This document shows, piece by piece, positions 1 to 64,000 of a stretch of 64,000 bases of DNA. Numbering within the stretch: the first letter of the stretch is position 1; each line of letters starts with the position of its first letter. The notes beneath the pieces were generated by a model. It was not told where the DNA came from. It was given only the letters and a program-made list of their open reading frames with translations, and did not search any database. Both the position numbers and the translations under genes were made by a program. The stretch comes from Bacteroidales bacterium (GTDB lineage: Bacteria; Bacteroidota; Bacteroidia; Bacteroidales; GCA-2748055), in assembly GCA_029931975.1 (NCBI GenBank), contig JAOZQY010000008.1, positions 9,515-73,514 of the forward strand, in the 5' to 3' direction.

Positions 1-207
1 AGTCTGTTTATCCAGTATTTGAAGACTGGAAAAGTACCGGGAGCCCGTACGGTTCAGGATGTAAAACGTCATTATGAATCGCTGGTTCCTGCAGGCCGGG
101 GTTGCCGTATTGAAGATGTGGTGAAGGCCATCAAGTATGTCATTGATCAGGAGTATGAAACAGGACAGGCCATACCGGTAACAGGTGGCCAGGTGATGTT
201 AAGTTAG
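1..207 (+). CDS. SDR-family oxidoreductase, C-terminal fragment
   Basis: Reading frame 1 is open from the window edge to the TAG at 205-207, so this is the 3' end of a gene that starts outside. The last residues (TGQAIPVTGGQVML) are the typical end of short-chain dehydrogenases, where a conserved GG follows the last strand. The wording resembles sorbitol-6-phosphate dehydrogenase-like SDRs of Bacteroidota. The HAD phosphatase starts 6 bases after the stop, so the two are probably cotranscribed. The catalytic Tyr-x-x-x-Lys and the Rossmann glycines lie upstream of the window, so substrate and cofactor cannot be judged. It could also be the dehydrogenase half of an aldolase-SDR fusion. Confidence 0.75.
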   Translation, partial: SLFIQYLKTGKVPGARTVQDVKRHYESLVPAGRGCRIEDVVKAIKYVIDQEYETGQAIPVTGGQVMLS

Positions 208-213
208 CTGCCT

Positions 214-873
214 ATGAAAGTAGAGGGAATTATTTTTGATCTGGATGGCACACTTGTCGATACCATCGATGATATTGGCGATTCCACCAATATATTACTC
301 AGGAGACATGGCTTTGATCCCTATGCTAAGAAAGATTTTCTAAATTGGATTGGAAACGGAGCAGTTCGTTTTGTTCAGAACGCTATTGGAGAGAAGGTTT
401 CCCGGGAGCAATTGAATGCTTATGTGATGGAGTTCAAGGAGATTTATGAAGAGAATCTCCACAAGAGGAGCCGGCTCTACGAAGGCGTCACCGGCATGCT
501 CAATGAGCTTGATCATCAGGGAGTGAAGCTTTCCATACTCTCCAATAAACCTCATCAACTCACCAAAAAAGTGGTGGAACATTATCTTTCTGCGTGGCCT
601 TTTGATCCTGTATTTGGTCAGCGTGAGGAGGTGGCCAGAAAACCAGATCCTGCCGCAGCTTTTGAGATAGCCGGAATGATGAAATTAAAGCCTCAGAATA
701 TTCTTTTTGTGGGAGATTCACGAGGGGATCTGGAAACTGCTAAAGCAGCTGGTATGATTCCAATGGGTGTCACATGGGGCTATGGTCAGCTTGTTTCCAG
801 GCACGGGAACGAGCAAATAAAAATCATCGAGCATCCACAGGTGTTGCTTGAGTATATTGGAACACAGAGATAA
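214..873 (+). CDS. HAD-superfamily phosphatase, phosphoglycolate phosphatase-like
   Basis: A 219-residue soluble hydrolase with all HAD motifs. Motif I is D9-x-D11-G-T, motif II is around S110-N111-K112, the KPDP segment is at 143-146 and the Mg-binding GDSRGD is at 167-172. The helical cap between motifs I and II is the type found in Gph/PGMB-like enzymes, which dephosphorylate small phospho-metabolites. It sits between two dehydrogenase genes and 12 bases before the next start, so I infer it handles a sugar or polyol phosphate of this pathway, possibly as a damage-control phosphatase. Substrate cannot be read from sequence. Confidence 0.85.
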   Translation: MKVEGIIFDLDGTLVDTIDDIGDSTNILLRRHGFDPYAKKDFLNWIGNGAVRFVQNAIGEKVSREQLNAYVMEFKEIYEENLHKRSRLYEGVTGMLNELDHQGVKLSILSNKPHQLTKKVVEHYLSAWPFDPVFGQREEVARKPDPAAAFEIAGMMKLKPQNILFVGDSRGDLETAKAAGMIPMGVTWGYGQLVSRHGNEQIKIIEHPQVLLEYIGTQR

Positions 874-885
874 TAAATAAAAAAA

Positions 886-2154
886 ATGAAGACAAAAGCA
901 GTTAGACTTTACGGAAAAAACGATCTGCGTATCGATGAGTTTGAATTACCGACCATGGGCGATGATGAAATATTGGCCAGGGTGGTTTCTGACAGTCTTT
1001 GCATGTCTTCATACAAGGCATCAATCCAGGGAACGGACCATAAGCGTATTCCGGACAATGTTGCAGAAAACCCGGTGATTATCGGTCATGAGTTTGCCGG
1101 GGAAATTATAGCGGTAGGAAGCAAATGGAGCTCCCGGTTTAATGCTGGAGATAAGTTTGCAATACAGCCAGCGTTGAATTATGAGGATGGTCCTGTGGGT
1201 GTGCTGAGTGCTCCGGGATATTCTTATTCCTATCTGGGTGGGGATGCCACCTATGTGCTTATTCCAAATGAGGTAATGGAGCTGGGATGCCTGCTTACTT
1301 ACAATGGACCCGGTTTTTTTCCGGCTTCCATGGCAGAACCACTCTCATGCGTGATAGGAGCCATGCACGCCAATTACCACATCAAACCGGGTAAATATGT
1401 GCATGATATGGAGATTGTGGGTGAAGGAAACCTGGCGATCCTGGCGGGGGTGGGGCCCATGGGGCTTGCTGCCATCAACTATGCTATTCATAGGGAAGAC
1501 CGCAAACCTGCTTTAATGGTGGTCACAGATATTGATCAGGATCGGCTCGACAGGGCGGCCCATCTTTATTCCCCCGAGCTGGCCAGAAGCAAGGGGATCG
1601 ACCTGCAGTATATCAATACCTCCTCTATGTCGGATCCGGTGGCCCATATGAGAGCCCTGACCAACGAAGTTGGCTTTCATGATGTGTTTGTATTTGCACC
1701 GGTAGCACCTGTCATTGAACAGGCGGACCAGTTGCTTGCATTTGATGGCTGTCTTAATTTCTTTGCTGGTCCGGCCGATCCCACTTTCAGCGCAAAACTT
1801 AATTTCTACAATGTCCATTATGCCTTTACCCATATTGTGGGGACCAGCGGTGGAAATACTGACGATATCAAGGAATCACTTGATATGATGGAAAAAGGAT
1901 TGAATCCTTCGGGCTTGATCACCCATATCGGGGGACTCAATGCAGTGCCGGAATCGACGCTGAGGCTGCCTAAAATACCAGGAGGAAAGAAATTGATCTA
2001 TACTCATATGGAGATGCCGCTTACAGCCATTGCCGATTTTCGGAAACTGGGGGAGAAGAATCCCATGTTCAGCGATCTGGCCGATATTTGCGATCGCTAT
2101 GATGGTTTATGGTCGGTTGAAGCCGAGGATCTGCTGCTGAAGTATTGCGGGTAG
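886..2154 (+). CDS. Zinc-type medium-chain dehydrogenase, L-sorbose-1-phosphate reductase-like
   Basis: A 422-residue MDR alcohol dehydrogenase. The N-terminal catalytic domain has a possible zinc ligand at C38 or so (DSLCMSS) and a GHEFAG motif near residue 66. The Rossmann glycine motif GVGPMGL lies near residue 190. Length and layout fit the SorE-like group of reductases that interconvert ketose-1-phosphates and hexitol phosphates. It follows the SDR and HAD genes with short spacing, and together with the kinase and isomerase further on it suggests a redox route for a ketose phosphate. The exact substrate is inference; generic polyol dehydrogenase is the alternative. Confidence 0.8.
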   Translation: MKTKAVRLYGKNDLRIDEFELPTMGDDEILARVVSDSLCMSSYKASIQGTDHKRIPDNVAENPVIIGHEFAGEIIAVGSKWSSRFNAGDKFAIQPALNYEDGPVGVLSAPGYSYSYLGGDATYVLIPNEVMELGCLLTYNGPGFFPASMAEPLSCVIGAMHANYHIKPGKYVHDMEIVGEGNLAILAGVGPMGLAAINYAIHREDRKPALMVVTDIDQDRLDRAAHLYSPELARSKGIDLQYINTSSMSDPVAHMRALTNEVGFHDVFVFAPVAPVIEQADQLLAFDGCLNFFAGPADPTFSAKLNFYNVHYAFTHIVGTSGGNTDDIKESLDMMEKGLNPSGLITHIGGLNAVPESTLRLPKIPGGKKLIYTHMEMPLTAIADFRKLGEKNPMFSDLADICDRYDGLWSVEAEDLLLKYCG

Positions 2155-2159
2155 TAAAG

Positions 2160-2225
2160 TCAATGTGTGCCATCACAAAAAGGTTTGTGCATTAATTCCC
2201 CACAACGACAAAGTGCGATGCTTAG
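2160..2225 (-). pseudogene. CDGSH iron-sulfur protein, 3' remnant
   Basis: Just downstream of the AraC gene, in a different frame, the minus strand reads about 20 codons ending in a TGA at 2162-2160. They spell a CDGSH cluster motif: C-R-C-G-E, then K-P-F-C-D-G-T-H. All four cluster ligands of the family (three Cys and one His) are present, although the usual Ser/Thr after the CxCxx is Leu. There is no start or N-terminal half in this frame that is independent of the AraC gene, so I read it as a leftover 3' end. A frameshifted C-terminal extension of the regulator is the other option. Confidence 0.55.
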
Positions 2226-3154
2226 CTTATCAAGATTGAAGATATTCCCAGTACACTGTTCTTCCTGTATGCCCCAGGTGAAGTTTGCATGGTTTTTGTA
2301 AATACCCTGGTAAAGTAGTACCGATCGGAAAATCCACAGGAGGCTGCAATCTGATCTATGGATAGATCGCTGTGGTGTAAAAGGTTGCATGCTTTTGCCA
2401 CACGCATTCTGCTCAGGTATTTTCTGGGTGAAAATCCTGTTTGATCTTTGAAGAGCCGGGCAAAGGCATTGACCGACATTCCACCCAGCCTGGAGAGGGT
2501 ATTGTTGGATATCTCTGTTTCCCTGATGTTTTGTTCCATATGCCGGATCCCATTAATCACCCTGCTATCCAGTTTTTTATTCTTCCAGATATTGGAGGGT
2601 AAGAAGTGCAGTACTGAGAAGAGAAGAGAGAAGAGTTCCAGACTGCTGGTCTGATTGAATTTCACCCGGCCCTCAATCAGCTGTTCTGTGATGGATTTGA
2701 TTAATAACTTCTGACCTGCTTTCATATCAAACACAAAGATATCCGGGGAGATGGTGTCGTAGGGATAACCCAGAGTGAAATGTATAAAGAGATGCAGGAC
2801 GGTTCCGGCGATGGCCATTTCTTCTTCCATCTCCCTGCTTTCCACGCGTCCACCCTGCAAGGAATATGGTTGCTCCGGGGCTACGGTACTCTCTTCGATA
2901 TCTGTGGCAAAAGGTGTGTTTGGGGGAATCAGGATGATCTTGTCAGTTTCCAGGTAGATCGTCCTATTGTACACAACTTTTGCTCGTCCCGATTTGTTCC
3001 AGTAAAGTCTCCAGAAAGGGAAGGCCATCTGCTGACTCTTCCATTCGGACATCCACCAGTACCTGCAGCATAAAAGCCTTGGAAGCACTTCCTGGAACTC
3101 CTGTATTCTGCTGGAGGGATCCCCCTCCGGGGGTATTTCCTGGAACCTGAACAT
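2222..3154 (-). CDS. AraC-family transcriptional regulator
   Basis: A 310-residue regulator. The N-terminal about 190 residues look like a cupin-type sensing domain (a beta-rich stretch with IILIPPNTPF). The C-terminal about 100 residues carry the two helix-turn-helix motifs of AraC/XylS proteins: LSRLGGMSVNAFARLFKDQTG, followed by IDQIAASCGFSDRYYFTRVF and the closing SPGAYRK. It is transcribed divergently from the FGGY kinase gene with about 100 bases between the starts, so it most likely senses the sugar or its phosphate and controls both directions. A TAnnTTTG box lies just upstream on the same strand. Confidence 0.88.
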   Translation of the reverse strand: MFRFQEIPPEGDPSSRIQEFQEVLPRLLCCRYWWMSEWKSQQMAFPFWRLYWNKSGRAKVVYNRTIYLETDKIILIPPNTPFATDIEESTVAPEQPYSLQGGRVESREMEEEMAIAGTVLHLFIHFTLGYPYDTISPDIFVFDMKAGQKLLIKSITEQLIEGRVKFNQTSSLELFSLLFSVLHFLPSNIWKNKKLDSRVINGIRHMEQNIRETEISNNTLSRLGGMSVNAFARLFKDQTGFSPRKYLSRMRVAKACNLLHHSDLSIDQIAASCGFSDRYYFTRVFTKTMQTSPGAYRKNSVLGISSILIS

Positions 3155-3177
3155 TTATGGAATGGTTGATATGTACA

Positions 3178-3185
3178 CAAATCTA
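3178..3185 (-). promoter_or_regulatory. Putative -7 box of the AraC gene
   Basis: The minus strand reads TAGATTTG, a perfect match to the Bacteroidota TAnnTTTG element, placed 24 bases before the AraC start codon. No clear TTTG -33 box is seen at the expected distance. Confidence 0.45.
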
Positions 3186-3198
3186 AGCAATTATTCCA

Positions 3199-3228
3199 TT
3201 GAACGCTTTCCATTTCTGCTCTATCTTG
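3199..3228 (+). promoter_or_regulatory. Possible promoter of the kinase-fucI operon
   Basis: TTG at 3199-3201, a 20-base spacer and TATCTTG at 3222-3228 resemble the Bacteroidota TTTG / TAnnTTTG pair with mismatches. The position, about 25 bases before the chosen kinase start, is sensible. Confidence 0.3.
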
Positions 3229-3251
3229 CATCTTGTTCAGAAAACACTTTA

Positions 3252-4718
3252 ATGAAAAGAAAGGAAGTAGATTTTAGTGCCATTGCAGTGGATATGGGAG
3301 CCGGAAGTATCCGGGTGATGCTTGCCACTCTTGTGAAGGATAAGATATCCCTGGAGGAGATTCACAGAGTCAACAATGAGATCAGGGTACAGGATGGAAC
3401 TGATATCTGGGATATGGAACAAATTACACGGGAAATTCTTTGGGGTATATCAAAGGCAATTGATGCCGCTCCAACGCCGCCTTTAAGCGTTGGTGTCGAT
3501 TCCTGGGGCGTGGATTTTGTACTGCTTGATAATAATGATGAACTGGTGGAAACCCCTGTCGCTTACAGGGACAAACGTACCGAAGGGATGAAGGAACAGT
3601 GGAAGAAGCTGATGCCCGACCAGGATACTTTCGTCCGCACCGGGATAAATTTCTACATCTTCAATACCCTTTACCAGTTGCTTTCCATGAAGGGAGGGAG
3701 GGCTCTTCAACGAACATCAAAGATACTTTTCATGCCTTCCTACATCAACTTCCTGCTGTCAGGAGAGGCAGTCAATGAGCTGAGTATTGCTTCCACATCC
3801 CAGATGCTTGCTGTGGATGGGACCCAGTGGGACAAGCAGATTCTGGAAAAGCTCGAACTTAAGGAAGAGAAATTGGGAGGGGTGATTCCTTCCGGTACAA
3901 AACTGGGCCCGGTTATGCATCCGGATATATGGGATAAAGGCTTGGAATGTGTTGCTGTTTGTGGTCATGATACGGCCTGTGTAGTAGCCGCCATACCTGT
4001 TGAGAATCCCAATTTTGCCTTTATTTCGGCAGGCACCTGGTGCATTATGGGAATAGAGTCCAGCCAGCCTCTGCTTAGCCAGGAGGCATACCAATTGGGC
4101 ATCACCAATGAAAGGGGATATGGCTCTACTTATCGCCCTTTAAAAAATATTGTTGGCTTATGGCTGCTACAGGGTTTGAAGAGGCATTTGTCTTCCGAAA
4201 TCACCTATACCCAGATGGAAACTATGGTTCAGGGAGAGGCTGATGTGAGCCAGGTTATTGATCCTGATGATCCGGCTTTCTATAATCCTGAAGATATGAA
4301 GGATGCCTTTGACAGCTACTTTAAAAAAACAGCTCAGCCGCTTCCTGAGCGATTTAGCGACTATATCCGCTGCGCATATGACAGTCTCTGCTTTTCATTC
4401 CGGTATCATATGGAGATGCTGGAAAAACTTTCCCATAAACCCATTGAGGTCTTACATGTTGTGGGAGGAGGAAGTCAGTCGGATTACCTGTGCCAGCACA
4501 TAGCCTCCATCTGTGAAAGGGAAGTGATTTCTGGTCCGGTGGAAGGGGCAGCCATGGGGAATATACTTATCCAGGGAATCGCCATGGGGAAGGTCGAGGA
4601 TATTCAGGCGGGCAGGGACCTGGTGAGACGGTCATGCCGGATTAATAGATACCGGTCCGAAGTCCCCCTTGCAGCAACAGAAGAACGATACAGAAAATAC
4701 TTAGAATTAAAAACTTAG
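3252..4718 (+). CDS. FGGY carbohydrate kinase, rhamnulokinase/fuculokinase type
   Basis: A kinase of about 488 residues of the RhaB/FucK branch of the FGGY family. It phosphorylates a 6-deoxyketose such as L-fuculose or L-rhamnulose at C1. The N-terminal phosphate motif (AVDMGAGSIRVML), the signature VGVDSWGVDFVLLD and YRDKRTEGM are present. The C-terminal nucleotide site VVGGGSQSDYLCQ is near residue 410. The frame is open 30 codons further upstream, but the ATG at 3252 gives the normal N-terminus of the family. It is followed after 6 bases by fucI. In Bacteroidota this family commonly serves as the fucose pathway kinase, so L-fuculose is my preferred substrate by context. Confidence 0.88.
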   Translation: MKRKEVDFSAIAVDMGAGSIRVMLATLVKDKISLEEIHRVNNEIRVQDGTDIWDMEQITREILWGISKAIDAAPTPPLSVGVDSWGVDFVLLDNNDELVETPVAYRDKRTEGMKEQWKKLMPDQDTFVRTGINFYIFNTLYQLLSMKGGRALQRTSKILFMPSYINFLLSGEAVNELSIASTSQMLAVDGTQWDKQILEKLELKEEKLGGVIPSGTKLGPVMHPDIWDKGLECVAVCGHDTACVVAAIPVENPNFAFISAGTWCIMGIESSQPLLSQEAYQLGITNERGYGSTYRPLKNIVGLWLLQGLKRHLSSEITYTQMETMVQGEADVSQVIDPDDPAFYNPEDMKDAFDSYFKKTAQPLPERFSDYIRCAYDSLCFSFRYHMEMLEKLSHKPIEVLHVVGGGSQSDYLCQHIASICEREVISGPVEGAAMGNILIQGIAMGKVEDIQAGRDLVRRSCRINRYRSEVPLAATEERYRKYLELKT

Positions 4719-4724
4719 CATAGC

Positions 4725-6506
4725 ATGAGCAAAAAAAGATTGATCGGTCAGGCCCCCAAGGTTGGGATCAGACCCGCCATCGATGGAAGGCAAAAGGGTG
4801 TAAGAGAATCGCTGGAAGAGCAAACCATGAAGATGGCCCGTAGTGCCGCTTCATTGATAGAATCGAATCTTAAACATATGGACGGTACAAAGGTGGAGTG
4901 CATCATTGCCGACACCTGTATCGGGGGAGTGGCCGAGGCTGCTGCCACTGCAGATAAATTTGCCCGTGAAGGGGTGGGAGTGAGTCTGACTGTGACGCCT
5001 TGCTGGTGCTATGGAAGTGAAACCATTGATATGGATCCACTGCTCCCCAAGGCCATCTGGGGTTTTAACGGTACCGAACGTCCGGGAGCCGTGTACCTGG
5101 CTGCGGCCCTTGCCGGGCATAACCAGAAGGGAATACCTGCCTTTGGCATCTATGGAAAGGATGTTCAGGATTCAGATGACACTTCCATCCCGGAAGATGT
5201 GAAGGGCAAGATACTCACCTTTGTACAGGCGGGACTGGCTGTGGCTACCATGAAGGGAAAGTCTTACTTATCCATGGGTAGTGTATCCATGGGAATTGCT
5301 GGTTCCATTGTGGATGCCGGCTTCTTCGAGGACTATCTTGGCATGCGCTGTGAATATGTGGATATGTCGGAATTTACCCGCAGGGTTGAGGAAGGGATCT
5401 TCGATCCGGAAGAGCTGAGTCTGGCCCTGGAGTGGATTGGGAAGAACTGTAAGGAGGGCAAAGATTATAATCCTGAGGAGGTGCAGAAGTCGCCCGAAAA
5501 AAAGGCGGAGGAGTGGGAGTTTGTGGCCAAAATGGCCCTTATCGGGCGCGATCTGATGGAGGGGAATCCTAGATTGAAGGAGCTTGGCTTCGGAGAAGAA
5601 GCCATGGGGCATAATGCTATTGTGGCAGGGTTCCAGGGACAGCGGCAGTGGACCGACCATTTCCCCAACGGAGACTTTATGGAGGCCATTCTCTGTTCAT
5701 CCTTCGACTGGAACGGCATTCGCCAGCCTTACATGTTGGCCACCGAGAACGACAGTCTGAACGGTGTGGCCATGCTCTTTGGTCACCTGTTGACTGGAGC
5801 GGCCCAGGTGTTCAGCGATGTGCGCACCTACTGGAGCCCGGAGGCAGTAAAGCGGGTAACAGGTTTCGAACTTACAGGTGATGCAAAGGATGGGTTTATC
5901 CACCTGATCAATTCCGGCTCTTCTGCCCTGGATGGAACGGGCGAGCAGACCATTAACGGCTTACCGGCCATGAAACCCTGGTATGAGATTAAGGAAGAAG
6001 AGGCTCAGCTTTGTCTTAACAGCACCACCTGGGGCCCGGCTGATATAGGTTATTTTCGGGGAGGTGGATTTTCATCCACCTTCAACACAAAGGGTGGAAT
6101 GCCCATCACAATGAGCCGTATCAATATCATTAAGGGACTGGGACCGGCCCTGCAGATAGCTGAAGGCTATACCATTGATCTTCCCGAAAAAGTGCATTTC
6201 ACACTTAGCGAACGCACCAATCCCACCTGGCCAACCACCTGGTTCGTGCCCAGGCTCACAGGGGAGGGGGACTTCAGGGATGTGTATTCTGTAATGGCTA
6301 ACTGGGGAGCAAACCATGGAGCATTTTCCTACGGTCACCTGGGTTCAAGGCTAATGGCCCTGGCATCCATGTTGCGGATTCCGGTCTGCATGCACAATGT
6401 ACCTGAAGAACAGATATTCAGGCCCAGCGCCTGGTCAGCCTTTGGAATGGATAAAGAGGGAGCCGATTACCGGGCCTGTGAAGTTTACGGTCCACTCTAC
6501 AAATAA
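4725..6506 (+). CDS. fucI: L-fucose isomerase
   Basis: A 593-residue, full-length FucI that converts L-fucose to L-fuculose in the cytoplasm with a divalent metal. Typical blocks are GIRPAIDGR near the start, [44 protein letters not shown] and, near the C-terminus, [14 protein letters not shown], which carries a histidine in the metal-binding region. Members of the family also accept D-arabinose and L-galactose. It is cotranscribed with the kinase upstream. A remnant of a second, diverged fucI 3' end is found about 1.9 kb downstream. Confidence 0.96.
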
Positions 6507-6541
6507 CTAAGAATTTTCATGAATCTATTCATACAGAAAAG

Positions 6542-7684
6542 ATGAAACAACTTGTATTATTCACCCTGCTGTTTTCCCTGCTATCTCAGGTGAGTTATTC
6601 GCAGAAGAAGATATGGGATGAAACTGAAGCTCAGAAAAAGGAGCGCATGGCCTGGTGGACAGAAGCGAGATTTGGAATGTTTATTCACTGGGGATTGTAT
6701 GCCCAGCCTGCCAGACATGAATGGGTGAAAAAACGTGAACGTATTTCAGAGAAGGATTATCAAAAGTACTTTGAGATGTTCAATCCCGATTTATTCGACC
6801 CTGTCGAATGGGCAAAAAAAGCCAAGGCTGCCGGGATGAAATATGCTGTGATTACTTCCAAACACCATGAAGGTTTCAATATGTTCGCATCGGAGTACAC
6901 CGATTATGATATCATGAATACTCCCTAATATACAATCGACCGGATTCATCCCCGGAGTGCCAAAACACAGGAAGAATATGATGAACTGAATAAGGACCGT
7001 GACATGGGCATATACCGGAAATACCTTAAAAACCAGTTTCGCGAGATACTGAGCTCTTACGGAAAGATTGATATTCTCTGGCTTGATTTCTCTTTTCCTG
7101 GCGAGTTTGGCAAAGACCGGGACGATTGGGGTTCGGTGGAATTGCTAAAAATGGTTCGCGAACTCCAGCCCGAAATTCTTATAAATGACCGCGCCGATCT
7201 GAAGGATTACGCTGGAGGATGGGATTTTACAACCCCGGAACAATACAAGGTTCAAAAATGGCCTGAGATTAACGGGGAAAGGATTCCCTGGGAAACCTGC
7301 CAGACTTTTTCCGGATCCTGGGGATATCATCGGGACGAGTATACATGGAAGGATACAAAACAATTGCTTGTTCTGTTGATTGAATCAGTCAGCAAGGGAG
7401 GGAATTTGTTATTGAATGTGGGTCCCACTGCAAGGGGAACATTTGATAGTCGAGCCGATAAGGCTCTGTCTGAAATGGGAAAGTGGATGAAATACAACAG
7501 CCGGTCCATTTATGGCTGCACCCAGGCACCTGGTGAATATACAGCACCGGATAATACCCTGTTAACCTACAATCCTGGCGGGCACTGGGCCAGTCAGGAA
7601 AACAAAGAAAACGATGTATATTTATTGTTGCCGGTGAACAAGCCAGGAGTAGAAATTCCCGTGATTGAATTGTACCTGAAGTGA
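6542..7684 (+). pseudogene. GH29 alpha-L-fucosidase, internally deleted with a stop codon
   Basis: One frame carries both halves of a GH29 fucosidase. The first half has a signal peptide (about residues 1-20) followed by MFIHWGLYAQ and the active-site pair SKHHEGF. The second half has ILWLDFSFPG, whose Asp is the expected nucleophile, and GGNLLLNVGP. Between them, after DYDIMNTP, a TAA at 6926-6928 is followed at once by YTIDRIHPRSA. Compared with the intact GH29 gene at 11.1 kb, about 30-35 residues are missing here, including the FYYS-like strand that supplies a substrate-contact tyrosine in this family. So this is a deletion plus stop, not just a point nonsense change. Assembly error is possible. 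Confidence 0.85.
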
Positions 7685-7714
7685 GATAGCCGGAATGGCA
7701 GAAAAAACTAAACT

Positions 7715-8326
7715 ATGAAAAAACTGCAAAAGCTGGCTATGGTGCTGGCAATGGGACTGATTGTAAGCGGATGCGATTCTGCTGAAAGCCTTTTTGATGG
7801 CAAGAGCCTGGAAGGGTGGACCTGCGACCCGGTGGAACAGGCCGAGGACTGGAAAGCTGTGGATGGTGAATTGTTGGGAGAGAATCCCGGCGAGCTGGGT
7901 TCCATCATCTGGACCAACAGAAAGTTCAAAGATTTCGAGGTAGAACTGGAGTATATCGCCCTTGTGGATGATTACGATTCGGGTATCTTTATCCGGGGAT
8001 TGACCCACCAGGTTCAGATTGGGATATCCAGGTCGCTGGAGAAGGATATGACCGCCTGTATCTATGCGCCCAAGGACGAACTGGGCAGTTACCCGGGTCA
8101 GACCGACAAGGTAAGCGATATACATAAGATCGGGGAATGGAACCACCTGAAGGTGCTTGTCAAAGGCAAACAGATACAGACCATATTGAACGGGGAACCC
8201 ATGGTGGACTATACTGGCCTGGTGCTGGAAGATGAAGGTCCCATTGGATTACAGTTGCATGGCGGTGTGCATATGTCCGTAAAATTCCGTAACATCAAGG
8301 TTCGGCCTGAGCTGGTGACCTTGTAG
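7715..8326 (+). CDS. DUF1080 lipoprotein (3-keto-disaccharide hydrolase-like)
   Basis: A 203-residue exported protein. The N-terminus is a lipoprotein signal with lipobox VSGC near residue 20. The rest is one concanavalin-like DUF1080 domain ([11 protein letters not shown] at the start, then [26 protein letters not shown] and FRNIKVRP). Some DUF1080 proteins are known to cleave 3-keto-disaccharides, and they often occur with Gfo/Idh/MocA oxidoreductases, as here. It follows the broken fucosidase by 30 bases in the same direction and probably belonged to its operon. Substrate unknown. Confidence 0.85.
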
Positions 8327-8336
8327 AGCGATTCAG

Positions 8337-8435
8337 GCATTATTCCGCGACCCATACGCCGGGTCAGCCTTTGGAATGGATAGAGAGGGAGCCGATTACC
8401 GGGTCTGTGAAAACTATGGACCGCTATATAAATAG
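8337..8435 (+). pseudogene. Second fucI, 3' remnant of about 32 codons
   Basis: Right after the DUF1080 stop, frame 8337-8435 reads the C-terminus of L-fucose isomerase: [18 protein letters not shown], then NYGPLYK and a TAG. It closely matches the end of the intact fucI at about 6418-6506. The DNA differences are largely at third codon positions (tac/tat, ggt/gga, cca/ccg, ctc/cta and the stop itself). So the fragment diverged while still coding and was then truncated; it is not a recent copy. No start or upstream fucI sequence remains. Confidence 0.85.
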
Positions 8436-8461
8436 CGCTCGTTTCCTTTCCGGAGCATTTA

Positions 8462-8900
8462 TCAGTCGTATGCTTTTCTGAATTCTTCATTTCCCAGTAT
8501 TGGCCTTATAAATTCATGCCATTCCTCCGTGTTCCTTGTTCCTAAATGGCTATGGGTAATGAAGTATTTCTGTGGAATAGGATGGGTTCCAATAACAAGC
8601 GGAACATCATATTTCTCCTCAATAAATTTTTTAAAATGTGATATGTTAGGGCAGGGGGGGAAGCCTACAACGAATCCTGTTGCAAAATGTATGGCTTCAG
8701 CACCATATCTTTATCATTTCCTCAGGAGCATATTCAATATTGCCTCCCGGACATCCTCCACAACTTGTATATCCGGCTATTTCAAGAGCTGATTCTTTCG
8801 GATAAATATCGAAAGCACCTTCTCTGTTTTGCATTGCTCTGAAGCATTTTCCGCCAGCACAACTCTTGTACCAGTCACAAATTATTATTCCAATTTTCAT
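8462..8900 (-). pseudogene. CGGC-domain protein, frameshifted
   Basis: The minus strand from the ATG at 8900 reads MKIGIIICDWYKSCAGGKCF, then TSCGGCPGGNIEYAPEEMIK, the hallmark of CGGC-domain proteins. That frame then ends. The continuation (GAEAIHFATGFVVGFPPCPN through GTHPIPQKYF to EFRKAYD and a TGA at 8464-8462) is in a frame shifted by one base. The extra base lies at about 8711-8716 on the plus strand (tatctttatc). The span is one base more than a multiple of three, so a single insertion explains it. Intact length would be about 145 residues. The cysteines suggest metal binding, but the family function is unproven. It lies 22 bases after the sulfatase gene. Confidence 0.82.
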
Positions 8901-8922
8901 AATAAATATCTCCAATTGTTTT

Positions 8923-10569
8923 TTAAGGATAACTTGTGCCATTTTGATTGCTTCCACCTACCTGCTTGATGATCTCCATGCGTTGAGCTTCCCAAAGAGC
9001 GACCAATTCCTTGAGTTTCTCAGGATTCTGTTCAGCCAGGTTGTTGCATTCGCCCCGATCTTTTGACAAGTCATATAACTCCCATTGGCCATCTTTTTCG
9101 ATGGTCGTGATTTTCCAGTCACCATCCCTGAGAGCATTCTTTTTTTCATGGTGAAAGAAGATGGGCGGCCTTTCGGTTTTTTCATCTCTTTTAAGGAAGG
9201 GCAACAGACTGATTCCGGGTGCTTCTGCATTTCCTTTTAATTCCATGGGATCGCCACCGGCAAGTTCCAGCAGGGTAGGGGCTATATCAATGACATGGGC
9301 GGGCATATTTCTAAAAGCATTGCGGTCTTTAATACCTTCAGGCCAGTGAACTACCATGGGAGTGGCAATGCCCCCTTCATGCACCCAGGTCTTATGCAAC
9401 CTGAAAGGAGTATTTGCAGCAGAAGACCAGCCGGGGCCAAGGCAAATGTATGAATCTGCTGATCCCGGTACAGAACCCGGGGTATGCTTGTCGGCCCGGT
9501 TCATCATCTCAGTACTGGCCCCGTTGTCAGCGCAGAAAAAAACAATTGTATTTTCAAAATATCCCATTTCCTTCAAGGCAGCCATATATCGACCTATTTC
9601 ACGGTCCATTCGAGTTACCATGGCAGCATGAATGGCCATTTTTGTGGCCTGGAATTCTTTTTGTGGCTCACTTAGATCATTCCAGGGAATGGCCCGGCCC
9701 GTTTCGGCTGAATCAATCTGACTAACCAGCTCTTCAGGACTTAGGTTCCAGGGTGCAAATCTTTCTGGTTCCAGAGCGTGCACGGGGTGGACATCAAAAC
9801 CAAGTTCCTCCCTGTTTTCTGTCCTCAGTCTCCTGATTTCATCCCAGCCCATCATATATTTTCCCCTGTAGAAATCAATATCTTCCTGCATGGCCTGCAA
9901 GGGAAAGTGGGGAGCAATGAAAGCAATGTATTCGAAAAAAGGTGCATCCCCTTTAAGCTCCTTATGCTGCTTCAGGTACTTAATGGCATGATCCACAATG
10001 GCTGTTGAGGCCTCATAGCCGCTGCCTGGTTCTGGGACCGGAATTTCTTTGCCATCTTCCCAGAGATGATGGGGACGCAGGTGTCTTCCATCCTCGGTGC
10101 GGTAGGAGTGGTCAAATCCGACATCGGAAAAAGATAATTCGTGATACTCAGGAAATCTCCTGAAAATATGCCATTTACCTGAGTGGTAGGTGTTATATCC
10201 ATGGTCCTTAAGAATGGATGGGAGCCAGGTGCTATTGACTGGTTGAACGGCTAAGCTCTCATAATCCACCCCGGCAATTTCATCCGATAAGACCTGGTGA
10301 GGATAGAATCCTGACATCAGGCTGGTTCGTGTGGGCCAGCATCTTCCCGTATTATAGAAATTGGTGAAGCGGAGGCCATTGCCTGCCAGTTCATCAATAT
10401 TTGGAGTTTTAAGTATCTCAGCACCATAGCATCCCGGGTCAGAATGGCCCATATCGTCGGCCAGTATAAATACAATGTTGGGTTTTTCAGGAGTAGTGCT
10501 GCAACTGGAGGCCAGGGCCAGGGCCAGGGTCAACAGGCAGTTCAATAGAATAATGGATTTGTTTTTCAT
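8923..10569 (-). CDS. Arylsulfatase-type lipoprotein sulfatase (S1 family)
   Basis: A 548-residue exported sulfatase with a lipoprotein signal (SSC near residue 23). The metal-binding start is PNIVFILADDMGHSD, where two Asp bind calcium. The formylglycine motif is C-W-P-T-R near residue 78, fitting C-x-P-x-R although Ser or Ala is more usual in the fourth place. Further blocks are SGKWHI, FFCADNGAS and the HKTWVHEGGIATP stretch. It would remove sulfate esters from a glycan in the periplasm or at the cell surface and needs an anaerobic or aerobic sulfatase-maturing enzyme, not seen here. Context suggests a sulfated fucan or similar algal or host glycan. Confidence 0.92.
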   Translation of the reverse strand: MKNKSIILLNCLLTLALALASSCSTTPEKPNIVFILADDMGHSDPGCYGAEILKTPNIDELAGNGLRFTNFYNTGRCWPTRTSLMSGFYPHQVLSDEIAGVDYESLAVQPVNSTWLPSILKDHGYNTYHSGKWHIFRRFPEYHELSFSDVGFDHSYRTEDGRHLRPHHLWEDGKEIPVPEPGSGYEASTAIVDHAIKYLKQHKELKGDAPFFEYIAFIAPHFPLQAMQEDIDFYRGKYMMGWDEIRRLRTENREELGFDVHPVHALEPERFAPWNLSPEELVSQIDSAETGRAIPWNDLSEPQKEFQATKMAIHAAMVTRMDREIGRYMAALKEMGYFENTIVFFCADNGASTEMMNRADKHTPGSVPGSADSYICLGPGWSSAANTPFRLHKTWVHEGGIATPMVVHWPEGIKDRNAFRNMPAHVIDIAPTLLELAGGDPMELKGNAEAPGISLLPFLKRDEKTERPPIFFHHEKKNALRDGDWKITTIEKDGQWELYDLSKDRGECNNLAEQNPEKLKELVALWEAQRMEIIKQVGGSNQNGTSYP

Positions 10570-10689
10570 AGCTAGAAATATAGGAATAATTTGCGATATA
10601 TTTCCCTATTTTCGTGTTCGCACGCATTTCAAAAGATCCAGTCTGGGCTCTTTCCGGATTTGAAGGAGTTTTATTACATTTCGGGAAGC

Positions 10690-11034
10690 AAAAACCCAAC
10701 TACTCTAAAAGTCTGCAACATGTTACAACTTTCCAGCGGGACCAACAAGGGAATGCAGATCGAAGTGAAGGATCCAATGGCAGATTTTCACATCTATGCA
10801 GTGGAGTGGTTTGAGGATCATATGGACTTTTTTATGGATGATTCGCTCTACTTCTCTTTTGTCAATGACCAGGCTGCCAACAACGATACCTGGCCTTTCG
10901 ATAAGCCCCACTACCTATTGTTAAATCTGGCATATGGAGGTGCCTGGGGAGGAAATGAAGGGGTAGACACTTCATTGCTTCCTGTGGAGTATAAGATAGA
11001 TTATGTGAGGTACTTCAAGAAAACTTTACCCTGA
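10690..11034 (+). pseudogene. GH16 laminarinase-like glucanase, C-terminal remnant
   Basis: The frame ending with the TGA at 11032-11034 encodes the back half of a GH16 domain: DFHIYAVEWFEDHMDFFMDD, then WPFDKPHYLLLNLAYGGAWGG and EYKIDYVRYF. These are the standard last strands of GH16 beta-glucanases. The catalytic E-x-D-x-x-E strand, the signal peptide and the N-terminal half are absent. The sequence before about 10690 reads nothing recognisable. It is therefore a truncated, presumably inactive remnant. Confidence 0.78.
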
Positions 11035-11051
11035 TGATATATGCTCAGGTC

Positions 11052-11071
11052 ATTCTAGCACTAGCTAGAAT
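11052..11071. promoter_or_regulatory. Inverted repeat upstream of the intact fucosidase
   Basis: ATTCTAG and CTAGAAT arms of 7 bases flank a 6-base centre. A box one mismatch away from TAnnTTTG (TTCATTTG, 11075-11082) follows directly, so the repeat sits where an operator or -33 region would be. It may be a regulator site; it could also be the end of the preceding remnant. Confidence 0.35.
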
Positions 11072-11098
11072 ATTATTCATTTGAAAGAAATTACAATC

Positions 11099-12436
11099 AT
11101 GAAATTACAAAGATTTTTTGCCCTGCTAACTCTTATTTGCATTCTGTTTTCCATGGGGCTGAAAGCCCAGGAAGGCTATGTGCCCACCCAGGAAAACCTG
11201 GATAATCGAGAATGGTTCCAGGATAATAAGTTTGGCTTGTTTGTGCATTGGGGTGTTTACTCCATTATGGCCGGTGGGGGTGATGAAGGTATTGCCGAGT
11301 GGATCATGGAGCGTAAGGACATTCCCATTGTGCAATATGAGAAGCTGCCCCCTACTTTTAATCCCACCCAGTTCGATCCGGCCGAATGGGTCTCCATGGT
11401 GAAGAAGGCAGGGATGAGATATATTACCATTACCAGCAAGCACCACGATGGTTTTGCCATGTTCGATTCAAAGATCAGCGATTACAATGTAGTGGATGCC
11501 ACGCCCTATGGCAAGGATGTAATTGGAATGCTAAAGGCCGAGTGCGATAAACAGGGAGTGAAACTCTTCTTCTACCACTCACAGCTGGTCAGGCACCATC
11601 CGGATTATTTTCCTCACGGGAGAACGGGAAAGGGGATCAAGGACCGTTCCACCGGGGGTGACTGGGATACTTATATTGACTATATGAATACTCAGCTAAC
11701 TGAATTGCTTACCCAGTATGGGGAGGTAGGAGGAATTTGGTTTGACGGAATGTGGGACAAGCCCGATGCAGACTGGCGACTGGATGAGACCTATGCATTG
11801 ATCCATAAACTGCAGCCGGGAGCACTCATTGGAAGCAATCACCATAAGATGCCCTTTCCTGGTGAAGATTTCATGATGTTTGAGCGTGACCTGCCCGGGG
11901 AAAACTCCATGGGATTCAATAATACTGGAATAACCGATGAAGTGCCCCTGGAGATGTGTGAGACCATGAATGGATCCTGGGGTTTTAATATTATCGATCA
12001 GGACTATAAATCGGTTGAGAGGCTGATCCATACCATGGTTCGGGCTGCTGGTTATGGTGCTAACTTCCTGCTTAATACGGGCCCCATGTCCAACGGAAAG
12101 ATTCAGCCCGAAAATGTGGATACCTTGATGGCCATTGGGAACTGGCTGGAGACATATGGAACTTCAATTTACGGAACCCGGAAGGGCGCAGTTAAACCCC
12201 AGGAGTGGGGAGCGCTTACCACCAAGGGAAGTACGGTTTATGTTCATGTGCTGGATCCCGGTGAAGGGTCCGTGGAGATTGAAGGTTTCCTGCCTAAAGT
12301 GAAGTCTGCCCGTTTCTTCGATGATGATTCAAAAGTAGAAATTAAGGTGAAGAAGGGTAAGTCCGGGATGGTCCTGACCGTTCCCAAAGAAAAGGTTAAG
12401 CCCATTGATACAATTGTGGTACTGACCCTGAGATAG
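11099..12436 (+). CDS. GH29 alpha-L-fucosidase, exported
   Basis: A 445-residue intact GH29 retaining fucosidase. The signal peptide ends in the LKAQ region at about residue 23. Active-site segments are LFVHWGVYS, SKHHDGFAMF, LFFYHSQL, and GGIWFDGMWD with the likely nucleophile Asp. The C-terminus carries a short beta-sandwich. The open frame reaches a TTG at 11081, but the ATG at 11099 starts directly at the signal peptide and is preferred. It would release L-fucose from glycans in the periplasm and so feed fucI. It converges on the DUF1080-HEAT gene 27 bases later. Confidence 0.93.
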   Translation: MKLQRFFALLTLICILFSMGLKAQEGYVPTQENLDNREWFQDNKFGLFVHWGVYSIMAGGGDEGIAEWIMERKDIPIVQYEKLPPTFNPTQFDPAEWVSMVKKAGMRYITITSKHHDGFAMFDSKISDYNVVDATPYGKDVIGMLKAECDKQGVKLFFYHSQLVRHHPDYFPHGRTGKGIKDRSTGGDWDTYIDYMNTQLTELLTQYGEVGGIWFDGMWDKPDADWRLDETYALIHKLQPGALIGSNHHKMPFPGEDFMMFERDLPGENSMGFNNTGITDEVPLEMCETMNGSWGFNIIDQDYKSVERLIHTMVRAAGYGANFLLNTGPMSNGKIQPENVDTLMAIGNWLETYGTSIYGTRKGAVKPQEWGALTTKGSTVYVHVLDPGEGSVEIEGFLPKVKSARFFDDDSKVEIKVKKGKSGMVLTVPKEKVKPIDTIVVLTLR

Positions 12437-12463
12437 GCTCAGTACCTTAGATTATCTGGAAGA

Positions 12464-15400
12464 TTATATTTCCTTAATCCGGATATTCCGGAACCAGAGC
12501 AGGGATCCGTGTCCCAGGAAACCAATATGACCGCTGGTCCGCTTCAGGCCGGGATGATCCTTGTGATCGGCTGTTCCATTCTTGCTGGCCTCTTTCAGGT
12601 CACCATCCACGATCACCGTGCCGTTCAGGGTAATCCGGATCTTATCTCCTTTCACATAAACCTCCTCGCAGTTCCATTCCCCTACAGGTTTCAGGAATCC
12701 TTTTTTAGCCGGAATAATACCATAGACCGAACCGTGGTACTGGTAGGGCTGCAAATTAGCATATACAGGAGCCGTATTATCCAGGATCTGCAGTTCATAA
12801 CCCACGTAGGCCGCATCGCCTTCCATGGGGGTTCTGATCCCCAGTCCGTTGTTGGCACCTGGGGTCAGTTTGAATTCGAAACGGAAAATAAAGTCAGCAT
12901 ACTCCTTTGCTGTATAGAGGTTTCCACCACTTTTCTGAGGGCGGATCACAATGTTTCCATCCTCCACCGAATAGCTGTGTTCATTGCCGGCCCAATTGGA
13001 AAGATCAGTGCCGTTGAACAGAGCTACAAAGCCCTCTTCAATCTCCTCTTCGGTCAGGCTGTTGGAATCCTTCAGCTCACGTACATAAATATCCCTGAAG
13101 GCCAGGTCGGTGCCATGGGCCTGCAGCTCGATTGAACCGGTGGGGAAGATGGGGATGCTGCGGTCCCAGTAATTCTCCATCACCACATTGTCTACCACCA
13201 GTTGTCCGTTCAGGTAGACGGTGACCCGCTCTCCGATCATGGTGATACGGAAGGTGTTCCAGTCATTGATTGGATTATCAGCCACCAGCAGTGGCTTGCT
13301 CTCATATACCTTATTATTGTAGAGTCCGCCCGAGCCCACCTGGGCGCCCACATCCACTCGGGTGGTATCCCAGATTTGTACCTGAGGCGATCCACGCAGA
13401 TAGATGCCCGAATCTCCTTCTCTGGTGATTCTCCAGTCCACAATCATCTCAAAGGATCCGTATTGCTTCTTTGAGCAGAGGTTGGAGCCATGACCATTAA
13501 ATACGATGCAGTTATCCTTTACGCTCCAGACATCCTTTACCTTCGCATCGGCCTCTTCCTGAAGTTTTTGAAGCTCTTTGGCGGAGATATGTGCCTTTGT
13601 TACCGGATCGGTGGCCAGTCCCTGCCATCCACTCAGGTCTTTCCCGTTGAACATGGAGACAAATCCCTTTTCATCGCTCATCTTATCCAGGTAGTTCTGA
13701 ATATCGATCTTCAGGTATTCTGTATCCGGGCCGCTGATAATATCCCGGGCTTTCACCAGTTTCTCTTTGACCAGTGATCCTGTCAGTCCGTTATCCAGTC
13801 CGTTTGACGGAAGAACCACCCGAACCAGGGCATTGGCAGCGTCAGATTCCAGTCCCTCCATATCCAGGTAGTGGCTCAGGGTGATCATACTTAGAAAGGT
13901 CTTTACACCTCCCATGGCCTGGATTAAATGCTTCTGTTGCTCTATGTCTTTAGCCAGCGGACTGACTTTTCTCAGTAATAAAAGTTTTTGGTCGTCAGGC
14001 ATGTCAGATCCTGAAACAATACTGAGATAGTTATCAAAGGCCTGCTTCTTTTTGGGAGAAGCATCGTTCAGGCAGATGCCGTAGACTGCATCAAGAGCCC
14101 TGGCTCCACCAACAGTGGTCAATACGCCCATATAATTCTCCATGGACTTATGTTCCCTTGCATGGACAATCACTTGTTCTATGGCAGCTCTCCTGTCGGA
14201 AAAACTGTTGATGGCGCTTACCAGCGCTTTTTCAAGGTGACTGCGCTCAGCCTTCTTTGCCTGCTTGTCGTAAAGGACCAGCAACTTATCCAGGTGTTGA
14301 TAACGGGAGACCATATAGATATTTTCAATGGCAGCACTTCCTGCTGCACCACCCTTCCCGGCGAGCTCATACAGGGTATCGAAGTACCCGGGATCGCCTT
14401 TAGCTGCAATAACTTCGGTCAGCACAACTTTTGCACCTTCCGGGGCCTTGTCCAGTTGCTCTGCCAGCAGGGACAACTGTTCCATTCTTACAATTTGAAG
14501 GAGGCAGCTCTTTGCAGTTTCACTTTCCGGAAGCTCAGGATGAGTCAGGGTATAGTCCAATACTTGTGGCAGGGCCTCGTTTTCATTGATCAGGACATAG
14601 GAGCTAATGGCCTGCTGCCTTACTTTGGTATCGGGGTCCTTGATGTATTTTGAAACGCTAAGAGATGTTCCCTTGTCTTTTAATTCCCCAAGCAGATAAA
14701 GGATTTCAGCCTTAACTTCCTTGCTTTTACTTTTATCCAGAGCTACAGTCCAAACATCCACTGGCGAATGAGCTTCAGCAGCGTAACGGATGGCCGACAT
14801 GCGGTAGGCTTTGTTCTTATCCTTCATGGCTGATACCAGCAAAGGAAGGGACTGTTCAATATCTTGTTGATCTGCAGCCGTAAGCAAGGCTCCTGTCTTG
14901 AAACCGGACTGTTCCGGAGCCTTGCAACTCTTTATCAGGGTTTTGCAGATCTTAAGGCTCAATTCATTCTGTTTCTGTTCTGCCAGTGCCCGGGCATAAA
15001 CCACCAGGCTACCTGTTGCATTGGTGGGCTCGGGCATATAGCCTGCATTTTTGGCTGCCTCATTTAATACAGCCTCGGAAGCCGGGTTTCCCAGACGGGC
15101 AAGGCAGGCAAGTACACTGCGCTGCAGCTCGGGGGAGTTGGATCCTGCAAGTCTGGCAATTGTTTCGGCGTGACTGCTGTTTCCGGTGTTTTTTATGGCA
15201 TTGACCAGGGCAATCTGAGTTCTTCCTTTGCACTGATCCAGTCTATTCACAAAAAGATCCGCGGCTTTTTCAGGATTAATATCCCGCATGGCCCGTATGG
15301 CTGGATCCTGCAATTTTGGATCAGTCACGAAGGGGGTGAGACTCTCCATGGCTGCTTCGCTTCCAAAATAGTTCAGTTGCCTGATGAAAAATGCAATAAT

Positions 15401-15757
15401 ATACGGATCCTCACTATTCTGAATCTTAGCCAGGATCATCTTTTCCCATGCGGCCCGCTCTTTTTCCATGTCGGGCTGACTCAGATAGCGGGAGAGGCTC
15501 TCAATGGCCATACGCCCCCTGGTATCATCGCCTGTCCCCGGGGGAATGACCAGGTCCATTATCATTTGTAGTCCGGCCTCCTCCATGCTGAGCATGGACT
15601 GCATCTGCTCATTCAGTTTTTGCTGATCATTGGCTGGCACCTGTACCAGCAGGTCGGCCACTTTGGTTTCCAGGGTTCTGTTGTCCTGCGCTGCAAGGGG
15701 AGAAAAAATCAACAGCAGGGCCAGAAGGGTAATAAAGGTGATTCTTATATGTTTCAT
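12464..15757 (-). CDS. Exported HEAT-repeat protein with two DUF1080 domains
   Basis: About 1097 residues. A signal peptide (ending LAAQ, about residue 25) is followed by about 680 residues of short paired helices typical of HEAT/ARM repeats. Two DUF1080 domains follow, at roughly 710-900 (FVSMFNGKDLSGWQG ... FRDIYV) and 915-1097 (FVALFNGTDLSNWAG ... WFRNIRI). DUF1080 domains are concanavalin-like and include 3-keto-disaccharide hydrolases. The HEAT part may scaffold partners. An in-frame ATG at 15769 lies four codons earlier; I chose 15757 because it begins at the Lys-rich n-region. It follows the Gfo/Idh gene by about 20-30 bases in the same direction, a pairing that fits oxidation of a sugar and cleavage of the 3-keto glycoside. 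Confidence 0.88.
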   Translation of the reverse strand: MKHIRITFITLLALLLIFSPLAAQDNRTLETKVADLLVQVPANDQQKLNEQMQSMLSMEEAGLQMIMDLVIPPGTGDDTRGRMAIESLSRYLSQPDMEKERAAWEKMILAKIQNSEDPYIIAFFIRQLNYFGSEAAMESLTPFVTDPKLQDPAIRAMRDINPEKAADLFVNRLDQCKGRTQIALVNAIKNTGNSSHAETIARLAGSNSPELQRSVLACLARLGNPASEAVLNEAAKNAGYMPEPTNATGSLVVYARALAEQKQNELSLKICKTLIKSCKAPEQSGFKTGALLTAADQQDIEQSLPLLVSAMKDKNKAYRMSAIRYAAEAHSPVDVWTVALDKSKSKEVKAEILYLLGELKDKGTSLSVSKYIKDPDTKVRQQAISSYVLINENEALPQVLDYTLTHPELPESETAKSCLLQIVRMEQLSLLAEQLDKAPEGAKVVLTEVIAAKGDPGYFDTLYELAGKGGAAGSAAIENIYMVSRYQHLDKLLVLYDKQAKKAERSHLEKALVSAINSFSDRRAAIEQVIVHAREHKSMENYMGVLTTVGGARALDAVYGICLNDASPKKKQAFDNYLSIVSGSDMPDDQKLLLLRKVSPLAKDIEQQKHLIQAMGGVKTFLSMITLSHYLDMEGLESDAANALVRVVLPSNGLDNGLTGSLVKEKLVKARDIISGPDTEYLKIDIQNYLDKMSDEKGFVSMFNGKDLSGWQGLATDPVTKAHISAKELQKLQEEADAKVKDVWSVKDNCIVFNGHGSNLCSKKQYGSFEMIVDWRITREGDSGIYLRGSPQVQIWDTTRVDVGAQVGSGGLYNNKVYESKPLLVADNPINDWNTFRITMIGERVTVYLNGQLVVDNVVMENYWDRSIPIFPTGSIELQAHGTDLAFRDIYVRELKDSNSLTEEEIEEGFVALFNGTDLSNWAGNEHSYSVEDGNIVIRPQKSGGNLYTAKEYADFIFRFEFKLTPGANNGLGIRTPMEGDAAYVGYELQILDNTAPVYANLQPYQYHGSVYGIIPAKKGFLKPVGEWNCEEVYVKGDKIRITLNGTVIVDGDLKEASKNGTADHKDHPGLKRTSGHIGFLGHGSLLWFRNIRIKEI

Positions 15758-15787
15758 GATTGTTCTCATTAAGCTGTTAGCAGATTC

Positions 15788-17041
15788 TTAAATATTCCAG
15801 GGTGAACGCATCTCGGGAAAGATCAGCCGGTTGGCTCCCTCATCATTGATAAACTCCTGTTTTACAGGATCGTAATGAAGGGCGCGACCCAATCTCAGTG
15901 CTGCCACGCCCATGTTGACTATGGTGGCAGAACGATGACCGTTCATCTCATTCAGGGCAAACTTTTTGCGCGTCCGGACCGATTCATGAAAGGAGGTAAT
16001 CTGCGGCTCCGGATCGGGCAGGGTGGCTGCCAGTTGCTGAATATTAGGTATGGTGGAACGGAAACCACGGAATATTTTTCCCTTGGGTCCTTCTATATAG
16101 GCGGCATCCTTATCCTTGTTCTCACCATCCAGGATGATCTGGCATCCGTCTTCATAGGTATAGGTGATGCGTCGCCAGGATCCCACAGCATCGGAATGTT
16201 GCTGGGGTGCGTCCACTTCCACTTTGATGGGGCTGGTGTGGTCCTTATTGAGCATATACTGAACCGGGTCGAGGTAGTGCTGACCCATATCGCCCAGTCC
16301 GCCTCCATCGTAATCCCAGAAACCACGGAACTTGGAGTGTACACGCAGGGGATTGTATGGTTTGACCGGTGCAGGCCCCAACCACATATTGTAGTCAAGA
16401 TGCTCAGGGACCGGCTGGGGAGTCAGGTTCTTATCACCGCTCCAGTAAAATTTCCAGTCATAACCGGTGATGCCACTGACAGTAACCTTTAGCGGCCATC
16501 CCAGTACACCGCTGTCCACGATTTTCTTTAATGGTTTCACGGTAGTGCCCAATCCGTAGAAACCACCCCGGAAGCGGAACCAGGTATTGAGCCTGAACAT
16601 GCTTCCATTCCTCTGCACAGCTTCAATGACTCTTTTCCCTTCTCCAATGGTACGGGTCATGGGTTTTTCGCACCAGATATCTTTTCCAGCTTCCGCTGCC
16701 ATCACCGACATGGTCCCGTGCCAGTGAGGAGGAGTGGCAATATGTACGATATCAATATCCTTCTGGAGGAGCAGTTCACGGAAATCTGAATAGACTTTCA
16801 CACCTTCGCCGGCCCTTTTAACAGCCCTTTCCAGGTGGAGTCTGTCTACGTCACAAACAGCTACCAGTCGCCCTTCCCGGGTAAAGTGGTGATTGTATCC
16901 AATTCCACCAACACCGATGATGGCCTTGGTGATTTGGTCACTGGGGGCCGTAAAACCTGGTCCCCCGAGTACATGTCGTGGTACAATGGTGAAAGCGGCT
17001 GCTCCGAGCACGCTTCTTTTCAGAAAATCTCGTCTCTCCAT
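15788..17041 (-). CDS. Gfo/Idh/MocA-family oxidoreductase, Tat-exported
   Basis: A 417-residue NAD(P)-dependent sugar oxidoreductase. The N-terminus has a twin-arginine signal (ERRDFLKRS, residues 2-10) followed by a hydrophobic stretch. A Rossmann motif GVGGIG follows near residue 43, and the catalytic EKP is near residue 124 in WCEKPMT. The C-terminal alpha/beta domain has the GGGLGDMGQHYLD block. Exported members of this family are thought to carry their nucleotide tightly bound and to oxidise or reduce glycosides in the periplasm. It is the first gene of an operon with the HEAT-DUF1080 protein. Confidence 0.92.
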   Translation of the reverse strand: MERRDFLKRSVLGAAAFTIVPRHVLGGPGFTAPSDQITKAIIGVGGIGYNHHFTREGRLVAVCDVDRLHLERAVKRAGEGVKVYSDFRELLLQKDIDIVHIATPPHWHGTMSVMAAEAGKDIWCEKPMTRTIGEGKRVIEAVQRNGSMFRLNTWFRFRGGFYGLGTTVKPLKKIVDSGVLGWPLKVTVSGITGYDWKFYWSGDKNLTPQPVPEHLDYNMWLGPAPVKPYNPLRVHSKFRGFWDYDGGGLGDMGQHYLDPVQYMLNKDHTSPIKVEVDAPQQHSDAVGSWRRITYTYEDGCQIILDGENKDKDAAYIEGPKGKIFRGFRSTIPNIQQLAATLPDPEPQITSFHESVRTRKKFALNEMNGHRSATIVNMGVAALRLGRALHYDPVKQEFINDEGANRLIFPEMRSPWNI

Positions 17042-17073
17042 GATTTGTTATTTGGAAGAAAAAAAAGTAAAAC

Positions 17074-17105
17074 CAAATGTACCAATTCAAGCCCATTATC
17101 CCAAA
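17074..17105 (-). promoter_or_regulatory. Bacteroidota-type promoter of the Gfo/Idh operon
   Basis: On the minus strand TTTG (17105-17102), a 20-base spacer and TACATTTG (17081-17074) match the Bacteroidota -33 TTTG / -7 TAnnTTTG consensus. Transcription would begin about 25 bases before the ATG at 17041. Confidence 0.65.
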
Positions 17106-17185
17106 CTCTTTGATGGTATAAATATTCTGGAGGATTATACTTAAATTGTACGTTATTTTTCCAGGATCTTACAATTTAGGAAGGC

Positions 17186-18442
17186 ATGTCACATTCAAGA
17201 GAGAATCTGCAGAAGACATTAAATCATCAACAACCCGACCGGATGGTGGTTGATTTCGGGGCCAGTCCGGTTACCGGAATCCATGTCCTGATGGTGGAAC
17301 AGCTCAGGGAGCATTTCGGACTGGAACAGAAGCCCGTAAAGGTCAATGAGCCATACCAGATGCTGGGTGAGGTGGAAGAGGACCTGCAGGAGGCCATGGG
17401 AGTGGATGTGATTGGTGTTTCACCCTCCTCAGATATGTTTGGAAATCCCATGAAGGACTTCAAGGAGTACCGAACACCATGGAATCAGGTGGTGCTTGTG
17501 CCCGGATCCTTTACGGTATCGGTAGACGGAAAGGGTGATACGCTGCTATATCCGCAGGGCGATAATTCGGTATCCCCAAGTGCTAAAATGCCCAAGGCGG
17601 CCTATTTCTTTGATGCGGTAAACCGTCAGAAGCCCCTGGATGAAAGTAAGCTGGATCCGGAGGATAATGTGGAGGAGTTTACCAGGATGACTGCATCCGA
17701 TCTGGAATACTGGAAGCGTATTATTCCGGAGGCTGCTCAGGCGGGGAAGGGACTTCTGGCCAATTTTGGAGGCACCGGCATAGGCGATATAGCCCTGGTT
17801 CCAGGATTGAATCTGAAGGCACCCAGGGGAATAAGGGATGTGGCCGACTGGTACATGTCGACGCTCATGAGACCCGATTACCTACATTATATATTTGAAA
17901 AGCAGACCGATGTGGCCCTGGAAAATCTGGTCATGATAAAAGATATAGCTGGCAACATGGTGGATGTGGCCTATATCTGCGGGACTGATTTTGGTACCCA
18001 GGATTCCTCATTTTGTGACCTGGATACATTCGAGCAATTATATGCCCCATATTACAGGAAGATTAATAACTGGATCCATGAGAATACACCATGGAAGACT
18101 TTTAAGCATAGCTGTGGGGCCGTGGAACCCTTTATGGAAAGTTTCATCTCCTCGGGTTTTGATATTATCAACCCGGTGCAGATCAATGCGGCGGGAATGG
18201 ATCCACTATTATTGAAACAGAAGTATGGAGACAGGCTTACTTTCTGGGGTGGGGGAATTGATACCCAGAAAGTGCTTCCTTTCGGCACGCCGGATGCGGT
18301 GAAAGCACACGTAAGAAAGCAGTGTGAAATTCTCGCTCCTGGAGGTGGCTTTGTGTTTAATACCGTTCACAACATACAGGCCAATGTTCCACTTCAGAAT
18401 GTACTGGCCATGTTGGAGGCTGTCAGGCAGTTCGGCTCCTGA
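17186..18442 (+). CDS. Uroporphyrinogen decarboxylase-like protein (UroD/MtaA family)
   Basis: A 418-residue TIM-barrel protein of the UroD/methyltransferase family. The second half contains FKHSCGAVEPFM (near residue 310), the His-x-Cys type element that in MtaA-like methyltransferases belongs to the zinc site. GGGIDTQ follows near residue 355. It is longer than heme-pathway HemE and lacks its usual N-terminal RQAGRY-type block, so a role in heme synthesis is unlikely. Such paralogues are common in Bacteroidota sugar loci and their substrates are unknown. It is divergent from the Gfo/Idh operon. Confidence 0.8.
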   Translation: MSHSRENLQKTLNHQQPDRMVVDFGASPVTGIHVLMVEQLREHFGLEQKPVKVNEPYQMLGEVEEDLQEAMGVDVIGVSPSSDMFGNPMKDFKEYRTPWNQVVLVPGSFTVSVDGKGDTLLYPQGDNSVSPSAKMPKAAYFFDAVNRQKPLDESKLDPEDNVEEFTRMTASDLEYWKRIIPEAAQAGKGLLANFGGTGIGDIALVPGLNLKAPRGIRDVADWYMSTLMRPDYLHYIFEKQTDVALENLVMIKDIAGNMVDVAYICGTDFGTQDSSFCDLDTFEQLYAPYYRKINNWIHENTPWKTFKHSCGAVEPFMESFISSGFDIINPVQINAAGMDPLLLKQKYGDRLTFWGGGIDTQKVLPFGTPDAVKAHVRKQCEILAPGGGFVFNTVHNIQANVPLQNVLAMLEAVRQFGS

Positions 18443-18493
18443 TTATCCTCCCTGAATTAACATTATTTAGAACAGTTTTATCTTTTTTTTAGG

Positions 18494-18501
18494 TACCTTT
18501 G
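18494..18501 (+). promoter_or_regulatory. Putative -7 box of ppdK
   Basis: TACCTTTG matches TAnnTTTG exactly and lies 66 bases before the ppdK start, in a T-rich stretch. The -33 box is not clear. Confidence 0.45.
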
Positions 18502-18566
18502 TGTCTTAATTTTTTTTGGATATTTCGTATAAATAACTCATTATTAATAACTAAAAGCAATTTCCA

Positions 18567-21275
18567 ATGTCAGATTTAAAACGCGTTTATACTTTTGGTG
18601 ACAGAAAAGCTGAAGGTAGAGCCGACATGAAAAACTTATTGGGCGGAAAAGGTGCCAACCTTGCAGAGATGAACCTGATTGGCGTACCGGTACCTCCTGG
18701 ATTTACTATTACCACAGAGGTATGTACTGAATATAACTCGCTGGGTCAAGACAAAGTTGTTGAGCTGATTAAAGCAGAAGTAGAAGCAGCTGTAAAACAT
18801 ATTGAAGATATCATGGGAACCAAGTTCGGGAGCAATGAAAATCCCTGCCTGGTTTCAGTCCGTTCAGGAGCAAGAGTTTCCATGCCGGGTATGATGGACA
18901 CTGTTCTGAACCTGGGTATGAATGAGAATGCTGTCCAGGGATTGATTGCCAAGACCGGTAATGAAAAATTTGCATGGGACAGCTACCGTCGTTTCGTTCA
19001 GATGTATGGCGATGTGGTTCTGGGTATGAAGCCCGAATCCAAAGAGGATATTGATCCTTTTGAGGAAATCATGGATGAGCTGAAGGAAGCGCGTGGCGTG
19101 GAGAACGATAATGAGCTCACCGTAGAGGACCTGAAAGAGATGGTCGAGAAATTCAAGGCTGCCGTTAAGAAGCAAACCGGACATGATTTCCCCACCGATC
19201 CTTGGGAGCAGCTCTGGGGTGCCGTAATGGCCGTTTTCGATAGCTGGGAAACTCCAAGGGCACAGTATTATCGTAACATGAACCAGATTCCTGGTGACTG
19301 GGGTACTGCTGTAAACGTTCAGGCCATGGTTTATGGAAACATGGGCCAGACTTCAGGAACAGGTGTTGCCTTTACCCGTGATGCCGGAACCGGAGAAAAT
19401 ATTTTCAATGGAGAATACCTGATCGATGCACAGGGAGAAGATGTTGTTGCTGGTGTACGTACACCCCAGCAGATTACCAAAGAAGGTTCATTGAGGTGGG
19501 CCGTTCTGGCCAATGTAAGTGAAGAAGACCGTGCTGCCAACTATCCCTCACTGGAAGAAGTTATGCCGGAAGTATACGCCGAACTGCACGAGACTGAGCA
19601 GAAGCTGGAAGATTATTTTGCAGATATGCAGGATCTTGAGTTTACCATTCAGGAAGGCAAATTGTGGCTGCTTCAGACCCGTAACGGAAAACGTACAGGT
19701 GCTGCCATGGTAAAGATTGCCATGGATATGCTTCGTGAAGGTAAACTGGATGAGAAGACAGCCCTGCTTCGCCAGGAGCCTGCCAAGCTGGACGAGTTGC
19801 TGCACCCCGTATTTGAAAAAGGTGCCCTTGCTGCTGCTACAGTTCTTGCTCAGGGACTGCCCGCTTCTCCGGGAGCTGCCACCGGACAGATTGTATTCTT
19901 TGCCGACGAGGCTGCTAATTATCCTGTATCCATCCTCGTAAGAACTGAAACTTCACCTGAGGACCTGGAAGGAATGAACATTGCCAAGGGTATTCTGACC
20001 GCACGCGGTGGAATGACCTCCCATGCGGCTGTGGTTGCCCGCGGAATGGGTAAATGCTGTGTATCAGGTGCCGGTGGTGTAAAAATTGATTATAAGGCCC
20101 GCACCATGACTGCTGCAGGCAAAGTATTTAAAGAAGGAGATTGGATCTCGCTTAACGGTTCCACCGGTAATGTTCTGGAAGGAAAAGTGGGAACCATTGA
20201 TCCCGAGCTGAGTGGAGACTTCGGCGCCATACTTGATCTGGCTGAAAAGCACACCAGGATGGACGTACGTACCAACGCAGATTCTCCGCATGATGCAAAG
20301 GTTGCACGTGATTTTGGTGCCAAAGGAATCGGTCTGACACGTACCGAGCACATGTTCTTTGAAGGCGAGCGTATCAAGGCCATGAGAGAGATGATCCTTG
20401 CTACTACTGAAGAAGAGCGCCGCAAGGCTCTGGATAAGTTGCTGCCTTATCAGCGTGAAGACTTTGAGGGTATCCTGGAAGCCATGGCCGGATTTGGTGT
20501 AACTATCCGTCTGTTGGATCCGCCGCTGCACGAGTTTGTTCCCCACGATGAGGCCAATCAGAAGATTATGGCTGATGAAATGGGAATTACTGTTGCTGAT
20601 ATCCAGGCACTTGTTGAGGACCTCCACGAGTTTAACCCCATGCTGGGACACCGTGGTTGCCGACTGGGTAATACCTATCCTGAGATCACCGAGATGCAGG
20701 CCAGGGCCATTATTGAGGCTGCTGTAAACCTGACCAAGAAGGGTGTGGATGCACGTCCTGAGATCATGGTTCCGCTCATCGGTACCTGGAAAGAATTCAA
20801 GATGCAGGAAGAGATTATTCGCACCACTGCAGAGAAGGTGTTTGCTGAAAAAGGAGCCAAGTGCGACTTCCTGGTAGGTACCATGATTGAAATTCCCAGG
20901 GCTGCCATGACTGCCGACCTGGTTGCTGAGCACGCTGAGTTCTTCTCATTCGGAACCAACGACCTCACTCAAATGGCCTTTGGATACTCAAGGGATGATG
21001 CGGGGAAATTCCTGCCCATCTACATTGAAAAAGGATTGCTGAAAAACGATCCCTTCCAGACACTGGATCAGGAAGGTGTAGGCCAACTGGTTGAAATGGG
21101 CGTAACAAAAGGCCGCTCAACCAAACCCAATCTGAAGGTTGGTATCTGTGGAGAACACGGTGGAGATCCCGAATCAGTGGAGTTCTGTCACCGTGTTGGA
21201 ATGAACTATGTAAGTTGTTCACCATTCCGCGTACCCATCGCCAGACTGGCTGCTGCTCAGGCCAACCTGAGGTAG
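18567..21275 (+). CDS. ppdK: Pyruvate, phosphate dikinase
   Basis: A 902-residue, full-length PPDK that interconverts pyruvate + ATP + Pi with PEP + AMP + PPi. The N-terminal ATP-grasp half begins with GGKGANLAEM. The swivelling phosphohistidine domain carries GGMTSHAAVVARGMG near residue 485, and the C-terminal PEP-binding barrel has GICGEHGGDPES near residue 860 with the catalytic Cys. In Bacteroidota it serves glycolysis with PPi or gluconeogenesis. It is followed by its own strong terminator and then pckA, so the two PEP-node enzymes are neighbours but separate transcripts. Confidence 0.97.
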   Translation: MSDLKRVYTFGDRKAEGRADMKNLLGGKGANLAEMNLIGVPVPPGFTITTEVCTEYNSLGQDKVVELIKAEVEAAVKHIEDIMGTKFGSNENPCLVSVRSGARVSMPGMMDTVLNLGMNENAVQGLIAKTGNEKFAWDSYRRFVQMYGDVVLGMKPESKEDIDPFEEIMDELKEARGVENDNELTVEDLKEMVEKFKAAVKKQTGHDFPTDPWEQLWGAVMAVFDSWETPRAQYYRNMNQIPGDWGTAVNVQAMVYGNMGQTSGTGVAFTRDAGTGENIFNGEYLIDAQGEDVVAGVRTPQQITKEGSLRWAVLANVSEEDRAANYPSLEEVMPEVYAELHETEQKLEDYFADMQDLEFTIQEGKLWLLQTRNGKRTGAAMVKIAMDMLREGKLDEKTALLRQEPAKLDELLHPVFEKGALAAATVLAQGLPASPGAATGQIVFFADEAANYPVSILVRTETSPEDLEGMNIAKGILTARGGMTSHAAVVARGMGKCCVSGAGGVKIDYKARTMTAAGKVFKEGDWISLNGSTGNVLEGKVGTIDPELSGDFGAILDLAEKHTRMDVRTNADSPHDAKVARDFGAKGIGLTRTEHMFFEGERIKAMREMILATTEEERRKALDKLLPYQREDFEGILEAMAGFGVTIRLLDPPLHEFVPHDEANQKIMADEMGITVADIQALVEDLHEFNPMLGHRGCRLGNTYPEITEMQARAIIEAAVNLTKKGVDARPEIMVPLIGTWKEFKMQEEIIRTTAEKVFAEKGAKCDFLVGTMIEIPRAAMTADLVAEHAEFFSFGTNDLTQMAFGYSRDDAGKFLPIYIEKGLLKNDPFQTLDQEGVGQLVEMGVTKGRSTKPNLKVGICGEHGGDPESVEFCHRVGMNYVSCSPFRVPIARLAAAQANLR

Positions 21276-21306
21276 TTTGACGAAGTCACTATTTTAATAT
21301 ACCAAT

Positions 21307-21341
21307 AAAGCGGCAAAATTTGATTTTGCCGCTTTTTTTTT
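21307..21341 (+). terminator. Rho-independent terminator after ppdK
   Basis: A perfect 13-base-pair stem (AAAGCGGCAAAAT / ATTTTGCCGCTTT) with a TTG loop runs directly into a T tract. Confidence 0.95.
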
Positions 21342-21432
21342 GGATATTCGCACAACTATTATTTTAGAATAAACCCTGTGATACTTATAAATTGAAATAA
21401 AATCAGCCTTTTAGCTTAAGCATAGAAACATT

Positions 21433-23049
21433 ATGACAAACATATTAGACAAAGTAAAACTTAGCCAGTACGGAATCGAAGGTGTTAGCGATGTGGTATA
21501 CAACCCTTCCTACGAACAGTTATACAAGGAAGAGATGAATCCCGAACTGGAAGGATTTGAAGTGGGAGTGGAGAGTGAGTTTGGCGCTGTGGGAGTAGAT
21601 ACAGGCGTTTTCACAGGTCGTTCGCCCAAGGACAAGTATATAGTCATGGATGAGATCAGCAAGGATACGATCTGGTGGAGATCCGATAAAGCCAAATCAT
21701 CCGATAATAAACCCATCACCAGGGAGGTCTGGGATCACGGACAAAAACTGGCTGCTGAACAGCTGTCGGGGAAAAGATTATTTGTGGTGGATTGTTTCTG
21801 TGGAGCCAATGAAGATAGTCGGCTCAAAGTTCGTTTCATTATGGAGGTGGCCTGGCAGGCTCATTTTGTAAGAAATATGTTTATACGCCCCACCGAAGAA
21901 GAGCTGGCCGTATTTGAACCCGATTTCGTAGTACTGAACGCTGCAAAAACTACGAATCCGCAGTGGAAGGAGCAGGGGCTTCATTCGGATGTGTTTGTTT
22001 TCTTCAACCTCACCGAACGCATGGGTGTTATTGGTGGTTCCTGGTATGGAGGGGAGATGAAGAAAGGCATCTTCTCCATTATGAATTACTACCTTCCCCT
22101 GAAGGGTATTGCTGCCATGCACTGTTCTGCCAATGTGGGGGCTGATGGCAATACAGCTATCTTTTTTGGGCTTTCAGGCACAGGGAAAACAACCCTTTCC
22201 ACCGATCCCAAAAGGGCCCTTATTGGTGATGACGAACACGGATGGGACGATGATGGAATCTTTAATTTCGAAGGAGGATGCTATGCCAAGACCATTCACC
22301 TGAGTAAGGAGAGTGAGCCGGATATTTATAATGCTATCCGGAGGAATGCCCTGTTGGAAAATGTGAGTATTCTTGAGGGAGGAAAGGTCGATTTTGATGA
22401 TGGTTCAAAGACTCAGAATACCCGGGTCTCTTACCCGATTTATCATATCGATAATATTGTGAAGCCGGTATCAAAGGCAGGTCATGCTACCAAGGTGATT
22501 TTTCTAACTGCCGATGCATTTGGGGTGATGCCCCCGGTATCGAAACTTACTCCCGCACAGGCTGAGTATCATTTCCTCTCAGGCTTCACAGCAAAACTGG
22601 CGGGAACCGAAGTGGGAATCACCGACCCGGTACCTTCATTTTCTGCATGTTTCGGTGCAGCCTTCCTGACACTCCATCCCACACAGTATGGGGAGGAGCT
22701 GGTAAAAAGGATGAAAGCAACAGGATCCACTGCCTACCTTGTAAATACCGGCTGGAACGGTACAGGGAAACGGATATCCATTAAGGATACCAGGTGTATT
22801 ATTGATATGATTCTGGATGGAACCGTGGATAAGACAGAAACACATGTAATCCCATTCTTTAACCTGGAAGTACCTGTGGAGCTACCTTGCATTGCAGCAG
22901 ATATTCTCGATCCGAGAGATACTTACAAGGATGTTGCTCAGTGGGAGAAGAATGCCAGGCATCTGGCAGAGCTGTTTATCAAAAACTTTGAGCAGTTCAC
23001 CGACAACGAAGTTGGGAAAGCTCTGGTGACTGCAGGTCCGCAGTTATAA
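21433..23049 (+). CDS. pckA: Phosphoenolpyruvate carboxykinase (ATP)
   Basis: A 538-residue ATP-dependent PEPCK linking oxaloacetate and PEP with CO2. Visible blocks are [11 protein letters not shown], the P-loop GLSGTGKTT near residue 245, and [21 protein letters not shown], which carries the Mn/Mg and substrate ligands. RIS(I)KDTR is near the C-terminus. In fermentative Bacteroidota the enzyme usually works in the carboxylating direction towards succinate. plsY begins 35 bases after its stop. Confidence 0.97.
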
Positions 23050-23060
23050 GCAAGCTCCTG

Positions 23061-23074
23061 AATCAAATTTGATT
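23061..23074. repeat. Perfect 14-base palindrome before plsY
   Basis: AATCAAATTTGATT is its own reverse complement and lies 10 bases before the plsY start. It has no T tract after it, so it is not a classical terminator; it may be an operator or affect translation. Confidence 0.35.
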
Positions 23075-23084
23075 CTAAAACACC

Positions 23085-23705
23085 TTGATACTACTTGTAA
23101 CAGCAATTCTACTGGCCTACCTGCTGGGTTCCATACCAACATCCCTCTGGCTTGGAAGGGCTATCAAAGGAGTGGACCTGCGTGAGCATGGAAGTGGCAA
23201 TGCAGGAGCCACCAATGCATTCAGGGTGCTGGGGAAACCCATAGGTACAGCAGTACTGCTTCTTGACATGTTAAAGGGTTTCCTGGCTGTGAACCTGACG
23301 CTTTTGCAGCATGTAATACTACCAGGATCGGAGGCCTGGATGATCATGAAGATCACTTTGGGCCTGCTGGCCGTTGTGGGCCATATCTTTCCTGTTTTTG
23401 CCGGATTCAGGGGAGGGAAGGGGGTTGCCACCATTACCGGTGTGGGACTGGCCATTCATCCCATGGCTGCCCTGGCAGCCATGGGAGTTTACCTCTTGGT
23501 TTTCCTGTTTACCAGGATATCCGCACTTGGATCTCTTCTGGCAGTACTTACCTATCCGGTCTGGATGATCTGGGTGTTTAAATCGGAATATCTCACTATC
23601 AGGATATTTTCAGTGGTTGTGGTACTACTTGTACTGATCACACATCGTTCAAATATTCAGAGGCTTGTTCAGGGTGAAGAGAATTCTCTCTTCACGAAGA
23701 GGTGA
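23085..23705 (+). CDS. plsY: Glycerol-3-phosphate acyltransferase
   Basis: A 206-residue polytopic membrane enzyme transferring acyl groups from acyl-phosphate to glycerol-3-phosphate, the first step of phospholipid synthesis. The three PlsY motifs are present: AYLLGSIPTSLWLGR at the N-terminus, HGSGNAGATNAFRVLG near residue 35, and GHIFPVFAGFRGGKGVAT near residue 100. An in-frame stop lies 9 bases upstream, and the first ATG is too far inside, so a TTG start at 23085 is the only choice that keeps the first helix. Confidence 0.94.
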   Translation: MILLVTAILLAYLLGSIPTSLWLGRAIKGVDLREHGSGNAGATNAFRVLGKPIGTAVLLLDMLKGFLAVNLTLLQHVILPGSEAWMIMKITLGLLAVVGHIFPVFAGFRGGKGVATITGVGLAIHPMAALAAMGVYLLVFLFTRISALGSLLAVLTYPVWMIWVFKSEYLTIRIFSVVVVLLVLITHRSNIQRLVQGEENSLFTKR

Positions 23706-23728
23706 ATGTCGTCAATTTCATGGATAGC

Positions 23729-24748
23729 TTACTCTCCCATAAATTCATTCCCCACTTTGCGAGCACGTTCTGGTTTATCCAGGTTGATACCGATTGCCAG
23801 ACCGATTTCCACCAACAGATTCCAACCGACGCTTAAAAAAACATAGGGATTCAGATCCCCTGCTGAAGGGATGCGAATGGTTGTAAATGGTGTATTCCGA
23901 TCAGCTATTGCAACCACTTTAAGTCCAACTCCTTCAACTAGCACTTCCTGGAACTTCTCAATTTCTTCCTCCATAGGATCTATAACAAAAACAATGTCAT
24001 TTTTATCCATAACTTCTTCTATGCCATGAACGGCGTAAGTGCCTTCGAGAAAATCAGATTTTTTTCTGGTAATCTCATTGGTTTTAAGAGTCAATTCTTC
24101 AGCAACTCCATCATTATAACCTGCAAAATATATGGTCGGGGCTTTGGCTGCAAAGTCAACAATCTCCTTGCTGATTGGAAAAGTCAGGGCTTCCTCAATG
24201 AATGTTGGTAGTTTTGAAAATTCAGCTATCATATCAATACCTTGAATATGCCAGAGAATAGATTCATAAAACAGGGTTTGTTCGATCACGCTTTTTGTAG
24301 CTGCAACGGCTTTCTCCCATCCGCAATTTAGAACAAAGGTTTTCATACATTCTTTTTCTAACAGGGTGTTATTGTTTGAAGTCAATGCAAATCGTTTTTC
24401 ATTGCCAATTGCAGTTAGTTTTTTTGCCAGCAGGACAACTTCTTTTGTCCGTCCGGAGTTGGAAGCACAGAATACAGCTAATTTCGATAGATCATATTGT
24501 GCTGATTGACGTGAACCGTCCGTAAAAATGGACATGTTAAGACCCAATGTCAATGCTTTGCGTATGGCATTTTTAGCTGGAAAGATACGGCTGGAGCCTT
24601 CTCCGGTAAGTAGCAATTTACCGGCAGATTTTATCTCTCCAGCAATACTTTTGGTCTGGTTTGGATCGAAATTTTTAACTACATCGATAGTCTGCATCAT
24701 TTCCTGAACCAGAGCAAAGTTTGAATAATGGGGATCTTTTAAATTCAT
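23729..24748 (-). CDS. SIS-domain sugar isomerase-like protein
   Basis: A 339-residue soluble protein with two SIS domains, like the isomerase half of GlmS or AgaS/FrlB-type deglycases. The first domain shows LLTGEGSSRIFPAKN (about 46-60) and a phosphate loop CASNSGRTKE (about 94-103). The second shows YFAGYNDGVAEELTLK and VIDP. No glutaminase domain is attached. Its start overlaps the stop of the upstream beta-helix gene (TAATG), so the two are translationally coupled. It probably binds or isomerises an amino- or keto-sugar phosphate. The gene is more AT-rich than its neighbours. Substrate is unknown. Confidence 0.8.
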   Translation of the reverse strand: MNLKDPHYSNFALVQEMMQTIDVVKNFDPNQTKSIAGEIKSAGKLLLTGEGSSRIFPAKNAIRKALTLGLNMSIFTDGSRQSAQYDLSKLAVFCASNSGRTKEVVLLAKKLTAIGNEKRFALTSNNNTLLEKECMKTFVLNCGWEKAVAATKSVIEQTLFYESILWHIQGIDMIAEFSKLPTFIEEALTFPISKEIVDFAAKAPTIYFAGYNDGVAEELTLKTNEITRKKSDFLEGTYAVHGIEEVMDKNDIVFVIDPMEEEIEKFQEVLVEGVGLKVVAIADRNTPFTTIRIPSAGDLNPYVFLSVGWNLLVEIGLAIGINLDKPERARKVGNEFMGE

Positions 24749-26952
24749 TATTTTCTCTTTTTTATTTCTTCAACCAGTAATTTGAAATCTTCAGTTTCCT
24801 GTTTTACGTGAATAATAAAGCTATTCTCATCAATAGGCCCGATTGCAGCTGTCATTTCATCCATATTTCTATAGGTCGCTTGTCGGAAAGGGTTGTCATA
24901 ATCCTTTTTCCGTGTAACATATACTTGCTTATTAACATAATCTTGAATGGTCACTGCTTTATCAAGAGCCAATTCCCATTCAGTTAAGGTGAGATTCTCT
25001 GTTCCGAATATTTCACAAAGGCTTGCAAACGCATGTTTTTGCTTGTCAACAGTATATTTGGCCCAAAGATCATTATACCTGTTATGGATATTTTCCCATG
25101 AATTTAGTACAGATGAACCAATATCAGATCGAAGTTTATCCAGATCTTCTTTTTGCATAATCTGTCCACCCAAATTTATCCAATCATGCAGCCGATTGCT
25201 TTTCAGCTCTTTAGACATGGATGAAAACGTAGCATTAGGATGCGAATTCATATATTTCATCAGGTTCTTCACGGCATAATAGAGCAACATATCACCATAG
25301 GCATGGTATGACCTATATGGTTTTAAAATCAGTACGTTTCGTTTGGTATTCTCCATATTCTCGCCTAAAACTTCCATGCCATTGATTGCTTCTTCTTTGC
25401 CTGATAATAGTTTCCGTCCCAAAATAATCAGATCATCGTCATTCTTTATCTTTGTTAGTTTATCCTTATGTCGCAAACTGGCTTTGGCGGTCCATTTTTC
25501 AAGCAGTTTGCGGGCATTGAATATTTCTTCCACAGTGTCAGGGGCAAATGTTTCGAATTCAATATTCTGAATTTTTTTCACTCGTTGGTCACGACTCTGG
25601 AATTTCCAGGAATTACGGGCTAAAGCATACATATTATACAACCACCAGAAAGCAGGAATCACTTCCAGTTGATCTAAGGATGAATTATTATTAAGCAATG
25701 AAAAGGGGAGAGGAATATCAAGTTCTGCCGGGTAATCTGCTTTTGAAAGCAATACAAATGATGCAAATCGACTTGAATGCTTTAAACTTGTACATAGTCC
25801 CGGCCAAAATCCCCGGCCTGCCTGAATTTCATTGTCGTTAGAGCGGCTATTATGATTGGAACCAATTGTAGCGCCAGCTGCCACATTGCTTTGCCCCATA
25901 AGTACCGAGGCAACAAGAAACGAATTATTATGATGTTGCTCGTGTGCCGGAAAAATTAGATTATTCAAAACTTCACAACAAGAGATGGTTGAATTATCTC
26001 CTAAAAATGAATTGATTAACCTGGCTCCGTATTTCAGGTTGGAATTATTGCCCAGAACAAATTTCACTGCTTTACACCCATAAAATATATGACATCCTAA
26101 ACCAATGATACCGTTCACTAATTCCACTCCTTCTCCAATTTGTGTACGCTCTTTTTCTGAAGAATTAATGGTCAGGTTTTTTAGTTTATTAGCCCCCTTG
26201 ATATAGCAATTTGAACCAGTTTTAATGTCCTTCAGAATTAGAGAATTTTTAATAACACAATGGTGTCCGATTAGGCCATAATAACCGCGACGATTGTCAA
26301 AACTGTTTTGTGTAATCTTCTTAAGATTCTCTTGCAAAGGTTTGTCATCAATGTACTTTGCCCACAAATATGCATCAGCCGTTATCATACCATCAAAGGG
26401 GAGGACTCTGCGAGAACCTGATTCGTTCATTAGGTCAAGCCAGGTTCGAACATCTTCCGGTTCTCTATCTTTTACAATTCCGTTCCCAAATTTAGCGTGA
26501 TTCGTAGCATGCATTTCCTGAATATTAAACAAGATGCTTTTCTCACCAATAATATAGTGGGACAGATAATGTACGTTATGAATAGCAGCATCATCGCCAA
26601 TATCACAGGAAATAATAAGACTATTTGTGATTCCCGATGGCACTTTTAGATCGTGATGCTGAAGAATGGTATTCCGCACCCTTCCAAGTCTGACAAGTCC
26701 AAAAAACTGTGTGTTTTTAATTTGACGCGTATCAAACTCGTCAGTAACCAATAATTCATCCCAATCATCTGCAGTATTATGGTTTTTTACGAGTCTTTCA
26801 ATCTCAATCGATCGCAGATGCCTCCATCCTGATTCTGGAGTGTTTGTTTGTTTGTTCCTTTGGTAGTATTCATCCTTACCTTTGGGAAGATATTCTAGAG
26901 GAATAAAATTCTTGCCTATGTTTTCCGGGGATACAATTGATACTCTATCCAT
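24748..26952 (-). CDS. Left-handed beta-helix protein, DUF4954-like
   Basis: A 734-residue soluble protein without a signal peptide. Residues about 90-420 contain degenerate hexapeptide turns of a left-handed beta helix (for example SCDIGDDAAIHNVHY, GLIGHHCVIKNS, IGEGVELVNGIIGLGCHIFYG), as in nucleotidyl- and acyltransferases of sugar phosphates. The C-terminal about 300 residues are helical and charged. It resembles the uncharacterised DUF4954 family of Bacteroidota and spirochaetes. No N-terminal nucleotidyltransferase domain is seen. It is translationally coupled to the SIS gene. Function unknown; sugar-phosphate binding is a guess from fold and partner. Confidence 0.72.
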   Translation of the reverse strand: MDRVSIVSPENIGKNFIPLEYLPKGKDEYYQRNKQTNTPESGWRHLRSIEIERLVKNHNTADDWDELLVTDEFDTRQIKNTQFFGLVRLGRVRNTILQHHDLKVPSGITNSLIISCDIGDDAAIHNVHYLSHYIIGEKSILFNIQEMHATNHAKFGNGIVKDREPEDVRTWLDLMNESGSRRVLPFDGMITADAYLWAKYIDDKPLQENLKKITQNSFDNRRGYYGLIGHHCVIKNSLILKDIKTGSNCYIKGANKLKNLTINSSEKERTQIGEGVELVNGIIGLGCHIFYGCKAVKFVLGNNSNLKYGARLINSFLGDNSTISCCEVLNNLIFPAHEQHHNNSFLVASVLMGQSNVAAGATIGSNHNSRSNDNEIQAGRGFWPGLCTSLKHSSRFASFVLLSKADYPAELDIPLPFSLLNNNSSLDQLEVIPAFWWLYNMYALARNSWKFQSRDQRVKKIQNIEFETFAPDTVEEIFNARKLLEKWTAKASLRHKDKLTKIKNDDDLIILGRKLLSGKEEAINGMEVLGENMENTKRNVLILKPYRSYHAYGDMLLYYAVKNLMKYMNSHPNATFSSMSKELKSNRLHDWINLGGQIMQKEDLDKLRSDIGSSVLNSWENIHNRYNDLWAKYTVDKQKHAFASLCEIFGTENLTLTEWELALDKAVTIQDYVNKQVYVTRKKDYDNPFRQATYRNMDEMTAAIGPIDENSFIIHVKQETEDFKLLVEEIKKRK

Positions 26953-27281
26953 AGTGTTGTAATATTTGTATTACTATTTAGCTATTTCCAGTTTTTCGAT
27001 AATCGCTATATATTTGTTTTACAAGTAAATAATAGACTTAATTTACTAAAATTCTTATCATTATTAATCAGAAAGTATTTTTTTTTATAAAAGAAAGTTT
27101 TTAAATGATTAAGGGTACTTTGGTTCTTTCTTGTAGAAATGTATTCGCAACATTGATGGTTATAAAGGTGGTCAGGCGATGCTTATTAGCATCATCAATT
27201 TCCATTTTTAAAACGTCTAACTTTAAAATGCTACCTAAGCTTCAGAAGGAAACTAATCGATTTTGCTGCAGAAATAAGGTT
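26953..27281. other. AT-rich intergenic region
   Basis: About 330 bases between the beta-helix operon and cdaA, rich in A/T runs. A short plus-strand open frame (27105-27314) has no recognisable features and overlaps the cdaA end. I see no tRNA, repeat or convincing promoter. The promoter of the beta-helix operon should lie in its first 100 bases. Confidence 0.5.
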
Positions 27282-28061
27282 TTAACTGAAATCCTCTTCC
27301 AGTTTCTGTTTTAATGTCCTGGAAGGAATATTCTTTTGCAGGATTCCGTTTTCGCTAATGGATATCTGTCCGGTCTCTTCTGATACAATGATAACCAAGG
27401 AGTCTGTAATTTCTGAAATACCAAGTCCGGCACGATGCCTCAGTCCGTACTCAGGTGGAAGATCCATCTTTTCAGTGACAGGAAGGATCACCCTGGCAGC
27501 TTTAACTTTATCATTTTCCACTATTACCGCTCCATCGTGCAGGGGACTGGTTTTATTGAATATGGCAATGAAAAGCCTGCTGGAAGTTTCTGCATTGAGC
27601 ACATCGCCCGTTTGTGCAAACATATCCAGGTTGGATTTTTTCTTGATTACAATCAGGGCACCGGTTTTTTCCAGGGAGAATTGCATCACTGCTTTCAGAA
27701 TGGAGCGGATTTTAATCTGTGGCTTGGTATCGAAGCTGATGTTCAGGAGCTTTTCAAAGCTGATGCGGTTTCCGTCCACATAGCGTGAACCAACATAAAT
27801 AAGAAACCTGCGAATCTCCTGCTGGAACACAATAATTAGTGCAATGACTCCTACACCAAGTACCGATCCCAGGATGGTACTTAGCAACTCCATCTGCATG
27901 GTCCGCACTACCCACCAGAAAATGTAGATAGCAACAATACCAAGGGTGATGCTATAGGCAACAGTGCCTCGGATAAGCATATAAAGCTGGTAGAACAGCA
28001 GGGCCACCAGGAAGATGTCGATAATATCAAGCAGGCGGATATGTATAAAAGTGCTGATCAT
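27282..28061 (-). CDS. cdaA: Diadenylate cyclase, CdaA type
   Basis: A 259-residue membrane-anchored DAC enzyme making cyclic di-AMP from two ATP. Three transmembrane helices occupy about residues 8-80. The cytosolic DAC domain follows, with the catalytic LHDGAVIV near residue 173 and GLRHRAGLG near residue 208. c-di-AMP controls osmolyte and potassium homeostasis and cell wall integrity. It lies 21 bases after folP in the same direction, an arrangement I know from other Bacteroidota. Confidence 0.95.
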   Translation of the reverse strand: MISTFIHIRLLDIIDIFLVALLFYQLYMLIRGTVAYSITLGIVAIYIFWWVVRTMQMELLSTILGSVLGVGVIALIIVFQQEIRRFLIYVGSRYVDGNRISFEKLLNISFDTKPQIKIRSILKAVMQFSLEKTGALIVIKKKSNLDMFAQTGDVLNAETSSRLFIAIFNKTSPLHDGAVIVENDKVKAARVILPVTEKMDLPPEYGLRHRAGLGISEITDSLVIIVSEETGQISISENGILQKNIPSRTLKQKLEEDFS

Positions 28062-28082
28062 GCAAAAGTTGTGGGTCCAAAT

Positions 28083-28949
28083 TTAATAAATCTGCTGGAA
28101 GATCTTCACTGTTTCCCTGGCAGCTGCGACATCATGTACCCTGAGCAGACTGGCACCCTTGAGCAATACTGCCATATGAGCGGCAGTGGTTCCGTTAAGG
28201 GCCTGATCAGGTTCGGATTCTAACAGTTTGTATATCATTGATTTACGGGATATTCCTGCCATCAATGGTAATTCGAGTATCCGGAATGAATCAAATTTAC
28301 TCAGAAGTTTATAATTCTGCTCCAGGGTTTTTCCAAAGCCAAATCCAGGATCGATTATGATATCATTCACTCCCAGTTTTCTGAGTTTGTAAACTCTTTC
28401 TGCAAAGAATTGAAGCAAGTCATCCACCACATTTTCGTAAGCCGGTTCGTTTTGCATTGTAAGAGGAGTACCCTGCATATGCATTATGACATAAGGGATG
28501 CCCAGTTTTGCAATAGTGGAAAACATTTTAGGATCCAGGGTGCCTGCTGAAATATCATTGATCATATGGACACCGAATCTTTCCTTTACACTAAGGACCA
28601 CCCCTGACCTCCAGGTGTCCACCGATATAGGAATTTCAGGGAAATTCTCACGCAGAGCCTCCAGTATGGGCGACAACCTTCTTAGCTCATCTGTTTCGGA
28701 TATCTCTTCTGAACCTGGTTTTGAGGACACAGCTCCCACATCCAGGATATCGGCACCCTGTTCTATCATTTCCCTTGCTTTTTCAACTGCTTCTTCTGGT
28801 CCGGGTACCCTGCTTCCATCATAAAAGGAATCATGAGTGGCATTGATGATTCCCATCACGTGCGGGGTAGAAAGGTCCATTATCAATCCTCCCAGGTTCA
28901 GGGATAAATTCTTTGAAAATAGGGGCATGGATGTGGAGAAGTTATTCAT
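28083..28949 (-). CDS. folP: Dihydropteroate synthase
   Basis: A 288-residue TIM-barrel enzyme that joins p-aminobenzoate to dihydropterin pyrophosphate in folate synthesis. Signature segments are MGIINATHDSFYDGSR near residue 31 (the family usually has N-x-T-P-D-S-F), DILDVGAVSSKPG, PISVDTW, MINDISAG, DPGFGFGKT, and ISRKSMIYK towards the end. In the first motif His replaces the usual Pro. It is the first gene of the folP-cdaA operon and is divergent from tmk. Confidence 0.94.
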   Translation of the reverse strand: MNNFSTSMPLFSKNLSLNLGGLIMDLSTPHVMGIINATHDSFYDGSRVPGPEEAVEKAREMIEQGADILDVGAVSSKPGSEEISETDELRRLSPILEALRENFPEIPISVDTWRSGVVLSVKERFGVHMINDISAGTLDPKMFSTIAKLGIPYVIMHMQGTPLTMQNEPAYENVVDDLLQFFAERVYKLRKLGVNDIIIDPGFGFGKTLEQNYKLLSKFDSFRILELPLMAGISRKSMIYKLLESEPDQALNGTTAAHMAVLLKGASLLRVHDVAAARETVKIFQQIY

Positions 28950-28979
28950 CTATTCTCGATAGGTTGAGCCTATATTTTG

Positions 28980-28987
28980 TATGTTTG
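28980..28987 (+). promoter_or_regulatory. Putative -7 box of the tmk operon
   Basis: TATGTTTG matches TAnnTTTG exactly, 43 bases before the tmk start. No good -33 box is seen. Confidence 0.4.
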
Positions 28988-29029
28988 AAAACTGATTTAA
29001 AATTACATTAAATAATCCAGAATTAATTC

Positions 29030-29704
29030 ATGCGTTTCTTAGTGATTGAAGGATTGGATGGCTCCGGGAAATCCACTCAGTTGAAACTTTTAAGAGAATA
29101 TCTTGAACGAAATGAGGTTCCCTACAGCTACCTTCATTTCCCGAGGCTGGAAGAGGGTGTTTTCGGAGAGCTCATAGCCAGGTTTCTGCGTGGTGAGATG
29201 GGGGCTAACGACCAGGTTGACCCCTACCTTGTAGCCCTTATATTTGCAGGCGACAGGGCAGATGCCTCCTTCCGGATCAAGCAGTGGATGGATGAAGGAA
29301 AGCTGGTGATTGTGGACCGCTATGTCTATTCAAATATTGCATTTCAATGTGCGAAGTTAAGCAGCAAGGAAGATCAGGGACAATTGAGGGACTGGATACT
29401 TGACTTTGAATTTTCATATAACAAGCTGCCCAGACCGGATCTGAATCTCTACCTGAATGTTCCATTTGAGTTTACAAGGAAACAGTTGAACAGCGACAGA
29501 AATGGTGATGACAGGATTTATTTAAAGGGAGAACGGGATATTCATGAAGAGAACCTTGGATTCCAGGAGCAGGTTCGGCAGGTATACCTGTCGCTTAAGA
29601 GACATGTGGATGATCTGGAGATTATTGATTGTACAAGTCCGGATGGTGAGATGCTGGCTCCTGGGGTCATTTCGGATTTGATTATTCAACATGTAATAGT
29701 ATAG
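29030..29704 (+). CDS. tmk: Thymidylate kinase
   Basis: A 224-residue P-loop kinase phosphorylating dTMP to dTDP. Walker A is GLDGSGKST (residues 8-16), and a DRYVYSNIAFQ block, the substrate and lid region of TMK, lies near residue 95. It is slightly longer than the usual 205-215 residues. It is the first gene of a tight plus-strand run, with the DoxX-like gene 4 bases later. Confidence 0.92.
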   Translation: MRFLVIEGLDGSGKSTQLKLLREYLERNEVPYSYLHFPRLEEGVFGELIARFLRGEMGANDQVDPYLVALIFAGDRADASFRIKQWMDEGKLVIVDRYVYSNIAFQCAKLSSKEDQGQLRDWILDFEFSYNKLPRPDLNLYLNVPFEFTRKQLNSDRNGDDRIYLKGERDIHEENLGFQEQVRQVYLSLKRHVDDLEIIDCTSPDGEMLAPGVISDLIIQHVIV

Positions 29705-29708
29705 TGAA

Positions 29709-31061
29709 ATGAAGTACATACGTTTTTTAAGTCGTTTATTAGTTGGGATAGTCTTCATATTCAGCGGCTTTGTAAAAGCGGTGGATCCATTGGGGTCGGC
29801 CTATAAGTTTGCAGATTACTTTACCGCATTTAAACTGGATTTCCTGGAATTTCTCACCCTTCCCATGGGGATATTTCTCTCAGCCTTTGAGATGGTTCTT
29901 GGAATTATTCTGATTCTTGGATACCGCAGAAGGAGCGCTTTCCTTGTATTGATGTTATTCATGTCCTTTTTTACCCTGCTGACATTTATTCTTGCGCTCT
30001 TCAACCCGGTATCGGACTGTGGCTGTTTTGGAGATGCACTGATACTTACCAATTGGCAGACCTTTTTCAAGAATGTGGTACTGATGGTATTTGTATTGAT
30101 CCTGTACTTTTCAAGAAAGAGTGAGACAGATGCAGGACTGCCTTTACGAGAGTGGACGGTGGTGATCGGTCTTTTTGTCTTTGCCTCTCTCTTTTCTTTC
30201 TGGAATTACAGACACCTGCCTTTGCTTGATTTCAGGCCCTATGATATAGGTACGGTGATCAGTGAGGAGATGGAGGTTCCTGAGGGAGTTGAGATGGATG
30301 AATATAGTACCACCCTCATATACAGGAGTCGGGAGACAGGAAAAACGAGCTCCTTTACTATGGAAGACTATCCTAAAGACACCCTGAGCTGGGAATTCAT
30401 AGACAGTGAATCAAAACTGGTGAAGAAGGGTTATGAGCCTCCAATTCATGACTTTGCACTTATGGATCCATCGGGAAGGGACCTGGTTGAAAAGATCCTT
30501 TCTGACAGAGGATATAGCTTGCTTATGATCAGCCATGAACTCAGGGGGGCAAATGAACAGGCACTGATCAATGCCGAAGAGTGGTCGCAGCTTGAAGTTT
30601 TTTCTGGAGACTTCTCCTTTTATGCAGCAACTGCTTCTACCACAGCGGATGTGGAGTCAATTTCCTCAGCCTTGGATCTGGATTATCCTTTCCTGGCTGG
30701 TGATGAGATTATGCTGAAGACCATTGTTCGTTCCAATCCAGGGTTCATGCTGGTGAAAAACGGAACTATTATTGGAAAATGGGGATTCAGAGATTTTCCA
30801 CTTCTGGAAGAGGTGGATTCCCAATTGCAGGAACTGATCGGGAATGCCTCTGTTCCCATGGATGAGGAGGCAGAGCTATTATTGGATGCCGGGATCACTG
30901 ATGAATTCTCATTTGATATGGTTGAATTCGATCGTATTTTTCCAAAGCTGCTACTAAATTATACTGCTGCCAGGCGTGAACAGGGAGTTACCATTGTTTT
31001 TATTCTTTCGCTACTCTTGCTCTTGCTTTTATCGGGTCGTATTTCACCGCTCAGGGTATAA
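29709..31061 (+). CDS. DoxX/MauE-like membrane protein with thioredoxin-like region
   Basis: A 450-residue inner-membrane protein. The first about 165 residues form four to five helices of DoxX/MauE type, with the conserved PVSDCGCFGDAL loop (two Cys) near residue 100. A periplasmic domain of about 250 residues follows, whose segment FALMDPSGRDLVEKI to LLMISHEL resembles a thioredoxin-fold start without a CxxC. The C-terminus ends in one more membrane helix. Such proteins are common next to tpiA in Bacteroidota. The MauE-like cysteines suggest a thiol-redox role, but this is inference. Confidence 0.8.
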   Translation: MKYIRFLSRLLVGIVFIFSGFVKAVDPLGSAYKFADYFTAFKLDFLEFLTLPMGIFLSAFEMVLGIILILGYRRRSAFLVLMLFMSFFTLLTFILALFNPVSDCGCFGDALILTNWQTFFKNVVLMVFVLILYFSRKSETDAGLPLREWTVVIGLFVFASLFSFWNYRHLPLLDFRPYDIGTVISEEMEVPEGVEMDEYSTTLIYRSRETGKTSSFTMEDYPKDTLSWEFIDSESKLVKKGYEPPIHDFALMDPSGRDLVEKILSDRGYSLLMISHELRGANEQALINAEEWSQLEVFSGDFSFYAATASTTADVESISSALDLDYPFLAGDEIMLKTIVRSNPGFMLVKNGTIIGKWGFRDFPLLEEVDSQLQELIGNASVPMDEEAELLLDAGITDEFSFDMVEFDRIFPKLLLNYTAARREQGVTIVFILSLLLLLLLSGRISPLRV

Positions 31062-31131
31062 AAAACGGTAATATACCAATGCATTGTGAATATTTACTAT
31101 TTTTAAATAAGAATCATTAACGTGAATTAAT

Positions 31132-31881
31132 ATGAGAAAGAAAATTGTTGCCGGAAACTGGAAAATGAATACCCTTCTGAAAGACGGGATGGAACTTGCC
31201 AAAGCTGTTGAAAGCCTGGAGAAGGAGAAAAGTAGTGATACGCTGGTTATCATAGCACCTCCATATACACACTTAAGCAGGGTGAATGATCTGATTGAAG
31301 GGGTAAAGCTGAGTGCGCAGAATTGTGCTTCAGAGGAGTCAGGAGCCTATACCGGTGAGATTTCTCCCGATATGCTGGTTTCAGTTGGTGTTGAGTATGT
31401 AATTTTGGGACATTCGGAGAGACGTGCATATTACGGAGAAGACAATGAATTGCTGAACAAGAAGACAAAACTTGCATTGTCAAAAGGGCTCAAGCCAATT
31501 TTCTGTTGTGGAGAAGTGCTTGAGGAGCGTGAGAGTGGAAAGCTCTTTGATGTTATCAGGGAGCAAATTTCAGTGGGCCTGGCGGGTCTCACCAAAGAGG
31601 ATATGGACCAGGTAATTATTGCCTATGAGCCGGTCTGGGCCATTGGGACAGGTGTTGTTGCCTCACCGGATCAGGCACAGGAGATGCATAAGTTTATCAG
31701 GGATCTGCTTGTGGAATTATTCCATCAGGAGGTAGCCGAAAATATGTCCATTCTTTATGGGGGAAGCTGCAAGCCCTCAAATGCCGCAGAGCTTTTTGCC
31801 AATCCCGATGTTGATGGTGGCCTGATTGGCGGAGCCGCGCTGAAAGCTGAAGATTTCCTGGGAATAGTGAATGCTTATTAG
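31132..31881 (+). CDS. tpiA: Triosephosphate isomerase
   Basis: A 249-residue glycolytic TIM interconverting dihydroxyacetone phosphate and glyceraldehyde-3-phosphate. GNWKMN (with the catalytic Lys, near residue 13), GHSERR (catalytic His, near residue 97), AYEPVWAIGTG (catalytic Glu, near residue 168) and YGGSCKPSNA are all present. Length is normal. It lies between the DoxX-like gene and prmA. It would also process dihydroxyacetone phosphate from any fuculose-1-phosphate aldolase. Confidence 0.98.
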   Translation: MRKKIVAGNWKMNTLLKDGMELAKAVESLEKEKSSDTLVIIAPPYTHLSRVNDLIEGVKLSAQNCASEESGAYTGEISPDMLVSVGVEYVILGHSERRAYYGEDNELLNKKTKLALSKGLKPIFCCGEVLEERESGKLFDVIREQISVGLAGLTKEDMDQVIIAYEPVWAIGTGVVASPDQAQEMHKFIRDLLVELFHQEVAENMSILYGGSCKPSNAAELFANPDVDGGLIGGAALKAEDFLGIVNAY

Positions 31882-31896
31882 TCCCAAACAGGCTGT

Positions 31897-32751
31897 ATGG
31901 CATACTTTGAATTTGTAATACCGGCCAGATCATGGAGCAGCAGTGAAAAAGAGATTCTGTCTGCAAGAATGGGGCAAATCGGATTCGAGGGATTTATAGA
32001 AGAAGAGGACGATATTCGGGCCTATATTGATGAGGTACACTTCCATGTTGAAGAGCTGAACCAGCTGATCGATGAGTTGGAAGATTTAAAAATAAAGGTT
32101 CAGTATCGGTTCCACAGAATAGAAGATCAGAACTGGAATGAGGAGTGGGAAAAGAAGTTCGATCCGGTGCTTATTGATGAAAGGGTGCTAATCAGGGCAC
32201 CCTTTCATGATTCTTCGAACGACCTTCCCTGTACGCTTGTCATCGAACCAAAGATGTCCTTTGGAACCGGGCATCATTTTACCACCAGGCTGATGATCAG
32301 GGAGATGGGAAATCATGTGCTCGAAGGGAAGAGGATACTTGATATGGGATGCGGAACCGGGGTCCTGGGTATATACGCATGTAAACTGGGTGCTCTCAGG
32401 GTTCTGGGTGTGGATAACGATCAGTGGGCCTATGAAAATGCCATTGAAAATGTAAGCAGGAACGGAGCAGATGCAATGGATGTTCGACTTGGCGATGTGG
32501 GGGCTCTTTATTTGGAGAAGTTTGATGTTGTTCTGGCCAACATTACCAGGAATATACTGGTCCGGGACATGTCTGAATATACTGGACACATGGCCGAACA
32601 GGGGATTTTACTCATCAGCGGAATTCTTACAGAGGATGTACAATATATACTGGACGAGGCCTACAGGTGCGGTCTTGATCATCTGAATACACAGGAGGAC
32701 TCCAATTGGATAAGTCTTACTTTTTTAAACCATCGGAACAGTGATCAGTAA
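31897..32751 (+). CDS. prmA: Ribosomal protein L11 methyltransferase
   Basis: A 284-residue SAM-dependent methyltransferase. The N-terminal about 90 residues form the L11-binding domain. The catalytic domain has FGTGHHFTTRLM near residue 124, the SAM motif DMGCGTGVLGI near residue 150 and the substrate motif VLANITRNIL near residue 212. It trimethylates the L11 protein of the 50S subunit. The next gene starts 2 bases after its stop. Confidence 0.95.
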   Translation: MAYFEFVIPARSWSSSEKEILSARMGQIGFEGFIEEEDDIRAYIDEVHFHVEELNQLIDELEDLKIKVQYRFHRIEDQNWNEEWEKKFDPVLIDERVLIRAPFHDSSNDLPCTLVIEPKMSFGTGHHFTTRLMIREMGNHVLEGKRILDMGCGTGVLGIYACKLGALRVLGVDNDQWAYENAIENVSRNGADAMDVRLGDVGALYLEKFDVVLANITRNILVRDMSEYTGHMAEQGILLISGILTEDVQYILDEAYRCGLDHLNTQEDSNWISLTFLNHRNSDQ

Positions 32752-32753
32752 GC

Positions 32754-35700
32754 ATGAGAAAAGCAGCTTCCATATTTATTTTTCTTCTGCTGGTGAGCGT
32801 AATAAACGCCCAGTCCATCAAGGAGTTTACCAGTGATACAGGACGCTATGTTTCAGAACTAACCCAGTTTACGGGAAATTTTCTTGAATCAAATGAAGTC
32901 GCCGATTTTGTACGTTTTATTAGTGTTTACGATTCTCTTTCTTATGAACAACAGCTGGAGATCATTGAAGTATCCAATTTAATGCTGAAACGAAAATGCA
33001 GGCCCAGGCCCCATTTTATCAAGTATCAGCGGATCATGATGGAGTTTTTTACGGAAGGGAAGACCTCTCATGGCTATGAGGAATGGCTGGAGGGCTTTAA
33101 ACTCTTGCTTCAGAGTGAGGTCGCATTTGTCCGAGCCATTGACCAGTGGCTTATGGTCTCCCAGTCTCTGCTGGAGGAGAATATTTTTTACAGCACCAAT
33201 ACCATTACCTGGAAGGTTTCGAGCCCATCATTTCAATTTCATACAGAGGAGCGCATGGAGGTTCGATTCGAAAATGTAACAGTGGCATGTTACTCGGGCA
33301 GAGATTACATCCAGATAAAAGATGCCACCGGGTATATTAATCCCCTTGATTTGAAATGGATCGGTACCCATGGCAAGGTAAGCTGGGAACGGACAGGTAT
33401 GCCTGAGGATGAGATGAATGCTGTTCTGGGGAATTATGAGATTAATCTGAAAACGACCGGATATACAGCCGATTCAGTGAAACTTTATTATCCTGCACTT
33501 TTTGAAGGAATTGCCATGGGCAGACTGGAGGATAAAGTATCTCTGATTCAGGATCTTTCTTCCATTGTCTACCCGAAATTTCTTTCCTACAAGAGCTCAT
33601 ACAGGATTGATAATTTCATTCCAGGTATTCACTATCGCGGCGGACTGGCTATTGAGGGCTCCAACCTGATAGGTTCTGCAGTGGATGGAGACCCAGCAGT
33701 ACTTGAGATTTTTGACGGGGATACCCTGAGGATTAAAGCTGAAGCCCAAAGGGTTTTAATGAACGGCCGGTTTATCAGGTCGCCTCATGCTGAAATTTCT
33801 ATATATTTAGGCAGGGATTCCATCTTTCATCCTGACCTGGAACTTTCATTTGATGTAGCCAGGGAACTGTTCCGACTCAATAAGTCAGAAGATTTTAAGT
33901 CACTGGGGCCATATTCTAACAGTTATCATAGCATCGATATGAATTTCGATGAGCTTTACTGGACCAGGGGAGAATCTACTATGAAATTACAGGCCCTTCA
34001 GGGAACCTCTGTTGGCCGGGCCACATTTGAGTCAGACACTTATTTCGATTACGGTTTTTATATGGATCTGCAAGGCATGGATTATGACCATCCCCTGGCA
34101 CAGCTGTATACTTATTCCAAAATGCTTGGTGGGAATACATTCGCACTGCCCAATTATGCCAATTACATAGGATATTCACTCTACCAGGTACGACATCTGC
34201 TTATGAGCCTCGCCAAATATGGCTTTGTTTATTATGACGATAGTAAGGATCTGATTACAGTGCGTCAGAAGACCTTTGATTATATCTCTGCTTCCATGAG
34301 GCAGAGAGACTATGATGTGATCCGTTTTATCTCCAGGCTTGAAGGAGCATCCAATGCTCAGCTGGATTTATATACCAGGGACCTGACCATTTCAGGGATA
34401 CCGGTAATCTTCCTGAGCGACTCACAAAATGTAAGACTGATCCCAAATGAGAACAGCATTGTAATGAAGCGCAACAGGTCTTTTCTGTTTGATGGAGTTG
34501 TTGATGCTGGTCTGTTTCAGATTTCAGGAAAGAATTTTTTCTTTGATTATGATAATTTTAAGATAGATCTGCAGCAGATTGATTCTCTTAAGATCTCAAT
34601 CTTGACCGATGAATATAACCAGTATGGTGAACCCATACTGGCACGGATTGAGAATGCCATGGAGAATATGACAGGATCCTTGCTCATAGATGATCCCCAG
34701 AATAAATCTGGTCTGGCCTCTTTTCCGCAATATCCCGTATTTACCAGCCTGGAAGGCTCCTATATTTACTTTGATGATCCAAGCATTCAAAATGGAGTCT
34801 ATGACCGGGATGAATTTTACTTCCAGATGGATCCTTTTACCATCGATAGCCTGGATAATTTTAGGCCCGAAGCTATTTCTCCAGATGGAACTTTTATCTC
34901 AGCAGGTATCCTGCCACCCTTACAATTGGAAATGACCCTGAGGGATGATAACTCACTGGGTTTCTATATGGAGGTCCCCGAAGAGGGGATCGGTCTGTAC
35001 GGAGGAGTGGGTACGTTTTATAAAGATATTGAAATGAGTAGTGCGGGATTGCGCGGATACGGGTCTTTTGACTACCTCAGCTCTTCCGCTTCATCGGATC
35101 TGTTCCTGATGCATCCCGATTCCATGATGGCACGAACCAGAAACTTCCTGATACGCGAACAGAACGAAGGGACAGAATATCCCTATGTGGAGAATAGCGT
35201 GGTGGATTTAAAACTGTTACCGGAAGAAAATATGCTTGCGGTTTCAAGGGTGGATGAGACATTTAAAGTTTACAATGACAGCGTTTTTCATGGAGGCAAC
35301 CTTGCACTTTCTCCTTCCGGTCTCACAGGAGATGGTGCCATGGGCTTTCCTGATGCACGTATTGAATCGGATTTTTTTTCCTATGGTTCAAGATCTCTTA
35401 GGGCCGATTCTGCCGGTGTGAAGCTAAAGAATCCCGCCTTTGATGACTATTCTTTCTTAACCGGTAATGTCAATGCATTTATCGATCTGGATCAGCGCAG
35501 GGGGGAATTCAGGGCCAATGGAGATGCTACTTTAATTGAGTTTCCCTATAACCTTTATGAAACGCGGCTAGATCAAATGATATGGAACATGGATGAGGAT
35601 GAAGTGGTCCTGTCCCAGAACAAGCTCCTGCCGGAAAACACTGTGGATATTGGCATCGACTCTTTAAAAACCTATGGACCCACCTATACCTCCACCCATC

Positions 35701-37205
35701 CGCAAATGGACAGTCTTAATTTTGTTGCACCTGAAGCTCTTTATAATTACAGGACGCGGAAGCTGCATGCTTATGAAGTTCCTTTTATTGAGGTGGCGGA
35801 TGCCTATATTTTTCCTCACCAGGGGAATGTGGATATTGGGTACCGTGCCTCCATGAATCTGCTTGAAAATGCAAAGGTACTGGCCAACAAGGTAAACAGG
35901 CAGTACCAGATATATGATGCTACAATTGCAGTAAAAGGAGCAAAGGATTTCAGTGGAACCGGTATTTATGATTACCTCGATGCCTTTGGCAACAGCTATC
36001 AGCTCCATTTTGACAAGATCTGGGTTGATACCTCCATTCTGACCCTTGCCAGTGGGAAGGTGGATGCTGATGATCCATTTATGTTAAGTCCCTATTTTGA
36101 CTTTCAGGGAGAGGTGCAGCTTTCTGCGGATGCATCGAATCTGATTTTTGACGGCGGAACCAGACTGGTTCATGACTGTAGTATCGGCAAATCCTGGTTG
36201 CGTTTTACCTCGCTTGTGGATCCGGCCAATATCAGCATTCCTGTACCAGAACAGATGCAAAATACGGCCCTGAACAAAATTTTTGCCGGTTCTATGATTA
36301 CCAGGGACTCCACCCATATTTATTCCACCTTCCTTTCGGGACGCAAAGATTACTTTGATGCCAATATCACCACTGCAAGCGGCGAGCTGAGCTATGATCC
36401 AGATCTGGAAAGTTATATAATTGCTAAGCCCGAAAAACTGGAGCATCCTGACTGGCCCGGAAACTACCTGAGACTGGACACAAAGAAATGTCAGGTTTAT
36501 GGAGAGGGTGCTATCAAACTGAATCTTGATTATGGACTGGTAAAGATGGTCTCCACAGGGAATGCAAGCCATAATTTAGCTGAAGGAGAATTTGAGACCC
36601 GCCTGATTCTTGGATTGGATTTTTATTTCTCAGAGCAGGCTTTGGAGATAATGGGAGCGGAGATTGACAGCCTGCCCAATCTGGAGCCGGTTGACCTGTC
36701 TGATCCGTTTTACCGGCTGGCAATGAAGGATCTTCTGGGCAGGGATATGGCTAATTCCCTGGAACGACAGCTTGGTCTTACAGGATCCTATGGGGAGATT
36801 CCTTCCCAGTGGAAGCATTCCATATTTTTTAGTGATCTTCCTTTGAAGTGGAACCAGGATTCCCGTTCATTCAGGTATAACGGAACCATTGGTATCGGGA
36901 ACATTGGAGATATCCAGGTAAATAAGAAGGTGCAGGCATATGTGGAACTGGTGGAAAAAGGATCCGGCGATTTGTTTGATATATATTTGAAAGTGGATGA
37001 CAACACCTGGTATTATATTGCATATACTCCCGGAGGTTTGCAGGTTCTATCATCGAACCGTCGTTTCAATGCACTGGTTTTTGATCTGAAGCCGGCCGAC
37101 AGGCGGGTCAAGGGGAAAGTAGGCCAGGGAGCCTATATTTACAGTCTCGCGGCCATGCGACGCCTGGACCTCTTTCTTGATCGTTTCCTGGAATATGAGG
37201 AGTAG
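32754..37205 (+). CDS. Giant exported protein of unknown function
   Basis: A 1483-residue protein that I do not recognise. The N-terminus is a clear signal peptide (about 1-20, ending in NAQS). Nearly all of the rest is beta-strand-rich with many aromatic residues, including repeated phrases of the type FDYxNF, YFDYGFYMDLQG and FNALVFDLKP. A short helical patch near residue 475-500 (SLYQVRHLLMSLAKYGFVYYDD) interrupts it. There is no lipobox, no C-terminal sorting domain and no obvious catalytic motif. It starts 2 bases after prmA, so it belongs to the tmk-prmA transcript. The size and composition suggest a periplasmic or outer-membrane-associated protein. Confidence 0.75.
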   Translation: MRKAASIFIFLLLVSVINAQSIKEFTSDTGRYVSELTQFTGNFLESNEVADFVRFISVYDSLSYEQQLEIIEVSNLMLKRKCRPRPHFIKYQRIMMEFFTEGKTSHGYEEWLEGFKLLLQSEVAFVRAIDQWLMVSQSLLEENIFYSTNTITWKVSSPSFQFHTEERMEVRFENVTVACYSGRDYIQIKDATGYINPLDLKWIGTHGKVSWERTGMPEDEMNAVLGNYEINLKTTGYTADSVKLYYPALFEGIAMGRLEDKVSLIQDLSSIVYPKFLSYKSSYRIDNFIPGIHYRGGLAIEGSNLIGSAVDGDPAVLEIFDGDTLRIKAEAQRVLMNGRFIRSPHAEISIYLGRDSIFHPDLELSFDVARELFRLNKSEDFKSLGPYSNSYHSIDMNFDELYWTRGESTMKLQALQGTSVGRATFESDTYFDYGFYMDLQGMDYDHPLAQLYTYSKMLGGNTFALPNYANYIGYSLYQVRHLLMSLAKYGFVYYDDSKDLITVRQKTFDYISASMRQRDYDVIRFISRLEGASNAQLDLYTRDLTISGIPVIFLSDSQNVRLIPNENSIVMKRNRSFLFDGVVDAGLFQISGKNFFFDYDNFKIDLQQIDSLKISILTDEYNQYGEPILARIENAMENMTGSLLIDDPQNKSGLASFPQYPVFTSLEGSYIYFDDPSIQNGVYDRDEFYFQMDPFTIDSLDNFRPEAISPDGTFISAGILPPLQLEMTLRDDNSLGFYMEVPEEGIGLYGGVGTFYKDIEMSSAGLRGYGSFDYLSSSASSDLFLMHPDSMMARTRNFLIREQNEGTEYPYVENSVVDLKLLPEENMLAVSRVDETFKVYNDSVFHGGNLALSPSGLTGDGAMGFPDARIESDFFSYGSRSLRADSAGVKLKNPAFDDYSFLTGNVNAFIDLDQRRGEFRANGDATLIEFPYNLYETRLDQMIWNMDEDEVVLSQNKLLPENTVDIGIDSLKTYGPTYTSTHPQMDSLNFVAPEALYNYRTRKLHAYEVPFIEVADAYIFPHQGNVDIGYRASMNLLENAKVLANKVNRQYQIYDATIAVKGAKDFSGTGIYDYLDAFGNSYQLHFDKIWVDTSILTLASGKVDADDPFMLSPYFDFQGEVQLSADASNLIFDGGTRLVHDCSIGKSWLRFTSLVDPANISIPVPEQMQNTALNKIFAGSMITRDSTHIYSTFLSGRKDYFDANITTASGELSYDPDLESYIIAKPEKLEHPDWPGNYLRLDTKKCQVYGEGAIKLNLDYGLVKMVSTGNASHNLAEGEFETRLILGLDFYFSEQALEIMGAEIDSLPNLEPVDLSDPFYRLAMKDLLGRDMANSLERQLGLTGSYGEIPSQWKHSIFFSDLPLKWNQDSRSFRYNGTIGIGNIGDIQVNKKVQAYVELVEKGSGDLFDIYLKVDDNTWYYIAYTPGGLQVLSSNRRFNALVFDLKPADRRVKGKVGQGAYIYSLAAMRRLDLFLDRFLEYEE

Positions 37206-37209
37206 GGAA

Positions 37210-37722
37210 TCAGGAGATTTTTGCCGATGAGCGTGTTCCCAGCTCAATAACATCAAGATTCCCAATGCGACCTTGTGCCACCTCAAAACGGACCAGAGTG
37301 CGTACCTTATGCATTCCGTTTCGTCCGGCAGCCCCCGGGTTGATATGCAGAAAGCCATTTTTTTTATCGTGAATCACCTTGAGAATATGCGAGTGTCCCG
37401 AAATAAAGAGACCGGGTGGGTTTGTGAAGATTTCTGGTTTTACTCGCCTATCGTAGTTCCCGGGGTAGCCACCGATATGGGTCATCCAGATATCCAGTTC
37501 TTCGCGTTTTTGCCGCTGGTGACCGGGGTATCTCGAGCGGATAGGGGTCCCGTCAATATTGCCAAAGACTGCTACCACGGGGGCTATCAGGTTGAGTTTC
37601 AGGATTACATTATAGTCGCCAATATCGCCGGCGTGCCAGATTTCATCACATTGTCCGAAATATTCAGCGATTTTTGAATCGAAGAAGCCATGAGTATCGG
37701 ATAGAACACCTATTCTGAACAT
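37210..37722 (-). CDS. YfcE/MJ0936-type metallophosphoesterase
   Basis: A 170-residue calcineurin-like phosphoesterase. All metal-binding blocks are present: GVLSDTHG (residues 5-12), HAGDIGD near residue 35, GNID near residue 54, THIGGYPG and SGHSHILK near residue 112. Small members of this family hydrolyse phosphodiesters; the true substrate is not clear. It converges on the giant protein gene with 4 bases between the stops. Confidence 0.9.
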   Translation of the reverse strand: MFRIGVLSDTHGFFDSKIAEYFGQCDEIWHAGDIGDYNVILKLNLIAPVVAVFGNIDGTPIRSRYPGHQRQKREELDIWMTHIGGYPGNYDRRVKPEIFTNPPGLFISGHSHILKVIHDKKNGFLHINPGAAGRNGMHKVRTLVRFEVAQGRIGNLDVIELGTRSSAKIS

Positions 37723-37774
37723 TGGTATGGAGTTTGGCCGGTTAATTTACTAATTTTAGCGTCAAATTGTGACA

Positions 37775-38479
37775 ATGCATTTGTTTTACAATCCCCATAT
37801 TCAAGGCGACACTTTTGTGCTGGAAGAGCAGGAGTCTAAACATGCCATTCGTGTACTCAGGCTGCTCAAGGGCGATCAGGTGATCCTGGTGGATGGGAGA
37901 GGACATTGGTATGAGGCTGTAATTGTGGATGATCATCCCAAACGGTGTATGCTTCAAATTATTAAGCATACGCCTGATTATAAGCCATTGAATTATGCTC
38001 TGCACATGGCCGTTGCACCTACCAAAAATATGGATCGTTTTGAGTGGTTCCTTGAAAAGGCTACAGAGATCGGGGTTAGCGAAATCACTCCACTGATCTG
38101 TGCACGAAGCGAACGAAGGCAGGTGAAAATGGACCGTCTTGAAAAAATACTTGTATCGGCCATGAAACAGTCCCTCAAGGCCTTCAAGCCCGTTCTTCAT
38201 GAGCCGCTCAGCATGGCCGATTTTATACAAAAGGATCATCAGGGAATCCTGGGGATCGCACATTGTTACCCTCTGGAGCGACGTGGTATAAAGGAAATGG
38301 AACTTTCCGGCAGATACACCATGATGGTGGGTCCTGAAGGGGATTTTACTGAAGATGAGGTATTCGCAGCACTGGAGGCAGCCTATCTTCCTTTTCACCT
38401 GGGAGATTCCAGGTTACGCACTGAAACTGCCGCTGTTTACATCACTGCAGCCATCTCTTTTTCCCACCTGAAAAGCTGA
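37775..38479 (+). CDS. rsmE: 16S rRNA m3U1498 methyltransferase
   Basis: A 234-residue SPOUT methyltransferase with a PUA-like N-terminal domain. The C-terminal knot carries MVGPEGDFTEDEV near residue 187 and LGDSRLRTETAAV near residue 211, as in RsmE, which methylates U1498 of 16S rRNA. A GTG two codons earlier (37769) is also open, but the ATG at 37775 gives the normal start MHLFY. It is divergent from the phosphoesterase gene. Confidence 0.93.
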   Translation: MHLFYNPHIQGDTFVLEEQESKHAIRVLRLLKGDQVILVDGRGHWYEAVIVDDHPKRCMLQIIKHTPDYKPLNYALHMAVAPTKNMDRFEWFLEKATEIGVSEITPLICARSERRQVKMDRLEKILVSAMKQSLKAFKPVLHEPLSMADFIQKDHQGILGIAHCYPLERRGIKEMELSGRYTMMVGPEGDFTEDEVFAALEAAYLPFHLGDSRLRTETAAVYITAAISFSHLKS

Positions 38480-38481
38480 TC

Positions 38482-38506
38482 AAAAAAAAGGGGCCATTAC
38501 GGCCCC
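38482..38506 (-). terminator. Rho-independent terminator of the small acidic protein gene
   Basis: On the minus strand GGGGCC, a 5-base loop GTAAT, GGCCCC and eight T. The loop contains the TAA stop of the small gene. It may also serve rsmE weakly from the other side. Confidence 0.85.
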
Positions 38507-38688
38507 TGGTTAGATTTTTCTAAAATGGTTTTCACCAGCTGTTCACCCGGATCAAAAATAAGCGGTTCCATCAGTTCCTGTAAGAACTGATCTCCAAAAT
38601 CCTGATACAGTGATTCCGGGTTGTCGGATGATGCTTCTTGTTCATCAAATCCATCCACCCGGTGAAAAAGGGTAGATACTTTTACCAT
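38497..38688 (-). CDS. Small acidic protein, function unknown
   Basis: A 63-residue acidic protein (MVKVSTLFHRVDGFDEQ through QFLQELMEPLIFDPGEQLVK to KSNQGP). I do not recognise the family. The open frame reaches a TTG two codons earlier; the ATG at 38688 is preferred. Support for a real gene is the intrinsic terminator of the correct strand that begins at its stop codon. It lies about 75 bases downstream of the ECF sigma factor in the same direction and may be cotranscribed with it. No signal peptide or membrane segment. Confidence 0.62.
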   Translation of the reverse strand: MVKVSTLFHRVDGFDEQEASSDNPESLYQDFGDQFLQELMEPLIFDPGEQLVKTILEKSNQGP

Positions 38689-38762
38689 AGGCAATTATAA
38701 TTAGGTTTTCGAAATTATAACGCCTATGCTTCTATAATATTGTAAAAAAGTGTGAAAGTTTA

Positions 38763-39353
38763 TTAATAAACTGTAAGGCTAAGATTTTTTTCCTGAATCA
38801 GCTTGCGCAAATTGATTAAGGCGTATCTCATTCGGCCCAATGCAGTATTAATGCTTACATCGGTCTGCTCAGCGATCTCCTTAAAGCTGAGATTTCCATA
38901 ATGCCTGAGAAGTACTACTTCTCGTTGATTATCAGGGAGTTCATTGATCAGGATCCGGATCTCTGACCTGATCTGGTTGTTTACGATCAGTTCTTCAATA
39001 TTCTCATCGGAGAACTTCTTGCTGTTAAACAGGTCCACTTCAGAATCATCGTTGGAGATGGCATTCATCTGCTTCTCTTTCCTGAAATGATCGATAATCA
39101 GGTTGTGGGCGATACGAATGACCCAGGAAAGGAATTTTCCATTGTCCTTGTACTTGCCTGCTCTGAGGCTTTGAATTACCTTGATAAAGGTCTCCTGGAA
39201 AAGATCTTCAGCCAGCTGCTGATTTTTAATTGTAAGCAAAATGTATGTATACACCTTGCTCCGGTGCCTGTTTATTAAGACTTCAATGGCTGAATGATCA
39301 CCTTTTATATATGCTTGAACCAGGTTCTGGTCATTAGCTACACTTTTCTTCAA
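38763..39353 (-). CDS. ECF-type RNA polymerase sigma factor
   Basis: A 196-residue sigma-70 family protein. Region 2 lies at about 25-95 (AEDLFQETFIKVIQSL, then FLSWVIRIAHNLIIDHFRK) and region 4 at about 130-185 (LPDNQREVVLLRHYGNLSFKEIAEQ, with helix-turn-helix). The frame has a stop 8 codons upstream and no ATG in the first 90 codons, so the start is a TTG at 39353. No anti-sigma gene is next to it, unlike the SusCD-linked regulators, so it is probably the housekeeping-like ECF found broadly in Bacteroidota. Confidence 0.92.
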   Translation of the reverse strand: MKKSVANDQNLVQAYIKGDHSAIEVLINRHRSKVYTYILLTIKNQQLAEDLFQETFIKVIQSLRAGKYKDNGKFLSWVIRIAHNLIIDHFRKEKQMNAISNDDSEVDLFNSKKFSDENIEELIVNNQIRSEIRILINELPDNQREVVLLRHYGNLSFKEIAEQTDVSINTALGRMRYALINLRKLIQEKNLSLTVY

Positions 39354-39462
39354 AACTTCCGTTTCTGTTGGTTAAGCGTAAAGGTGTATTGATAGGCAAA
39401 ATCTTTTTGTGAATATTCTTAGGGTGCAAGAAAGTAAAAATAATTCTTAATGCAAAATATAG

Positions 39463-39470
39463 TACTTTTG
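39463..39470 (+). promoter_or_regulatory. Putative -7 box of uvrA
   Basis: TACTTTTG fits TAnnTTTG. Transcription from it would begin at about 39476-39478, only about 15 bases before the proposed ATT start of uvrA. The -33 region is not convincing. Confidence 0.4.
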
Positions 39471-39490
39471 GGGCAATAAAATTTAGAGCT

Positions 39491-42271
39491 ATTATAGAGC
39501 ATTTTATACATATTAAGGGAGCCCGGGTACACAATTTGAAAAACGTGGAGATTAAGATCCCAAGGGGCACCCTGGTGGTTATAACCGGACTCTCGGGATC
39601 GGGTAAATCATCTCTTGCTTTTGACACACTTTATGCTGAAGGACAGAGAAGGTATGTGGAAAGCCTGTCTGCCTATGCCCGGCAGTTTCTTGGGCGAATA
39701 GATAAACCTGATGTGGACTTTATTCATGGTATTCCACCGGCTGTGGCACTTGAGCAGCGTGTAAATTCACGGAACCCCAGGTCCACTGTGGGAACATCCA
39801 CCGAGATATATGATTATATAAAGTTATTATTTGCCCGGACCGGGCATACATATTCGCCGGTTTCGGGCCGACTGGTGAAGAGGCATGCGGTGAGTGATGT
39901 GGTTGATTACATCCTTGAGCAGGAGAAGGAAAGACGGCTGGTTATTCTGGCCACAGTTTGTCTGAACCAGGATAAAGACCTTGACTATCAGCTGGACATA
40001 TTTATCCAGCAGGGGATGACCCGGGCCAGGGTGAATGGGAAGATTGTCGACCTGGAATCACTAAAGGGGGGGGCTAAGCAGAGTGATAATTACCTGCTTC
40101 ATCTGGTGGTTGACAGAATTGTGGTACAGGAAGATAGGGAGTCAGTTAGCCGTTTTGGTGATTCGGTTCAGACAGCCCTGCAGATAGGGCGTGGACGCTG
40201 CATGATTTGGGATCCGGAAAGGGAACTAACTGAGGACTTCTCTACCCGCTTCGAGGCAGATGGAGTGGAATTTGAAGAGCCTACTGAGCACCTTTTCAGT
40301 TTTAACAATCCCCTTGGAGCATGTCCCAGCTGTGAAGGTTATGGGAAAGTGATGGGTATCGATGAGGAACTTGTGGTACCCAATAAACAGCTATCGGTGT
40401 ATGAGGATGCAGTGGTTTGCTGGAAAGGGGAGAAGATGAAGAAATGGAAGGAGAAGCTGATCATGAGGGCAGATGAGTTTGATTTCCCCATCCATACACC
40501 ATACTCAAAGCTTACAGATGAACAGCGCAGCCTCCTGTGGATTGGAAATCGTTACTTTAAGGGGATTCATGGCTTCTTTGACCATCTGGAGAATAAAAAA
40601 TACAAAATACAATACAGAGTGATGCTCTCCCGCTACAGGGGGAAGACAGTCTGCCCTGAGTGTGGTGGAAGCAGGCTTAGAAAAGAAGCATCCTATGTGA
40701 AAGTTGGCGGACTTACCATTAGTGAACTGGTGAAGATGCCCATTGATCAGCTAAAGATCTTTTTCAGTACCATAAAAATGACCAGGAAGGAATTTAAGGT
40801 TTCCGAAAGGCTGTTAAAGGAAATAAGCAACAGGCTTGGTTTCATGACCAAAGTGGGACTTGGTTACTTAACACTGAACCGCCTGTCATCCACCCTTTCG
40901 GGTGGTGAAAGCCAGCGTATTAACCTGGCTACATCTCTGGGGAGCAGCCTGGTTGGATCGCTTTATATCCTGGATGAACCCAGCATCGGACTCCATTCGC
41001 GCGATACCAAACAGTTGATTGGGGTGCTGAAAGAACTGCAGCAACTGGGTAATACTGTATTGGTCGTTGAACATGATGAAGAAATCATACGGGCGGCCGA
41101 TCATGTGATCGATATGGGTCCCATGGCTGGCAGACATGGGGGTGAGGTAGTGTTTCAGGGCAATCACAGGGAGTTGTTGAAAGAGAAAAAGAGTCTCACT
41201 GCGAGATACATGAACGGACTGGATAAAATCTCCATACCCAGGCAAAGGAGGAAATGGAATAATTACCTGGAAATCAAAGGTGCCAGTGAAAATAATCTCA
41301 CCGGCATTGATGTAAAGTTTCCCCTGCATATTTTTACGGTGATCACTGGTGTAAGTGGGTCAGGAAAATCAAGTCTGGTAGGTTCGATCCTTTATCCTTC
41401 ACTGAATAAGAAGCTTCATGGGGCAGGAGTGAAACCGGGCAAACATGATTTGCTTACAGGTGATCTTCATCTCCTTGACAGGGTAGAATTTGTGGATCAG
41501 AATCCCATTGGAAAATCGTCCCGTTCTAACCCTGTGACTTACCTGAAGGCCTATGATGAGATCAGGAAGCTTTTCGCTGCTCAACAGGCTTCTAAAATAA
41601 ATGGATACAAGGCTTCGCATTTTTCCTTTAACATTGATGGGGGACGCTGCGATGACTGCCAGGGAGAGGGAGAGATCAAGGTAGAGATGCAGTTTATGGC
41701 CGATGTACGCCTGGTATGTGAAAGCTGTCATGGCAGACGCTTTAAGGATGAAATTCTTCAGGTGAACTATCGTGAAAAGAATATTTTTGATATTCTGGAG
41801 ATGACCATTAATGAGGCCATCGAATTTTTCAGTCAGTTGACCGATACCTCAGAGAAGAAGATTGTAAAGAAACTTACTCCCTTGCAGCAGGTGGGATTGG
41901 GATATGTAAAACTGGGACAATCTTCAAGTACCCTGAGCGGTGGGGAAAGTCAGCGTATCAAACTGGCCTATTTCCTAAGCAAAGAGTCCTCCGAGGAGAA
42001 GATTCTTTTTATTTTTGACGAACCTACCACCGGATTGCATATGCATGATATATCCCTCTTACTTCACTCCCTGGAGTCTCTTATAGAGAAAGGTCATACG
42101 GTACTGGTCATTGAGCATAACCTGGAAGTAATCAAATATGCTGACTGGATCATTGACCTGGGACCCGAAGGGGGAGATAAGGGAGGAAGAATTGTTTACG
42201 AAGGCACTCCGGAAAATATCCAGGAAACCGGCTCTTATACCGGTTTCTATCTCAAATCGAAGCTGAACTAG
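39491..42271 (+). CDS. uvrA: Excinuclease ABC subunit A
   Basis: A UvrA of about 926 residues, the DNA damage sensor of nucleotide excision repair. Two ABC modules each have a Walker A (GLSGSGKSS and GVSGSGKSS) and an LSGGESQRI signature. Zinc-binding Cys pairs are seen at CPSCEGYGK, CPECGGSRL, CDDCQGEGE and CESCHGRR. The family's N-terminal IHIKGARVHNLKN is encoded at 39506-39544, upstream of the first TTG (39536), but no ATG, GTG or TTG precedes it in frame. The best candidate is ATT at 39491, or ATA at 39494. The ESLSAYARQFLGRI wording fits the second of two UvrA types seen in Bacteroidota. Confidence 0.93.
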   Translation: MIEHFIHIKGARVHNLKNVEIKIPRGTLVVITGLSGSGKSSLAFDTLYAEGQRRYVESLSAYARQFLGRIDKPDVDFIHGIPPAVALEQRVNSRNPRSTVGTSTEIYDYIKLLFARTGHTYSPVSGRLVKRHAVSDVVDYILEQEKERRLVILATVCLNQDKDLDYQLDIFIQQGMTRARVNGKIVDLESLKGGAKQSDNYLLHLVVDRIVVQEDRESVSRFGDSVQTALQIGRGRCMIWDPERELTEDFSTRFEADGVEFEEPTEHLFSFNNPLGACPSCEGYGKVMGIDEELVVPNKQLSVYEDAVVCWKGEKMKKWKEKLIMRADEFDFPIHTPYSKLTDEQRSLLWIGNRYFKGIHGFFDHLENKKYKIQYRVMLSRYRGKTVCPECGGSRLRKEASYVKVGGLTISELVKMPIDQLKIFFSTIKMTRKEFKVSERLLKEISNRLGFMTKVGLGYLTLNRLSSTLSGGESQRINLATSLGSSLVGSLYILDEPSIGLHSRDTKQLIGVLKELQQLGNTVLVVEHDEEIIRAADHVIDMGPMAGRHGGEVVFQGNHRELLKEKKSLTARYMNGLDKISIPRQRRKWNNYLEIKGASENNLTGIDVKFPLHIFTVITGVSGSGKSSLVGSILYPSLNKKLHGAGVKPGKHDLLTGDLHLLDRVEFVDQNPIGKSSRSNPVTYLKAYDEIRKLFAAQQASKINGYKASHFSFNIDGGRCDDCQGEGEIKVEMQFMADVRLVCESCHGRRFKDEILQVNYREKNIFDILEMTINEAIEFFSQLTDTSEKKIVKKLTPLQQVGLGYVKLGQSSSTLSGGESQRIKLAYFLSKESSEEKILFIFDEPTTGLHMHDISLLLHSLESLIEKGHTVLVIEHNLEVIKYADWIIDLGPEGGDKGGRIVYEGTPENIQETGSYTGFYLKSKLN

Positions 42272-43527
42272 AAGAAATAGTAGATGGCGGTCAGTACCCT
42301 CAGGTTATTGGCTGTGGTGGTCACCTCCGGAATATAGAACTCATTGTAGTTACTTCCATAGTCGGCACTGGTGTACTCCACTTCCATTGCCACGCGTACT
42401 TTACCGGCATTATAAACCACCCGTGGAGCCATCCGCCAAAGCGTTCGGATACTGGTGCCCCGTCCATATACAGTCATATAGTCCATGGCTTCCTTGGTCC
42501 CGTTGTTGCTGGTGACACCGCCAAAGATTCCCACCTGGGGATTGCCGTTGGTGTGAATCTCACCCCAGATGGTGGTGCTTTTCAAGGGGGTATAGGAAAA
42601 CTCGCCAGTAACAGGGTCGACGATTTCTTTAACGGCAAATCCACTGATGGCCAGCACATCCGAAATATTTTCACCGTACCTGCCCTGAAGTTTTATGGTT
42701 AACGGAGCGGTGGTGATTTTTGTAAAGAGAATGGCAGTTACACCACTCACCTTCTCGTTCAGAGCAGTGCGTCCCGCACCAGTGCTGAGATTATTGACCA
42801 GACGGGGTACAATGGTTTTATAGGCTGCTCCGATCCCGCCCAGGATATTGAATCCTGATTCATTGTCGATTTTGAAATGAAGCTGAAGGTGCATATCAGG
42901 TACGGCGGAATTACGAAGGTAGCTTGAACTGGCCCCATTGGGCCCCACTGTGGAATAGTCGCGCTGACCGAGTGCCGCTGCAATGAAAGAAAGTCCACCT
43001 GTCCGATAGCTCACACGCAGCTGCGGGTTCCGGGCAAAGGACTGCAATGGAGTACCAGTATTGAAGGAGACTGTACCCGGGAAACAGGAGGTGACAAACA
43101 GGGGGTTCCAGTATTGACCTGCCATCACTTCCATGTGCTCCCAGTTGAGCTTTACATAGGCGTGTCGCAAGCGGAAGAGGTTGATGTTGTCGTTGGCCTG
43201 GGCAAAAAAATCACCTTCGATCAATCCGGAGGTCTTGGCACCAAAGGCATCTGGTCCTGTTATTTTTCCGCTTAAGCGTGATTGAATGGAAAGGAAATTA
43301 AAGCTGGACTTGCCATTGATATCTACGTCGTTGTCATCCAGGTCCACCGGAGAGGGCCAGAGCAGGAAATGTCCCTCCCTGGCTGCAACAGTCTGCCTGG
43401 AATCCCAGAAGAAATCGTTTTTCACAAAACCTGAGAATTTAATTCCGAATTTTGGAGCTTCCTCTTCCTGCGCAAATAGTGCCAGGTTCGAAGCCAGGAT
43501 CAATGCAATACTGAGTATACGTTTCAT
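42268..43527 (-). CDS. Outer-membrane beta-barrel protein, porin-like
   Basis: A 419-residue exported protein with a signal peptide (ending LALFAQ, about residue 20). Alternating amphipathic strands run throughout (for example FSGFVKNDFFWDSRQ, SGLIEGDFFAQ, RHAYVKLNW, VAMEVEYTSADYG), and the last residues LTAIYYFF end with the C-terminal aromatic typical of barrel proteins. It is the last gene of the symporter operon and so may be the outer-membrane entry route for the same solute. Its stop overlaps the uvrA stop within the palindrome CTAG. Confidence 0.8.
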   Translation of the reverse strand: MKRILSIALILASNLALFAQEEEAPKFGIKFSGFVKNDFFWDSRQTVAAREGHFLLWPSPVDLDDNDVDINGKSSFNFLSIQSRLSGKITGPDAFGAKTSGLIEGDFFAQANDNINLFRLRHAYVKLNWEHMEVMAGQYWNPLFVTSCFPGTVSFNTGTPLQSFARNPQLRVSYRTGGLSFIAAALGQRDYSTVGPNGASSSYLRNSAVPDMHLQLHFKIDNESGFNILGGIGAAYKTIVPRLVNNLSTGAGRTALNEKVSGVTAILFTKITTAPLTIKLQGRYGENISDVLAISGFAVKEIVDPVTGEFSYTPLKSTTIWGEIHTNGNPQVGIFGGVTSNNGTKEAMDYMTVYGRGTSIRTLWRMAPRVVYNAGKVRVAMEVEYTSADYGSNYNEFYIPEVTTTANNLRVLTAIYYFF

Positions 43528-43543
43528 CTTAGCTTTTTACGAT

Positions 43544-44323
43544 TTATTCTTTTTTCGGGGGGAACATTTTCTGAATGAAGTTCCTCTTCTTTATGGGTCT
43601 GTTCAATAGTTTGTTCAGGTTATTCTCAGCATCCAGGTTCTGGTCCCACAGGGTCATGGCTAGTTCATACTCTGCAACGGCTTCCTTGTAATCGCCCCAA
43701 TAGCGGTAAACCAGTCCCAGGTTGGTATGGCATACTGAGAGTCTTTTTACATTCTCAACAGTGGCATTCTCAAGCTCCTTTACCCGGTTGTTGAGATATT
43801 TTTCTGACATTTCAGGAGAGGTCGTTTCGAGACCATCCAGGAACTCCTGTCTGATCATGATCCGAATCTCTTCCTCTTCTTTCCCTTCAAATCGCTCGCT
43901 CCATGCTTTGTATTGCGAAATGGCTGTCTCAACTTCATGAGCGGCCATGTTAACAATCGAATCAGCGGATAAAACATGAAGGGGGTTGGAAGAATCGGGA
44001 ATGCTGTCCCGGTAGAGTGCTATGGTCAGCATGGCCGCTGCCCTGTTATTGTGGAGCACCCCCAGTTCAAATGATTTCTCATAATGAGGGATAGACATGT
44101 ATATCTCTGAGATAGTGTCGAGCAATGCAAAAATGCGGTAGTAATCACCCGTACGCGCATATTGGTCATAGAGCTCATAGAGTTCCCGTGCATGCTGAAT
44201 CCTTGGGTCCACAGACCGATTCATGTTCCCGTAATAGCTTCGGGCCACAATTACCCCGGCTACCACTATGATTAACATGATCCCAACTAGCCGGCCGAGA
44301 GAACGCTGAGTTCCTGCTTTCAT
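43544..44323 (-). CDS. Membrane-anchored TPR-like protein
   Basis: About 259 residues. One N-terminal membrane helix (about 10-30, LVGIMLIIVVAGVIVA) is followed by a helical periplasmic region. The last repeat (RLSVCHTNLGLVYRYWGDYKEAVAEYELAMTLWDQN, in two halves) is a clear tetratricopeptide unit. The open frame extends to 44371, but the ATG at 44323 has GGAAGG a few bases before it and starts 7 bases after the symporter stop, so it is preferred. Probably an assembly or scaffold partner of the symporter operon; function unknown. Confidence 0.78.
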   Translation of the reverse strand: MKAGTQRSLGRLVGIMLIIVVAGVIVARSYYGNMNRSVDPRIQHARELYELYDQYARTGDYYRIFALLDTISEIYMSIPHYEKSFELGVLHNNRAAAMLTIALYRDSIPDSSNPLHVLSADSIVNMAAHEVETAISQYKAWSERFEGKEEEEIRIMIRQEFLDGLETTSPEMSEKYLNNRVKELENATVENVKRLSVCHTNLGLVYRYWGDYKEAVAEYELAMTLWDQNLDAENNLNKLLNRPIKKRNFIQKMFPPKKE

Positions 44324-44330
44324 ACCTTCC

Positions 44331-46001
44331 TTAGCTGTGGACCTGTTCAACCAGGAACTTCCTGATCTCAATTGGTGTCTCTTTGGTCATCTTCGATACA
44401 ATAATATGAACAATGATGGCCAGCGGAGCCCCGAACCAGGCAAAGTACCATGCTTCTAGCCAGTAAGAGATAAAGTCATGGGCCGGCAGGGTAAGGCCCG
44501 ATTTTCCCGCAATAAAATAGGTTATGGCAATCAGAGAGACACTTCCCCCTGTAATCAGTCCGGCAATGGCGCCTGCCTTGTTGGAGCCACTCCACCAGAT
44601 TCCAAGCAGGAAGAGTGGGAAGATGGTGCAACCAGCCAGTGAAAAGGCCACAGCCACGAGCTGACCAATCAGGGCAAAGTTTTTGAGAGCGATCAGGGTT
44701 ACAATAATGGCCATCAAAATGGTTGCCAGTCTGGCATAGAGCAGTTGTTTCTGTGGACTTGCTTTGGGATTGATTACCTTAAAATAGAGGTCATGGGCAA
44801 AGGCCGAGGAGCCTGCCACCAGGAGTCCGGATACTGTTGAGAATGCCGCTGATACGCCACCGGCAGCCAATAAGCCTACGATCAGCGGATGGATATTCCC
44901 CAGTTGTGCAGTATAGACCACAATGGCATCTTTGGCCAGCGCACCCACCTCCGGGTGTGCAGAGAGAATCTTTCCAAATGCAGCGTAGGCAGGCGCACTC
45001 CAATAAAGGATCGAAATAAAGAAGAGTCCCCATACAACGGACCACCTGGCGTCCCTGGCTTTGGGTACTACATAGAATCGCTGAATCACATGGGGCAAGC
45101 CTGCAGTACCTATCATCAGAGAGAAGGCGATGGCGATCCACTGAAAGAAGCTCTTTCCCGTGGCCGGATCCCAGGGCATGGCATACTCCGGGACCGGAAC
45201 AATGGCATAATCATGACCCAGTGAGTTGACCAGCGCCTTGGTCTCATTTATGGGCAATCCAGAGATGGCATCGGAGACCACCGAACCATAACCGATCTGC
45301 GGTAGCAGCCAGAAGTAATCAAATTTTGCAGTGAGGATGAAAAGGGGGATCAGAAAGGATATAATAATGATCACATACTGAATCTGCATGTTCTTGGTGA
45401 CACCCAGCATACCCGAGATAAGGGTATAGGTGAGTACCACTGTACCACCGATAATGACAGCCCAGGAGTATTCAATCCCCAGCACCCATTTGAACATCAA
45501 TCCGATTCCGCCAAACTGTCCTACGCAATAGGAGATGGAGATCAGGATGGCAATAATGGCACCAACGGCCCTGAGTGTTGATGAATAGTAGCGGTCACCA
45601 ATAAAGTCGGCAGCTGTATATTTCCCATATTTTCGAATCTGTCCGGCCATCAAAATCAGTAGCAGTACATAGCCACCAGTCCAGCCCACCACATAGGCAA
45701 GTCCATGGTACCCCGATCCGTACATTAGTGCGGCCATTCCAAGAAAGGAGGCGGCACTCATCCAGTTGGAAGCAATGGCCATACCAGAGCCAACTTTTGA
45801 GATGCCCCTTCCGGCGGCATAGAAATCTGTGGTATCCTTGGCTCGGAAAATAATACCTACCAGTACGAAGAGGATCAAAATAGTAATCAGGATAATGGCC
45901 GGGCCTACCTTAAATCCACCTTCCAGTGAAGTGGCTGCAGTTGCGGCGTGTAATAATCTGGGAAATGCAAGCAATGCTGCTGGTAACAATATCTTTTTCA
46001 T
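44331..46001 (-). CDS. Sodium/solute symporter (SSS family), ActP-like
   Basis: A 556-residue inner-membrane symporter with about 13 transmembrane helices. Landmarks are DFYAAGRGISKVGSGMAIASNWMSAASFLGM near the N-terminus (quoted in meaning, split over two helices), GTAGLPHVIQRFY in the middle and the Na-site region AAGGVSAAFSTVSGLLVAGSSA. It resembles acetate/short-chain carboxylate permeases that work with a DUF4212/YjcH small subunit, and a gene of that type lies 31 bases upstream. Substrate is unproven; a monocarboxylate or amino acid is likely. Confidence 0.9.
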   Translation of the reverse strand: MKKILLPAALLAFPRLLHAATAATSLEGGFKVGPAIILITILILFVLVGIIFRAKDTTDFYAAGRGISKVGSGMAIASNWMSAASFLGMAALMYGSGYHGLAYVVGWTGGYVLLLILMAGQIRKYGKYTAADFIGDRYYSSTLRAVGAIIAILISISYCVGQFGGIGLMFKWVLGIEYSWAVIIGGTVVLTYTLISGMLGVTKNMQIQYVIIIISFLIPLFILTAKFDYFWLLPQIGYGSVVSDAISGLPINETKALVNSLGHDYAIVPVPEYAMPWDPATGKSFFQWIAIAFSLMIGTAGLPHVIQRFYVVPKARDARWSVVWGLFFISILYWSAPAYAAFGKILSAHPEVGALAKDAIVVYTAQLGNIHPLIVGLLAAGGVSAAFSTVSGLLVAGSSAFAHDLYFKVINPKASPQKQLLYARLATILMAIIVTLIALKNFALIGQLVAVAFSLAGCTIFPLFLLGIWWSGSNKAGAIAGLITGGSVSLIAITYFIAGKSGLTLPAHDFISYWLEAWYFAWFGAPLAIIVHIIVSKMTKETPIEIRKFLVEQVHS

Positions 46002-46032
46002 GATTGAGTCTTTTGAATAAGTGCAGGGATAA

Positions 46033-46779
46033 TTAATCTTCTATACCATATTTCTTGTTGAACATATCGGTTCTGATACAGTAGAGCCAGCAGAGCCCGA
46101 TAAAGAGAATCAACAGAAAAACTGCAGTATAGAAATAATGGAATGGGAAACCCAGGAATTTGGTATCGGTGAGGACCGACCTGTTGTGTGTCAGGTATAA
46201 TCCCATGGTTTCCACCATTCGATCCATGCCAGAATCTTCAAAAGACTCCATCAGTGAGGATTTAACTTCAAGAGGGGCAATTTTGGATCTTACGTCCAGT
46301 TCGTTCAGACCAAACAGTCCTGCCAGAACAGGTATCAGTTCGTTCTTTTTTGTCACATAGGTCTCATCTGAAATATCGGTAATGGAGGCGGCAATTTCTT
46401 CGAAAGCAGACACCGTCGATTTGAATTCATCGTTCTGATCCGAAAGCTGCCAGGCAAAAGTGCTTAGTGCATTTTCCAGGAGTAGCTTATCGTCAGCTTT
46501 AATAGCTATTTTCCCTAAAACCGAGAGTACGGCCTGTCCGGCTCCCTGGTAATCAATTGCGGATGGGGTGCCGGCTTCGATGGCAATCCAGCTCGACTCG
46601 AAAAGCGTTAAGGCCGGTTCGGGTACAGGTTTTTCAATGATTTTCAATATAATTTGAAAACCGAAAATAGCAACAGCCCAGATTGAAACAAGCTGTACTA
46701 CCATGTTTCTGTTGTGCCTGGCACTTTCAGTGGTAGGCTTGAAGAAACTAAAGTGATAGTCGTTCTTTGAAGGATCCAT
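46033..46779 (-). CDS. DUF4212-like symporter small subunit with large periplasmic insert
   Basis: A 248-residue two-helix membrane protein. The first helix (VVQLVSIWAVAIFGFQIIL, about 27-46) and the last (FHYFYTAVFLLILFIGLCWLY, about 213-233), followed by RTDMFNKKYGIED, match the ends of DUF4212 proteins, the small partners of ActP-like symporters. Normal members are about 80-100 residues, whereas here about 150 residues of helical, soluble sequence lie between the helices. The symporter gene follows directly. I infer an extracytoplasmic sensing or docking function for the insert. Confidence 0.72.
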   Translation of the reverse strand: MDPSKNDYHFSFFKPTTESARHNRNMVVQLVSIWAVAIFGFQIILKIIEKPVPEPALTLFESSWIAIEAGTPSAIDYQGAGQAVLSVLGKIAIKADDKLLLENALSTFAWQLSDQNDEFKSTVSAFEEIAASITDISDETYVTKKNELIPVLAGLFGLNELDVRSKIAPLEVKSSLMESFEDSGMDRMVETMGLYLTHNRSVLTDTKFLGFPFHYFYTAVFLLILFIGLCWLYCIRTDMFNKKYGIED

Positions 46780-46836
46780 AGAAAAGTTGGGGGTTAATAA
46801 GTGTTGGTGTGTTGGTTAGTTTGCTGGGAACAATAT

Positions 46837-46868
46837 AAAAAAAAGGTTAGCCGCAGAAACGGTCAACC
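46837..46868 (-). terminator. Terminator after the small exported protein gene
   Basis: On the minus strand GGTTGACCG, loop, CGGCTAACC, then eight T. The stem has one mismatch and one wobble pair. Confidence 0.7.
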
Positions 46869-46913
46869 CTTTGTTCAGGTAAAATTATTTTCAATATAGT
46901 TTTCAGGCCTGGC

Positions 46914-47360
46914 TTAATCATCCTTGGAACCAAACATGATGGCTACGCATCCCTCCTCAGGCTCCTCTATAGTTCCATCAGGAACAGGAACCTTAACCAT
47001 GATCTTAAGCTGTTGACTAGACTCCAGGTTGAAATCCCATTTCCAATCAAAATCGTTCAGGCTATTGTCGTATAAGACCTTGCCATTTCTGGTATCAACC
47101 ACTTTAAATTCAATGGCTTCCAGGCTGTTGGCACCACACACTACGATCCTGTATCCTCTGTCCGAATAAAAGGTCTTATAGAGCTCAGCTTCTTCTCCTT
47201 CGATCAGCAATGCAGCATGATAGTTGCCATCATGCTGATAAGGTTCCAGGCCTGCTTTACAGGTGTTTTTGGCGAATTGTTTACACTGTGCATTTATTGC
47301 CCTGGGCAAAGTAAACATGCAAACAACCAGGGATATAAAGAGTATGCCTTTCTTAGTCAT
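46914..47360 (-). CDS. Small exported protein, function unknown
   Basis: A 148-residue protein with a signal peptide (about 1-24, ending INAQ) and four cysteines, two near the mature N-terminus (CKQFAKNTCK). A beta-rich middle (YRIVVCGANSLEAIEFKVVD) and an acidic end (EEPEEGCVAIMFGSKDD) follow. I do not recognise it. It follows the lipoprotein gene by 11 bases and is followed by a terminator, so the two form a small operon. Confidence 0.75.
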   Translation of the reverse strand: MTKKGILFISLVVCMFTLPRAINAQCKQFAKNTCKAGLEPYQHDGNYHAALLIEGEEAELYKTFYSDRGYRIVVCGANSLEAIEFKVVDTRNGKVLYDNSLNDFDWKWDFNLESSQQLKIMVKVPVPDGTIEEPEEGCVAIMFGSKDD

Positions 47361-47371
47361 GGTATATTGTA

Positions 47372-48298
47372 TTAAGATATATAGCGACTTCTTATTTCAA
47401 TAACTTTGTTTTTCAACTCTGAAAACACCCGGGAAGTAATTTTGATGGATGATTCTGATTTGAGGGTAGTTACATTGGTTTCAGGATCTTCAACGGCGGT
47501 GACTTCACCCTGATCTATGGTGATTTTATCGAAGATATTTTTTAAAGCTCTTACATCTTCCATTACAGCCTGGGCATCCTGATCTTCCGGTGATGATTCC
47601 AGCAAGTTGATCATGATATCCAGGGAGAGCTTTTGATCCACAATCCGCTCCACCAATTTGTTATCATCCAGATTATTCTCATCAACCAGGTTAGTGGCTA
47701 TGTAGAGGCCCTCAATCCATCCACCCACAAGGATTACAGATGCCGTACCTTCCAGATCATTTTCTTTCAGAAACGAACTGGAATTCATCAATGTTTCAGA
47801 AATGATATCGATTATGGCATCCCGGTTATTGATTTGCTCTTCCAGCTCATTTACAGTTGCTTCATCTATGGCATTCAGGATATTGAGTCCATCTGCCATT
47901 TCTTTAGCCGCACCAATGTAATCCAGTGTGGCCTGGCTCTGGTCGAACAAACTGGCATAACTCAAATCCGTAGAGTAGATCCCCAGGTTAAGGGCTTTGC
48001 TTTTTGAAGTGATATATTTTGAGGTATTGGATGTGGGATTCATCAAATCCTCGTTATACTCGGCCCCGGCATTTTTGATTAACATGGCAGTCTCCAGAGG
48101 GGAGGGAAGCGAATAGAAGATTCTCTTTGCTGTATTTAATTGTTCCTGAGTCTCTGCATTAAGAGTACCAGAGGCTTCAAATTCTCCGGAGCCTTCACCT
48201 TCGGTCTTTGGTCCTCGATTACATCCTGAAAGAATGATCCCGAACATAGCAAAGAGAAGAAGGAAGAATCTACCCGATAAAAATAGCTTACGGTTCAT
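47372..48298 (-). CDS. Lipoprotein of unknown function
   Basis: A 308-residue lipoprotein. The signal peptide ends in the lipobox LSGC at about residue 26, followed by a Gly/Glu-rich linker and an almost entirely helical body (LEEQINNRDAIIDIISE, KNIFDKITIDQGE). No catalytic motif is seen. It heads a two-gene operon with the small exported protein. Likely periplasmic-face or surface anchored; role unknown. Confidence 0.8.
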   Translation of the reverse strand: MNRKLFLSGRFFLLLFAMFGIILSGCNRGPKTEGEGSGEFEASGTLNAETQEQLNTAKRIFYSLPSPLETAMLIKNAGAEYNEDLMNPTSNTSKYITSKSKALNLGIYSTDLSYASLFDQSQATLDYIGAAKEMADGLNILNAIDEATVNELEEQINNRDAIIDIISETLMNSSSFLKENDLEGTASVILVGGWIEGLYIATNLVDENNLDDNKLVERIVDQKLSLDIMINLLESSPEDQDAQAVMEDVRALKNIFDKITIDQGEVTAVEDPETNVTTLKSESSIKITSRVFSELKNKVIEIRSRYIS

Positions 48299-48384
48299 AG
48301 CTTAGTGGTTTTATTTGCAGGTTGTTTTTCCTGATTATAAGCTTTCATATGAGGTAAAAATAGCATTTTTTTTGAAATATATGC

Positions 48385-48708
48385 TTATTTGAACACAGTA
48401 AACCTTTCTGTAAGCAAGGGCTCAAATTCTCTTTCCAGTTCTTCAGTCCAGTCAATCATATAACTGGTAAACGGTCCGATCACTAAATCGTTTAAGGAGC
48501 GGGCATAAACATCGGTCAAAATATCATCAGGGAAGAGTTGCCCGGCCAGAAGGTTTTGATCCTCTATTATAGCCCTGATACTCTTTTTGGTAAGATCCTT
48601 GCAGACATTGTTGTGCCGCCCATTCCTGAAATCAATGGATGGAGAAGAGGCTGAGGTAGCGGAATCGAGCAGGATAAAAAGTAAGAAATTTGTAATATTA
48701 GTGCGCAT
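48385..48708 (-). CDS. Hypothetical protein, possibly exported
   Basis: A 107-residue open frame with a weak hydrophobic N-terminus (NFLLFILLDSATSASS) and a helical, acidic second half (DDILTDVYARSLNDLVIG, ELEREFEPLLTERF). I recognise no family. It lies between the lipoprotein gene and nth on the same strand with 42 bases to nth. The composition is protein-like, but the start is uncertain and no clear ribosome site or terminator is seen. Confidence 0.5.
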   Translation of the reverse strand: MRTNITNFLLFILLDSATSASSPSIDFRNGRHNNVCKDLTKKSIRAIIEDQNLLAGQLFPDDILTDVYARSLNDLVIGPFTSYMIDWTEELEREFEPLLTERFTVFK

Positions 48709-48749
48709 TACCGGTACTTTCAGATTCCTTAATATACGAAAATGTACAG

Positions 48750-49394
48750 TCAGGGTTTCTCCTTCTTTTCAACAAAACGGCAGAGGTGACTGATTTCACA
48801 ACTGTTGCATCGGGGATTACGAGCTGTACATACATAGCGTCCGTGGAGAATCAACCAGTGGTGAGCCCGTGCAATCTTGTCTTCGGGGATATGCTTGATA
48901 AGTTGCATTTCAGTCTCATAGGGATTTTTCGCACCCGTGGTCAGTCCGATCCGGGCAGCCACCCTGAATACATGAGTGTCCACAGCCATGGCTGGTTTAT
49001 CAAAGGCTACTGATAGGATTACATTGGCTGTTTTTCTCCCCACGCCGGGTAGTTTCTGCAGGTCTTCCATAGTATCGGGAACTACACCATTGAAGCTTTG
49101 TTTCAGCATACGGGCCATACCCAGAAGATGTAAAGCCTTGTTGTTGGGATAGGAACAACTTTTAATCAATCCAAAGATCTGATCCTTTGTGGCAGTCGCC
49201 AGGGAGGAAGCATCAGGAAACTGTTTGAAGAATGGGGGGGTGATGATGTTGACCCGTTTGTCAGTGCACTGTGCCGACAGGATCACCGAAACAATCAGTT
49301 CGTAGGGGTCCCTGTAGTCCAGTTCGGTTTCTGCAACAGGCATTGCCTCTGAAAAATAGTCGATCACCTTTCTAAAACGTTCTTCCCTTTTCAT
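48750..49394 (-). CDS. nth: Endonuclease III
   Basis: A 214-residue base-excision DNA glycosylase/AP lyase for oxidised pyrimidines. The helix-hairpin-helix LPGVGRKTANVIL near residue 114 carries the catalytic Lys, and VDTHVFRVA near residue 137 carries the catalytic Asp. The C-terminal [4Fe-4S] cluster Cys are spaced C-x6-C-x2-C-x5-C (CTARNPRCNSCEISHLC). Full length. Confidence 0.96.
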   Translation of the reverse strand: MKREERFRKVIDYFSEAMPVAETELDYRDPYELIVSVILSAQCTDKRVNIITPPFFKQFPDASSLATATKDQIFGLIKSCSYPNNKALHLLGMARMLKQSFNGVVPDTMEDLQKLPGVGRKTANVILSVAFDKPAMAVDTHVFRVAARIGLTTGAKNPYETEMQLIKHIPEDKIARAHHWLILHGRYVCTARNPRCNSCEISHLCRFVEKKEKP

Positions 49395-49435
49395 GAGAGC
49401 AATATTACTAAAAGTTTATTATTGAGCCGAACTCC

Positions 49436-49465
49436 TTTCAGTTTGTTACGATGTTTGCTATTTTG
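49436..49465 (+). promoter_or_regulatory. Possible promoter of the aromatic operon
   Basis: TTTC at 49436-49439, a 19-base spacer and TATTTTG at 49459-49465 resemble the Bacteroidota pattern with mismatches. The start point would be about 30 bases before the leader peptide ATG. Confidence 0.28.
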
Positions 49466-49503
49466 CTAATAAATGTTTAGATTTACATCCGAATATAACA
49501 GAC

Positions 49504-49554
49504 ATGGTAGTAAGAAGCTCCGTATATTATTTTTATTTTTTCACCTGTAGATAA
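49504..49554 (+). CDS. Phe/Tyr attenuator leader peptide
   Basis: A 16-codon frame ATG to TAA reading M-V-V-R-S-S-V-Y-Y-F-Y-F-F-T-C-R. Six consecutive codons are Tyr or Phe (tat tat ttt tat ttt ttc). It ends 27 bases before the terminator hairpin and heads an operon for phenylalanine and tyrosine synthesis. This is the layout of a ribosome-mediated attenuator: with scarce charged tRNA-Phe or tRNA-Tyr the ribosome would stall on the run and allow the antiterminator to form. Confidence 0.85.
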   Translation: MVVRSSVYYFYFFTCR

Positions 49555-49557
49555 CTG

Positions 49558-49587
49558 GTCGGGCTTCTTATATATATTGTACCCGGC
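49558..49587 (+). promoter_or_regulatory. Antiterminator stem of the aromatic operon
   Basis: GTCGGG at 49558-49563 can pair with CCCGGC at 49582-49587 (one G-U pair). The same GTCGGG hexamer recurs at 49594-49599 as the right arm of the terminator, so the two structures compete for one left arm. Confidence 0.75.
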
Positions 49588-49605
49588 TCTTAAGTCGGGT
49601 TTTTT
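49581..49605 (+). terminator. Attenuator terminator before pheA
   Basis: ACCCGGC, loop TCTTAA, GTCGGGT, then a T run. It lies between the leader peptide and the first structural gene, 12 bases before the pheA ATG. Confidence 0.85.
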
Positions 49606-49616
49606 GTTTTATACCT

Positions 49617-50456
49617 ATGACCAAAAAGATAGCAATACAGGGAGGATATGGTGCGTTCCACGAGATTGCAGCCCATCATTTCTTTGAAAATGAAGAGATT
49701 GAAATCCTACCCAGGGATACCTTCAGGGATATGGTGATCACCCTAAAGGACAGGCAATGCGATTTCGGAATCATGGCCATTGAAAACTCCCTGGCAGGCA
49801 GTATTATTCCCAATTATAACCTGCTTATTAATACCAGCATGCATATCACCGGGGAAATTTACCTGCGAATCAAACAAAACCTGGTCGTTATGCCCGGAGT
49901 GAAGATTGAAGACCTGGAAGAGGTCTACTCTCATCCCATGGCCATCCTGCAGTGCCAAAAGTTTTTTGATGCCCACTCGGAAATTCGGGTGATTGAAAGC
50001 ATCGATACTGCATTAAGTGCGGAAGAGATTGCAAAATCGAAAGCGCGGAATATGGGTGCCATCTCCAGCAAATTGGCTGCAGAGAAGTACGGGCTTGAGA
50101 TTATAGCAGAGAGCATTGAGACCAATAAGATGAATTATACACGCTTCCTGATCCTGGGGGAAAATGGCGTGGTAACTCCTCCGGAAGAGGTCAATAAAGC
50201 TTCCATATATTTTACAGTGGCACATAAGTTCGGATCACTTTCCAAGATACTTTCCATCCTTTCATACTATGAGATTAATCTGGCCAAGATTCAGTCCATG
50301 CCTATTGTTGGTAAGGATTGGGAATATATGTTCTACGTGGATGTGGAAATTAATGATTATGATATGTATAAAAAATCTCTGGAGGCCATTGGACCTTTTA
50401 CCCCTTCCATTGGCATCCTGGGAGAATATAAAAAAGGTAAATCAGTAATTGAATAA
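49617..50456 (+). CDS. pheA: Prephenate dehydratase
   Basis: A 279-residue stand-alone prephenate dehydratase, the phenylpyruvate branch enzyme. The catalytic domain (about 1-180) begins with IAIQGGYGAFHE and includes GIMAIENSLAGSI and NYTRFLIL, the latter holding the Thr-Arg-Phe catalytic motif. The C-terminal ACT domain (about 195-279, FGSLSKILSILSYYEINLAKIQSMP) gives allosteric control by phenylalanine. No chorismate mutase is fused here; that activity is fused to the next gene. Confidence 0.95.
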   Translation: MTKKIAIQGGYGAFHEIAAHHFFENEEIEILPRDTFRDMVITLKDRQCDFGIMAIENSLAGSIIPNYNLLINTSMHITGEIYLRIKQNLVVMPGVKIEDLEEVYSHPMAILQCQKFFDAHSEIRVIESIDTALSAEEIAKSKARNMGAISSKLAAEKYGLEIIAESIETNKMNYTRFLILGENGVVTPPEEVNKASIYFTVAHKFGSLSKILSILSYYEINLAKIQSMPIVGKDWEYMFYVDVEINDYDMYKKSLEAIGPFTPSIGILGEYKKGKSVIE

Positions 50457-50464
50457 TAAATATT

Positions 50465-51550
50465 ATGGTAGTTGATGTAGCGCTGGAACCCATCACCCAG
50501 GATGGGGAACTGTTTAGTAAACCGGTAATTATGGCCGGCCCGTGCAGTGCGGAGTCTGAGGAGCAGATGTTGAATACAGCTATTCCCCTGGCAAAAATGG
50601 GTATTAAAATATTCAGGGCGGGCATATGGAAGCCCCGTACAAGACCAAATGCTTTTGAGGGCGTGGGTTCCGAAGGGCTAAAGTGGATGCAGACTGTTCA
50701 AGAGGAAACGGGTATGATGGTTACCACCGAGGTAGCCAATGTCAAACATGTTTACGAAGCATTGAAATATGGTGTGGATATTCTATGGATAGGCGCCCGC
50801 ACCTCTGCAAATCCCTTTGCGGTACAGGATATTGCTGACAGTTTACGTGGCGTGAATATCCCGGTGATGATCAAAAACCCTGTAAATCCGGATGTGGACC
50901 TCTGGATTGGAGCCATTGAAAGGATCAACAATGCGGGCATCAAGCAGATGGCTGCCATACACAGGGGTTTTTCCAGTTATGACAAGACACTCTACCGCAA
51001 CGTTCCACAGTGGCAGATTCCCATTGAATTGCGCAGAAGGGTTCCTGAAATGCCCATAATTACTGATCCCAGTCATATATGTGGTAACAGGGAGTTTCTC
51101 TATGATATCTCTCAGAAAGCCATGGACCTGAACTTCGATGGATTGATTGTCGAGACCCACTGTAATCCCGATAAAGCTTTGAGCGATGCCAATCAGCAGG
51201 TGACGCCCGAGGGACTGAAGCGGATTATCGATCGCCTGGTGTTTCGCGATCCAGAGGTAAATGAGGAGTTGATGCTGACCATGGCCGAATTACGTGACCA
51301 GATCGATAAGCTGGATGATAAGATCATCAATCTACTGGAGGACCGAATGAGTGTGTCGGAGAAGATTGGTGCGCATAAGAAAGATAATAATATTACCATT
51401 CTGCAGACCAAGCGATGGGACGATATGTTGAAAACCAGGTTAAATCTGGGCAACAGAAAGGGGCTTAGTGAAGAGTTTATTATTAAATTGTTCCGGTCTA
51501 TTCACCAGGAGTCCATCAATCATCAGACCAGTGTGATGAACGAAGAATAA
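50465..51550 (+). CDS. aroF: DAHP synthase / chorismate mutase fusion
   Basis: A 361-residue bifunctional enzyme. The N-terminal about 260 residues are a short DAHP synthase (AGPCSAESE near residue 22, KPRTRPNAFEGVG, IDPSHICGN-like TDPSHICGNREF), which joins PEP and erythrose-4-phosphate. The last about 90 residues are an AroQ-type chorismate mutase (LRDQIDKLDDKIINLLEDRM, then IGAHKKDN). Such fusions are known in Bacteroidota and allow feedback through the mutase domain. It follows pheA by 8 bases. Confidence 0.95.
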   Translation: MVVDVALEPITQDGELFSKPVIMAGPCSAESEEQMLNTAIPLAKMGIKIFRAGIWKPRTRPNAFEGVGSEGLKWMQTVQEETGMMVTTEVANVKHVYEALKYGVDILWIGARTSANPFAVQDIADSLRGVNIPVMIKNPVNPDVDLWIGAIERINNAGIKQMAAIHRGFSSYDKTLYRNVPQWQIPIELRRRVPEMPIITDPSHICGNREFLYDISQKAMDLNFDGLIVETHCNPDKALSDANQQVTPEGLKRIIDRLVFRDPEVNEELMLTMAELRDQIDKLDDKIINLLEDRMSVSEKIGAHKKDNNITILQTKRWDDMLKTRLNLGNRKGLSEEFIIKLFRSIHQESINHQTSVMNEE

Positions 51551-51554
51551 AGCT

Positions 51555-52580
51555 ATGCAGCAGCTTAGATTGACCACACCCGCGGGAGCATGCGAAATTG
51601 TTGTAGGTGAGCTCCTTTCTTCAGGCCTTCAGACACTGGATCAGGAGCCTGTGCTGATGATTGATGAAAATGTGCTCCGTCTGTATCATGATATTTTTAA
51701 GCCATATAAATCGGTCACTGTGCCATCGGGAGAAGCATCAAAAACACTTCAGACGCTTGGAAGCCTTTACAGGGAGCTGGTAAATCTGGAGGTGGACCGC
51801 TCCACCTTGATTGTGGGAGTAGGTGGGGGACTTGCAACAGATGTAGCTGGTTTTGTGGCTTCCACAATCCTCAGGGGGACACCCTTTGGCTTTATCAGCA
51901 GCACCTTGCTTGGTCAGGTCGACGCCAGCATAGGAGGGAAGAATGGAGTGAACCTGGATGGCTATAAGAATATGATTGGTACTATCCGTCAGCCCTCTTT
52001 TGTTTGGTGCGATCTCTCGCTACTGGGAACCCTGGCACACAAAGAATATGTTTCGGGGATAGCCGAGGTGATTAAATATGGTATCATTCAGGATTTTGAC
52101 TTTATGGATTACCTGGAGGAGCACATGGAAGCCTTGTTGAACCAGGAGATCAGCGTGCTTGAGCATGTTGTTGGCACTTCAGCTGCTATCAAGTCTGATG
52201 TTGTTCAAAAGGACGAAAAAGAATCGGACCTTAGGAAGATATTGAACTTCGGCCATACCATGGGCCATGCCATTGAACGTTACAAGCATCTCCTGCATGG
52301 AGAGGCGGTAGGTCTTGGGATGGTCCTGGCAGCCAGATTATCATACTCAAAGGGACTCCTCTCTGCGCCTGAAGTGGACAGGGTGGAGAAGATGGTGCTC
52401 TCGGCGGGACTTCCTGCTCAAATGAAGCTGGATCCTGATGAGATTTACCAGAATATACGGAAAGACAAAAAGAAGAGCGGGGAGGATGTTCATTTTGTTT
52501 TGCTGAAAGGATTGGGGAACCCGATTATCAGGCCCCTTGCACTGAAAGAACTAAAATCAATTGTTCATGATCTGTGTTAG
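51555..52580 (+). CDS. aroB: 3-dehydroquinate synthase
   Basis: A 341-residue NAD- and metal-dependent enzyme converting DAHP to dehydroquinate. Blocks are PSGEASKTLQT, VGVGGGLATDVAGFVAS, GGKNGVNLDGYKNMIG, AEVIKYG and the metal-binding LNFGHTMGHAIE. It starts 4 bases after the previous stop and overlaps aroD by 14 bases. Confidence 0.96.
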   Translation: MQQLRLTTPAGACEIVVGELLSSGLQTLDQEPVLMIDENVLRLYHDIFKPYKSVTVPSGEASKTLQTLGSLYRELVNLEVDRSTLIVGVGGGLATDVAGFVASTILRGTPFGFISSTLLGQVDASIGGKNGVNLDGYKNMIGTIRQPSFVWCDLSLLGTLAHKEYVSGIAEVIKYGIIQDFDFMDYLEEHMEALLNQEISVLEHVVGTSAAIKSDVVQKDEKESDLRKILNFGHTMGHAIERYKHLLHGEAVGLGMVLAARLSYSKGLLSAPEVDRVEKMVLSAGLPAQMKLDPDEIYQNIRKDKKKSGEDVHFVLLKGLGNPIIRPLALKELKSIVHDLC

Positions 52581-53202
52581 TGTCGCACATATTTCCAGTC
52601 TGGCCGAAGCCATCGATTCGGGAGCCGGCTTGATTGAGCTTCGGCTCGACCTGATCAGGGAAAGTCCCTCAAATCTTTTCCCTCTTGTACCAAAAACCCT
52701 TCAAACCATTGTCACCTGTCGTCCCGGTGTTTTTAGCAACAGTGAAAGGCTGGTGCTGCTGAAAGAAGGAATGAAACTGGGCGCAAACTATGCAGATATT
52801 GAGATAGAAACAAAGGCTGAGGAAATGGAGGAGTTAAGAAAAACAGCAAGCCAGGCTGGTACTTCCTTGATAGTATCTTACCATAACTATATTAGAACTC
52901 CGGACTGTGAGGACATGGAGTCGCTAATGATTGCATGTTATGAGAAGGGCGGGGAGATTGCCAAGATTGCCACTCAGGTAAATGGACCGGAAGATGTCCG
53001 GAACTTGCTGAGTCTTTATAATCTGCCTGGAAAGAAGGTAGTCCTGGGGATGGGGCCGATGGGAAGGATTACTCGTGTGATGGGATCCTACCTGGGTGCG
53101 GAATTCACCTTTGGATCTACCGTAAAGGGGGACGAAACTGCACCGGGACAGTTAACAGTGAAACAGTTGAATGATATTTATAAAGTGATTGATGAATCAT
53201 GA
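52567..53202 (+). CDS. aroD: 3-dehydroquinate dehydratase, type I
   Basis: A 211-residue Schiff-base enzyme making dehydroshikimate. Visible are IELRLDLI (substrate-binding ELR), IVTCRP, SYHNY with the catalytic His region, and IAKIATQV with the Schiff-base Lys. GRITRVMGSYLGAEFTFGS follows near the C-terminus. A TTG two codons earlier is open, but the ATG at 52567 inside the end of aroB is preferred. Its stop overlaps the aroC start (ATGA). Confidence 0.94.
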   Translation: MICVSVAHISSLAEAIDSGAGLIELRLDLIRESPSNLFPLVPKTLQTIVTCRPGVFSNSERLVLLKEGMKLGANYADIEIETKAEEMEELRKTASQAGTSLIVSYHNYIRTPDCEDMESLMIACYEKGGEIAKIATQVNGPEDVRNLLSLYNLPGKKVVLGMGPMGRITRVMGSYLGAEFTFGSTVKGDETAPGQLTVKQLNDIYKVIDES

Positions 53203-54203
53203 ACGCATTCGGTAAATTATTCAGGATCAGTATTTTCGGAGAGTCTCACGGAGAGTCTGTGGGCATAGTTATCGATGGCTGTCCCGCAGGTATTTCATTG
53301 AAACAATCGGATTTCGAAGCTGATTTTTCCAGGAGGAAAAGTGGTGCGAAAGGGACAACTCCCCGACAGGAGCCTGATACACCTCTTATAATGAGTGGCG
53401 TTTTTAATGAGCTCACTACCGGTGCTCCCATAATGATCCTATTCAAAAATACCAATACCCGTTCGAGGGACTACAGTTTGCTGAAGGATATACCCAGACC
53501 GGGTCATGCCGATATGACGAGCAATCAGAAATTTGGCGGATACCAGGATTACCGTGGTGGCGGACATTTTTCGGGACGGCTCACCCTGGGACTAGTGGCT
53601 GCCGGTGTGCTTGCCAAAAAAATTATTGCACCCGCAAGCGTTTCAAGTACAATACTGGAGGTGGGTGGAAGCAGTGATATTGAATTGGCATTGGACAGGG
53701 CCATAGAGAACCAGGACTCCATAGGGGGGATTATTGAATGTAGCATTGTTTCAGTGCCCCCTGGATTGGGGGAACCATTTTTTGATTCAGTGGAGGCGCA
53801 CATAAGCCACATGGTTTTCTCCATACCAGCTATTAAGGGAATTGAGTTTGGTGCAGGCTTTGCTGCTGCAAAGATGACCGGAAGCGAGCATAACGATACT
53901 ATTGTAGCCATCGATGGAACTACCGGAACCAACCATTCTGGTGGGATTAACGGAGGAATCTCCAACGGAAATGAAATCTGTTTCAGGGTGGCAGTTAAAC
54001 CCACATCCAGTACACATCAGACCCAGCATACCATGAATATTACCACGGGCCTGATGGAGGACCTTACCATTGAAGGAAGACATGATACCTGCATTGCACT
54101 GCGGGTTCCAGTGGTGGTCGAAGCAGCGGCGGCTATAGTAATGGCTGATCTGTTGTTGCAAGCACAGAAGGTGGAACGAATTTTCAAACATAAATCTGAA
54201 TAG
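53199..54203 (+). CDS. aroC: Chorismate synthase
   Basis: A 334-residue flavin-dependent enzyme that makes chorismate from EPSP. Signatures are FGESHGESVGIVIDGCPAG at the N-terminus, RRKSGAKGTTPRQEPD, RPGHADMTS, GGHFSGRLT and GTNHSGGINGGISNG. It is translationally coupled to aroD. The shikimate-pathway enzymes AroE, AroK and AroA (EPSP synthase) are not in this window. Confidence 0.96.
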   Translation: MNAFGKLFRISIFGESHGESVGIVIDGCPAGISLKQSDFEADFSRRKSGAKGTTPRQEPDTPLIMSGVFNELTTGAPIMILFKNTNTRSRDYSLLKDIPRPGHADMTSNQKFGGYQDYRGGGHFSGRLTLGLVAAGVLAKKIIAPASVSSTILEVGGSSDIELALDRAIENQDSIGGIIECSIVSVPPGLGEPFFDSVEAHISHMVFSIPAIKGIEFGAGFAAAKMTGSEHNDTIVAIDGTTGTNHSGGINGGISNGNEICFRVAVKPTSSTHQTQHTMNITTGLMEDLTIEGRHDTCIALRVPVVVEAAAAIVMADLLLQAQKVERIFKHKSE

Positions 54204-54209
54204 AGTAAA

Positions 54210-54992
54210 ATGCGTATTGCAATTATAGGAGCCGGGAATATGGGCTCATGGTTGGTGGAGTCTCTCTGCCTCGATTATGAAGTAGGTATATTTGATGTGG
54301 ACCGAAGTAAATTGAAATACTTCTTTAATTCAAGGAAGTTTCTTTACTATGAGGAGATCACGGATTTTTCGCCCGACCTGCTGATCAATGCAGTAGGCCT
54401 TGACAGGACAGTGGCAGTGTTCGATGAGATTATCTCTTATCTGCCAACGGATTGTATCATTGCCGATATAACATCGGTGAAGAGTGGGATGGCCGATTAT
54501 TATAAGAAGGTGGGCCGGCGTTTTGTTTCCACCCACCCTATGTTTGGTCCTACTTTTGGCAGATTAAAAGATCTGAGCAATGAGAATGCCATCATCATTT
54601 CAGAATCGGACGAGGAGGGTAAAACATTCTTCAGGGACTTCTATAGCAGCATGAAGATTAAAATTCATGAATATTCTTTCAAAGAGCATGATAAGACCAT
54701 TGCCTATTCGCTGTCCATTCCCTTCTCATCCACCATGGTGTTTGCTGCCTGTATGAAGGAACAGGAAGCGCCCGGGACTACCTTTAAGAAACATTTCGAA
54801 ATAGCCGAAGGTCTCCTTTCAGAAGATAACTTCCTTCTTTCGGAGATCCTGCTGAGTCCTTACAGCCTGGAACAGGTGGAGCAAATCAGTGAGCAGATGG
54901 AGGCCCTGAAAGGAATGATCAAAGCACGCGACAAAGAGCAGTTAAACGCCTTTTTCCAGGGCTTAAGAACGAATATCGGGTTGAAGTCGTAG
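54210..54992 (+). CDS. tyrA: Prephenate dehydrogenase
   Basis: A 260-residue NAD(P)-dependent enzyme of the tyrosine branch. The Rossmann motif IIGAGNMGSW is at residues 4-13. ADITSVKSGM and STHPMFGPTFG carry the residues that bind prephenate, with the catalytic His in the second. No ACT or chorismate mutase domain. It is the last gene of the aromatic operon and overlaps the converging tilS by 30 bases. Confidence 0.92.
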   Translation: MRIAIIGAGNMGSWLVESLCLDYEVGIFDVDRSKLKYFFNSRKFLYYEEITDFSPDLLINAVGLDRTVAVFDEIISYLPTDCIIADITSVKSGMADYYKKVGRRFVSTHPMFGPTFGRLKDLSNENAIIISESDEEGKTFFRDFYSSMKIKIHEYSFKEHDKTIAYSLSIPFSSTMVFAACMKEQEAPGTTFKKHFEIAEGLLSEDNFLLSEILLSPYSLEQVEQISEQMEALKGMIKARDKEQLNAFFQGLRTNIGLKS

Positions 54993-56303
54993 CATTAGAA
55001 CTCTGCTGGTTGAAGGTTTGATCCGGAAACGGTTATCGATCCGGTGTCCCATGATCCAGATGATTTTCTTCCCGGAGGCCAAGACCCAAATTTGCTCTTT
55101 TTCAGGAACAGGCACTTTCTGGTCCACGAAAAAATCACTCAGCTTTTTATTCTGCTCCATTCCCAGTGGATAGAAGTAGTCGCCGTGTTTCCAGTGCCGT
55201 ATGCTTAGTGGAAACTGGATTTCATCCAGATCCAGGCAGGCGGTCAAAGGGTCGCCTGGAATGGATTCTAATTCAGAACGATCCAGTACTTCCATATCCA
55301 TGGGAAAGGGTAGGGAGGATTGCTTCACAGCATCATCCAGGTAGTAACGCTCGAAGGAGTCCTTTTTTGATGGAACAAGAATCATCTGGTCGCGATCCTT
55401 AAAGAGCCTGTGGCTTGTGGAGATAGATTGGCGGCCGGGGCCGGCATCCATGATTTTCCGAATCCCTTCACATTGCAAACGTGTAAAACCATAGGGTGAG
55501 AAAAGTTCGAAGAGCCAGGTAGACAGGGGGCGCAGTTTTTTGAGTTTGCCCGTATCAATGACAATCCTTCCGGGTTTCTCTTCAAACAGCTCATTTCGAC
55601 GGTCTTCGATGGAGCGGGTATAGATTTCGTATACTTCACCAATTCGCTCCATATTTCCTTCCATGATCTCCATAAAACCCGGGTTGATCTGTTCCATGAC
55701 GGGAAGCACATCGTGTCTGATCTTGTTTCTCTGATACTTGGTTTCCAGGTTGCTGGCATCTTCCCTGAATTCAATATGCTGTGCCTGTTGAAAAGATTCA
55801 ATCTGTGTACGTGAGGCAAAAAGCAAGGGTCGAATAATATTTCCACGGCAGGGAGAAATTCCCTTTAGTCCCCTGATTCCGGAGCCCCGTGACAGGTTCA
55901 GGAAGAAGGTTTCCACAGAATCGTTTCTATTGTGTGCAGTGGCAATATGGTTCATGGATTGCTCCGAAGCCAGTTCTTCAAACCAGGCATACCTCAGATC
56001 TCTGGCGGCCATCTGAAGTGAGATGCCCTTTGCCTGCATCTCTGCTTCCACGTCGAAACGCTTCACATAAACCGGAAACTCCAGCAGGAGCGCCAGCGAA
56101 CGTACAAAAGCCTCGTCAAGCTCCGAATCCTCACCCCGTAGCTGGAAATTGCAGTGTGCAATGGCGCAATCATAACCCGCTTGCATGAAGAGGTGAGCCA
56201 TCACCACTGAATCGATGCCCCCGCTAACAGTTAAGAGGATCCTGTCGTTCAAACTGCAGAGTCCATGTCTCCTGATAAAGCTGTTGAATCCCTGGAGCAT
56301 CAT
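54963..56303 (-). CDS. tilS: tRNA(Ile)-lysidine synthase
   Basis: A 446-residue essential enzyme placing lysidine at C34 of the AUA-reading tRNA-Ile. The ATP-pyrophosphatase loop SGGIDS is at residues 27-32, followed by HCNFQLRGEDSELDE, ATAHNRNDSVETFFLNL and SRGSGIRGLKGI. The C-terminal tRNA-binding domain follows. Full length. Confidence 0.96.
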   Translation of the reverse strand: MMLQGFNSFIRRHGLCSLNDRILLTVSGGIDSVVMAHLFMQAGYDCAIAHCNFQLRGEDSELDEAFVRSLALLLEFPVYVKRFDVEAEMQAKGISLQMAARDLRYAWFEELASEQSMNHIATAHNRNDSVETFFLNLSRGSGIRGLKGISPCRGNIIRPLLFASRTQIESFQQAQHIEFREDASNLETKYQRNKIRHDVLPVMEQINPGFMEIMEGNMERIGEVYEIYTRSIEDRRNELFEEKPGRIVIDTGKLKKLRPLSTWLFELFSPYGFTRLQCEGIRKIMDAGPGRQSISTSHRLFKDRDQMILVPSKKDSFERYYLDDAVKQSSLPFPMDMEVLDRSELESIPGDPLTACLDLDEIQFPLSIRHWKHGDYFYPLGMEQNKKLSDFFVDQKVPVPEKEQIWVLASGKKIIWIMGHRIDNRFRIKPSTSRVLMLRLQPDIRS

Positions 56304-56333
56304 CCTGACAAGTTACGAAAAAGGGAGATGATC

Positions 56334-58259
56334 TTAAGGGAGTCCGACTACTTCAGGTCCCTGATTAAATACAATATCAACCGGAATATTTAATTCTTTT
56401 AGCCTAAGGAGGTCGGATTGCAGCTCCTCACGGATATATCCTTTCTCCTCCACCAATTGTTTGGCCAGCTCATAATTACCATCGCCCTGGGTAGTCAGAA
56501 TCAGTGAGGATAACTCGTTCATGGCCCATTGCATCTTTTCAAAATTGATGCTGTAGGTCCCGTTCAGATCCCTTGAAAAGGCTCCGTTTTCCTGGAAATA
56601 GTAGAAGCGGATCATATTGGCTTTTCCATGCGAACTGGCCACTCCGAAGCGGATGCTCCGAAAGATACTTGCCATGAAGGTCACGTAGTTATCCATCAGA
56701 TCGTGCTCGCCCAACATACCCTCTTCGTACATCCTGGTGATCAGGAAGAGGGAGAGGATGTCAGCTTTTCCTTCCTCCAGGGCACTGTACTGCTCCTTCA
56801 GCGCCGACCGTACGGTTCCCAACCCATTGATGGTCTGGTTCAGGCCCAGTCCGTGTGCCACCTCGTGATACATGACATTTTCGAAGAACGCATCAAAAGT
56901 GACATGATCCCGTTGCTCCTCAGCAATCAGTACGTTAGTGATGGGCACAAGAATTTCTTCGAATTTGTAACGGATGGCATTTTTTAACTGTAGTTTTCTG
57001 GAGCCTTTGCTGCCCTGTACCCGCTCGTCATTGGGAAGGTTGATGGCGATGGTCTTGCTGCCGGCATTGCAGTCGCCCGCATAATAGATAACATCATAGG
57101 CTCCCAGGTCGGACTTGTTTCCGGGGATCTCGGTTTTGTACTCTCCGCTCACAGGAAGGCTCTTTTGCATTTGCGGTAATATGGAGTTGATATAGGCCAG
57201 CTTTTCGCTCCACTTCTTATCTTTAATCAGGATAAAGGATTCGTGCGCTGCTTTGTAATTATAGAGTGCATCCTCATAGTTTTCGATGGGACCCACCACA
57301 AAATCGATTTCATTATCCTTCATCTCCATCCATGCCATATCGGAAGGATAATAATCGTCAGTCAGCAGCGCTTCGGCCCTTAGCTCCAGGTATTTTTTAA
57401 ATCCCTTATCTTTGGCCAGTTTCGCTGCCTGCTTAAGCAAGTCAGCGGCCTTTTCTACCTGGCTTGCAAAGGCTTCATGATAGGGGACCACCTTCAGTGA
57501 TCCATCCTGCTCACGGGTGATCAGGGTATAGAGACTGTTCTTTTGCAGATCATCCAGTGCATTAAACTCTTCTTCAGTCATATCAGCCGGGTAGTAACCT
57601 GAACCAGCAGGTTTACTTCCATAGCCAGGGAGGAAGGGGAGGTTTCCATTGAGTCGCTCCCAGGGTCCGTAATTAATCTTAAAGAACCGGGATATATTTT
57701 TGTCCATCATTGAGGCCAGTGCAGCATCCCTGTCGGGGAACACCTGGGCCCAGTAAATATCTTCCATTATATCGGCCACCTGGAAGAGGATTCGGATCAT
57801 CTTTTTTTGATCATCAGACAGATGGGAAAGATCAGAGATGAGGTCCACCTCAGCAAACTCATTGACCTTACGTTCCATCAGATTGTCAAATTTCTCCAGG
57901 CTAATGACTCTTTCAATTCCTGAAATATGGAGAATAAGTTTTTCCTCCGTTTTCAGATAAGTGAGCTCATTCACCTTAATATCATTATTGATGGGAATGC
58001 TGGTGCTGTAAATGATTCTATCCTCATTGTCAGAGGTTTTTTCTATGGCATAGACCTCTCCTTCTAATTCAACGGCATCACCCTTCATAGTAAAAAACAG
58101 GGATTGAGGAGCAATAGACCGAAATCCCTCTCCATCCGGAATCTCAAACCGTGGAATGGTTCCGGAAAAAAGTTCATACATAGCTTTTTCATCTTTACAC
58201 CCATGGAAGAGCAGGGTGAAAACAGCTAACAGGGCAGGCATAATAGCACGAAGTTTCAT
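56334..58259 (-). CDS. Zinc peptidase lipoprotein, dipeptidyl-peptidase III (M49)-like
   Basis: A 641-residue lipoprotein (lipobox FHGC near residue 21). The zinc site is H-E-V-A-H near residue 485 in NVMYHEVAHGLGLNQ, with the further ligand in ALEEGKADILSLF about 35 residues later. The overall length and the late EExxAD-type helix fit M49-like peptidases, but classical DPP III has a six-residue HExxxH motif and this has HExxH. It would cleave small peptides in the periplasm or outside. It lies 31 bases downstream of no gene in its operon other than proS, which is upstream on the same strand. Confidence 0.82.
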   Translation of the reverse strand: MKLRAIMPALLAVFTLLFHGCKDEKAMYELFSGTIPRFEIPDGEGFRSIAPQSLFFTMKGDAVELEGEVYAIEKTSDNEDRIIYSTSIPINNDIKVNELTYLKTEEKLILHISGIERVISLEKFDNLMERKVNEFAEVDLISDLSHLSDDQKKMIRILFQVADIMEDIYWAQVFPDRDAALASMMDKNISRFFKINYGPWERLNGNLPFLPGYGSKPAGSGYYPADMTEEEFNALDDLQKNSLYTLITREQDGSLKVVPYHEAFASQVEKAADLLKQAAKLAKDKGFKKYLELRAEALLTDDYYPSDMAWMEMKDNEIDFVVGPIENYEDALYNYKAAHESFILIKDKKWSEKLAYINSILPQMQKSLPVSGEYKTEIPGNKSDLGAYDVIYYAGDCNAGSKTIAINLPNDERVQGSKGSRKLQLKNAIRYKFEEILVPITNVLIAEEQRDHVTFDAFFENVMYHEVAHGLGLNQTINGLGTVRSALKEQYSALEEGKADILSLFLITRMYEEGMLGEHDLMDNYVTFMASIFRSIRFGVASSHGKANMIRFYYFQENGAFSRDLNGTYSINFEKMQWAMNELSSLILTTQGDGNYELAKQLVEEKGYIREELQSDLLRLKELNIPVDIVFNQGPEVVGLP

Positions 58260-58283
58260 GGGAAGTTATTTTGGTTAAGATTG

Positions 58284-59756
58284 TTAATAAGCTTTTGCAA
58301 TCACAACTCTTTGTTTAGAAGGCTTGCCGCTTACCACACACCTGCCTTCTTCCATTTCATCGTCCAGGGGGAGGCAGCGAATGGTGGCCTTGGTCTCCTT
58401 GATCCGGTCTTCTGACTCACGGGTTCCATCCCAGTGGGCCAGGGCAAAACCACCCTTGTTATCCAGAACATCAATTAGCTCATCCCAGCTGTCCACACGG
58501 TGCGTGCTGGTATTTCTGAAAGTAAGTGCCTTTCTGTAAATATTCTCCTGGATCTCAGCCAGAAGTGCTTTGATGTAAGAAGCAATTCCCTCCTGTGGTA
58601 CTACCTTTTTCTCCAGGGTATCCCTCCGGGCCAGTTCCACTGTTCCGTTTTCTATATCGCGTGGACCAATGGCAATTCTTACCGGTACACCTTTTAATTC
58701 ATATTCGGCGAACTTCCAACCGGGCTTCTGCGTGTCGCGATCATCAAACTTTACCTCAACACCTAGTTCCACTAGCTCTTTCTTTATTTTGGTGGCTACT
58801 TCCGCAATGGGAGGCAATTGATCGTCGCCCCTGTAGATAGGCACAATCACCACCTGTATTGGTGCCACGCTTGGAGGAAGTACCAGTCCGTTGTTGTCAG
58901 AGTGGGCCATAATCAGGGCTCCAATCATCCGGGTGGTCATTCCCCAGGAGGTGGCCCATACATGATCCAGTTTTCCTTCCCTGTTGGTAAACTGCACATC
59001 AAATGCCTTGGCAAAGTTCTGTCCCAGGAAGTGGGAAGTTCCTCCTTGCAGGGCCTTTCCATCCTGCATCAACTGTTCAATAGTATAGGTTTCTACGGCA
59101 CCGGCAAACTTCTCCGATTCGGTCTTGCTTCCTACAACTACAGGAATGCCCAGAAATTTTTCAGAGAACTCTGCATAAATCCTGATCATCTGCATGGCTT
59201 CCTTTTCAGCTTCCTCGCGAGTGGCATGAGCAGTATGGCCCTCTTGCCAAAGGAATTCGGCAGTGCGAAGAAAAAGTCGTGTACGCATTTCCCACCTGAC
59301 CACATTGGCCCACTGGTTGATCAGGATGGGCAGGTCGCGGTAGGACTGAACCCAGTTTTTATAAGTGTTCCAGATGATGGTTTCGGAGGTGGGTCTGACG
59401 ATCAGCTCTTCTTCCAGTTTGGCATTGGGATCTACTATTAATCCTCCATTCTCTTCGTCGTTTTTCAGGCGGTAGTGGGTAACTACCGCACACTCTTTGG
59501 CGAAACCCTCCACATGGTCGGCCTCCCTGCTGAAAAATGATTTGGGAATAAAAAGCGGGAAATATGCATTCTCATGTCCGGTGGCTTTGAACATCCGGTC
59601 CAGTTCCGCTTTCATCTTCTCCCAGATGGCATATCCGTATGGTTTAATTACCATACAACCCCTTACCGCCGAGTTTTCGGCGAGTCCTGATTTCAGTACC
59701 AGGTCGTTATACCACTGTGCATAATTCTCTTCCCTGCTGGTTAATACTTTGGCCAT
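58284..59756 (-). CDS. proS: Prolyl-tRNA synthetase (archaeal/eukaryotic-like type)
   Basis: A 490-residue class II synthetase. Motif 2 is in [23 protein letters not shown], motif 3 in [19 protein letters not shown], and [10 protein letters not shown] lies before them. There is no editing insertion between motifs 2 and 3, and a C-terminal zinc-like extension follows the anticodon domain, so it is the archaeal/eukaryotic type common in Bacteroidota. It is 24 bases upstream of the peptidase gene on the same strand. Confidence 0.96.
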
Positions 59757-59788
59757 TTATTTTGTGTTTTTTGAGGTACAAAGAAAGG

Positions 59789-59816
59789 AAAAAAAGGTGA
59801 GTCCGCCACAGGCGGA
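59789..59816 (-). terminator. Hairpin after the SpoIIE-type phosphatase gene
   Basis: On the minus strand, directly after the TAA stop, TCCGCC, loop TGT, GGCGGA, six bases, then seven T. The gap between stem and T run makes it a weak intrinsic terminator; it could also be a dispersed palindrome. Confidence 0.5.
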
Positions 59817-61934
59817 TTAGAGCCTTAATCCAATCACCAGTACATCATCAATCTGGCTCAGGTCACCTTTCCACTCATCAAAGATAAGATTCAGGATACG
59901 GTGTTGCTCCTCCATGGGACGTCCATGCACTTCCAGCAAGAGGTCCTTGAAGGGGCGGTATTTAAATTTTTTTCCCTGTGGTCCGCCAAACTGATCGGGG
60001 AATCCATCGGTAAACATATAGACCCGGTCGCCCTGTTTCATATCAATGGTATACCGTGTGAAATCGGACATTTTTTCGTAATAGGCTACAGGCATGTTGT
60101 TTCCCTTGTATTCCAGCATTTCACCATTTCTTACAATATAGATAGGGTTGTTTGCCCCTGAGAATTGAAGCTGCCTGGTCTGGGTGTCGTAAATAACCAG
60201 AGCCATATCGATACCGTCCTTCTGTTCCCCGATCTTTCCTTCCTGTTTCAGGGTACGGGCAATACTCAGGCGAAGCTGGTTCAGGATCTCCTCGGAATTC
60301 ATTACTCCTTTCTCATTTACTATCTCATGCAACATGGTGATTCCCAGCATACTCATTAGCGAGCCAGGCACTCCGTGCCCCGTACAGTCAGCTGCTGTAA
60401 GTACTATCCTGTGATCGCGCTGAGATATCCAGTAGAAATCGCCACTTACAATATCACGGGGTTTGAAAAAGATGAAGTGCTCTCCAAAGAGGGTTTCAAA
60501 TATTTCATTACCAGGCAATACAGTGTTCTGGATTTTTTTGGCGTAATCGAAACTGTATTTGATCTCCTTGTTCTGTTTCTCGATATGTTCTTTCTGTGCC
60601 TGGATCTCAAAGGTGCGCTCCTGTACTTTATCTTCCAGTTCACGGTTCACCTTATCCTTTAGTGCTGCGTTCTCTTTCAACTGATCAATAATCCTGCGCT
60701 GGGCCACTTCCCTGCTTTTCTTGAGCAGATTGATCCTTTCACTGAGACCAATTGAGAATGTAAGGATCTGCAATGTTACACCTAATTCCAGGGCATGTTT
60801 CCCAAAGGTGTAATCAGCCAGGGCATAATTGGTAGCTATTCCAAGAATCAGGAACAGGTTTGCAAAGAGAAAATACCTGGCTGGTTGAAAATTTTCCCGT
60901 GTCAGTATCATAGCAGGAACGATGGCCAGGAAGAGGCAGCCTATGGCCGATACGATCATGATGGCAAATCCACCCAGTTCGATAAAAAATGCGATATCAA
61001 CTCCCATTCCCTGCAGGAGGATGATGGCAAAATTCAGAATGAGCCCCCCAATAGTAAACCAGACAGCAATGAGCAGTATGGTATCCCACGATTGCAGTGT
61101 ATTTCGTGTATCCAGATAGGAACGTCCAAAAAGGAGATAAAAAAGAAGGAATATCTCAAGCAGGAAAATGGTAATTGGAGCTGTAATTAATCTGGGAATC
61201 AGTTCATAGACATATCCTTCCTTATTAATAAAAAAGAACAGGAAGGCCAGGATATATAATATATAGTAGAGATAGGAACTTTCACGTCCCCGGACAAAAA
61301 GAGGAATGTGATAGAGGATCATAATCAGCAGGATTCCGGTAAATATCCCAAATACCAGTCGTTTCGAGCGGTCGTGCAAAAGCACACTGTGTTGTGTCGA
61401 TACGGTAAAAGTTAAATCGGACAGGATCGATTCTGGCCCCATGGTTACCCGTAGATAAAGTGTGTCGGATTTGCCGGGTGACAGAAAAATGCGAAGGTCG
61501 TCTGATCCGCTTATATTCACATCCTTCTTTGAGGGATGTAGCTTATTACCTGATGTTCGTACAGTCACCACTCCATTGTCGAACATCTGGTAGAGTTTAT
61601 ATTCATCGAATTCCGAAATATCGTTATGCTGCAGATGAAAAGAGAATTGGCGTGTGGAGTGATTGGCAAAATGAAAACGGAACCAGATGCAAGATCCTTC
61701 CTGGCTGTTCATTAGTGCCGGATCGGGGTCGCTGAAGTCAACCAGCTTGAAATTCTGATCCATCATTCCGGAAAACAGTTCATTCGGATGGACTGAGCAG
61801 GTGGGGTCGTCCAAGAACTGCAACTGCATATCAGAAATGCCAACCTCCTGCACAAAATCAGAGAGGATTACTGGTTTTTGTGCAGGGAGTAACTGATAGA
61901 AAATCAGAAATATTACAGTAACGATTGGGCGCAT
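59817..61934 (-). CDS. 7TM sensor with SpoIIE-type (PP2C) serine phosphatase domain
   Basis: About 705 residues. A signal peptide (ending LLPAQ) is followed by a periplasmic beta-rich 7TMR-DISMED2-like domain (about 25-190), seven membrane helices (about 200-405), a coiled coil (about 410-475) and a cytosolic PP2C/SpoIIE phosphatase domain. The metal ligands are in DIVSGDFYW, TAADCTGHGVPGSLMSML and FTDGFPDQ. It probably dephosphorylates an anti-sigma antagonist or similar partner in response to an external signal. The open frame reaches 62030, but the ATG at 61934 starts the signal peptide and avoids overlap with the divergent gene. Confidence 0.9.
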   Translation of the reverse strand: MRPIVTVIFLIFYQLLPAQKPVILSDFVQEVGISDMQLQFLDDPTCSVHPNELFSGMMDQNFKLVDFSDPDPALMNSQEGSCIWFRFHFANHSTRQFSFHLQHNDISEFDEYKLYQMFDNGVVTVRTSGNKLHPSKKDVNISGSDDLRIFLSPGKSDTLYLRVTMGPESILSDLTFTVSTQHSVLLHDRSKRLVFGIFTGILLIMILYHIPLFVRGRESSYLYYILYILAFLFFFINKEGYVYELIPRLITAPITIFLLEIFLLFYLLFGRSYLDTRNTLQSWDTILLIAVWFTIGGLILNFAIILLQGMGVDIAFFIELGGFAIMIVSAIGCLFLAIVPAMILTRENFQPARYFLFANLFLILGIATNYALADYTFGKHALELGVTLQILTFSIGLSERINLLKKSREVAQRRIIDQLKENAALKDKVNRELEDKVQERTFEIQAQKEHIEKQNKEIKYSFDYAKKIQNTVLPGNEIFETLFGEHFIFFKPRDIVSGDFYWISQRDHRIVLTAADCTGHGVPGSLMSMLGITMLHEIVNEKGVMNSEEILNQLRLSIARTLKQEGKIGEQKDGIDMALVIYDTQTRQLQFSGANNPIYIVRNGEMLEYKGNNMPVAYYEKMSDFTRYTIDMKQGDRVYMFTDGFPDQFGGPQGKKFKYRPFKDLLLEVHGRPMEEQHRILNLIFDEWKGDLSQIDDVLVIGLRL

Positions 61935-61967
61935 TATGGTTTTTTCCTTCCAATCGTAAATATAATG

Positions 61968-61975
61968 TATATTTG
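61968..61975 (+). promoter_or_regulatory. Putative -7 box of the FG-GAP lipoprotein gene
   Basis: TATATTTG matches TAnnTTTG exactly, 19 bases before the ATG at 61995. Upstream is a T-rich stretch without a clear -33 box. Confidence 0.45.
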
Positions 61976-61994
61976 TAGAAAGTAAATCCCTAGA

Positions 61995-64000
61995 ATGAGA
62001 AGAGACCTTTTTCACACAAGGTTTATACATATTGCCTTTCTGATTTTAATCTCCTCCTGTTCTGGTAATGTGATGCAAACCACGGTTTTTACCGATGGTT
62101 TTCAGGAACTGGAGCCAGGCGACCATCCTTATTTTGATTCTTCTAATCCTGCCATTTGTTTTGATGCCCGTCGCGGAAATATCGGAAGCTGGAGTGTCGC
62201 TTCGAGCCTGAGACAGGATGGTTTTGACAGGGCGTGGGTGATCCGGAGCGAGGATGGAGAGAATTATATGGCACAGACTTTCTCCAATCTGAATGATAAG
62301 GATTCACCCCTGAGCCTGGTTACCCATCCCATGATTGTGGCCGGGGAATCTTTATGGAGCGACTACTCCATTGAGGTAGTCTTTAGCCCAGAGGCTAAAT
62401 TTGATAAATGTGGGGTTGTATTTGCTTATAAGCATCCTGCCGACTTCTATTTTTTCGGGATAGAAGGGAACACGGTTACATTAAAACATGTGCAGCAATC
62501 GCTTACTCCGTTGCGACCCATTGAAAGAATTCTTGATATCAGGCCCCTGGTCTGGAGTCCGGGTGAACGGTTAAATGCCACAGTAACTGTTCGGAGAAAT
62601 AAAGTTTCCACCATCCTGAATGATTCAATTAATATGCATGCTGAGGGCCTCTCCTCGCTTTCTGGTAAAATAGGCCTGATTTCGGATTTGCCTGCCAGGT
62701 TCCACAAGGTGGAGGTTAAATTGTTAAGTGGTGAGCAACGGCAGTTATCACGGAAACAAAGGCAGCTGGACAGGCGATTGGAAATTCATCAGGGCGGTTT
62801 TCCTGAGATGGTTCGCTGGAAGCGTTTTAATACGGGCGAATTTGGAACCAATCAGAACATCAGGTTGGGCGATCTGAACGGGGATGGAAACAAGGAGATA
62901 ATTTTTGTCAGACCCGATCTGTCGGGAGTGGAAGTAGGTTCAGTTTCGGCTATTAACCTGGATGGGGAGTTGATTTGGCAATATGGTAAGCTTGCGGTAT
63001 GCAAGGCTTGCGAAGGCAAAGAGCTGCCGGTACAGGTTCATGACCTGGACGGAGATGGTTCGCGCGAAGTGATCTTTGCGAGTAAAGGCTGGATTTATAT
63101 GCTTGATGGGAAGACCGGTAAGCGAAAAAGGCGTTTCAGAATCCCTGGATCAGGGAATATTAATTCACTGATTTTTGCTGATCTGATGGGAGTGGGCAGA
63201 GACAATTGCATCTTGCTTTCAGATCGTAAACATCTTCTGAAGGCCTTGAACGAAAAGGGAGAGTTGCTGTGGGAACAACATGTGGATTCCGGATCTCAAC
63301 CCGTGGTATATGATATGGACGATGATGGGCGCCATGAGGTACTGATGGGTTATTCACTCATTAATCCTGATGGAGAACTGATTAAAGATGTGGGAGCACA
63401 TATTGGAGACCAATGCGAAGGGGTGGCGGTTTATGAGATGGTCGATGGAGATCAGCATATCCCGTGTCTGGTCTATGCAGCTGGTGACTGGGGCCTCATC
63501 TACTATGATTTTGAAGGACAGCTGTTGAAACAGAATATCCTGGGTCATGTAGGTCACCTGGGAGTAGCCGATCTGGATGCAGAATCGCCAGGTCTTGAAG
63601 TGATCACTTCCAATTCATGGGGGAGCAATGGTCTTGCTCATGTGATGGATGCAAGTGGAACTGTTAAGGCTGGTTTCCTTCCGGAATCGGGTGTGTTCAG
63701 GTGCCAGACCATCAATTGGAAAGGAGACGGGGAAGAATTTTTTATTACCTCGGCCGATACTCTTAACGGAGGATTGTTTGATGGAATGGGACAGCTTTCC
63801 GTGCTATTCCCGGCAGACGGGCATCCGGTCTCTTTCTACATGGCAACTGACCTGACCGGTGATGCGCGTGATGAGATTATCCTTTGGGATACCCACGAGC
63901 TCTGGATTTATACTCAGGAAGATAATCCCAGGTTAGGCAACACTTTTGCTCCCCGGCGCACTCCTCTTTACAATTATTCCATGCATCAAATGATGCGTTC
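61995..64000 (+). CDS. FG-GAP/VCBS-repeat lipoprotein with concanavalin-like N-terminal domain (partial)
   Basis: The frame is open from the ATG at 61995 to the window end (at least 668 residues), so the C-terminus is missing. The N-terminus is a lipoprotein signal (LISSC near residue 22). Residues about 30-240 are beta-rich and read like a DUF1080/concanavalin-like domain (SDYSIEVVFSPEAKF, FHKVEVKLL). From about 290 on, Asp-rich calcium-binding turns of FG-GAP repeats appear: GDLNGDGNKE, HDLDGDGSRE, YDMDDDGRHE and TDLTGDARDE. Polysaccharide lyases of the rhamnogalacturonan type share such propellers, but I see no decisive catalytic residue. It is divergent from the SpoIIE-type sensor. Confidence 0.75.
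   Translation, partial: MRRDLFHTRFIHIAFLILISSCSGNVMQTTVFTDGFQELEPGDHPYFDSSNPAICFDARRGNIGSWSVASSLRQDGFDRAWVIRSEDGENYMAQTFSNLNDKDSPLSLVTHPMIVAGESLWSDYSIEVVFSPEAKFDKCGVVFAYKHPADFYFFGIEGNTVTLKHVQQSLTPLRPIERILDIRPLVWSPGERLNATVTVRRNKVSTILNDSINMHAEGLSSLSGKIGLISDLPARFHKVEVKLLSGEQRQLSRKQRQLDRRLEIHQGGFPEMVRWKRFNTGEFGTNQNIRLGDLNGDGNKEIIFVRPDLSGVEVGSVSAINLDGELIWQYGKLAVCKACEGKELPVQVHDLDGDGSREVIFASKGWIYMLDGKTGKRKRRFRIPGSGNINSLIFADLMGVGRDNCILLSDRKHLLKALNEKGELLWEQHVDSGSQPVVYDMDDDGRHEVLMGYSLINPDGELIKDVGAHIGDQCEGVAVYEMVDGDQHIPCLVYAAGDWGLIYYDFEGQLLKQNILGHVGHLGVADLDAESPGLEVITSNSWGSNGLAHVMDASGTVKAGFLPESGVFRCQTINWKGDGEEFFITSADTLNGGLFDGMGQLSVLFPADGHPVSFYMATDLTGDARDEIILWDTHELWIYTQEDNPRLGNTFAPRRTPLYNYSMHQMMR

Follow-up and report, generated by a model that had tools for sequence, protein, structure and literature searches.

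In enterobacteria, the pheA and trp operons are controlled by attenuators that consist of a leader ORF with control codons, three stems (1:2, 2:3, and 3:4), and a T run. The control codons of pheL in Escherichia coli are Phe codons only, and in the ilvGMEDA and ilvB type, a single leader responds to several products of the same pathway. A work by Lopatovskaya from 2010 may treat Bacteroidetes. According to passages of another 2010 paper, no leader-peptide system was known beyond Proteobacteria and Actinobacteria (PMC2965389); the Lopatovskaya work is cited in an excerpt of PMC4833913. Among Bacteroidetes, the Bacteroid-trp RNA (RF01692) is listed as a predicted cis-regulatory element of an amino acid operon (PMC2864571). 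Sections of a transcriptome study of Flavobacterium psychrophilum report structured 5' elements at pheA and hisG in Flavobacteriaceae, along with strong clues of leader-peptide attenuation at amino acid operons (PMC9723704), and sections of PMC7366714 mention short ORFs in long 5' UTRs. An earlier note on the DNA studied here had called attenuation rarely described in Bacteroidota. Attenuation is not undescribed there, as the Rfam entry and the cited sections of the F. psychrophilum paper indicate.

Here, we analyze the leader region of a pheA operon in a 64-kb stretch of Bacteroidales DNA (the window). This region is very probably a ribosome-mediated transcription attenuator for the whole pheA-aro-tyrA operon, with charged tRNA-Tyr and tRNA-Phe as the signals that it senses. 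Like the enterobacterial pheA and trp attenuators, it has a control-codon leader, three predicted stems, a T run, and a place at the start of a cognate operon. Unlike E. coli pheL, its leader mixes Tyr and Phe codons, and its operon covers the common pathway and both branches. In sensing more than one amino acid, it would resemble the ilvGMEDA and ilvB leaders, with aromatic instead of branched-chain products. It shares with Bacteroid-trp the phylum and the association with an amino acid operon but concerns a different amino acid. With the Flavobacteriaceae pheA element it shares both gene and phylum, whereas leader, codons, stems, and wider spread are absent from the cited sections of that paper (PMC9723704).

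The 222-base gap between pheA and its divergent 5' neighbor nth (48750-49394, minus strand) contains a promoter-like TTTG-N20-TAGATTTA, the leader ORF, and a hairpin with a T run, all on the plus strand. The predicted -33 element (TTTG, 49454-49457) and the predicted -7 element (TAGATTTA, 49478-49485) are separated by a 20-base spacer and agree with the Bacteroides consensus (-33, TTTG; -7, TAnnTTTG) quoted in sections of PMC7366714. The pattern TTTG...TAnnTTT was kept in 17 aligned relatives, with the TTG of the first element and the T, A, and TTT of the second invariant, and transcription would start at about 49489. The leader ORF (MVVRSSVYYFYFFTCR, 49504-49554) runs for 16 codons from an ATG at 49504 to a TAA at 49552-49554 and was kept in all 17 rows of the relatives' alignment, one of which has a GTG start. 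Its control codons 8 to 13 (49525-49542) specify Tyr Tyr Phe Tyr Phe Phe (YYFYFF), in agreement with the 16-codon leader and six consecutive Tyr/Phe codons of the earlier note. Runs of at least five Y/F codons occurred in only two ORFs of the window when ATG, GTG, and TTG starts were considered on both strands. The other such ORF has 52 codons, lies on the minus strand from 17096, and contains FYFFFF.

Four segments can be assigned around the leader. Segment 1 (TAAGAAGC, 49511-49518) lies inside the leader and has its partner at 49563-49570. Segment 2 (GGTCGGGCTTCTTA, 49557-49570) is the antiterminator arm, which overlaps the arm for segment 1. Segment 3 (ACCCGGCT, 49581-49588) is common to antiterminator and terminator, and segment 4 (AGTCGGGT, 49593-49600) forms the 3' arm of the terminator. 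A terminator hairpin and T run had been claimed 12 bases before pheA. Both are present, and the T's of the run (49600-49605) are invariant in the 17-row alignment, but the distance to the pheA start at 49617 is 11 bases. In the antiterminator, GGTCGGG (49557-49563) can pair with CCCGGCT (49582-49588), a match that includes GTCGGG at 49558-49563 and CCCGGC at 49582-49587. The competing hairpin (49582-49600) has a calculated energy of -10.3 kcal/mol. A third stem, 1:2, pairs TAAGAAGC with GCTTCTTA (49563-49570; z = -2.44). Together, the three mutually exclusive stems would make up a full trp-type switch. The classical enterobacterial pheA/trp architecture that had been proposed thus finds support in the sequence, with addition of the 1:2 stem that the proposal lacked.

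The attenuator heads a six-gene shikimate/Phe/Tyr operon on the plus strand. Its first gene, pheA, encodes prephenate dehydratase (49617-50456; a PDT match plus a weak ACT match). It is followed by genes for a DAHP synthase fused to a type II chorismate mutase (50465-51550), 3-dehydroquinate synthase (aroB, 51555-52580; above the TIGR01357 cutoff), type I 3-dehydroquinase (aroD, 52561-53202), chorismate synthase (aroC, 53199-54203), and prephenate dehydrogenase (tyrA, 54210-54992; a PDH_N match, under the NCBIfam cutoffs). With these six genes, the operon covers the common pathway as well as the branches to Phe and to Tyr, a gene content that fits the suggestion that mixed Tyr and Phe codons suit an operon for both.

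According to the mechanism that we propose, RNA polymerase would start near 49489 and a ribosome would enter the leader at once. When Tyr or Phe is short, this ribosome would stall at codons 8 to 11 (YYFY) and cover segment 1. Segment 2 would then be free to pair with segment 3 once the latter is made, segment 4 would be left without a partner, and the polymerase would continue into pheA. When Tyr and Phe are ample, the ribosome would reach the stop codon and cover segment 2, allowing 3:4 to form and transcription to end at about 49605. Without translation of the leader, 1:2 would form and 3:4 would again terminate.

We modeled these states with an assumed ribosome footprint of -18 to +13 from the A-site codon, an E. 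coli-like value. For the window, the modeled probability of 2:3 was 0.72 with the ribosome at codon 1, 0.98 to 0.99 at codons 2 to 11, 0.23 at codon 12, and at most 0.01 from codon 13 on. Without a ribosome, 1:2 formed (0.99) and the probability of 2:3 was 0.00. The drop at codon 12 arises in the model because the rear edge of the ribosome releases segment 1, and it was unaffected by an assumed front reach of +9 to +15 or by the start site. Stalls at codons 12 and 13 would not antiterminate. Because 2:3 is just as probable at codons 2 to 7 (0.98 to 0.99), the model can tell an early ribosome from a late one but not a stall on Y/F codons from some other early pause. Across the 90 representative attenuators described below, the modeled probability of 2:3 was 0.73 for a stall at the first Y/F codon, 0.75 at the middle one, and 0.69 at the last; it was 0.15 with the ribosome at the stop codon and 0.52 without a ribosome. 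The value at the middle Y/F codon exceeded that at the stop codon by more than 0.1 in 85 of the 90 and fell more than 0.1 below it in one. At modeled equilibrium, 3:4 dominated in nearly every ribosome state of the window (0.57 to 1.00) and, for the full leader, in all states of the representatives (means of 0.72 to 0.93), so antitermination must be kinetic, with 2:3 forming first.

To characterize the distribution of such leaders, we used a relaxed detector that called an ORF of 7 to 45 codons with at least five Y/F in eight codons and a terminator within 80 nt, in the 400 nt before pheA. A first set of loci was picked by PheA similarity (the best 80 of 554, plus relatives); after removal of 9 duplicates and 3 loci cut by contig ends, 111 of 123 loci remained, which represent 107 clusters without a common exact 80-mer. 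A Y/F leader with a terminator preceded pheA at 109 of these 111 loci, which are not a random sample, and at 38 of 41 sampled class-mates. The same was true of only 4 of 39 loci from other classes, which were hand-picked among the matches listed and are likewise not random; the remaining 35 were without a Y/F leader by this detector. Applied to reverse complements, it called 4 of 111, 0 of 41, and 0 of 39 loci, respectively. Among dinucleotide shuffles, it called 1 of 1,110 from the first set, 0 of 410 from class-mates (together, 1 of 1,520), and 0 of 390 from other classes. There were no calls inside pheA (0/111) or at -900 to -500 (0/109). A stricter detector retained 100 of the 111 loci and called none of their reverse complements (0/111) or shuffles (0/1,110). 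Two records were common to the first set and the class sample (L125 and L129 share exact upstream 80-mers with L060 and L099). Jointly, the two samples comprised 146 clusters without common 80-mers, of which 141 had an attenuator at pheA. Leader frame and Tyr/Phe run are thus conserved in related pheA leaders, the comparison by which the earlier note had proposed to check its reading. Named records in the sample belong to Bacteroidales, Marinilabiliales, Chitinophaga, Saprospiraceae, Hymenobacter, Flavobacteriaceae, and Capnocytophaga, from which we infer that the sampled class is Bacteroidia. The two first-set loci that the detector failed to call were L065, which has YIYYF before a terminator, and L056, which has no visible leader, yet a class-type PheA.

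In a PheA tree built from 30 chosen sequences, a single branch (support, 100/99) split the 21 with a leader from the 9 without. The other-class loci with a leader (L130, L131, L151, and L164, from genomes G216, G074, G126, and G193, respectively) encode class-type PheA proteins that group among the class sequences, that of G216 deep in a Chitinophaga-like group. Horizontal transfer of the operon with its leader, or misbinned contigs, would explain these carriers. Three of 44 class-mates with a PheA match (G072, G155, and G250) had no Y/F leader within 1.5 kb and encode a different PheA type, with an FLGP or YLGP start.

Segments 2 and 3 coevolve across the class. In 173 attenuators from 151 loci, we folded the stretch that begins at the last Y/F codon and ends with segment 3 and compared it with 150 shuffles of the part before segment 3. 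The mean z was -2.74, and in 125 of the 173, at most 7 of the 150 shuffles were as good. Dropping three overlapping alternative ORFs left 170 rows, from which we chose 90 representatives under 60% leader similarity; these had a mean z of -2.83, and 70 passed the same limit. When segment 3 was exchanged between loci, the native partner paired better (mean percentile, 0.88; P = 1e-16). The positive control, segments 3 and 4, reached 0.97, and the negative control, the stretch before the ORF, gave 0.54 (P = 0.12, n = 88). For 1:2, the swap percentile was 0.70 (P = 7e-8) and z was below -2 in 30 of the 90 representatives; the protector stem is not a feature of every one. The letters of 2:3 also differ between distant relatives while the stems are kept, with GTCGGG:CCCGGC in the window and AGGATT:AATCCT in L147, L149, L153, L154, and L160. 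Within the window's own genus, the antiterminator was no better than shuffles (L001, z = -0.24). In a 17-row genus alignment, 3:4 was paired in 97% of cells and 1:2 in 63%, the latter not above shuffles, and neither 3:4 nor 2:3 had any pair changed on both sides. The sequences of the genus are too conserved to yield a covariation signal. The antiterminator proposed in the earlier note is supported across the class, by z and by the swap test, but gives no such signal in the window's genus alone. Loss of both leader frame and competing stems in relatives had been named as evidence against an attenuator; both were kept across the class.

The position of the control codons relative to segment 2 was tightly constrained. 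The gap between the final Y/F codon and segment 2 had a median of 14 nt (5 to 95%, 9 to 24; SD = 4.5; n = 90), compared with a median of 18 (SD = 17.6) in a shuffled null (Kolmogorov-Smirnov P = 9e-12); distances below zero were excluded from this test by construction. The stop codon was far less fixed (SD = 13.7), so segment 2 holds its distance to the control codons, not to the stop. Among the 90 representatives, Y/F codons were concentrated about 3 to 13 codons before segment 2 and fell off sharply within three codons of it. This placement agrees with a model in which ribosome stalling keeps segment 2 accessible. As far as sequence can tell, the hallmarks of trp-, phe-, and his-type attenuators are thus present: a cognate leader ORF, a terminator, 2:3 (class-wide), 1:2, and control-codon spacing.

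Leaders of other amino acid operons in 25 class genomes matched their own products. A His leader with a terminator was found at 9 of 12 hisG loci, a Trp leader with a terminator at 10 of 22 trpE/pabB-like loci (by a loose rule, two in four), and a branched-chain leader with a terminator at 3 of 11 ilvD loci, plus one by a Thr/Ile rule. None of the 17 homoserine dehydrogenase loci in these genomes had a Thr/Ile or branched-chain leader by these rules. The Y/F rule gave 0, 0, 0, and 1 matches at the hisG, trpE/pabB-like, ilvD, and homoserine dehydrogenase loci, respectively. The window's genome combines Phe/Tyr, His, Trp, and branched-chain leaders, the last three likewise with terminators at hisG (MRFYRQHSVHHPYHLVG; L211), trpE (MTNIRTNWWWQSCIQRPEHR, with WWW; L228), and ilvD (MLNNILYILLVVLVLVIDPELA; L247). 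Of the 90 representative aromatic leaders, 89 contain both Tyr and Phe (22% F and 15% Y among residues). Because W makes up only 1.6% of leader residues, we rejected the idea that Trp is sensed in addition to Tyr and Phe.

These leaders bear on a rival reading in which the T-rich tract acts as an RNA element, such as a protein site, its A/T-rich sequence yields Y/F codons as a by-product, and the hairpin is an ordinary terminator. The tract is indeed very T-rich, and in its T-richest 24 nt the Y/F codon count exceeded that of shuffles only moderately (5.86 versus 4.20 of 7, with 8% of shuffles attaining the mean). We nevertheless consider this explanation very improbable: the non-T bases of the tract are codon phased, with 236 of 300 A's at the second and 216 of 257 C's at the third leader-frame position, the ATG frame is kept in distant relatives, with constant spacing between the Y/F run and segment 2, and the His, Trp, and branched-chain operons have leaders of their own amino acid.

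Translational control, with the hairpin masking the pheA start until a leader ribosome opens it, is likewise very improbable. In some relatives the hairpin does lie within 7 to 20 bases of pheA. T runs follow the hairpins, though, and the distance from the 5' arm to pheA varies widely (5th percentile, 34 nt; 95th percentile, 224 nt). Among the 44 class-mates with a PheA match, moreover, all 41 that were fetched had a leader, at pheA in 38 and at the operon start in 3. In these three genomes (G254, G136, and G171), which have none at pheA, a 31-codon leader (e.g., MLITAAIYFTFFYFYFRSQSRIGAVYCLAKN) and a strong terminator lie 3.6 to 3.7 kb upstream, before a rearranged operon with the order DAHP synthase/chorismate mutase-aroB-aroA-pheA (Pfam support for the intervening genes in G136). 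The leader therefore tracks the operon start, not pheA as such, and a hairpin about 3.6 kb before pheA argues against masking of its start. In G171 (L206), a second DAHP synthase-like ORF was seen by eye upstream of the leader, about 4.9 kb before pheA. Least probable of all is a T-box, protein-controlled, or other nonribosomal attenuator: a terminator and antiterminator alone would fit it, but no Rfam family reached its gathering score in the window, T-box was absent from 23 matches to an E value of 10, and the cognate codons and their spacing would go unexplained.

The proposed ribosome-mediated attenuator has no sequence relation to its enterobacterial counterparts. The Rfam Phe_leader model (RF01859) scored 15.5 bits against the window (cutoff, 55; E = 3), and the Bacteroid-trp model (RF01692) had no match in the window or its genome; the trpE leader of that genome (L228) escaped this model. 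Across 18 loci, no Rfam match at gathering score overlapped the attenuator, and Flavo-1 (L153) and Acido-Lenti-1 (L110) matched elsewhere. The kind of attenuator is already known. The mixed Tyr/Phe specificity, class-wide reach, spacing rule, and tandem form were not found in the open-license literature, the scope of our search, with subscription papers outside it; nor was any paper found there that links tyrosine codons with leader attenuation. Within that literature, these four features appear to be new.

If the locus has been read correctly, it reveals regulatory logic for aromatic amino acid synthesis throughout a large class, with one sensor that reads a shortage of Tyr or Phe at once. 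Leader ORFs that annotation now misses could then be called by their cognate codons, the last of which should lie about 14 nt ahead of an antiterminator arm. The attenuator would also offer a natural switch for testing ribosome-RNA polymerase coupling in Bacteroidota, because it works only if the leader ribosome keeps up with the polymerase. We give an even chance to the broader view that Bacteroidia use leader-peptide attenuation as a general control of amino acid operons, with their own two-amino-acid aromatic leader and, in some lineages, stacked attenuators that would steepen the response. Such general use would demand close ribosome-RNA polymerase coupling in bacteria that lack classical Shine-Dalgarno use.

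Complete attenuators stood in pairs, one after the other, at 19 of 151 loci, 18 in the first set and 1 in the class sample, with two pairs sharing 80-mers (L022, L024, L026, L027, L050, L052, L067, L073, L075, L076, L078, L085, L087, L088, L090, L094, L100, L122, and L124). If both attenuators function, the series would multiply two termination steps and yield a steeper response. The Tyr share did not differ between first and second leaders (0.43 versus 0.45, P = 0.76). Two leader-terminator units were also seen at L097 and L140, and inspection of L169 by eye showed another Y/F leader and its hairpin.
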